Position numbers and translations under genes: made by a program
Origin: a virus
DNA: 28,772 bases
Direction: 5' to 3' (one strand)
Virus record (IMG/VR): IMGVR_UViG_3300030110_000885
Span: 1 to 28,772 of that record
The notes under the pieces: model-generated
What the model saw: only the letters and a program-made list of their open reading frames with translations
What the model was told of the DNA's origin: nothing
Databases searched by the model: none
In this document: positions 1-28,772 of the stretch, piece after piece
Layout: the number at the start of each line of letters is the position of its first letter
Position numbering within the stretch: position 1 is the first letter of the stretch

Positions 1-585
1 GTTTCCTGTATCTCTGTGAAATGGTGCAGAGATGTTAAAATTTGATATACTACTTGTGTATATGTTTCCAAATCTCCATTCATCTTTTATATCTTTAAAT
101 AGTTCTACTTGTTTTTCATAAATATGCGGTGTTAATTTTTTAATTATTTGTTCAGCTTCTAAACAAGCACCCCACATTGCCTTGATAAATACTTGTGCTT
201 TTTTATCCCTGTGAACTGATGATATGTTTGGGTAAGGTCTTCGCATATGCGGTTTAGGTGCTATGCTTCCTATTATTGTACTCATCTGCACAACTCCTGT
301 TGCTTTTGCTTCTGCCCGTGTCATTCCCTCCTTATATACTTTTGAGAACACATCACTTCTTTCTAACATTGACTTAGGAACATTATCCCCTCTAAATTCT
401 TTGTCTGCTATTGCTAATAGTTTAGAAAGTTTTTCACTATACTTTGAAATGTCTTTTATGTAAAAACCTATTATTTCCCCTTCTAATTCTAATAAACAAT
501 CTTCTTTTACGTTAGGTTCGTAATAAGGACAATCATTCCCTATCTTAGTGTTGTGTTCTACTTGTTGTAATTTTAGTGTTTTCAT
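1..585 (-). CDS. TET/JBP-type 2OG-Fe(II) dioxygenase, N-terminal part (cut by window edge)
   Basis: The first 195 residues are present and the rest lies beyond the left edge. The protein has the layout I associate with phage members of the TET/JBP oxygenase superfamily: a helical region around residues 100-170 (IIGSIAPKPHMRRPYPN, then VHRDKKAQVFIKAMW), then a DEWRFG turn, then SSISNFNISAPFHRDTGN, whose H190-x-D192 is the expected iron-binding HxD motif. Known phage TET enzymes hydroxylate 5-methylcytosine in DNA. Substrate here is inferred. The second iron His and the 2OG-binding Arg are off-window, so catalytic completeness is unproven. The ATG overlaps the stop of the glycosyltransferase gene (ATGA), so the two are probably translated together. 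Another 2OG-oxygenase family is the alternative. Confidence 0.7.
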   Translation of the reverse strand, partial: MKTLKLQQVEHNTKIGNDCPYYEPNVKEDCLLELEGEIIGFYIKDISKYSEKLSKLLAIADKEFRGDNVPKSMLERSDVFSKVYKEGMTRAEAKATGVVQMSTIIGSIAPKPHMRRPYPNISSVHRDKKAQVFIKAMWGACLEAEQIIKKLTPHIYEKQVELFKDIKDEWRFGNIYTSSISNFNISAPFHRDTGN

Positions 586-1298
586 CTTTTTATTTTTATA
601 TGAGTACCTGTTGGTTGGTTTTTTTTGTTTTGTATTATTACATTTTCAGGGTAGAGATTTTTAAGTATTAAAACATCTTTCCTTTTTTCATCTGCTCTAG
701 CTTCAAGTGTGCCTATACCGTCAGAACCATATCTTTCAAAATCTGCATAACATTCTTGTAATATTAAATTACCGCCGTACTTTTTTAAATGATATAAAGT
801 TGCATAATAATCTGTTATACAACTAACATCATCTCTCCACTTGAACTCTGTTTTTTTTATAGCAAAAAATCTTCCGTCAACTAAACCGTACTTTCCATAT
901 TTCTTGCTTGCATAAAGTGCGTTTCCTGTTGAATTTAATCCTACTAATTTGGCTCCTATTTTATCTGCTATTTTTATAGTTTCACAAAGTTTGTCGTAAA
1001 CATATTTTAAATTACATTCTACAAATTTATTTTTTTCCCTGTCAATTTTGTAGCTTTTTTTATAATCATCAGAAATGAAAACACCCCATTCGTTATCAAA
1101 TAACATATCTAATCCTGCATTAAAGTTATGTTGTATTCCTTTAGGTTTGTTAGTTTGGTTTATTATTCCGTATATATTTTCAAATTTACTTTTATTATTG
1201 TGGCATAATACGTTGTGTTCTATTCCCGCTTCAAATAATGCTTCTGAAGTCGTAGCAGTTTTGTATCTATCATAATATAATGTAAAAACTTTAGGCAT
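582..1298 (-). CDS. Putative TET-associated glycosyltransferase (GT-A-like)
   Basis: A 238-residue protein with GT-A-like layout. There is an N-terminal beta-alpha unit (MPKVFTLYYDRYKTA), a GIQHNFNAGLD segment around residue 54-64, then a hydrophobic strand ending in two Asp (WGVFISDD, D77-D78), the expected metal/nucleotide-sugar site. Further on are DGRFFAIKK (141-149) and the C-terminal RYGSDGIGTLEAR (189-201). This pattern and its position between a ParB-like gene and a TET/JBP oxygenase match the TET-associated glycosyltransferases (TAGT) described in phages, which attach sugars to oxidised bases in DNA. The start overlaps the ParB-like gene by 8 nt and the end overlaps the oxygenase by ATGA. 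The assignment rests on motif layout and context; sugar donor and acceptor base are unknown. Confidence 0.6.
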   Translation of the reverse strand: MPKVFTLYYDRYKTATTSEALFEAGIEHNVLCHNNKSKFENIYGIINQTNKPKGIQHNFNAGLDMLFDNEWGVFISDDYKKSYKIDREKNKFVECNLKYVYDKLCETIKIADKIGAKLVGLNSTGNALYASKKYGKYGLVDGRFFAIKKTEFKWRDDVSCITDYYATLYHLKKYGGNLILQECYADFERYGSDGIGTLEARADEKRKDVLILKNLYPENVIIQNKKNQPTGTHIKIKR

Positions 1299-1848
1299 TC
1301 TTAAATGCGTTCAAAACAATTTGTCCTACATTTTTCCCTGATTCTCTTGCCTTTTTTATTAATTCATTTGCTTCATCATACATACTTACTTCAAATTCTA
1401 TAACAATTCCACGTAACACATTGTCTTGTTTAGATTGTAAAGTGTCTCCTAAATCAATATCATCAAGTGCAGAATAATCAACGGCTTCTTCAGGTTGCCA
1501 AACATCCATTCCCCATTCTCCTAGCTTCTGGTTATCCCATTCATTACCTAGAATATCCCAATCCCATTCTCCAAAACCAACATTGTCTTTTACAATGAAT
1601 TCTTTTTTTTGCGTTTCTGTTAATCCTTTTGCTACTTTTACAGGTACTTCTTTCAATCCTGCTTCTACACAGGCTTTGTAACGCATATTACCTCCGAGTA
1701 TAATATTGTTTTCATCTATAATAATAGGTCGTAAATCTAACATCTCAGGAAAATCTTTAATGCTTTTTACTAATTTTTTAAACTTATGCTCTTTGATAAT
1801 TCTAGGATTATCTTTGTTAGCTTTTAATTGGTTTACTTTTAATTTCAT
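1291..1848 (-). CDS. ParB-like nuclease/NTPase-fold protein
   Basis: A 185-residue protein with a ParB N-terminal-type domain in its first 90 residues. It has the opening strand and NPR motif (residues 14-16), then RPIIIDENNIILGGNMRYKACVEAG, which contains the GG-x-x-R box of the ParB/Srx fold, followed by the EVPVKVAKGLTETQKKEF segment typical of phage ParB-like proteins (often fused to adenine methylases). No methylase domain follows. The C-terminal 90 residues (WDWDILGNEWD, LGEWGMDVW, then a short alpha/beta tail) resemble the linker that normally precedes a methylase. In published surveys such ParB domains are frequent neighbours of phage base-modification enzymes. It starts the oxygenase/glycosyltransferase gene group. 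Function may be nicking or CTP-dependent DNA binding; neither is shown. Confidence 0.75.
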   Translation of the reverse strand: MKLKVNQLKANKDNPRIIKEHKFKKLVKSIKDFPEMLDLRPIIIDENNIILGGNMRYKACVEAGLKEVPVKVAKGLTETQKKEFIVKDNVGFGEWDWDILGNEWDNQKLGEWGMDVWQPEEAVDYSALDDIDLGDTLQSKQDNVLRGIVIEFEVSMYDEANELIKKARESGKNVGQIVLNAFKNA

Positions 1849-1877
1849 ATTATATAATGTATTTATTTTAAATTTAT

Positions 1878-2135
1878 TTAGTAGTCTTCATTTATTCCCC
1901 TTTCTCCAATGAGTTTTTCTTTTGCTCCATCCCATAGGTAATCACGTTTTTTATTTCGTGACAAACTTTCTTCAGTTCTTTTTATAGTTGGCATTCCTTC
2001 TTCAGGTTCGCTCTCCATATATTTCCCACAAGGGCATTCCGAACCTTTCGTTACCCATTTTTTATTACGATAAACAATAGAAACTTTTTGAATTTCTTTC
2101 TGGTGTTCTCCGCATTCGCATTTATATAATGCCAT
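1878..2135 (-). CDS. Small zinc-ribbon protein
   Basis: About 85 residues. I placed the start at the ATG giving MALYKCECG rather than the TTG two codons upstream. Two knuckles are visible: CECGEHQ near the N-terminus and CPCGKYM around residue 35, a CxC...CxC pair that probably binds one zinc ion. The middle is charged and has MPTIKR. Small zinc ribbons like this are common in phage early/middle regions and may bind nucleic acid or a host protein. I recognise no specific family. The start overlaps the DUF3310-like gene by 14 nt. Confidence 0.6.
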   Translation of the reverse strand: MALYKCECGEHQKEIQKVSIVYRNKKWVTKGSECPCGKYMESEPEEGMPTIKRTEESLSRNKKRDYLWDGAKEKLIGERGINEDY

Positions 2136-2343
2136 CGTCAAGTAATTTATCTAACTCAAAATGTAAATGGTTAATTGCTTTTCTTATATCTTCAATTCCC
2201 CCGTCTTGATGTTTCTTTTTACTTCTTAGTAAATAAGTTACTGCCGTTCCAACATTATAAGTTAGGTCAAAATTTTCAACAACATCTTTTGCCATATATC
2301 CTTTTTTCCCTTTGTAGTATTCTGGTGTTTCTTTAATTTTCAT
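2122..2343 (-). CDS. DUF3310-like phage protein
   Basis: A 73-residue protein with the DUF3310 pattern: PEYYKGKKGYMAKDVVENFDL at the start, a central G-x-A-V-x-Y-L-L-R-S-K-K motif, and a C-terminal EDIRKAINHLHFELDKL helix. DUF3310 proteins are short, widespread in phages and often annotated as nucleotide-kinase-like, but their biochemical role is not established. Here the family's lysine-rich centre is present (SKKKHQDGG). The ATG overlaps the preceding gene's stop by 4 nt, so it belongs to the same coupled string. I am fairly confident in the family and have no firm function. Confidence 0.6.
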   Translation of the reverse strand: MKIKETPEYYKGKKGYMAKDVVENFDLTYNVGTAVTYLLRSKKKHQDGGIEDIRKAINHLHFELDKLLDDGII

Positions 2344-2738
2344 TGTGTGTATTTTTCGTAAAGTTTTTTAATTGCATCAAAACAAGTTGCTAAACAAGAA
2401 CCACAACTGGTTCCTGTACTATAATTCGTTGCGTGTATTGTGTTATAAGTTTCTATCATTCTTTTTTTTGCTTTATGGTTCTTTGCTCTACCTGTTTTTA
2501 AATCTTTCCACATATCTAAAATCTCTTCAATTATCTCTTGTGGTAAATCATCTGGTGTTTCTGTTGTAGTAGTTTTTTCCCATTTTTTTTGTCCGCAACC
2601 CATTGTTGCTAACCTTGCTTTTATTTTCATAAAACAACCACAATCTTTACACGTTCCTGTTGGTTTAAAATAATAAACACAAGATTTGCAAATATTAATC
2701 CTATCCTGATATATGTTGTTTGGTACGAAGAATTTCAT
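2340..2738 (-). CDS. Cysteine-rich zinc-binding phage protein
   Basis: A 132-residue protein. The N-terminal third carries a likely zinc site: C-x-x-C (ICKSCVYY, about residue 17-20), then CKDCGCFMKIKARL (about 30-43) and a further C in MGCGQKKW (about 48). The spacing C-x2-C...C-x2-C-x-C...C followed by a K-W end is a pattern I know from many small phage proteins, usually annotated as hypothetical. The C-terminal half is different: a helical segment with CGSCLATCFDAIKKLYEKY, a second Cys cluster that could bind another metal. No enzymatic motif is visible. Confidence 0.6.
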   Translation of the reverse strand: MKFFVPNNIYQDRINICKSCVYYFKPTGTCKDCGCFMKIKARLATMGCGQKKWEKTTTTETPDDLPQEIIEEILDMWKDLKTGRAKNHKAKKRMIETYNTIHATNYSTGTSCGSCLATCFDAIKKLYEKYTQ

Positions 2739-2808
2739 CTATATTATATATTTTTACTGCATCTTTTTTTTTAAGCACCTTTTCAGGGCAAGGAAAACCA
2801 AATTGCAT
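2701..2808 (-). CDS. Possible 35-residue small protein
   Basis: A short frame opens with ATG 13 nt after the stop of the sigma-like gene and reads MQFGFPCPEKVLKKKDAVK..., ending in DEILRTKQHISG. It overlaps the first 38 nt of the next gene. It fills the only sizeable gap (83 nt) in this stretch of otherwise touching genes, and its lysine/acid balance is protein-like. There is no family match I recognise and it could be chance, since AT-rich DNA offers short frames freely. Confidence 0.35.
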   Translation of the reverse strand: MQFGFPCPEKVLKKKDAVKIYNIDEILRTKQHISG

Positions 2809-2821
2809 AACAAAACTGTTC

Positions 2822-3403
2822 TTAGTCTTCGGATTGTATAGTTTCATCTAATTTCTTTTTTAATAAGTTTCTTACTTTATCTATAGTTGTGAACAAACTA
2901 TTCCTGCTTATTCTTGTTTTTTTAGCTAAACTATCTAAAGTGTTAGATTCATAATAATATAATTTGAATAACTCTCTATCATACCAATTCATTTTATCTA
3001 ACTCAATATCAATTTCTTCTAGCTTTTCCCATTGGTATGTTCCTGTGTTGTCATCTGCTAAATTATATATACTAGAATTGTATTGACTTTGTGCTGATGT
3101 TCTAACTGAACTATCATTCACGTAACCTGCTGCCAAATTTCTATAATACTTTCCATACTTGTAATAGAAGCTACTTCTCTTACTTGTTAAAAACCTACGT
3201 AAAGCGACTGCTCCGTATCTTACTATTCCATCAACACCATCTTTAGTGTATATATTTTCTAGTACTTCTGGGTTCATTTGTAAAAAATAAAGCATTAATT
3301 CTTGAACCGCATCTCTTACGCTAGTTTTATTGCTACTATATCTTAACCCAATGTTGATGAATCTTTTATCTAGTTTGGATATTTCTATATATATCTTATT
3401 CAT
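2822..3403 (-). CDS. Sigma-70-like / helix-turn-helix transcription protein
   Basis: About 193 residues. I chose the ATG giving MNKIYIEISKL, which overlaps the upstream stop by 8 nt, instead of an in-frame TTG seven codons earlier. The C-terminal 60 residues look like sigma region 4: MNWYDRELFKLYYYESNTLDSLAKKTRISRNSLFTTIDKVRNLLKKKL, with the second and third helices forming a helix-turn-helix. The N-terminal part (VRDAVQELMLYFLQMNP, YGAVALRRFL) could be a reduced region 2, with the YYKYGKYYRNL segment aromatic-rich. Phages of Flavobacteria often carry such small sigma-like proteins. A role in switching from early to late transcription is an inference, since no late promoter consensus could be tied to it here. 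Confidence 0.55.
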   Translation of the reverse strand: MNKIYIEISKLDKRFINIGLRYSSNKTSVRDAVQELMLYFLQMNPEVLENIYTKDGVDGIVRYGAVALRRFLTSKRSSFYYKYGKYYRNLAAGYVNDSSVRTSAQSQYNSSIYNLADDNTGTYQWEKLEEIDIELDKMNWYDRELFKLYYYESNTLDSLAKKTRISRNSLFTTIDKVRNLLKKKLDETIQSED

Positions 3404-3752
3404 TTTCAGGTTCAAATTCACCAATTTTATCTACAACATCATTTACCATTTCTTGTAAAAGAACTTTGTAAGCCCTAACAACTCCTGCGTTTCTTTTGGT
3501 TTCTATAGCTGCAAAAAAACCATTTGTAGTAGTTGATATGTTTATTGGTAAAATCATTAACCAGTCGTAAAAATTATTTTCTTTTACTCCGTTTCCATAG
3601 TTATTATGATACTCAAATATTACATCAATAACGTCTAAGTAATTGTTATACTTTACATCATTACTAATATCTTTTACGAATTGTTTGCAGGTGTTGATAT
3701 AAACATCAATCAATGTTTTGTGCTTTTGATTTGCGTAGACAGGTTTTGTCAT
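3396..3752 (-). CDS. Uncharacterised phage protein
   Basis: A 118-residue protein with a mainly helical N-terminus and a central LMILPINISTTTNGFFAAIETKRNAG segment, followed by a C-terminal helix and an acidic tail. I recognise no domain. It lies between the NinG-like gene (22 nt upstream) and the sigma-like gene, which it overlaps by 8 nt, so co-translation with the transcription protein is likely. Confidence 0.7.
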   Translation of the reverse strand: MTKPVYANQKHKTLIDVYINTCKQFVKDISNDVKYNNYLDVIDVIFEYHNNYGNGVKENNFYDWLMILPINISTTTNGFFAAIETKRNAGVVRAYKVLLQEMVNDVVDKIGEFEPENE

Positions 3753-3774
3753 AACGCAATAGTATAAAAAAAAA

Positions 3775-4179
3775 TTAGTTGATTCCCTTTTCTTTAATTA
3801 AGTTTTCAACAACAGATTTGTAATATCTTATTTCTTGTTGGTAATCTACTCTTGACATTTTTAGTAGGGTTTTTGATTTGATGAATAAATCGTGTGAAGT
3901 TGATTTGCCATATTTTGCATCTAAGTTTTCACCAAACTTCCATTGTTCTCCGTGTCTAAAGACATTGCAGGCTGCACATTGAACTTGGCAATTGTATTCA
4001 TCCCATCTTGTTGCGTTATGCCTACGGCTTTGAAAATGTCCGCATTGTAAATTTTTATAGTAATCTATTTTTCCGCAGGTAAAACATTCTGTTACACCTC
4101 CAAAATTAGCATTACGCAATCTAATATAAAGACTGAACCATTTGTCTAGTTCTTTTTTTAGTTTACTTATTGATTTCAT
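3775..4179 (-). CDS. ninG: NinG-like recombination nuclease
   Basis: A 134-residue protein that follows the lambda NinG/Rap pattern closely. It opens with a basic helix (KLKKELDKWFSLYIRLRNA), then CFTCGK (about 32-37), then LQCGHFQSRRHNATRWDEYNC and QVQCAACNVFRHGE. The paired CxxC motifs (CFTC, CAAC) should hold one structural zinc ion and the CGHF/RRH region resembles an HNH-type fold. It continues with the typical L-x-x-K-Y-G-x-S spacing before a C-terminal helix. NinG is known as a structure-specific recombination endonuclease acting on branched DNA. It overlaps the upstream gene by 17 nt. Confidence 0.8.
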   Translation of the reverse strand: MKSISKLKKELDKWFSLYIRLRNANFGGVTECFTCGKIDYYKNLQCGHFQSRRHNATRWDEYNCQVQCAACNVFRHGEQWKFGENLDAKYGKSTSHDLFIKSKTLLKMSRVDYQQEIRYYKSVVENLIKEKGIN

Positions 4180-4474
4180 ACCCTAACTTTTTACGCCATT
4201 CGTCTTGATATGTTCCCTTTCTTAAATGATATTTTTTACCTCTGTATCTTGGTTCTTCTTCTTGAAGTTTTGCTCTTGCTCTTTTTATACTTGGTGCTAA
4301 AGTCAATTTACCTTTAGCGTATAATTGAAAGAATTTATACGATTGAGTTTCTGTTGGGTCGTAACCTAATTTTTCCATTTCTCTGAACCAAATATGAGCA
4401 GTTAATTTTGTGTCGCTATCAGCTAGTTCTGGTATTAATTCTAATAAGTGTTTTACCTTTGCTTTAGTATTCAT
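4163..4474 (-). CDS. Uncharacterised phage protein (replication/recombination neighbourhood)
   Basis: A 103-residue protein. The sequence has a recognisable phage-type layout: KLTAHIWFREMEKLG, then a KGKLTLAPSIKRARAKLQEE helix, then YRGKKYHLRKG and a W-R-K-K-L-G-Y end. Similar small basic proteins occur in many phages beside replication and NinG genes, without known function. The basic SIKRARAKLQ helix could contact DNA; this is inference. It overlaps the NinG-like gene by 17 nt. Confidence 0.65.
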   Translation of the reverse strand: MNTKAKVKHLLELIPELADSDTKLTAHIWFREMEKLGYDPTETQSYKFFQLYAKGKLTLAPSIKRARAKLQEEEPRYRGKKYHLRKGTYQDEWRKKLGYEINK

Positions 4475-4476
4475 AA

Positions 4477-4683
4477 TTATATATCTTTTTTTTGGTTATC
4501 TGCATATTCACAAGCATCATTGTATAAATTTCTATTTGATTCCTCAATGTAATCAACAAATAAATCATACCATTCTAAAGTGTCTTCACAATCTACTTTA
4601 TAATGATTTGTGTATCCTTTATGGTCAATACCTTCTTCATATGCGGTTCTTTTGTTGTTTAGTTGTTTTTGTTCTTTGTTCAT
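4477..4683 (-). CDS. Small uncharacterised protein
   Basis: A 68-residue protein, Tyr- and Asp/Glu-rich (YTNHYKVDCEDTLEWYDLFVDY and NLYNDACEYADNQ). No membrane segment, metal motif or known fold is visible. It sits 2 nt from the next gene and 10 nt from the previous one in the same operon, which is the main reason to accept it. Confidence 0.6.
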   Translation of the reverse strand: MNKEQKQLNNKRTAYEEGIDHKGYTNHYKVDCEDTLEWYDLFVDYIEESNRNLYNDACEYADNQKKDI

Positions 4684-4693
4684 TTTTAATTTA

Positions 4694-5062
4694 TTAAGTT
4701 AGTAATTTGATTGGTTCTTGGTAAAAAGGTACTTTACTTTTAGGCATATCTAATTTTGTTACTTGATATTCTGCGTCTTCTACTACTTTTTTATGTGCGT
4801 ATGTCCATTTATAAAAGGTTCTAATATTTAAAAAGGGTTCATCTTTACTGAACCTTACGCCCTGATGAAATGCATCTACTATTTGATTAAAAGTCATATT
4901 TTTAAATCTATTTTCTTTTTTTAAATCCTCTGCAAATATTTTACTTAGTGTAGCCATAGTTTGTGCATCAGGTTTTTGCCCTATTTCTACAGATGTTTTT
5001 GCAATAAGGTCTAAGACTTTACTTGTTAATTCTTTAATGTTTTCTTGTTGTAGTGTTTTCAT
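4694..5062 (-). CDS. Uncharacterised protein, possible helicase loader or replication accessory
   Basis: About 122 residues. I placed the start at the ATG (MKTLQQENIKEL), which overlaps the upstream stop as ATGA, in preference to a TTG eight codons further upstream. It is helical throughout, with an N-terminal helical bundle and a NMTFNQIVDAFHQGVRF segment followed by LNIRTFYKWTYAHKK. It lies immediately downstream of the winged-helix replication gene. In many phages that slot holds a helicase loader or replisome accessory, but I see no Walker motif, so the role is only suggested by place. Confidence 0.55.
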   Translation of the reverse strand: MKTLQQENIKELTSKVLDLIAKTSVEIGQKPDAQTMATLSKIFAEDLKKENRFKNMTFNQIVDAFHQGVRFSKDEPFLNIRTFYKWTYAHKKVVEDAEYQVTKLDMPKSKVPFYQEPIKLLT

Positions 5063-5679
5063 AATAGTTTCTTGGCTTCTTGCCAAGCATTTATTTGTGA
5101 ATGAAGTTTTGATGATGATGCTCTTTTATTTTTATCCTTTTTCTCCCAAGTCCTGATAGCTGCCTTCCAGTCTTTCATTTTGTTTTTACCTATCATCCAA
5201 CCTTTACTATCATAAAAATCAATAAAAGATTCAGCATTAATACTATTCTCCCTTTCAATGCAATAATCTGTAACATCTTTGACAGTCGGTTTGATAAAAT
5301 ATTTATTATTTATTTTTATTTCTTTATTCTTATTAATAGAAGTTAAATTTTTATCGGACAAGTTGTTTAAAATTTGAAGGACTTGTTCTTCATTTATTTT
5401 GAAGAATTGTTTTGCGGGTATTCCCATACGCTTCACACGTATGAGTTGATAGTTTTTAAGTGTTTTAAGACACTTTCTTTGGTGATACGAGTTTAGCGTA
5501 GTATCAGCTTCTATATTTGCTTCTGTGTTAAAAAACCAGCCGTCAGTCATACCTTGGCTTATAAAGTATTCTTCTTTACTTATTAAATCTGCAAGTAATA
5601 CCGCTTCTTTCAATCCTATTTTTTTTGCTAGTTCTTTATTTAAAATTAAAAATGCGGTACTACTAAGCAGGTGTTTCAT
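5059..5679 (-). CDS. Phage replication initiator-like protein (winged helix plus DnaD-like tail)
   Basis: A 206-residue protein. Residues 1-110 look like the winged-helix domain found in phage replication proteins: FLILNKELAKKIGLKEAVLLADLI, DGWFFNTEANIEADTTLNSYHQRKCLKTL and a wing ending in PAKQFFKI. After a low-complexity N/K linker (about 110-130), residues 140-190 carry FIDFYDSKGWMIGKNKMKDWKAAIRTWEKK. I recognise that conserved tail from many phage replisome-organiser/DnaD-like proteins. The likely role is binding the phage origin and recruiting helicase or loader. It overlaps the upstream DnaA-IV-like gene by 4 nt and the downstream gene by 4 nt. Confidence 0.7.
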   Translation of the reverse strand: MKHLLSSTAFLILNKELAKKIGLKEAVLLADLISKEEYFISQGMTDGWFFNTEANIEADTTLNSYHQRKCLKTLKNYQLIRVKRMGIPAKQFFKINEEQVLQILNNLSDKNLTSINKNKEIKINNKYFIKPTVKDVTDYCIERENSINAESFIDFYDSKGWMIGKNKMKDWKAAIRTWEKKDKNKRASSSKLHSQINAWQEAKKLL

Positions 5680-6194
5680 ATAAGTTTTACGTTGAAGTGA
5701 TAATTTGCCAAGGCGAATTTAATAAATTTTAATTGGTCGGCAAAATCAAAGTAAGTTGTTTTTATTACGCAACGACATTGCCCACTTGTAACTTTAATTT
5801 TTACCTCAGCAATTGGATTTTCTTTTACACCATTTTTTAATAAGTGTTCTTTCATAATTTCACCATTAATGAAAACTTCTTTACTCCCCTCAATATCTAA
5901 ATATGCTTTGTATATTTTGTTGAATGTTTCCCTGTAAATAGGGCAAGTTTTGTAGTGTGACTTATGAGTAGATTCATAATAATATATCAATGTTCTATCT
6001 CTATTTAAAACTTCAGCAATATAATTTTGATGTATTCCTTCTTCATATCTACCTATATATGCAGCAACCTGTCTTACAACTTGCAATTCTCTTTTCCTGC
6101 TTTTACTTGATATAATATCTTCAGGTAAATTCATTGTTTTTGTTGCTAATTTACAGATAGATTTGAACTTTTCAATGTATTCAATATCTCTCAT
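5676..6194 (-). CDS. DnaA domain IV-like DNA-binding protein
   Basis: A 172-residue protein whose first 90 residues match the C-terminal DNA-binding domain of DnaA (domain IV). It has SSKSRKRELQVVRQVAAYIGRY, then a helix-turn-helix with IAEVLNRDRTLIYYYESTHKSHY, where the RDRTL corresponds to the DnaA signature that reads DnaA boxes. The AAA+ domain of DnaA is absent. The remaining 80 residues (GEIMKEHLLKNG, EVKIKVTSGQCRCVIKTTYFDFADQ) have no assignment. It may bind DnaA-box-like sites in the phage origin or host oriC; that is inferred. It is flanked by SSB-like and replication-initiator genes. Confidence 0.7.
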   Translation of the reverse strand: MRDIEYIEKFKSICKLATKTMNLPEDIISSKSRKRELQVVRQVAAYIGRYEEGIHQNYIAEVLNRDRTLIYYYESTHKSHYKTCPIYRETFNKIYKAYLDIEGSKEVFINGEIMKEHLLKNGVKENPIAEVKIKVTSGQCRCVIKTTYFDFADQLKFIKFALANYHFNVKLI

Positions 6195-6196
6195 AA

Positions 6197-6568
6197 TTAG
6201 AACGGTAAATCTTCATCACTTTGAACTTCTACAAATTCGCTTTTTTCTGTAGTCATTTCATTCATTTTATCTTTCATTCTAGCATCAAAACTTTCTGTAT
6301 TTTTAGTAGAAAACCAATATCCGTCTATACTTGTGTAATACTTACCGTTGTATTCACGTGAGTAAACATTACATAAAATGCTTACAGGATATCCAACTAC
6401 TAGTTTGTTAAGGTCATTTACCTTTTCCCCAAACGCACTTACACAAACAATAGGATTGTATTCGTTATCAGTTTCTATAAGGCAAGATTGTTTTTTCCAT
6501 TCTTTACCCGCTTTACTAACCCCGTTTTCAAGAGGTAATATTTTTTTTAAATTTCCAGTAATTTCCAT
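6197..6568 (-). CDS. SSB-like protein (DUF3127 type)
   Basis: A 123-residue protein with a short OB-fold pattern: MEITGNLKKILPLENGVSKAGKEWKKQSCLIET, then VCVSAFGEKVNDLNKL and a GYPVSILCNVYSREYNGKYYTSIDGYWF strand pair. This matches the DUF3127 family of Bacteroidetes single-stranded-DNA-binding-like proteins. A low-complexity linker leads to a C-terminal DEDLPF, the acidic-hydrophobic tip by which SSBs recruit partner proteins. It likely coats ssDNA during phage replication. The start shares one base with the stop of the small gene upstream. Confidence 0.75.
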   Translation of the reverse strand: MEITGNLKKILPLENGVSKAGKEWKKQSCLIETDNEYNPIVCVSAFGEKVNDLNKLVVGYPVSILCNVYSREYNGKYYTSIDGYWFSTKNTESFDARMKDKMNEMTTEKSEFVEVQSDEDLPF

Positions 6569-6786
6569 TATTTCTTTTTGTTTTTATTAGACTTGTTTTC
6601 TATTGCTTCAAGGTTATCAGCATCAATAATAAACTCCCAACCATCTGTTGCTTCTAGTTTACATTTTTCTACTCCGTTTTCTAACCATTTTTTTGTTAAT
6701 GTTAATTCACCATTAACTCTTTCGTAGTGAAATTCTGTATTATACCTTGTTGATTTCACGTCTTTTACTTTGTACTTTTTTCTCAT
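6568..6786 (-). CDS. Small uncharacterised protein
   Basis: A 72-residue, lysine-rich protein (MRKKYKVKDVKSTRYNTEF..., ending in NKSNKNKKK). The middle suggests a small beta-rich domain (HYERVNGELTLTKKWLENGVEKCKLEATDGWEF). No family is recognised. It is the first gene after the long wobble-rich hairpin at 6809-6893, so its expression could be set by that structure. Confidence 0.6.
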   Translation of the reverse strand: MRKKYKVKDVKSTRYNTEFHYERVNGELTLTKKWLENGVEKCKLEATDGWEFIIDADNLEAIENKSNKNKKK

Positions 6787-6808
6787 TTTATTTATTTATT
6801 TAATTATT

Positions 6809-6893
6809 AAAAAAAGGTAGTGACAAGGAATTGATAATACCACAAAGTATAACCGCTCAGTTATTAATTGATTACCTAACCTCATCACCACCT
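6809..6893 (-). terminator. Long composite hairpin with U7 tail (terminator/attenuator-like RNA)
   Basis: Directly after the stop of the upstream gene, the minus-strand RNA can form a 14-bp closing stem (6880-6893 with 6815-6828). It contains three or more G-U pairs that on the plus strand would be mismatches. Inside are a 6-bp stem (6871-6876 with 6833-6838) and a 5-bp apical stem (6860-6864 with 6849-6853, loop of 6). Seven T residues follow at 6815-6809. This is the form of an intrinsic terminator, with an unusually elaborate stem. It could attenuate or set the ratio between the upstream recombination gene and the SSB/replication genes. Confidence 0.6.
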
Positions 6894-6896
6894 ATA

Positions 6897-7283
6897 CTAG
6901 TTCTTTTTAAATTCTTCTGATTCATCTTCACCAAACACTCCTAACTCATAGAACCCTGTTAATTTTAATACTGCTCTTGACATTGCTCTTTTTTCAGCCA
7001 TTTCCATAACATACCAGCTATTAGTGTTTCCGTCTTTATATCCTTCGCCTTTTAAAGCACTTCCGAATGTTTGAATTGTATTTGAATCTTTAATTGCGAT
7101 AGCGTGTAATACGCAAAAATCTTTTTCACACTTAATTACATTATAATCTATTTGTATATTTTCTATCGCTTGTATCTTTTCTATACCACTTCTTGTGATA
7201 ATAATGTAGTGTTGATGCTTGAATACATCTTCTTTTGTAAGATTGTATTTAATATACTTCTCTTTTAGTATTTCAGTTTTCAT
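6897..7283 (-). CDS. Putative single-strand annealing/recombination protein
   Basis: A 128-residue protein. It reads YNLTKEDVFKHQHYIIITRSGIEKIQAIENI, then a beta segment with CEKDFCVLHAIAIKDSNTIQTFGSALKGEGYKDGNTNSWYVMEMAEKRAMSRAVLKLTGFYELGVFGEDES. The EMAEKRAxSRAVLKL...G-x-GEDE helix is a hallmark I associate with Rad52/Erf-like phage recombination and ssDNA-annealing proteins. The protein is shorter than classical RecT/Red-beta (about 260 residues). It is encoded just upstream of the SSB-like and replication genes, which fits. The exact family cannot be fixed by eye. Confidence 0.5.
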   Translation of the reverse strand: MKTEILKEKYIKYNLTKEDVFKHQHYIIITRSGIEKIQAIENIQIDYNVIKCEKDFCVLHAIAIKDSNTIQTFGSALKGEGYKDGNTNSWYVMEMAEKRAMSRAVLKLTGFYELGVFGEDESEEFKKN

Positions 7284-7301
7284 ATATAATTGTTTTAGTT
7301 T

Positions 7302-7601
7302 TTAAAAATTTTGTATTATAAAACTCTCATTACCTAGTTCTATAACTTGTGTATAATCTTGTATTGTGTCTATATCAGGATATTCTTCAGCTTCATAATC
7401 GCAATGAAAGTCGTCAAGGTCTTCATATTCTGTATATTCGCAACATAAAGCAATCGGGTCAAACTCTATTGATTCACCTGTGCTATCTTCATATTCTTCT
7501 AAGTAATCAAACAATCCTCGTAATCCTGACCTGCTAAAATTGTTTGGTCTATTTTGTTCAAACCATCTACTGAAGTTGTAAAAATTTAAAGTTTCTATCA
7601 T
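7302..7601 (-). CDS. Strongly acidic uncharacterised protein
   Basis: A 99-residue protein with about 25 Asp/Glu, four Arg and no Lys. The N-terminal WFEQNRPNNFSRSGLRGLFDYLEE is amphipathic, followed by FDPIALCCEYTEYEDLDDFHCDYEAEEYPD. The NFSRSGL...LFDYLEEYE...G-x-S-I-EFDPIALCCEY pattern recurs in many phage early regions with no defined function. The charge is compatible with a DNA-mimic or anti-restriction role, but this is only an inference from composition. It overlaps the upstream gene by 4 nt. Confidence 0.6.
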   Translation of the reverse strand: MIETLNFYNFSRWFEQNRPNNFSRSGLRGLFDYLEEYEDSTGESIEFDPIALCCEYTEYEDLDDFHCDYEAEEYPDIDTIQDYTQVIELGNESFIIQNF

Positions 7602-7849
7602 TGTTTATTTATGTATTTAGTCAATTTTTCTTTTATATATTCACAGTCGCACCACTCAATAAATTCATAAGCATCAAACCAAACACAAAGTTCTTCACCT
7701 TGCTCATCTGTACCCCCAAAACAAACTTCGTTTTCGTGAGCCATAAAAGTATGTATTTTTAAATGTTTGTGTTCTTCTTTATTTCTTAATTCAATATTAT
7801 CAGTTCCTGCGGTTGTTTCAAATGTGCTATTTATTATAGGTTTATTCAT
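7598..7849 (-). CDS. Small uncharacterised protein
   Basis: An 83-residue acidic protein (HTFMAHENEVCFGGTDEQGEEL, then CVWFDAYEFIEWCDCEYIKEKLTKYI). The central segment looks like a small beta sheet, with a C-terminal helix. The CDCEYI end offers two Cys but no full zinc site. It overlaps both neighbours by 4 nt, which supports it as a real gene of the early string. No function can be assigned. Confidence 0.6.
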   Translation of the reverse strand: MNKPIINSTFETTAGTDNIELRNKEEHKHLKIHTFMAHENEVCFGGTDEQGEELCVWFDAYEFIEWCDCEYIKEKLTKYINKQ

Positions 7850-8199
7850 ATCGTTGTTATTAGTGCTTTGTTATTATTTTGTTTCAAGTATTTCTCTTTG
7901 TATAAAGCTAATCTAATTTTTGTCCTGGTATTTATTTCCTCTGCTTCTTTTCCATAAATATCATACCAATAAGAACCTTTTGGCTCAACTTTAAAATCGT
8001 AAGTTTCGTCTAAATTCAAGCCAGTCATTTTTACATAAACTTCGTAAGCTTCTTTTACTTGTTCTTCAGTACCAAATATTCTGATGCTAGGCTCTACTTT
8101 TTCTATATCTGTAAACCAACCCTCAGGTGCTAGTTTACTTATCGTTTTATAGACACCATTGTTGTAGAAATGGAAGTCTTTACATATTAGTAATTCCAT
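7846..8199 (-). CDS. Uncharacterised early protein
   Basis: A 117-residue protein with mixed alpha/beta character (MELLICKDFHFYNNGVYKTISKLAPEGW, GTEEQVKEAYEVYVKM). It has a basic C-terminus (RTKIRLALYKEKYLKQNNNK). No domain is recognised. It overlaps the upstream gene by 13 nt and the downstream one by 4 nt. Confidence 0.6.
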   Translation of the reverse strand: MELLICKDFHFYNNGVYKTISKLAPEGWFTDIEKVEPSIRIFGTEEQVKEAYEVYVKMTGLNLDETYDFKVEPKGSYWYDIYGKEAEEINTRTKIRLALYKEKYLKQNNNKALITTI

Positions 8200-8441
8200 C
8201 GTGTAACGTCTTTATAGTGGTAGTATTGTGTTTTTATTTTGACAAATAAATCAATTATCTTTTCGTCTAGTGATTTGTCTAATAAGAACTTTCTGTTTTC
8301 AGGTTCTATCTCTTTAAGCAACATAACAAGACTGTCAGTTACTTTATTTAGCCATAATGGATTTTCATCAATCACATTAAGGATTGAAACTTTAGCTTCT
8401 TCAGCATTTGTAGCTTCTTTCATTTTAAAAGTTGAGTACAT
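8187..8441 (-). CDS. Small helical early protein
   Basis: An 84-residue, largely helical protein (NAEEAKVSILNVIDENPLWLNKVTDSLVMLLKEIEPENR, then SLDEKIIDLFVKIKTQYYHY). It could be a small dimeric helical bundle, but no family is recognised. It is the second gene of the early operon. Confidence 0.55.
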   Translation of the reverse strand: MYSTFKMKEATNAEEAKVSILNVIDENPLWLNKVTDSLVMLLKEIEPENRKFLLDKSLDEKIIDLFVKIKTQYYHYKDVTRWNY

Positions 8442-8451
8442 AGTTTTTGTT

Positions 8452-8643
8452 TTAGTTAGTAATTATTGAATTGTAAAATTTTAATGCTTTGTCGCTTCCT
8501 TGTTTGGTGTTATGCCCTCCAAACTGCTCATACGACACCCAACCTCCTTTTGACACTATGCTTACAAGATTGGTTTTTAAAGACACCGAGATTATATAAC
8601 CCCATTTATCTGTCCATTTCGGTTTTTCATAATTTGTTTCCAT
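8452..8643 (-). CDS. First small early protein
   Basis: A 63-residue protein (METNYEKPKWTDKWGYIISVSLKTNLVSIVSKGGWVSYEQFGG...), probably a small beta-rich domain. It is the first clear gene after the long non-coding control region, about 560 nt downstream of the predicted early promoter. Early phage genes in this position often encode host-takeover proteins, but nothing in the sequence defines the role. Confidence 0.55.
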   Translation of the reverse strand: METNYEKPKWTDKWGYIISVSLKTNLVSIVSKGGWVSYEQFGGHNTKQGSDKALKFYNSIITN

Positions 8644-8649
8644 ACTTTT

Positions 8650-9197
8650 TGTTTTAGTTAATACGTTAGCCCCGTTTGGTAAGGTGGTTGCCTTTTGCCT
8701 TTATGTTTTGTAGAGGTCGCTAGTGGGAATGGTTTTTCTCCATTTCGTATTGGAATTGCAATTCCTCACCACCGATGCGACATTTTAAGGTTCTCACACC
8801 CCGAGTTGTATTCTAGAAATACCTCCCGCTCACTCATACATCTTTATATTTTAAAAAAAGTAGTTAGGGCTTCTAAGCAGAATAAATATTATTGATAGAT
8901 TTTAGTTTTCACTAAGCTAATTATTCCTTTCACCGCTATCAAACGGCTTACTGTAGATGTGTTTAAAGACTTATCTTTCTCCCATTTTGCCTAAGAAACA
9001 ACTTTTGATTTTTGGTTAATCATAAGCATTTGGTTATTCTCTTATAATCGTTTAGCTATAAACTTCACTACTCAACCTCATTGTTTAGGGTACTCTTTCA
9101 ACCCGTTCCTCACAATTTAACTTACCTTTCGGTAAAGCAAGTTTCCTACTTTTGTACTTATTTCAATGAACTTTTCAAAGTTTTTAACCCCTTTGAT
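8650..9197 (-). ncRNA. Candidate long structured RNA or early-operon leader (about 550 nt)
   Basis: About 660 bases (8644-9315) have no convincing gene on either strand; the longest minus-strand frames are under 30 codons. Downstream of the predicted promoter the transcript can form several hairpins. One is UUUACC-GAAA-GGUAAG (9121-9136). A nested pair joins 9112-9116 with 9080-9084 and 9101-9104 with 9088-9091. A 9-bp stem pairs 9041-9049 with 9018-9026, with two G-U pairs. A 7-bp stem (8936-8942 with 8892-8898) encloses a second GAAA-capped hairpin (8902-8915). More hairpins lie at 8808-8822 and 8728-8744. Longer-range options are 8866-8871 with 8668-8673 and 8768-8773 with 8683-8688. GNRA loops and nested stems suggest a folded RNA. 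Whether it is a separate RNA or a 5' leader is open: no intrinsic terminator is visible before the first gene. Confidence 0.5.
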
Positions 9198-9201
9198 GAA
9201 A

Positions 9202-9232
9202 CAAAGATACAAACATTTTTTGGATTAACAAA
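9202..9232 (-). promoter_or_regulatory. Bacteroidetes-type promoter of the early region
   Basis: On the minus strand, TTTG (9232-9229), a 19-nt spacer and TATCTTTG (9209-9202) match the Bacteroidetes primary-sigma promoter (TTTG, 17-23 nt, TAnnTTTG) exactly. Transcription should start near 9195-9197 and run through the non-coding leader into the early genes. This is the best promoter found in the window. Confidence 0.8.
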
Positions 9233-9233
9233 G

Positions 9234-9265
9234 TTTTTAACTACTTTTTTAACTACTTTATTAAC
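9234..9265 (-). repeat. Tandem 12-bp repeats upstream of the early promoter (operator or UP-like)
   Basis: Read on the minus strand, AAAGTAGTTA occurs twice in tandem directly upstream of the -33 TTTG (plus-strand units 9234-9244 and 9245-9256, with a shorter related piece to 9265). A third copy, identical over 13 bases (AAAAAAGTAGTTA), lies in opposite orientation at 8854-8866 inside the leader. Such sites could bind a regulator, or the A-tracts could simply boost the promoter. Confidence 0.45.
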
Positions 9266-9299
9266 AAAAATAGTCATTTATATCTAGTAAATTAAGGTG

Positions 9300-9325
9300 A
9301 AAAAAAAACTAAAAATTATAGTTCC
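9300..9325 (-). terminator. Weak intrinsic terminator after the lysis cassette
   Basis: On the minus strand the end of the metallophosphoesterase gene (including its stop codon) can form a short AU-rich hairpin (9319-9325 with 9305-9311), followed by T residues down to 9300. The stem is weak, so it may terminate late transcription only partly before the early promoter. Confidence 0.35.
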
Positions 9326-10038
9326 ATTAGTAAATTTAGGGGGGTTTTTCCGTTATTTAAGACAACTGCAACGCCCACGGCTGGTCGTTTTCCATATTTT
9401 GCATACGCCATTGCATACGATTTTTGATTAATTCCGCAGCCAACTTGTGTTCCAAAGACACGAAAATTCTTACCCACATAATGCTCTGTGTAACATTGTG
9501 TATGTAAATGCCCTTGAACTGTGTTCATCATATCTGCCCTGCATTTGGTTCTAGCGGTTCCGCCTTCTCCGTGTATGTATTGAACTCCGTCCTTAACATA
9601 TCTTTCTACAAAATTCCAATTAGGAGTTTCTAGCACTTCTTTATATGATTTTATCCACTTACTAGGTATAGCTGAAGTTTGTGCCTTACGCATAATTATA
9701 CGGTCGTGGTTACCGATTATTACTGTCGCTAGAGGAAAAGCATTACGCCATCTTGCTATACGTTGAATAGCTAGGTGAAGTTCATCTGCACCGCCCATAC
9801 CGTCTGCTGATGTTTCGTGATAACTAGAAAAATGATTATCAATCACATCACCAATAAAGACAACTTCTGTGCAATTAAATTCATAATACTTATCTATACA
9901 AAATTCTAAGTAACTATCAAGGCAGAAGGGCTCGTGCAAGTCACCGATAACTAGGACATTCCTAGCTTCGGTTTCTCGCATTTTTTCTAAAGCCACTATC
10001 TCGTGTGGCTTCAATCTATATCTATTGTTTTTTTGCAA
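9316..10038 (-). CDS. Metallophosphoesterase
   Basis: A 240-residue calcineurin-like phosphoesterase with all core motifs in order: GDLHEPF (about 32-38), GDVIDNH (62-68), GNHD (about 109-112), HGEG (about 155-158) and GHLHTQ (about 176-181). These bind a pair of metal ions and hydrolyse phosphomono- or diesters; substrate is unknown. It ends the lysis cassette. The only usable full-length start is TTG, overlapping the upstream small membrane-protein gene by 17 nt: an in-frame stop lies four codons upstream and the first ATG is at residue 20, which would remove a conserved-looking RYRLKPHE segment. Confidence 0.85.
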   Translation of the reverse strand: MQKNNRYRLKPHEIVALEKMRETEARNVLVIGDLHEPFCLDSYLEFCIDKYYEFNCTEVVFIGDVIDNHFSSYHETSADGMGGADELHLAIQRIARWRNAFPLATVIIGNHDRIIMRKAQTSAIPSKWIKSYKEVLETPNWNFVERYVKDGVQYIHGEGGTARTKCRADMMNTVQGHLHTQCYTEHYVGKNFRVFGTQVGCGINQKSYAMAYAKYGKRPAVGVAVVLNNGKTPLNLLMEL

Positions 10039-10219
10039 CGTCTGCTATACCTTGTCCGACAATTAAAGTCAAAATTGCGTAATACAAATCTTTAGCAGTT
10101 GATTCGTCAACTCCTAGATATGAAACGATAGCTGGAACAACAACAGAACTTATTGCGTACCAAAACTTTTTTGACTTCATCATTTTACCGATTAAGTATT
10201 TTTCTAGTAATTTTCTCAT
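10022..10219 (-). CDS. Small membrane protein, holin-like
   Basis: A 65-residue protein. A basic start (MRKLLEKYLIGKMMKSKK) precedes one hydrophobic segment (FWYAISSVVVPAIVSYLGV, about 19-37), then a short polar turn and a second, weaker one (YYAILTLIVGQGIADV). The layout and place directly after the cell-wall-acting gene fit a class II-type holin or related lysis membrane protein. Family membership cannot be proven because holins are diverse. Confidence 0.6.
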   Translation of the reverse strand: MRKLLEKYLIGKMMKSKKFWYAISSVVVPAIVSYLGVDESTAKDLYYAILTLIVGQGIADVAKKQ

Positions 10220-10221
10220 TT

Positions 10222-10761
10222 TTAAGTGTTTTTGATTATTAAATTAATATCCTCACCGCCCAAATGTAATATTTCTTTCATTAGTAAATTCATAGCTAAA
10301 GTTGAATTACCGACAAAGTCTTGTGAATAAGTTTGTCCTACGAGGATACAACCCCTAGTGTCTTTAGGTTTATTACCTCTGTGAAACAATATATATGAAC
10401 GATTATGAACTTCTTCTACAATTAAATGTACATACTTCCTCGTAGCTGATTGTCTAGCAGGTCTTACCTTTACGCCGTATGCTCCTGCAGGAATACAGGA
10501 TACGCTTCTTTGATTACCACGATAGGGTAATTCTAATGTATAACATAATTTTTCTCCATTGACATATAAAGTGCCAATGATTGATTCTTCTGAATAAATC
10601 TTTCTTATTATTAAAAGATTAACGCCCTTGTCCTCGGTAGGTTTTTTTGTAACCGCTTTGTCCTCTACTAGCGTTTTTGGAGTGTATTCCTTTTCTTTTT
10701 TTTCTAGTAGAATTATAAGTGTTTGTAGAAACTTTACGAGCCATTTAATTAGATTTGTCAA
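10222..10761 (-). CDS. DUF5675-type cell-wall lysis protein with N-terminal membrane anchor
   Basis: A 179-residue protein. Residues 1-20 (LIKWLVKFLQTLIILL) form a membrane or signal-anchor segment, then a charged linker, then a DUF5675-like domain from about residue 50: GTLYVNGEKLCYTLELPYRGN, SCIPAGAYGVKV, RSYILFHRGNKPKDTRGCILVG. The H-x-G-N...R-G-C-I motif resembles L,D-transpeptidase-type active sites, so action on peptidoglycan during lysis is plausible but unproven. The reading frame has no ATG near its start: an in-frame stop lies two codons before a TTG, which I take as the start. It overlaps the preceding small gene by 17 nt. Confidence 0.65.
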   Translation of the reverse strand: MTNLIKWLVKFLQTLIILLEKKEKEYTPKTLVEDKAVTKKPTEDKGVNLLIIRKIYSEESIIGTLYVNGEKLCYTLELPYRGNQRSVSCIPAGAYGVKVRPARQSATRKYVHLIVEEVHNRSYILFHRGNKPKDTRGCILVGQTYSQDFVGNSTLAMNLLMKEILHLGGEDINLIIKNT

Positions 10762-10903
10762 ATTTTATAAATTTATAAATAGTAAAAGCTATTGCCAGAA
10801 CTAAAGAAACAAGAGTTAATACCTCATTGCAATCTGTAATACTGAATCCAATAGCACTTCCGTTAGCTATCCCTACTTGTAGTGTGTCTTTTAGGTCGTT
10901 CAT
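10745..10903 (-). CDS. 52-residue membrane protein, probable holin or holin partner
   Basis: A short gene opening at ATG (MNDLKDTLQVGIANG) with one membrane segment near the C-terminus (VLTLVSLVLAIAFTIYKF) and a short basic/acidic tail. It lies between the connector gene and the cell-wall-acting gene and overlaps the latter by 17 nt. Together with the 65-residue membrane protein it gives the cassette two candidate pore formers, or a holin and its regulator. It is below common gene-size cutoffs, so it may be missing from automatic annotations. Confidence 0.6.
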   Translation of the reverse strand: MNDLKDTLQVGIANGSAIGFSITDCNEVLTLVSLVLAIAFTIYKFIKFDKSN

Positions 10904-10985
10904 TTTTTTTAGTATTTGGCTTTTTATCCAAGTAGGATTTTAGCTTCGTTATGTTTACTGTTTTTGTTTTATAGTGCTTTTTCAT
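10863..10985 (-). CDS. 40-residue basic small protein (possible)
   Basis: A frame that begins with ATG overlapping the stop of the connector gene (TAATG) and reads MKKHYKTKTVNITKLKSYLDKKPNTKK..., ending in PKRHTTSRDS. It is very rich in Lys/Arg and overlaps the start of the 52-residue membrane protein by 41 nt. The coupled start and the otherwise empty 80-nt gap argue for a real small gene. The function is unknown and the length makes it uncertain. Confidence 0.4.
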   Translation of the reverse strand: MKKHYKTKTVNITKLKSYLDKKPNTKKNERPKRHTTSRDS

Positions 10986-11551
10986 TACGGACTGATATCA
11001 GGTGTTAAAAAGTTTCTCAATGTTATTTTAGTGCCTTGTGGCATTGGTCTTTCTAAATTCATTCCATTATAGTAAGCATTTTTATCTGGGTTTATATCTG
11101 CACCTGAATTTGAAGAATATTCAGGAAAACTAGAAGTATTGTTAGTTATATATTCAATCATTCGTTCCGTATAATATTCCGCAGTATTCCTAACCTCTTC
11201 TCGTAAGTGTTGTGCTTCTTCTGTGCTTAAAGAATTACCTGTTTCTGAAGTCTTAGAAAATATGTTACCATTCTCAATCTTGAACCTTAAAAAAGGGATA
11301 GCGTGGTAAAAAGCCCAATTAGGTAACATATCACCTATATATTCATCAACTAATGTTTTGTAAGCACCTGTTAATGAACTTCCTGTTATTTTAGTTTTTA
11401 AAGCATCATATAATTGTGTGCCTAGTTTAGGTTCTACATACAATTTTTGTGCTTGCCTTACATATGGTAATAATAAATTTGTATCAACATTCAAGTTGAT
11501 TGCCGTGCTATCTTTTAATTTTTCTTCTGATATAAATAATACGTATGCCAT
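10985..11551 (-). CDS. Head-tail connector/adaptor protein (DUF6712-like)
   Basis: A 188-residue protein with a pattern I know from Bacteroidetes phages: MAYVLFISEEKLKDSTAINLNVDTNLLLPYVRQAQKLYVEPKLGTQLYDALK, then LVDEYIGDMLPNWAFYHAIPFLRFKI and a C-terminal AEYYTERMIEYITNNTSSFPEY. These helices correspond to DUF6712-type proteins, which sit next to portal or capsid genes and are thought to form the head-tail adaptor ring. The position 2 nt after the portal gene supports this. Confidence 0.65.
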   Translation of the reverse strand: MAYVLFISEEKLKDSTAINLNVDTNLLLPYVRQAQKLYVEPKLGTQLYDALKTKITGSSLTGAYKTLVDEYIGDMLPNWAFYHAIPFLRFKIENGNIFSKTSETGNSLSTEEAQHLREEVRNTAEYYTERMIEYITNNTSSFPEYSSNSGADINPDKNAYYNGMNLERPMPQGTKITLRNFLTPDISP

Positions 11552-11553
11552 AA

Positions 11554-13590
11554 TTATCTTTCTTCTATGTAGCCGTGATTCCTCATTCTTTTAGGTGGTC
11601 TTGCTACTAATTTATCATTTCTTTTTGCGGTGAATCCTTCACTTTTTGCTTTTGTGTAGCCTATGTTTTTGTCGTCTTGTATTTTATCAGGATAATAAAC
11701 ATAGTTCTCATCTGTTTTTGGTGCTTTATATACTTGCCTTAACCAGAAGTGTTGGCATTGGGGACCTCCTTTGTAGAGCCAGATTGAGTATTTATCTGCT
11801 CCGTATGGACCGAAGCCTGGGTTTACTGGTATTTTCTCCATTCTTAGTATATCTTCCTTTCTATATATTTTTTTAGCAGACATCATTTTGCTGCAAAATT
11901 CTCTAGTGGTATCTGTTTCGTTTACTAAAAAATTATCATTTGTGTAAACGTATCTTACTTTGTAGAAAGCAGTTTTACTTTTATTTAATCCGTCTTGCTT
12001 ACTCCTAGCGTTAGGATTTGCTCTTCCTGTTGAGGTTAATTCTATTTGCTCACTTACTGAATTATTCAATTCTGCTTCGTAATCAAAATCTAAATGCTCA
12101 CCATCAACAACTTCTTCTTCTATTAATTCCCAATCTTCAGGAATATCTTCCATAGTTTCTAGGAATAAATCTAGTTCAGTTTTTTTACTTAAATCCAAAC
12201 TTTTGATTGACTCGTGGTTTTCACAAGGCATATAATACGTTTTACCGTCTTGTTTATGTTCGTGTGAACCGCTACAACCAATTCTTTTTGCTTCTGCTTC
12301 TGCTTCTTCTTTAGTTTCAAACAAAGGTAATTCAACACCATCTGTAACCATACTGCCTACTTTAGCTAAGTTTTCTTTTATTTCAATGTTTTCTTCTAAA
12401 GGTGGTAAACCAAGTTCTTCTCTAACTTCGTCTTGAGTCATTACTGCCATTAAATCTTGATTCGTAAACCTTGTAGTAATTGGTTTTAACTGAACAAATT
12501 CAACAGGTAAATCCATATTATTTACAGAAAATATAGTTTGTAAAGTGTTTAGTATATGTAACTGAAATGGCTTCACTACTGTGTTGAGGTAAAAGTTAGC
12601 TGCTGAATTAAGCTCGTCAGCGTTGTTTCCAAGCCCTGTGTCAGACTTTATTCCCATTAGCATAGGTGAGGTTACCCTGTGTCCTGTTAAGATGTTCTGA
12701 ACTAATAATTCTTGCAATGCTAAATATTGCTTATCCGCGTCGGAAACGCTAATTGGTGTTATCTCTGGAGTACGTGTTTTGTCATCTGAAAATGTCAAAA
12801 TAAATTTTCCACTGTTTTTTGCTCCTGCGAACTTATCAACAAGACTTTGTTCTATCTGGAATCTTTCTTCCTGAGTTGGTATACCATTAGCAAAGCTGAT
12901 GAAGTATGAACCGCTGAATCCATTTTCTATATTGTTGAGATGGAACTCTGCTACTTTTTGGTCAACTAATGCCCAGTTGTTTGCGGCAATATAATCAGGT
13001 GTATGGTACACATCCATATTAGGACTGTAAGCACCTGTATATAATAGTTGGCTAGGTGCGGTTCTATCTTTTGTGTTAAACGCATCTATTCTGTAAGGTT
13101 TGTTTTCTCTTACATTTGACCAGTCTGCACTTATATAATAACAATCAATTTGACCTAGAGCATTTGGTTTTCCTGCCCTTACTCTCTCTACAGGCACGTG
13201 GTACACTTCTGATATTTTTGTTTTGTCTTTATTCCAAATAACGTGTATAGCGTAAGCACCTTGTAATTTAAAATCAAAAGCTACTTTTTTGATTACTTGG
13301 TGTAAACTTTCTTTGCCGTTTGCGTGTCTTAAAAATTTCTTTAAATCAACATACGTTTCTAAGTTAATACCATCATCATCAATAACTAAGTCATCACCTG
13401 ATATCATTTCAGCAGTTGCGTTAATTATTGCTGCGTGTGTGCTAGAATTGTAATAAAGGTCAATAAGGAATTGCGGGTATAAATTTCTCCAATCTTCGGT
13501 TCCGTATTCTATATAATTTTCTCCCCTAATTTCTTTTACTATCGGTGCCGTTTGCGTTTCAAAATTTACACTTAAAATATTATCTTTCAT
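11554..13590 (-). CDS. Portal protein with long C-terminal extension
   Basis: A 678-residue protein. The first 400 residues look like a portal: EDWRNLYPQFLIDLYYNSSTHAAIINATAEMI, then SLHQVIKKVAFDFKLQGAYAIHVIW, the VPVERVRAGKPN strand and the MGIKSDTGLGNNADELNSAANFY helix, ending around TRFTNQDLMAVMTQ. It should form the dodecameric DNA channel of the head. The remaining 270 residues are an extension with CSGSHEHKQDGKTYYMPCENH (about 439-459), which could bind a metal ion, and a later domain with EFCSKMMSAKK, NPGFGPYGADKYSIWLYKGGP and CQHFWLRQVY, reminiscent of phage minor head (SPP1 gp7-like) regions. A portal/minor-head fusion is therefore likely. Only 2 nt separate it from the connector gene. 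Confidence 0.75.
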   Translation of the reverse strand: MKDNILSVNFETQTAPIVKEIRGENYIEYGTEDWRNLYPQFLIDLYYNSSTHAAIINATAEMISGDDLVIDDDGINLETYVDLKKFLRHANGKESLHQVIKKVAFDFKLQGAYAIHVIWNKDKTKISEVYHVPVERVRAGKPNALGQIDCYYISADWSNVRENKPYRIDAFNTKDRTAPSQLLYTGAYSPNMDVYHTPDYIAANNWALVDQKVAEFHLNNIENGFSGSYFISFANGIPTQEERFQIEQSLVDKFAGAKNSGKFILTFSDDKTRTPEITPISVSDADKQYLALQELLVQNILTGHRVTSPMLMGIKSDTGLGNNADELNSAANFYLNTVVKPFQLHILNTLQTIFSVNNMDLPVEFVQLKPITTRFTNQDLMAVMTQDEVREELGLPPLEENIEIKENLAKVGSMVTDGVELPLFETKEEAEAEAKRIGCSGSHEHKQDGKTYYMPCENHESIKSLDLSKKTELDLFLETMEDIPEDWELIEEEVVDGEHLDFDYEAELNNSVSEQIELTSTGRANPNARSKQDGLNKSKTAFYKVRYVYTNDNFLVNETDTTREFCSKMMSAKKIYRKEDILRMEKIPVNPGFGPYGADKYSIWLYKGGPQCQHFWLRQVYKAPKTDENYVYYPDKIQDDKNIGYTKAKSEGFTAKRNDKLVARPPKRMRNHGYIEER

Positions 13591-13600
13591 ATTGTTTTTT

Positions 13601-14296
13601 TTATAATGGCAATGTTCCTAATCTTAAATTGATATTGTTTGTCAAAGCTTCTGAAGAAGTTTGAAACAGCATTGCTTCATAAATAATTCCATCATAAGGA
13701 TTAATATCTGCTTTTCTTATACCTATAACGTCTATATCTGCCGTCCCCCCAAGAACACCTGTGTCTGCTTGTTTAACTCCATTCCAATAAAACTCTAAAG
13801 TATCATCAACACCACTTACCGTACCCCTAGTAATAACTAAATAATTATCGGCACCAATCATAGTACCACTATCAATATCTAAATCTAGTGTTACGTTATT
13901 TATTTTTACACGTATTCTAGTGTTTGAAAATAGCTTCATAAATTCTCCGCTTGTCGTATTATCAGCAATCAAAGTTCCTCCAGCACTATTTATGTTTACA
14001 TACATTCCAAGCGTAAATTCTCCAGCCATAGTAATTTGAGTTGTTAAATCGAAATGGTCGTCAGAGCCATCAAATTCTACTTTATACCCGTTTACTAAAG
14101 CAGGTTGTTCTGCTGCAGTTGTTTGAATTGCGTGATTATTTTCACCAGACTGGTCAGCCCATTTGTTTACATTCCCGTCTGTAAGAGCAAATCCTGTGTT
14201 AAATTTATACCAAAACTCAACATCAGTTTCGTCACTAGGTGCCCAAGTTAATACCTTTGCGTTATCTTTTAAAGAAAGGTCTAATCCTAACTTCAT
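13601..14296 (-). CDS. LamG/concanavalin-like decoration protein
   Basis: A 231-residue protein with a jelly-roll lectin pattern: FWYKFNTG...VNKWADQSGENNHAIQ, QPALVNGYKVEFDGSDDHFDLT, a TLGMYVNINSAGGTLIADN strand, FYWNGVKQADTG and a C-terminal YDGIIYEAMLFQ. The W-x-D-Q-S-G-x-N-N-H and V-x-F-D-G-x-D-D blocks are typical of LamG/concanavalin A-like domains on phage capsids. It probably decorates the virion and may bind host or environmental glycans. It lies in the head region between capsid-associated small genes and the portal. Confidence 0.65.
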   Translation of the reverse strand: MKLGLDLSLKDNAKVLTWAPSDETDVEFWYKFNTGFALTDGNVNKWADQSGENNHAIQTTAAEQPALVNGYKVEFDGSDDHFDLTTQITMAGEFTLGMYVNINSAGGTLIADNTTSGEFMKLFSNTRIRVKINNVTLDLDIDSGTMIGADNYLVITRGTVSGVDDTLEFYWNGVKQADTGVLGGTADIDVIGIRKADINPYDGIIYEAMLFQTSSEALTNNINLRLGTLPL

Positions 14297-14297
14297 A

Positions 14298-14591
14298 TTA
14301 TCTATTGTTTAATTCATAGTAAGCAATTGCCAAACCGCTACTTGTTGTAATAGCCGTTACATTTAAGAACAAAGTAGTACCCGCAGTATATGTTCTGTGT
14401 AAAGCTGCAGGAGTAGAATCACCTGCTATCCCTGAATCATTACCTATTGTCATTGCTGATACTACTGTGTCAGCTAGAAAGTGAATAGCGTAGTAATCTT
14501 TACTTGTAATTGTTTCTGCTCCATTGATTATATCAACAGTCCTTTTCCCTAATTGTTCGCTTAATAATTGTTGTACATTATCTATACTCAT
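14298..14591 (-). CDS. Small structural protein
   Basis: A 97-residue, beta-rich protein (VDIINGAETITSKDYYAIHFLADTVV, AGTTLFLNVTAITTSSGLAIAYYEL). The ending is typical of small capsid- or neck-associated proteins in this virus group, but I know no specific function. It sits 1 nt from the LamG-like gene. Confidence 0.55.
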   Translation of the reverse strand: MSIDNVQQLLSEQLGKRTVDIINGAETITSKDYYAIHFLADTVVSAMTIGNDSGIAGDSTPAALHRTYTAGTTLFLNVTAITTSSGLAIAYYELNNR

Positions 14592-14603
14592 TTTTTTTGT
14601 TTT

Positions 14604-15101
14604 TTATTGTCCGTAATATATATAATTTGTGCCACTTGGTTCTGGATGTTGCGTGTATTGTACTTGTTCAGTTCCGTCTTTCTCAGCGACATACATTTTT
14701 CCTTTTGTTACAAGCCCTTGAACTATGCCTTTGTCATCTGATGCGGGTTCTAATGGTGTAGTTTCATTTACAGGAGCTCTACCTACTTCTATTGCAACTG
14801 TTCCCACCCAACTCACTTCAAACACTTCATACTTCCAAAATCCAGCAGGTAAAAAATTAATAATCCCGTTGTAAAGATTTGATATTGGAGCTGGAACTGC
14901 ACCTCTGTAGTCAAACTCAAATTTAGTATACCTATCAGTTATGGTTTCAGTTTTGGCATACACATAAGTAACGGCTTTGTTCATATCATTAGTAAACTTC
15001 CACAAGTGTCTTATGTTAGATGTTGCTACGGCTAGGTTTACCCTATTATCTTTTGTCTGCACATATGTTTCTAAATCTGTACCCGTGATTGCTTGTATCA
15101 T
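14604..15101 (-). CDS. Virion-associated protein, unassigned
   Basis: A 165-residue protein with beta-rich composition (TYVYAKTETITDRYTKFEFDYRG, GFWKYEVFEVSWVGTVAIEVGRA). It is found in the capsid block, 12 nt upstream of the small structural gene, and ends in a Pro/Gly/Tyr-rich tail. It is the first gene after the intrinsic terminator behind the tail-tube candidate, so it may be expressed at a lower or separate level. The function is unknown. Confidence 0.6.
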   Translation of the reverse strand: MIQAITGTDLETYVQTKDNRVNLAVATSNIRHLWKFTNDMNKAVTYVYAKTETITDRYTKFEFDYRGAVPAPISNLYNGIINFLPAGFWKYEVFEVSWVGTVAIEVGRAPVNETTPLEPASDDKGIVQGLVTKGKMYVAEKDGTEQVQYTQHPEPSGTNYIYYGQ

Positions 15102-15139
15102 ATTATAATATAGAAAAAGTATTTTTTTATTTGCATATT

Positions 15140-15165
15140 AAAAGAAAAAGGTGGCAAATGCCACC
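15140..15165 (-). terminator. Intrinsic terminator
   Basis: On the minus strand GGTGGC-ATTT-GCCACC (15165-15150) is a perfect 6-bp GC-rich stem with a 4-nt loop (one more pair is possible), followed by TTTTTCTTTT. It lies between the tail-tube candidate and the next structural gene in a 98-nt gap. Confidence 0.8.
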
Positions 15166-15199
15166 CTAATCTAAAAATATATGAAACCTACTAATTATA

Positions 15200-15787
15200 T
15201 TATGTTGAAACTACAAATGGAGAACCCTCATTTGTGAATCCTGTGTTATCAAATATACTAGTTGTGTAATCTTCTAAGAACGCCATTGGTAACGGCTCAA
15301 GACCCGTGAAGGTAAGAGTGTATCCATTCCTGTCACCGAAAGCTGCTCCAGTATCCATAGAACCTGTGTTAAGTTCTAATCCGTTTTTCCAGCCTACTGC
15401 AAGAATAACTGGATGCCCGTTAGCATACTCTTGATTCAACTCTACGAATGTTCTTACTTTTGTTTGTCCTAATAGTTTTATTTGGTTTTGGTCTTCTTTT
15501 GTCAATCTGTTTAGCATAATGTTAACAGTAGGAGTATAAAATATTGTTCCGTTCTCCGTTGAACCTGTTATTGCATCTGAAACTGATGCAACACCTAACG
15601 GCATTACATACTTGTAAATACTTTTGCTATTCCAATCAATAGTGTCAATCTCTAGTGGGTGCGTTCCGTCGTACGCCCAATCAGTATCTCCTAAGTCAGA
15701 ATAGACAGAAAAGTATATTGCTTTTACTCCACCTGCAATTCTTTGACAATCAAGTCCTCTACCTTTTGTTAATAATGTACAAGCCAT
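15200..15787 (-). CDS. Tail tube (major tail) protein candidate
   Basis: A 195-residue protein beginning MACTLLTKGRGLDCQRIAGGVKAIYFSVYSD, a start I associate with tail proteins of Bacteroidetes siphophages. It then has beta strands with GTIFYTPTVNIMLNRLTKEDQNQIKLLGQ and a HPVILAVGWKNGLELNTGSMDTGAAFGDRNGYTLTFTGLEP stretch. The repeated beta strands and a C-terminal loop fit a tail-tube subunit. Terminators lie on both sides of the gene, consistent with a highly expressed virion protein. A capsid-vertex protein is the alternative. Confidence 0.5.
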   Translation of the reverse strand: MACTLLTKGRGLDCQRIAGGVKAIYFSVYSDLGDTDWAYDGTHPLEIDTIDWNSKSIYKYVMPLGVASVSDAITGSTENGTIFYTPTVNIMLNRLTKEDQNQIKLLGQTKVRTFVELNQEYANGHPVILAVGWKNGLELNTGSMDTGAAFGDRNGYTLTFTGLEPLPMAFLEDYTTSIFDNTGFTNEGSPFVVST

Positions 15788-15806
15788 ATTTATTTATTTT
15801 TTAAGG

Positions 15807-15838
15807 TTAAAAGGAGCAAGAGTTTTTACACCCTTGCT
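15807..15838 (-). terminator. Probable intrinsic terminator after the capsid gene
   Basis: On the minus strand AGCAAGGG (15838-15831) pairs with CTCTTGCT (15822-15815) through 8 bp with one G-U, leaving an 8-nt loop. CCTTTTAA follows. The T-run is short, so termination may be partial. Confidence 0.5.
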
Positions 15839-15854
15839 TCTTGAATTAATTTTA

Positions 15855-16772
15855 TTACGAAGTTAATACTGTGTCAGCACCAATTCCTACTTGCGTACCT
15901 CCTGAGTATCTAGCTACTAATCTCATATTGTCTGAACCATCTAATCCTGACATATCTAACAATTGGATTCTAGTCTGGTCGCTTAACAAGTCAGTTCCGA
16001 AGAACATATTAGATTTTTCAGCAGCTACTATTACATCATCTTTCATTCCGTTACAAACTGCAATTTTTAGACCTTCAAATACTGCATCATAATCTCCATT
16101 CATTGAATAAGCATTAACATACCCTAAAGTAGAGATTGCAGATATGTATAATCTATAAGACTTAGGAGACATATAAAGATATAAATCATCTTTTGTGTAA
16201 ACTGTTGATAAGATAGCAGCTGAAGTGTTTTGTAAATTTTGTATAATGTTAGTTGCAGTAAAAGCAGTTCCTGCACCACCTACATTTGCTACATCAACTA
16301 CTGTTCCATCAGTTACTAAGTGTCCAACACCACCGCCTACAAATCCTGTAAACTCTCCTGGTGTTGCATCATTTCCTGTCCATAACGAAACTTCTGTTGC
16401 GTTAGCTATAATCTCACCCACATAAGAAATTACATAGTCATCAAAACTTGCAGGAGGTGGTGCGCCTGCACCTGCTCTCATTTGTAAAGCTTCCCAAGAT
16501 TCTAAAAGACTACTTTTACATATATCTGTATTTACTTGTAGATTTTTTGGAGTAAGAACCGCTTCTGTTAGTGTTAGTGTTCCGTGTTCAGTAAAATTAC
16601 AAGACGCATTTCTTACCATTCCGGTATTCGCCATCTTTTGTATGTTACTCTTATACTTGATGTTTTCTATCATTGTTAAAAAATCCATCGAGTTTGCTTG
16701 CCTTAAAGCTGCGGAGATGTAAAATCCTGCTGCTTTACCTGCATAATTACTTGCCGTTGCATCTATTGCCAT
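15855..16772 (-). CDS. Major capsid protein (HK97-fold type, inferred)
   Basis: A 305-residue protein with features of Bacteroidetes-phage capsid proteins: AALRQANSMDFLTMIENIKYKSNIQKM at the N-terminus, the NFTEHGTLTLTEAVLTPKNLQVNTDICKSSLLESWEALQM stretch, then VISYVGEIIANATEVSLWTGN. A C-terminal region follows with DDLYLYMSPKSYRLYISAISTLG and VARYSGGTQVGIG. The length, place after the scaffold-like and protease genes, and a following terminator all support this. Fold assignment is from layout and context, not from a single motif. Confidence 0.7.
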   Translation of the reverse strand: MAIDATASNYAGKAAGFYISAALRQANSMDFLTMIENIKYKSNIQKMANTGMVRNASCNFTEHGTLTLTEAVLTPKNLQVNTDICKSSLLESWEALQMRAGAGAPPPASFDDYVISYVGEIIANATEVSLWTGNDATPGEFTGFVGGGVGHLVTDGTVVDVANVGGAGTAFTATNIIQNLQNTSAAILSTVYTKDDLYLYMSPKSYRLYISAISTLGYVNAYSMNGDYDAVFEGLKIAVCNGMKDDVIVAAEKSNMFFGTDLLSDQTRIQLLDMSGLDGSDNMRLVARYSGGTQVGIGADTVLTS

Positions 16773-16798
16773 TTTTTTAGTTTTTTATTATTATTTAT

Positions 16799-17551
16799 TT
16801 AATTATATAAGTTGTATAAAAACTTCTCTTTCTTAGATAGTTTTTTATAATCTTTTTTAGATAAAGATGTTTTATTACTTTCCGAACTGAATTTATTAGT
16901 ATTGATTGGAGAGTCAGCAGGAGTTTCTGATAATTCAATTTTCAACGCTTCGTTCTCAGCTTTTAATTTTTCAATTTCTTCTTCTGCTGAAAATTCTTTT
17001 ACTTCTGTTGTTTTTATTGTTTTCGGGTTTGTAGATGGCTCTTCTTCCTGTGCCATTTCTTCAACATCACCACTTTCTCCAATTTGTTTTTTAATATCAG
17101 CGATAGCATCTTCAAGGTTTTCAACTTTCTCTTTCATTTCTTCGTAAGTTTTTGCCCAATCAGTTTCTTCTGCTTCACTTTCGTAATCTTCTTTTTTCTT
17201 CATTTCTTCCTCATCTTCTTCATCTTCTTCACCTTCTTTCTTGCTATCTTCTTTCTTTTTCATTTCTTCTTTAGGAGTTTCTTTCTCTTCTGTTTCGCTC
17301 TCCATAACTTCAGAAACTATACCTTCATCATCAACCCTAAAAGAAACGCCTGTATCAGTTTTATACGTTCCAGCAGGTAAAGGTATTGTTGTGCCATCTT
17401 CTGTAAGCACAGAGATGTCTACGCCGTTTTCAAGCTCTTCTGCGGTAGAAACAAAAATTGTTCCATCGTCGCTTTTAGCTTGCCAACCTAATTTAACTTC
17501 TTCGTCTTTGTTTAGACCAAGTGCAATAAGTATTCTTTCTTTAATATCCAT
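16799..17551 (-). CDS. Scaffold-like acidic coiled-coil protein
   Basis: A 250-residue protein. A short N-terminal domain (residues 1-80, GWQAKSDDGTIFVSTAEELENG...PLPAGTYKTDTG) is followed by a very charged region (about 82-130: EEKETPKEEMKKKEDSKK, GEEDEEDEEEMKKK) and coiled-coil stretches (TYEEMKEKVENLEDAIADIKKQI, EEIEKLKAENEALKIEL). The C-terminus is basic (LSKKDYKKLSKKEKFLYNLYN), as expected for a scaffold that binds the capsid protein inside the procapsid. It sits between protease and capsid genes. Confidence 0.65.
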   Translation of the reverse strand: MDIKERILIALGLNKDEEVKLGWQAKSDDGTIFVSTAEELENGVDISVLTEDGTTIPLPAGTYKTDTGVSFRVDDEGIVSEVMESETEEKETPKEEMKKKEDSKKEGEEDEEDEEEMKKKEDYESEAEETDWAKTYEEMKEKVENLEDAIADIKKQIGESGDVEEMAQEEEPSTNPKTIKTTEVKEFSAEEEIEKLKAENEALKIELSETPADSPINTNKFSSESNKTSLSKKDYKKLSKKEKFLYNLYN

Positions 17552-17584
17552 AGTTTCACTTTTTATTATTATATGTAATTATTA

Positions 17585-18307
17585 TTATTTCGTTTGATTT
17601 TCACGTATTATTTCATTTAAAGCCATTAAAATTTCTTCGTCTGTAGGGTTTTTTTGTTGCATAGCTTCAAATTTATCTGTAAAGTAACCCTCGATAGAAA
17701 GACCTTTCAATTCTCCTGCCTTAATTTTTTCCCATAACTCATTATTCTCAATCTTCATTTTTACCATCCACGTTCCTTTAGGTAATTTAAATCCGTATAA
17801 ATTAGATTTGTCTAGTTTAGTGTCTTCAATAATCCAACTCTCTACTGTTAAAACACCGCTAACTCTGTCTTGATGTTCGTATGTTGCTTTGTGATGATTA
17901 TTATGTTTTAAGTATAATTCACTTGCTTTTCTTACTGTGTCAGGACTAAAATATACATAGTATTCAGAATCAGTATTTGGGTCGTATCTAAATATTTGTT
18001 TGTTAGGAATCAAGGCAGGTGAAACTACCATTCTTTTTTCCTCATCTACTTTTGCTAATGTTAAATTGTTTTTTTCTTTACCAAAGTAAACGAAGTCTTG
18101 CTCAATAGCAGGTGCGTTTACTAGTGATATAGCGTCTATCGCAAGTTCTTTGTTATCATCACTAATAACTAACTCTACGATTCTTGTGGCTTTGAGGTCT
18201 TCGTGATAATCTTTGTTAGCGTCTTCACATTCAGCTATTGAATCATATTCACATTCTCCCCTTTCTCCCCATTTTACTTTTCCGTCTTTACATTTTTTAC
18301 AAGGCAT
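17585..18307 (-). CDS. Prohead protease (XkdF-like)
   Basis: A 240-residue protein. The N-terminus has a small Cys cluster (MPCKKCKDGKVKWGERGECEYDSIAEC). The main domain runs from about residue 45: AISLVNAPAIEQDFVYFGKE, then VSPALIPNKQIFR, YVYFSPDTVRKASELYLKHN, then H and E in HHKATYEHQ, and SWIIEDTKLDKSNLYGFKLPKGTWMVKMKI with GELKGLSIEGYF. This matches the XkdF-like/U35-type head-maturation proteases, which cleave scaffold and capsid during head assembly. The position just before the scaffold and capsid genes fits. Confidence 0.8.
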   Translation of the reverse strand: MPCKKCKDGKVKWGERGECEYDSIAECEDANKDYHEDLKATRIVELVISDDNKELAIDAISLVNAPAIEQDFVYFGKEKNNLTLAKVDEEKRMVVSPALIPNKQIFRYDPNTDSEYYVYFSPDTVRKASELYLKHNNHHKATYEHQDRVSGVLTVESWIIEDTKLDKSNLYGFKLPKGTWMVKMKIENNELWEKIKAGELKGLSIEGYFTDKFEAMQQKNPTDEEILMALNEIIRENQTK

Positions 18308-18342
18308 ATTCTTATATGTATTAATTTTTATTCTATTTGATT

Positions 18343-20484
18343 TTATATTGTTGCTCTTCTTCTAATATTTGCTAATTGATTTTGGCTATCTGTCATTTCA
18401 TCTGTTACCACATAAGCACGTAAAGGCTCAGGAGCATTTGCCCCTTCTAATGAAAATGCCCCGCTAAGTAGTTCTGGGCTAGGTGTGTTTGCCGTAATTT
18501 CTTCTTGACCTCCACCTCCACCTCCTTCGCTTGGACCCTCTCCTGCTATTATTTTTTTGATTTGTAAAGCTGAAAATCCTGCTGCTAATCCTGCTTGTGC
18601 AAAGTTGTAACCCGGAATAACTGCGTTCAATGGTGATTGAGATGCGGTTTTAAATGCTTGTATTACAGATTCTGTACCTGCTATTGTTGCTTGTGCAACT
18701 GCTGCTGCCTTTGCCACTTTACTCCCTTCTCCTGCAAAACCTTCAATAAGTTGTAACCCTTGCATACCCATTTGCCTTTTTACGTCAACAACTGCTTTAT
18801 CTCTGGCTTTTTGTTCTTTCTCAGCTTTTTCTTCGATTTCATCAGTTTTACTTTTATATTTTTCATCTATCTCAATTTTTAATTCTGTAAAATTGTCGTA
18901 TTCTTTTAATTTTTCTAACTCTGCTTCTTTCTGTATTTCTAAAAGTTTTAATTGTTTTTCTCTCTCATCATCAAGTTCATTGATTGTATTTTCATTCCTT
19001 AATTCTGCTAGTGTTTGTGCTTCTTTCTCTGCTTTAGCGTCTGCTTTATCATCAAATTTATCTGTTATCGCTTGTAGGTCGTTTTGATAATCTTCTTCCA
19101 AAAGTAATAGCGCTTCATCTTTTGTTTTCTTAGATGCTTTAGATTTCAGAATATCTTCTTTCATCTTTTCCATTTTATTTTCTAATTTCTTCTTCTCTAC
19201 TTCTTGGGTTGTTTCAAGTCCAGCAATTTCTATTTCTTGATTGAGTTTTAAAATTATTTGCCCTATTTTTTCTTCACCTTTTTTCCTGTCATCACGCCAT
19301 TTTTTTTGCTTAGCAGCTAGTTCACTTTGCGATTCTGTTTCCTTATCTATATTAAATTGCTTAATATCTTTTATTTGGTCTTCAAAAGCAAAAGTGGTTG
19401 ATTGTCTTTTGTTTTCTAGTTTTTGTATTTCAATTAATAGTTTGTTGTATTCTTTTGTTTGTTTGTTTAATCTTTCCGTAGACATTTTAACACCTTCCGT
19501 GTTGTTCTTTCCATCTTTCCATCGTTTCTTTTCGTGAGCAGCCCAACTTTTTGAATCCGCTAAAGCAACCTCAAATGCTCTTTTTTGTTTTAACAGATTT
19601 GCTTCTGTGTCGTCCATATGTTGAACGTCTAATGCGTTTTGGTCTCTTGCTATTTGCAGCCTTTCTTCTTCCGTTTTAGTTAAGTCAGCAATTTGTCTGT
19701 TACTTTTTTCCCTTGAACCTTGAATCTTTACTTCTTGTTGATTGATTTTTTCCATCTCCTCATTCAACCTACCTAAAGTTTGTTCTAATTTTTGGGCAGA
19801 AGTTAAGGTTTCCTCACCAGTAACCCCAAACAAACCTAAAATTGCATCTCCTAAAAGCTGGAATGGTTTTAATAAAGTCTTTACAACCGCACCTATCACC
19901 TTTAGTTGAGCTTTAAGGAATGAAGCTCCTTTTACTGTGGTCATCATAGAAGTAATAAGTGAACCTAATATTACAACAAGAACCCCAATACCCGTAGAAG
20001 CCATTCCTACTTTTATGGTTCTGAACATTAACTTGAAACCTGGTATAATACCCCTGACCATTAACCTTATTCTTCTCAAGGAAACACCCATAATATTGAA
20101 GTGCTGAATTCCTCTGAAGGCTTGTTTAACTTGTTTTCTTTGTGCTTGTTCTACACTTTTAATAGTTGCTGCTGCTTTTTTCCTGTCAGCATTTAAACTT
20201 TTTAATGCTATCTTTTCTTTTTTGAGTTCAAGTTCAGTAGCTGCAATTCTGTCTGTCATTTTCTCAAGACCATTTACATAATCTGAATTTACAGTTTGCT
20301 GCCTTTTTAATTCAATTAAAGAAAGTTCAAGTTTGTTTATTACTTCATTTTGTACCTCTACGTTTTCTGTAAGTTCTTGGTATTCAGTAATATTTTCTTT
20401 TATACTTTTATTTAAACTGTCAAACTCTTTTTTTGCTCCTGCGACGTTTGCTTTTATCGTTAATTCTGCTACTTCTTTTGCCAT
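18343..20484 (-). CDS. Tail tape-measure protein
   Basis: A 713-residue protein, about the size expected for a tail near 100 nm if the usual length rule applies. Residues 20-120 are coiled coil. Residues about 155-222 contain two hydrophobic segments (MASTGIGVLVVILGSLITSMM and VIGAVVKTLLKPFQLLGDAILGLFG). A long K/E-rich coiled coil covers about 225-570. The C-terminal part has an Ala-rich helix (KAAAVAQATIAGTESVIQAF) and a NFAQAGLAAGFSALQIKKIIAG motif, then a Gly-rich stretch. This is the standard tape-measure layout, with the membrane-like segments probably acting at DNA ejection. It sets tail length and lies between the fibre and protease genes. Confidence 0.8.
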   Translation of the reverse strand: MAKEVAELTIKANVAGAKKEFDSLNKSIKENITEYQELTENVEVQNEVINKLELSLIELKRQQTVNSDYVNGLEKMTDRIAATELELKKEKIALKSLNADRKKAAATIKSVEQAQRKQVKQAFRGIQHFNIMGVSLRRIRLMVRGIIPGFKLMFRTIKVGMASTGIGVLVVILGSLITSMMTTVKGASFLKAQLKVIGAVVKTLLKPFQLLGDAILGLFGVTGEETLTSAQKLEQTLGRLNEEMEKINQQEVKIQGSREKSNRQIADLTKTEEERLQIARDQNALDVQHMDDTEANLLKQKRAFEVALADSKSWAAHEKKRWKDGKNNTEGVKMSTERLNKQTKEYNKLLIEIQKLENKRQSTTFAFEDQIKDIKQFNIDKETESQSELAAKQKKWRDDRKKGEEKIGQIILKLNQEIEIAGLETTQEVEKKKLENKMEKMKEDILKSKASKKTKDEALLLLEEDYQNDLQAITDKFDDKADAKAEKEAQTLAELRNENTINELDDEREKQLKLLEIQKEAELEKLKEYDNFTELKIEIDEKYKSKTDEIEEKAEKEQKARDKAVVDVKRQMGMQGLQLIEGFAGEGSKVAKAAAVAQATIAGTESVIQAFKTASQSPLNAVIPGYNFAQAGLAAGFSALQIKKIIAGEGPSEGGGGGGQEEITANTPSPELLSGAFSLEGANAPEPLRAYVVTDEMTDSQNQLANIRRRATI

Positions 20485-20497
20485 ATCTTTTTATTTA

Positions 20498-21355
20498 TTA
20501 AGGTAATATTGCGTTTGTAAATACTTGCATAAATGTTATTGTTGTAGCCCATCTAATATTCATATTTGCTGCACCTTTTACTGTTTGCCTGAAATTTGAA
20601 CCACTAACTGCGTTAATCGGTGACCAACCTGATAGAGCACCTCCATTATCAGCAGGTGATGTTCTAGACCTGTCTATACTTAATGTTCCTGCTGCATTAC
20701 ATTTTACTACTCCACGTTCTACCCACGCTTTAAAATCTCCAACTGCCCCTGAACCACTTGAACCTCCTGTTCTTACCGCAAGTGTTTCTGATTGAAAATA
20801 ATAAACTCTATTTACTTGTGGTTCAAAGTACCCCTCTGTGTTGTTAGGAAAACTATCTACCGTGCTACCATCAGTTGTGTCACAACCATACATTACAGTC
20901 CATCTCTGTCTTGTTCCCGCCCTGTCTGTTGTTGCGTTACCGCCTAGAACGATACTATTATTCATTTTAGCAACACCACCACCACCAAATACCGCTGAAT
21001 TATTAATACCTCTTGGCACTTCATTAGATTGTCCTATCAGAATATTATTTTTAGTTCCTCTGTTGATAATATTATCTTGCCCCATTGTATAGGAATTTAA
21101 GGCACCAATTTGTATTTGATTCCTATTACCTTGAATATTATTATTTGTTTTCTGATTATTAATAGGTATTTTTGAAGTAAGCCTAAACGCAACACAACTA
21201 CCTGTTGCTTTGTCGTATGTATAGCCGTAAGCTTCGCATTGTTGTTGGTTAGGAGTAATCTCAGTTGTTCCGTCTGTAAAAGTTACTATTCCTTCTTTGT
21301 TAATTACATTTGGTTTAACTAAGAAACCTGTTAAGTATGGTATAGTTCTAGCCAT
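20498..21355 (-). CDS. Tail fibre-like protein with YadA/Hia-type beta-roll repeats
   Basis: A 285-residue protein. Residues about 65-145 show repeats like those of trimeric adhesin heads: NNIQGNRNQIQIG, YTMGQDNIINRG, NNILIGQSNEVPRGINNSAVFGG and KMNNSIVLGGNA. These N-x-[SI]-x-[VI]-x-[G]-G turns form left-handed parallel beta-rolls in YadA-like proteins. The second half has a W-x-V-M-Y-G-C and a beta-rich C-terminus. It is likely a trimeric receptor-binding or fibre-tip protein. It overlaps the large baseplate gene by TAATG. Confidence 0.65.
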   Translation of the reverse strand: MARTIPYLTGFLVKPNVINKEGIVTFTDGTTEITPNQQQCEAYGYTYDKATGSCVAFRLTSKIPINNQKTNNNIQGNRNQIQIGALNSYTMGQDNIINRGTKNNILIGQSNEVPRGINNSAVFGGGGVAKMNNSIVLGGNATTDRAGTRQRWTVMYGCDTTDGSTVDSFPNNTEGYFEPQVNRVYYFQSETLAVRTGGSSGSGAVGDFKAWVERGVVKCNAAGTLSIDRSRTSPADNGGALSGWSPINAVSGSNFRQTVKGAANMNIRWATTITFMQVFTNAILP

Positions 21356-24096
21356 TATGGTATAAGTATAAATTCTACAGTTGATAAGCCTTTGGGCTTG
21401 TAATCTATTTTATTAACTCTAAATGATCTATTTTTTACAAAAACAGTATCATTAAATTGGAAATTCGTTATATCTCCTGGTGTTAAATTAACTTTGATAG
21501 TCATAATTCTTGTGTCAGGGTGGTAAAGTTCCATAAAGTAAGGAAACCAAAATAGGTTAAATAAATTCAGAGAGGTTGTGTTTCCTACTCCACTAAAATA
21601 TTGACATTCTCCAAAATTAAAATCTCTAGTATCTGTTGCTGGGTCTGGAGGAGATGAAACAACTGATGGTACAGATGTAAGGTGGCTAAATTGTAAAAAT
21701 TGATTATAAAAAGTTCCTGTAACTCCGTTTTGAGTAGGTATTTTATAAGTGCAAGATGTAAGTGTTTTAACTCCGTTATTAAAACATATACGTATTTTAT
21801 TATTGAACCCGCTTGAAGTTCCGTCTTCAGAACTGTAAGAGTATATTGATGGGGTAATAAAATCATTAAATTCAGGGTCCAAAGGTTTTACGATTGTGGC
21901 TGCAAATGGTGTTGCCTTAATCTCTTTTTCACCTGTTAAAATTGTGTACATTTTAGCGTCAAACTCTGCCGAGCCATATAAGAACCCAGAGGTAGAGTTT
22001 TTATATACAGAGAAAGCATAATCGTCTTCATCCTCTTCAAAAGAAAACTTAGTTATTTTATTTAAATCCGTTAGGGGTTTCATCTTTATTTGGCTAATAT
22101 CTATTTTAGTTGTCCAATCGTGTTGTATAGAACGACTAGCCAATGACAAATCAGATGTTGAACCACTAAATGAGTCTGGAACAAAAACATCTGAATATGG
22201 TTCTATTAATAAATTTCCAGGAGTTTGTTTATCTGGCATAGAAACTAAATTAAACATAGTCATAATGCCTTTCAAAAACTCCCATTGGTTTTGTTCACCT
22301 CTCATATTTTCTAACAAAACTTCACTTGTAATATCTGACACTCCTGTTGTGACAGTAATTGAATTTGATGGTTGTGGAAACCCTAATAAACTTGTTGGAG
22401 TTTGTGTAAGACTAGTTATGTTCGTAAATCTTTTAAATGAAGGTATAATAAATTCACCTGAATTTAAGAATACTTCAAATGTACCTCCGACACCTATATT
22501 ATTGAAACTAGCACCACCCGCCGTTGCAACAATTGGCATATAGCTACCAAACACTTCACCTTGGGAAACCCCTCCTGAATTAAACTTTTCAAAAGCCATA
22601 ACACCAACTTCATCATAACCTGAACCTGAATAACCTTGATAAGTGAATACCATTGAATTTACATTTACTGTGTATAACTGATTATCAAATTGAGCGGTAA
22701 ACCTAGAATTACTATTATCATATCCTAGTTCAGGTTTTGATGAACTACTCATATCTTCTGTGTCAAATTGTACTCTAGTGTAACTTGTTCCTGCAGTTAT
22801 ACCCGTTGTTGAAGCGTTTGTTCCTGTTCCTTGTGCTAATGCGCTATTTGGTTCCTGTGCTTCTCCCCAATTAAAATCAACATACAACTTTTTAAAACCA
22901 TCTTCATCAAAAAAAGAACTTGTAAAAGTAAAGGGTGTGTCTTGGAATATTCTGTCAATTAGGTATCTAGCTTGTATCCAAGGTCTAAATGCATTACCTA
23001 ACCCTTGTAACTCAGGGTTTCCGTTTGTGTCTAATATAAATTGATGGTCCCAATCACAGAACGGGTATTTTATTGTTGCGTTCGCATCTCTATAACCTGA
23101 TGTGTTAGCGTTTGGGTATGTTATCCCTGTCCCTGAATCATTCCAACTATTAAAGATTTGTGTTTTATTATATTCGTGTTGTAATTCATAAAAATTTATA
23201 TCTTTAAAAGTCCTGTCTTTTATCACGTCAGCTAATGCCGTTACCTCTGAATATAAATTAACACTATAACTTATTTCCCCTTGATTATCAATAATATCTA
23301 TCAATCTTAAATAGCCGTCAAATAAAACGAACCCATCTTGCTTTAATATGCTTTGTGATTTTATATAAGGATTAAAAACTATTCCGTCATCTGCTCTAGT
23401 TATTTCAAATATATTATCAAATATTTTGTTGTTTCTTTTTGTTCCGGGTAAATTAAATGCTTTAGAGTAAGATTGAACTTGTTCTCCTGCGTTTTTAAAT
23501 TCGTCTGCACTTAATGTTAATGGTATTTCTTCTTCTTCATATAAATCTAAAATCACCTCTCCTGTACTTACGTCAACATCAGCTATTACTCCTGCTTCTT
23601 GCACCGAAACACTTATTACAACTGAACCTGTGGAAGCATAAATAACTATAAAATCATCATTATTAGAAACGGCATTAAAAGTAAACGTGTGCGTACCTAC
23701 ACCGCCATAAGAAAACCCGTTTTGTGAAGTTGCTAAGTTATAATGATAAGCGGTTTGTGTTCCGCCATTAGATTCTATTTCTAATTGATATAATTGACCT
23801 GGAGTTAAATTTGATAATCTTTGAATAAATCCTGAATCTCCCGGAAGAATAATTACGCCACCTGTTTTTGCACAAAAATTTGTTGTGCCAGAAAATCTAC
23901 GGAATGTGTTTACAGGTGCTCCGTTAGAAAAGTTATTCATAAAAGTTTGAACAGAAAAAAAACTTTGATTCAAAAGCGATAGCGATGCATTAAAACCGAA
24001 CCAATTAGTACCTTGCACGTAATATTCTGTGCCTAACATACTTATAGGGTTTAATCCATTATGCTTCTGCGGGTATAATATTAATTGAGTACTCAT
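21355..24096 (-). CDS. Large tail-tip/baseplate protein
   Basis: A 913-residue protein. Residues 1-170 form a beta-rich N-terminal domain with a carbohydrate-binding-like look (TPGQLYQLEIESNGGTQTAYHYNL). After it, EEEIPLTLSADEFKNAGEQVQSYSKAFNLPGTKRNNKIFDNIFEI (about 188-232) is a pattern I know from Bacteroidetes-phage tail proteins. Next come FNPYIKSQSILKQDGFVLFDGYLRL and long beta regions. It is probably a baseplate or distal tail hub component connecting the tail tip to fibres; the exact role is inferred from size, composition and place beside the fibre gene. It shares one base with the upstream gene. Confidence 0.65.
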   Translation of the reverse strand: MSTQLILYPQKHNGLNPISMLGTEYYVQGTNWFGFNASLSLLNQSFFSVQTFMNNFSNGAPVNTFRRFSGTTNFCAKTGGVIILPGDSGFIQRLSNLTPGQLYQLEIESNGGTQTAYHYNLATSQNGFSYGGVGTHTFTFNAVSNNDDFIVIYASTGSVVISVSVQEAGVIADVDVSTGEVILDLYEEEEIPLTLSADEFKNAGEQVQSYSKAFNLPGTKRNNKIFDNIFEITRADDGIVFNPYIKSQSILKQDGFVLFDGYLRLIDIIDNQGEISYSVNLYSEVTALADVIKDRTFKDINFYELQHEYNKTQIFNSWNDSGTGITYPNANTSGYRDANATIKYPFCDWDHQFILDTNGNPELQGLGNAFRPWIQARYLIDRIFQDTPFTFTSSFFDEDGFKKLYVDFNWGEAQEPNSALAQGTGTNASTTGITAGTSYTRVQFDTEDMSSSSKPELGYDNSNSRFTAQFDNQLYTVNVNSMVFTYQGYSGSGYDEVGVMAFEKFNSGGVSQGEVFGSYMPIVATAGGASFNNIGVGGTFEVFLNSGEFIIPSFKRFTNITSLTQTPTSLLGFPQPSNSITVTTGVSDITSEVLLENMRGEQNQWEFLKGIMTMFNLVSMPDKQTPGNLLIEPYSDVFVPDSFSGSTSDLSLASRSIQHDWTTKIDISQIKMKPLTDLNKITKFSFEEDEDDYAFSVYKNSTSGFLYGSAEFDAKMYTILTGEKEIKATPFAATIVKPLDPEFNDFITPSIYSYSSEDGTSSGFNNKIRICFNNGVKTLTSCTYKIPTQNGVTGTFYNQFLQFSHLTSVPSVVSSPPDPATDTRDFNFGECQYFSGVGNTTSLNLFNLFWFPYFMELYHPDTRIMTIKVNLTPGDITNFQFNDTVFVKNRSFRVNKIDYKPKGLSTVEFILIP

Positions 24097-25544
24097 TATA
24101 TTGTTTGCGTGTTTAGTTTCCTACTTAATTCTATATCAAACGTATATTGTATTAGCCTGTCATTTACTGTTGTTTTCTTTTTAAAAGAACTCGAAGTTAA
24201 ACGGATTGGCATAACTTGTTGTGCAATCGTAGCAGGTGCAGTAGAAGATGTTTTTTCTTTTAATAAATATGTTTCTGGACTTACCATAAATTCTTCAAAC
24301 ATAGTAACAAACTCTTCTGACACGTAGTCTGTGTTTATTCTTATCTTTTCAACTGAATTTTTGTTAAATGTTTTAACACCTCCAGAATTTCCTTCTATAT
24401 TAAATAAACTTTCATTCCACGTTCCTTGTAATTGATGATAAGTAGTAGCCTTGCTTGATATTGTCCTAGTGCTTTTCATATTGAAAGTGTAATAATCCCA
24501 ACTCCCGTATTGATTCAACCAACATAATCGTATTGGTTCAAATCTTTTTGCGTTAGGACAATCAATAAACAAAGTATAAGTTTTAGTAATAGGAACATAA
24601 GTTCCTGGAGTCACTTGGTCAGCCATAATTCTATATTCTATTTTACCGCCTTCAATTTCTCCATCTGTTACCATAGTTGCGAAAGTCGTTGAAGCTTGTT
24701 GTAAGTTAGCAGGACCTATACCAAAGAAAACTAAATATTGTTGTGATTCGTTTAAACCTACTCCGTATGGATAACCACCATTAGAGCCACTCATATCTAA
24801 ATTAATAGTTGCAGTGGTGCCATCATTTTTAGTAATAAAATATTGTATTCTTCTACATATTTGTTGCTTCCCTGGTGCTGGTATGAAAATTGATTGTGTC
24901 ATATAATCATTTACAAAACATCTTTGCTCAGTTCTTGGTGCATTAGTTAAAAATCTACTATTGAAAACATCTCCTATTGTAAAATTTTCTGCAAAGAAGT
25001 TAGTTCCTAATCCGTTGAATATTTGTGTTAATGGATTCGTATATTTCAAATAACCATTAAAAACTTTAAAAAGACCTGAATTTACAGAAGTACCATTTGC
25101 TCTAGAAACTATGTTTGGTAAAGTAGCGTCGGCTCCTAAATATTCAACAAAGAATTGAAACTTTACATTACTAAATGTATTTATATTTCTAGACCATTTA
25201 TCTATACAATGTAAAGGTAACGGAGCACCAAATGAATTTGCTGGAAAACCCATAAAAAGAGCATTATCAAAAGCTAAGTGGTCAGCACTTACATAATTTT
25301 CAAGGATATTTTTGAAATTAAAAATACCTACTCCTGCGTTATTAGGTGTGGTTTTAAATATACCAATCAAATCATCTGTCAAACCAACGTTAGGTATATC
25401 TCCTTTTGATATATGTACTTCAACTCCAAATTTTACTCGGACTTCTGTGGCTACTGCGGTTTGGTTAGAAACAACAAAAACTGAGTCTTGTCCTGCCGGA
25501 AATGTAGTGTTTGTTGGTGTTTGTTCTATTATTGATACTGCCAT
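24096..25544 (-). CDS. Distal tail/baseplate protein
   Basis: A 482-residue protein, beta-rich, with a motif region NAKRFEPIRLCWLNQYGSWDYYTFNMKSTRTIS around residues 330-362 that I recognise from Bacteroidetes siphophage tail proteins. N-terminal strands (VSIIEQTPTNTTFPAGQD) and a C-terminal RLIQYTFDIELSRKLNTQ end the protein. Its stop overlaps the start of the 913-residue tail protein by one base, so they are likely made in a fixed ratio. Role in tail tip/baseplate is by family memory and context. Confidence 0.6.
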   Translation of the reverse strand: MAVSIIEQTPTNTTFPAGQDSVFVVSNQTAVATEVRVKFGVEVHISKGDIPNVGLTDDLIGIFKTTPNNAGVGIFNFKNILENYVSADHLAFDNALFMGFPANSFGAPLPLHCIDKWSRNINTFSNVKFQFFVEYLGADATLPNIVSRANGTSVNSGLFKVFNGYLKYTNPLTQIFNGLGTNFFAENFTIGDVFNSRFLTNAPRTEQRCFVNDYMTQSIFIPAPGKQQICRRIQYFITKNDGTTATINLDMSGSNGGYPYGVGLNESQQYLVFFGIGPANLQQASTTFATMVTDGEIEGGKIEYRIMADQVTPGTYVPITKTYTLFIDCPNAKRFEPIRLCWLNQYGSWDYYTFNMKSTRTISSKATTYHQLQGTWNESLFNIEGNSGGVKTFNKNSVEKIRINTDYVSEEFVTMFEEFMVSPETYLLKEKTSSTAPATIAQQVMPIRLTSSSFKKKTTVNDRLIQYTFDIELSRKLNTQTI

Positions 25545-25547
25545 ATT

Positions 25548-26090
25548 TTAAAATTTTGTGTATGTTGTTATATACGTTTCTACGTCTTCTTTAAATTGTG
25601 TTGCTATTTCATTTTGTAATTCTGAATACTTCATTCCTAATGGTTCTTGAAAGAAACTTATACTTGGTATTCCTCTTGATTTTATTTTCCTACCAATCAA
25701 AAATGCTAAATTAGAAATGTATTGACCTGTGTTTTTATCTCTTCCCCTTCCTAACCCTTTTGGTTTTATACCTTTTTTCTTAATCCATCTTGAAAGTATA
25801 TCTGGTGGTGGTTGTAAAGTAGTATACGAATAAGGGCTTGTTCTTCTCTTACCTTGCCAATTCGTAAAACTTCTTTTTACTTTATTTCCTGAAACCCCTT
25901 TGTCTAAAAAAGTACCGTAATCTAACATATAAAAAGTAACATCAATCCCGTTAGGTTCTTGTCTTACTTCAACACGTATAGAACCGCCTAACCGAGTATT
26001 GCCCTTAGCATCACGTAGTTCATCTTTTGATAGCCTAACAACTTCGTTACCCCAGTCTTGTAAATACTTTTCTAAATTGGTTAAATCCAT
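25548..26090 (-). CDS. Tail completion/neck protein (HK97 gp10-like)
   Basis: A 180-residue protein. The MLDYGTFLDKGVSGNKVKRSF segment (residues about 55-75, with the Y-x-x-F-x-D-x-G-x-S pattern) and the PSISFFQEPLG stretch near residue 140 are characteristic of the HK97 gp10-like family, which forms the tail-completion or neck ring. It shares one base with the upstream gene and lies among other tail genes. Confidence 0.6.
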   Translation of the reverse strand: MDLTNLEKYLQDWGNEVVRLSKDELRDAKGNTRLGGSIRVEVRQEPNGIDVTFYMLDYGTFLDKGVSGNKVKRSFTNWQGKRRTSPYSYTTLQPPPDILSRWIKKKGIKPKGLGRGRDKNTGQYISNLAFLIGRKIKSRGIPSISFFQEPLGMKYSELQNEIATQFKEDVETYITTYTKF

Positions 26091-26539
26091 TATATCAAGC
26101 CAACAAATAATTCTACTTGTACATCTGTTGTTGAACGTGGTCTAACCTGTAATGTAACTATATCTTCAAGCGTTGGAAAGTTAGGTGTTGTGTCAGCTTC
26201 AGCAATCGCTGCCGTGTCTGCTTGACAAAGTATATGAGAGTTACCTGCCGTAATTACCACTTGATAATTTGTGTTTTCTGTTACCACCGCTAAGTCCATT
26301 GCTTCAGTTGGGCTAACATTTGTTACTCTTATGTACTTGCAATTTTCTAAATCTAAAGCACCTGCTGCTCCGTGAGGTGTTGAATTGAATACTGCAATTG
26401 TTGTTGTATTTGAATGTGCGCAAGTTAAAACACGCTCCATTACATCAACGATATCTGTTGTTGTAACAGAATTTGTTGAACCTCTCAACGAACCATTTAT
26501 TGTTACACTTTCACTAATTGTTGTTACTAAATCTGCCAT
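26090..26539 (-). CDS. Small virion protein, beta-rich
   Basis: A 149-residue protein rich in Thr, Val and Ala (TTISESVTINGSLRGSTNSVTTTDIVD, NCKYIRVTNVSPTEAMDLAVVTENTNYQVVITAG, TTDVQVELFVGLI), consistent with a small beta-sandwich virion protein. No catalytic motif is seen. It shares one base with the gp10-like gene and may be a minor tail or decoration protein. Confidence 0.55.
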   Translation of the reverse strand: MADLVTTISESVTINGSLRGSTNSVTTTDIVDVMERVLTCAHSNTTTIAVFNSTPHGAAGALDLENCKYIRVTNVSPTEAMDLAVVTENTNYQVVITAGNSHILCQADTAAIAEADTTPNFPTLEDIVTLQVRPRSTTDVQVELFVGLI

Positions 26540-26541
26540 AA

Positions 26542-26925
26542 TTATTTATTCTTTTTTTTATCTATTTGTTTTAATTTTCTTATTGCCCAGTTTATACCTG
26601 ATGTTCCTCCCCAACCCAACCAAGCTACATAACCATTGTCTTTCCAAGGTGTTGATTTGAATTTAGGGTTTATCTCTGCATTTTTTTTATGTCTTTGAAA
26701 TGATGCCATTCTTGCTATTGTTTCACGTGAAATCTTAGCTCTCCGTGACAATTGGGCTGCTCTTGTCCATCCAGTTCTTGTCATTCCTTTGACTTCATCT
26801 CCGTGTTCTTTTTTCCAACGTATAACTTTTTTTGCGTTATTAGTTGCACTTTGTGGATAATCATTGTAAGTTTCAAACTTAATACTTATCTCTTCTAACT
26901 TCTCTAATACATCTTCGTAGTTCAT
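26542..26925 (-). CDS. Phage head-associated domain protein of unknown role
   Basis: A 127-residue protein with a pattern that recurs in many phages, often fused to portal or protease proteins: YNDYPQSATNNAKKVIRWKKEHG, GWTRAAQLSRRAKISRETIARMASFQRHKKN, PWKDNGYVAWLGWGGTSGINWAIRKLKQID. The helix with R-x-M-A-S-F-x-R-H and the W-x-G-W-G-G...G-I-x-W-A motif define it. Its function is unknown. Here it stands alone among tail genes. Confidence 0.6.
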   Translation of the reverse strand: MNYEDVLEKLEEISIKFETYNDYPQSATNNAKKVIRWKKEHGDEVKGMTRTGWTRAAQLSRRAKISRETIARMASFQRHKKNAEINPKFKSTPWKDNGYVAWLGWGGTSGINWAIRKLKQIDKKKNK

Positions 26926-26987
26926 AGTGTTATTGTTATTTTAAAAAATCCAATTTCTATTTTGTATTTACCTATTTTAAATTTCAT
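26922..26987 (-). CDS. 21-residue coupled microprotein (possible)
   Basis: A 22-codon frame fills the gap between two tail genes. Its ATG overlaps the upstream stop (TAATG) and its TGA overlaps the next ATG (ATGA). It reads MKFKIGKYKIEIGFFKITITL, an amphipathic beta-type sequence. Double coupling is unlikely by chance alone, though it may only serve to pass ribosomes along. Confidence 0.4.
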   Translation of the reverse strand: MKFKIGKYKIEIGFFKITITL

Positions 26988-27547
26988 TATGAACCTAATG
27001 CAAAATCCCCCATCGGTATATCACAAGTGTCAAAATTATTTTTTGTCAGCACTCCAATATTAAAAACCCAGCCACAACATAAATTATCAAACCTTTCAAG
27101 AAATGGTTCTAATGTATATTCACCTTCTGTAAAATACAATGGAGCATTAATATCACCAACAATAGAAAGTTCCCCGTGCTGTGAAAGTCTTGAACTATGC
27201 CTAAACACACCTATAATATCAGTGGCTATTTGTAGTGTTTGGTTGAACACTTGTTGCTCATTACTTTTATTGTCAATTCTCTTTAAGTTTGCTTCTTGTT
27301 GTCTTGTTGGCCAGTCATTCTTTTCACTAACCATATCCATAATGAATATTTGAAAATTGTATGTTAGAGAACTTTGACCTGTTTCTACGTTAACAGGATT
27401 AATATGCACAAGAGGAAACTTTTCCATCTTAGCTAAATTTATATCGTATATATCTCCTACTGAAATGCTAGATACTTGTAAATGATTTTGAGCAACCCTG
27501 CACAAAGTGTCTACTACGTTGTTATAAGTTTTATTCTTTACTGCCAT
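26987..27547 (-). CDS. Tail terminator-like protein
   Basis: A 186-residue protein (YNNVVDTLCRVAQNHLQVSSISVGDIYDINLAKMEKFPLVHINPVNVE, then SLTYNFQIFIMDMV, and a C-terminal LEPFLERFDNLCCGWVFNIGV). The first 60 residues with helix-strand order, the P-L-V-H-I-N-P strand and the CGW-x-F-x-I end fit tail-terminator or neck proteins of siphophages. It follows the chaperone gene with a 17-nt overlap. Confidence 0.5.
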   Translation of the reverse strand: MAVKNKTYNNVVDTLCRVAQNHLQVSSISVGDIYDINLAKMEKFPLVHINPVNVETGQSSLTYNFQIFIMDMVSEKNDWPTRQQEANLKRIDNKSNEQQVFNQTLQIATDIIGVFRHSSRLSQHGELSIVGDINAPLYFTEGEYTLEPFLERFDNLCCGWVFNIGVLTKNNFDTCDIPMGDFALGS

Positions 27548-27788
27548 AATTTACATTATTTTGTGTATTTAAATCTATTTCATATGTTAACCAAGTCAAA
27601 CATTCAAGTAAAGATAATTTAGTTATGTTTTCTAACTTGCTTATATCTTGATTGCATAACCTGTGCATCACTCCGAACCAACCCCATTTTTCTGCGAAGT
27701 TCTCTGTCGGGATTTTTTGATTTGTTTTTTCCTGTCCTCCATCAAAGATAACGGCAAAATCGTTACGAACACCCGTACGAAATTCCAA
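27531..27788 (-). CDS. C-terminal half of tail-assembly chaperone, reached by -1 frameshift
   Basis: An 85-codon frame that overlaps the end of the frame-0 gene by 121 nt. It begins in the T9 run without a convincing start (only TTG) and reads EFRTGVRNDFAVIFDGGQEKTN, then FAEKWGWFGVMHRLCNQDISKLENITKLSLLECLTWLTYEID. That K-W-G-W-[YF]-x-V...D-I-x-K...L-x-[EQ]-C-L-T-W-L ending belongs to the same family as the upstream domain, so a joined product of about 259 residues is expected. The layout is like lambda G/GT. Confidence 0.65.
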   Translation of the reverse strand: MEFRTGVRNDFAVIFDGGQEKTNQKIPTENFAEKWGWFGVMHRLCNQDISKLENITKLSLLECLTWLTYEIDLNTQNNVNYGSKE

Positions 27789-28309
27789 AAAAAAACCAGT
27801 GCGTTCTGCACTTGCTCTGCTGACATCTTCTTCATCTTTTCTGCCCTGACTCGTATGTTACCATCATAACCTGTTATTGTATAAACATCATCTTCCTTTT
27901 CAATTATCTTTCTAAATAAAATTGCCATTATCTCAGGCAAATTCTTTTGTAACCCGTCTTGAATAAATGTTTCTATATCAGCATATTCACCTAAAGTGAT
28001 TTCAGATAAATCAGGATGGAAACCATATTCAACACCATCTATTTCTATTACTTTTCTTAAGACCTCATTGTGTTGAGTTTGTAAAGAAGACATTTTCTCA
28101 AATATATCTGTTACATCTCTTAGTGATAATTCTTTGATTACTTTTTTTGGTAAGTCAGAAAGTAAAGCAATTGTTTCTTCTGCTTCTTTTGTTTTTGTTA
28201 TATCCTCCTCAACTGTTAATTCCATCCACTTCTCTAAAGTTACATCTGACCAATTAGTAATCAAATTATATTGTTTACTCTTCCCGTCTTTTTTAATCTT
28301 GAGTTTCAT
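27668..28309 (-). CDS. Tail-assembly chaperone, frame-0 product
   Basis: A 213-residue product in frame 0. Residues 1-175 (ITNWSDVTLEKWMELTVEE, IEIDGVEYGFHPDLSEITLGEYADIETFI, IMAILFRKIIEKEDD, AEKMKKMSAEQVQNALVFF) look like a well-folded helical domain I know from siphophages of Bacteroidetes and consider a tail-assembly chaperone. The last 38 residues after FFWNF lie downstream of the T9 run and are unlike the family; the family-like continuation (KWGWFGV...) is found in the -1 frame. I therefore take this as the shorter of two products, or as an artefact if the T-run is misassembled. Confidence 0.65.
   Translation of the reverse strand: MKLKIKKDGKSKQYNLITNWSDVTLEKWMELTVEEDITKTKEAEETIALLSDLPKKVIKELSLRDVTDIFEKMSSLQTQHNEVLRKVIEIDGVEYGFHPDLSEITLGEYADIETFIQDGLQKNLPEIMAILFRKIIEKEDDVYTITGYDGNIRVRAEKMKKMSAEQVQNALVFFWNFVRVFVTILPLSLMEDRKKQIKKSRQRTSQKNGVGSE
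27787..27795 (-). promoter_or_regulatory. T9 slippery run (programmed -1 frameshift or slippage site)
   Basis: The minus strand reads GG followed by nine T and GG at this site. In frame 0 it is GTT TTT TTT TGG; a -1 shift gives TTT TTT TTG GAA and joins the two chaperone frames. Polymerase slippage adding one T would have the same effect. Confidence 0.6.
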
Positions 28310-28325
28310 ATTTTAATATAGAAAA

Positions 28326-28356
28326 TTTGTTTATTTAGTTTATTATTTTACCTTTG
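28326..28356 (+). promoter_or_regulatory. Plus-strand Bacteroidetes-type promoter
   Basis: TTTG (28326-28329), a 19-nt spacer and TACCTTTG (28349-28356) match the same consensus and spacing as the early promoter but point rightwards, against all genes. The expected start is near 28362. Confidence 0.5.
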
Positions 28357-28361
28357 CCCCG

Positions 28362-28422
28362 TTTTAGTTGATAGTTGATTTTGTAAAAGGGTAGTTCATA
28401 GTACAGGGACTGCCCTTTTTTT
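28362..28422 (+). ncRNA. Candidate plus-strand small RNA (about 60 nt)
   Basis: A promoter-like sequence lies just upstream and a strong hairpin with a T-run lies at its end, which together predict a discrete transcript of about 60 nt in the gap between the terminase and chaperone genes. It would be antisense to the region between these two genes on the late mRNA. No frame of meaningful length is present. Direct evidence of expression is lacking. Confidence 0.4.
28385..28422 (+). terminator. Intrinsic terminator, plus strand
   Basis: A 13-bp stem (28385-28397 with 28407-28419) with a 9-nt loop, followed by T residues to 28422. Two pairs are U-G on the plus strand and would be C-A mismatches on the minus strand, so the fold favours rightward RNA. 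The minus strand has only a 4-T tail. Confidence 0.6.
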
Positions 28423-28772
28423 ATTGCACAAAATACTTTCCAAACGAAGCGTCAATCTCATAATACATTCTCATAGCTAAAGCATCTGAGAAGTCTGGAG
28501 AACGCCCTATTATATCTTTTACTGTTTCTTTTGCAACCATTTGCAACTTGTTATCTTTGTCTGCATCTTTCATTCTTACCTGCTCACACTCTTCAATTAT
28601 TTGGTTTTTAATTGTTATATCATTACATTGAATACCTAACTGACCTTTGTTTATTAAATCTGCTAACTTATAGTAACATTGAGTTTTTAAGTTCTGATAG
28701 TTTTCTTTTTTAATTGGTCTTGCGTTATTTACAAATCCTTGACAACGTAGGTAATCTTTGACACCACCACCA
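28421..28772 (-). CDS. terL: Terminase large subunit, C-terminal part (cut by window edge)
   Basis: The last 116 residues of a gene whose start lies beyond the right edge. The sequence includes ARPIKKENYQNLKTQCYYKLADLINKG, then IIEECEQVRMKD, and VAKETVKDIIGRSPDFSDALAMRMYYEID near the end. The conserved helix with QCYYKLADLI and the S-P-D-x-x-D-A-L-x-M-R-M motif are typical of the nuclease domain of phage TerL; the aspartates in SPDFSDA would help hold the metal ion. TerL packages DNA into the prohead using ATP. It heads the late block and is followed by a 104-nt gap. Confidence 0.85.
   Translation of the reverse strand, partial: GGGVKDYLRCQGFVNNARPIKKENYQNLKTQCYYKLADLINKGQLGIQCNDITIKNQIIEECEQVRMKDADKDNKLQMVAKETVKDIIGRSPDFSDALAMRMYYEIDASFGKYFVQ

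Follow-up and report, generated by a model that had tools for sequence, protein, structure and literature searches.

What, if not a protein, is encoded between the early promoter of a phage and its first early gene when 558 nt separate the two? The question is raised by the window analysed here, that is, the whole stretch of 28,772 nt covering positions 1 to 28,772 of IMG/VR record IMGVR_UViG_3300030110_000885. The source is a 30.5-kb virus record whose main genes all lie on the minus strand, in the order structural genes, a holin-like protein, a metallophosphoesterase (9316-10038), the region studied here and then small early and replication genes. At the protein level its nearest relatives are IMG/VR contigs, the seawater Nonlabens phages P12024S/L being more distant, and because of these relatives the host is probably a marine flavobacterium. 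Among the early genes there is also a protein with a DnaA C-terminal-like helix-turn-helix (5676-6194; Pfam 29.9 bits, slightly below the cut-off of 31.5), which is adjoined by a replication-initiator-like protein (5059-5679). Our answer to the question, in which we place somewhat more trust than doubt, is that minus-strand positions 9171-8856 are a boxA-led, exchangeable non-coding RNA gene, expressed first in infection and probably acting in trans. Its parts are collected in Table 1.

Table 1. Features of the region between the early promoter and the first early gene (window coordinates).
Feature	Position	Strand	Observation
Bacteroidota promoter TTTG-N19-TATCTTTG	9202..9232	minus	exact consensus; TTTG 9232-9229, 19-nt spacer, -7 box TATCTTTG 9209-9202
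boxA-like element GTTCATTGAAATA	9159..9171	minus	13-mer match in other phages; core in Bacteroidota 16S leaders
Type A structured ncRNA, ~298 nt	8856..9153	minus	homologues L123, L052; covariation; model R2
Type A closing helix, 8 bp	9153-9146 with 8863-8856	minus	
Type A long-range helices	9140-9135 with 8992-8987; 9111-9105 with 8999-8993	minus	two-sided changes
Hairpins inside the long-range helices	9104-9101/9091-9088; 9080-9072/9067-9059; 9049-9041/9026-9018	minus	two-sided changes
Type A 3' hairpin GCCGUU-UGAU-AGCGGU	8932..8947	minus	one two-sided change, L123 vs window
Linker TTTAAAATATAAAG	8842..8855	minus	past the U-run
Extra module X	8705..8841	minus	absent from L123; fold z -1.76
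Conserved 34-nt mRNA leader AAAGGCAAAAGGCAACCACCTTACCAAACGGGGC (AAAGGCARRNGCAACCACCTTACCAAACGGRGC)	8669..8702	minus	78-83% identity in L121-L126
First early ORF, 63 aa	8452..8643	minus	PHROGs and Pfam: no match

An early promoter without a nearby gene

A sequence-only reading of this DNA had described an exact Bacteroidetes-type promoter followed by some 550 nt with no convincing gene, and both observations hold. Namely, the promoter agrees with the consensus at every defined position, and the 558 nt from its -7 box to the first early ORF contain, on the transcribed strand, no ORF of at least 40 aa, nor do they share a frame with the homologous region of phage L123, which rules out a hidden small gene, including the conserved small protein that had been set against an RNA. 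The amount of non-coding DNA is indeed unusual, as had been surmised: in the relatives with both promoter and ORF resolved (n = 70), the distance between the two is most commonly 23-39 nt, lies within 4-101 nt in 66 and within 170-360 nt in the remaining four. The GC content of the studied region is 35%, as against 33% in the whole window and 18% in the promoter region. On the minus strand there is no second TANNTTTG between the promoter and the early ORF, so that one transcript probably spans the RNA and the early genes. A search of the leader for an intrinsic terminator found none.

Comparison with known RNA families

Membership in GOLLD, ROOL or flavo-1, the families named for this stretch, was not borne out. 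In the window, Rfam 15 with all its families, these three included, gave no match at gathering score or at E up to 10, while the same search recovered GOLLD in L236 and L089 at ~283 bits as a positive control. Neither ARAGORN nor Rfam found a tRNA or tmRNA in the window, and Rfam gave no match on L118, L119, L121, L123, L125, L126, L052 or on the type D RNA described below. A known RNA family is thereby ruled out.

One could still imagine a structural or storage RNA of the GOLLD/ROOL type, assembling into a homo-oligomeric particle, and we consider this quite improbable. GOLLD (RF02032) resembles the present RNA in being a large folded phage RNA of unknown function, and two other boxA-carrying phage contigs encode it together with a tmRNA. 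ROOL, for its part, is an ornate RNA of phage or prophage; the form studied is very abundant and non-essential, and both GOLLD and ROOL are known to form RNA-only cages (PMC12286853). However, GOLLD is longer, lies near tRNA arrays and has another sequence and fold, and ROOL is ~600 nt long and lies near tRNA islands, whereas the RNA in the window matches neither model, is half the size, lies outside any tRNA cluster and occupies an early rather than a lysis-linked position.

A fold conserved by compensatory changes

The proposal of a new large structured RNA had been based on local hairpins, and these turned out not to be real evidence; the structure is carried instead by covariation in other helices. 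In terms of folding energy the stems do not go beyond chance: shuffled sequences average -106 kcal/mol and the 542-nt leader comes to -105 (z 0.21), the opposite strand gives z -0.32 and the type A part alone z -0.14, and we have dropped folding energy as evidence of structure. The two GAAA-capped hairpins are both present as drawn (TTACC-GAAA-GGTAA at 9135-9122 and TTAGT-GAAA-ACTAA at 8915-8902), but they do not form the conserved core, and their loops are not conserved in the homologues. In particular, L123 lacks the first, whose loop in L052 is UAAAA, and retains the stem of the second under a longer loop, and the tetraloops were likewise dropped as a hallmark.

The homologues tell more. 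L052 retains the type A sequence at 78% identity as far as its contig end (BLAST against the relatives), and L123, recovered by a pattern scan, is 69% identical over 425 columns. The resulting alignment A2 comprises three sequences (window, L123 and L052), one of them partial, and yields a fold with a closing helix, two stacked long-range helices and four hairpins. Of its 48 pairs, nine show two-sided changes, and 97.7% of the cells are paired; none of 500 shuffles matched either the paired share or the two-sided count, and slid controls had 43-57% of cells paired. At least one two-sided change falls in each long-range helix and in each hairpin enclosed by them (8987..9140). That said, the closing helix (AAAAGUAG/CUACUUUU) does not differ between the two sequences that cover it, and is for this reason plausible but unproven by covariation. 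Together with the missing small protein, these covarying pairs support the proposal of a new large structured RNA, for which the folding-energy test had failed.

How widespread is type A? Among 89 loci, only the window, L123 and L052 scored convincingly with model R2, and two further pattern scans returned only L123 and L052. The single match in bacterial genomes, within a coding gene of an alphaproteobacterial MAG, was due to chance, and those in GenBank phages fell at the promoter region, at the start-codon region or were chance matches as well. Such rarity, with three copies only, and a folding energy of the whole region equal to that of shuffled sequence are what one would expect of decayed or chance non-coding sequence, i.e. 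of a functionless insertion remnant. We find this hardly credible, given the two-sided compensatory changes at 70-83% identity, the presence of the boxA 13-mer and the existence of B and D, sister families arranged in the same way.

A probable boxA element

The word GTTCATTGAAATA occurs as a single copy in the window. The same 13-mer stands shortly past the promoter and ahead of tRNAs in other phages (L089, L102 and L166), and immediately ahead of a tmRNA in L236 (boxA 7060-7072, tmRNA from 7074). For comparison with hosts we used eight Bacteroidota 16S leaders from plasmid-collection records: six contain GTTCYTTGA (GTTCTTTGA or GTTCCTTGA), and a seventh, that of Chryseobacterium fluminis, has ATCATTGAAATA ~75 nt ahead of the 16S match. 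Since the 13-mer precedes phage tRNAs and a tmRNA, and since its core is found in Bacteroidota 16S leaders, GTTCATTGAAATA is very probably a boxA as judged from its sequence. The chance of finding the 13-mer within 60 nt is ~5e-6, a figure that does not allow for our having picked the motif after inspection. A looser boxA pattern is by itself unspecific, its reversed control matching about as often in related records, and the argument therefore rests on the full 13-mer and its position.

The window thus carries two marks of a boxA-led stable RNA unit, namely a host-type boxA near the promoter and a conserved, folded, untranslated product. With bacterial rRNA leaders it has in common the promoter, the boxA whose core recurs in Bacteroidota 16S leaders and a long RNA domain whose two ends pair with each other; however, the product here is something other than rRNA, and type A has a closing helix of just 8 bp. 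Similar elements ahead of CRISPR arrays are reportedly used for the transcription of long RNA. In E. coli, boxA is both necessary and sufficient to form the rRNA antitermination complex (PMC10250234), and by analogy the element may act in the same way here. As in lambda nut and rrn, boxA would serve the transcription of a long RNA (PMC10250234), but here there is no evident N-like protein or conserved boxB, and boxA moves with an exchangeable RNA. It is possible that boxA in phage RNA units has been described before, our literature search having covered open papers.

Several further occurrences may be recorded at this point. In the related phage L039 (6860-7020), GTTCTTTGACATA lies directly behind the same early promoter, and the short stretch past it ends terminator-like ahead of the first ORF. 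In L137 (4484+), L172 (minus strand, 4051 in the reverse complement) and L183 (832+), promoter and boxA are followed by 380-830 nt with no ORF and no Rfam match there, which makes them further candidate RNAs. In the tRNA clusters of the large phages L102 and L117, boxA and the tRNAs are separated by unassigned non-coding stretches of 100-300 nt. Finally, the contigs with L236 7060-9363 and L089 1028-2646, which encode a tmRNA and a GOLLD RNA, were reached only via the boxA word.

An exchangeable cassette

Between the same promoter and the early genes, different phages carry different contents; searching with GTTCATTGAAATA as 5' word and AACCACCTTACCAAACGGRGC as 3' word brought up further cases. 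Type A occupies this slot in the window, L123 and L052, and in L052 type A is preceded by another module that has a 5' word of its own (fold z -3.86). Type B is found in L126, L125, L118 and L119 (24 pairs, eight with two-sided changes), and type C in L121 (15-bp closing stem, fold z -2.36). Type D (83 pairs, 17 with two-sided changes) is found in L058, L062 and L205, with the metallophosphoesterase gene upstream, and also ahead of an early-type ORF in L246, L247, L252 and L253. Instead of an RNA, L087 and L124 have a small ORF and L122 has nothing, and in the closest relatives, L003-L005, the promoter leads directly into the next gene, the region being wholly absent (BLAST). Nor is there an RNA at the same place in the cultured relatives, namely Nonlabens phages P12024S/L, Tenacibaculum phage Larrie and Flavobacterium phage 11b. 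In GenBank phages types B and D were not found, and the matches to type C were due to chance.

The exchange itself is seen most directly in L057 and L058, which are 87-98% identical over aligned segments on both sides, while the interval from promoter to next gene holds a 95-aa ORF in the former and GTTCATTGAAATA with a type D RNA in the latter. Because the identity ends precisely at the start of the boxA word, this word is part of the RNA cassette and not of the promoter; in other words, boxA and RNA are one exchangeable cassette. The RNAs themselves differ. Cross-searches with the family models gave no convincing score to one another's families, and the type D model R1 did not match the window. 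Despite short common words seen by eye, a single family of A and D is unsupported by model search or nhmmer, so that the two are separate and common only in position and boxA. Two other non-coding stretches, without boxA, were observed in the slot in L076/L079 (L079 ~6870-6960) and in L078 (~6970-7110), one of them closed by AAAGGGGG/CCCCCTTT.

Could the RNA nevertheless be a cis-acting regulated leader, i.e. a part of the early mRNA that controls readthrough or translation in the manner of a put/nut site or a riboswitch? Types A, B and C do lie between promoter and early genes, the window has no second Bacteroidota promoter, a U-run stands behind the closing helix, and boxA is by nature a cis element. 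On the other hand, the L014 contig has a type D copy, with GTTCATTGAAATA and a promoter of its own, in antisense orientation between the terminase gene and the structural gene that comes next, and this stand-alone copy, antisense to late genes, speaks for an RNA gene rather than a leader, at least as regards type D. What is more, near-identical phages lack the RNA, no terminator-like site was found, and one conserved cis switch would not explain why unrelated RNAs and a protein gene share the slot. We regard a regulated leader as rather unlikely: as first suggested for this region it is weakened for the group as a whole by type D, and it is conceivable for the RNA of the window, which probably shares a transcript with the early genes just as a cis-acting leader would.

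Proposed mode of action and significance

Returning to the boxA-led RNA gene that we favour, Nus loading, RNA processing, action in trans and a biological role are steps that we infer as follows. Host RNA polymerase would initiate at the early promoter (9232-9202), and boxA (9171-9159), emerging ~25 nt into the transcript, would recruit the Nus complex with which the host protects its untranslated rRNA. The polymerase so equipped could cross the long untranslated region with its U-rich end and reach the early genes. The RNA between the strands of the closing helix would fold into a compact domain, which probably persists, or is excised in a similar way to the release of rRNA from its leader-trailer helix, and the persisting or excised RNA would then act in trans.

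Phage genes that are expressed first often serve host takeover or counter-defence. Such a role appears the most likely one here, as a guess from position and turnover, since the RNA would be the first product of infection and its place is taken elsewhere by other RNAs or a protein gene. More tentatively, and with more doubt than confidence, we propose that in these marine flavobacterial phages tools for counter-defence or host takeover are exchanged at the first early slot, where structured RNAs, as portable cassettes with a host-type boxA, are interchangeable with small proteins. If so, the unrelated families (A to D and more) would be RNA effectors in the phage-host arms race, and the slot would give access to RNA-based counter-defence, of which few examples exist. 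In any case, several structured RNA families beyond any Rfam model are added in a widespread marine phage group, a Bacteroidota promoter with boxA and no ORF provides a sequence handle for finding more, and the arrangement points to phages making untranslated RNA with an antitermination signal borrowed from host rRNA. RNA anti-CRISPRs (Racrs) are reported to be phage small RNAs that act on host defence (PMC10651486), and action on host defence is also the role guessed for the phage RNA here; the difference is that Racrs mimic CRISPR repeats, whereas no repeat-like feature was recognised in the present RNA itself.

Elements between the RNA and the early gene

The U-run that comes after the type A closing helix is followed by the linker, which is also found on the 3' side of type A in L123, of type B in L126 and of type C in L121. 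Past it, the alignment with L123 skips from 8842 to ~8723, over module X, for which no homologues were found and which is possibly a second RNA cassette. The 34-nt leader stands ahead of differing first early ORFs in seven phages (L121-L126 and L087 are those listed), and in L122, which has no ncRNA, it lies directly past the promoter; it is possibly a protein-binding or translation-control site. Further on, two adjacent early ORFs have start regions (8663-8625 and 8461-8423) that are 79% identical over 39 nt, and this stretch is found again ahead of early ORFs in relatives.
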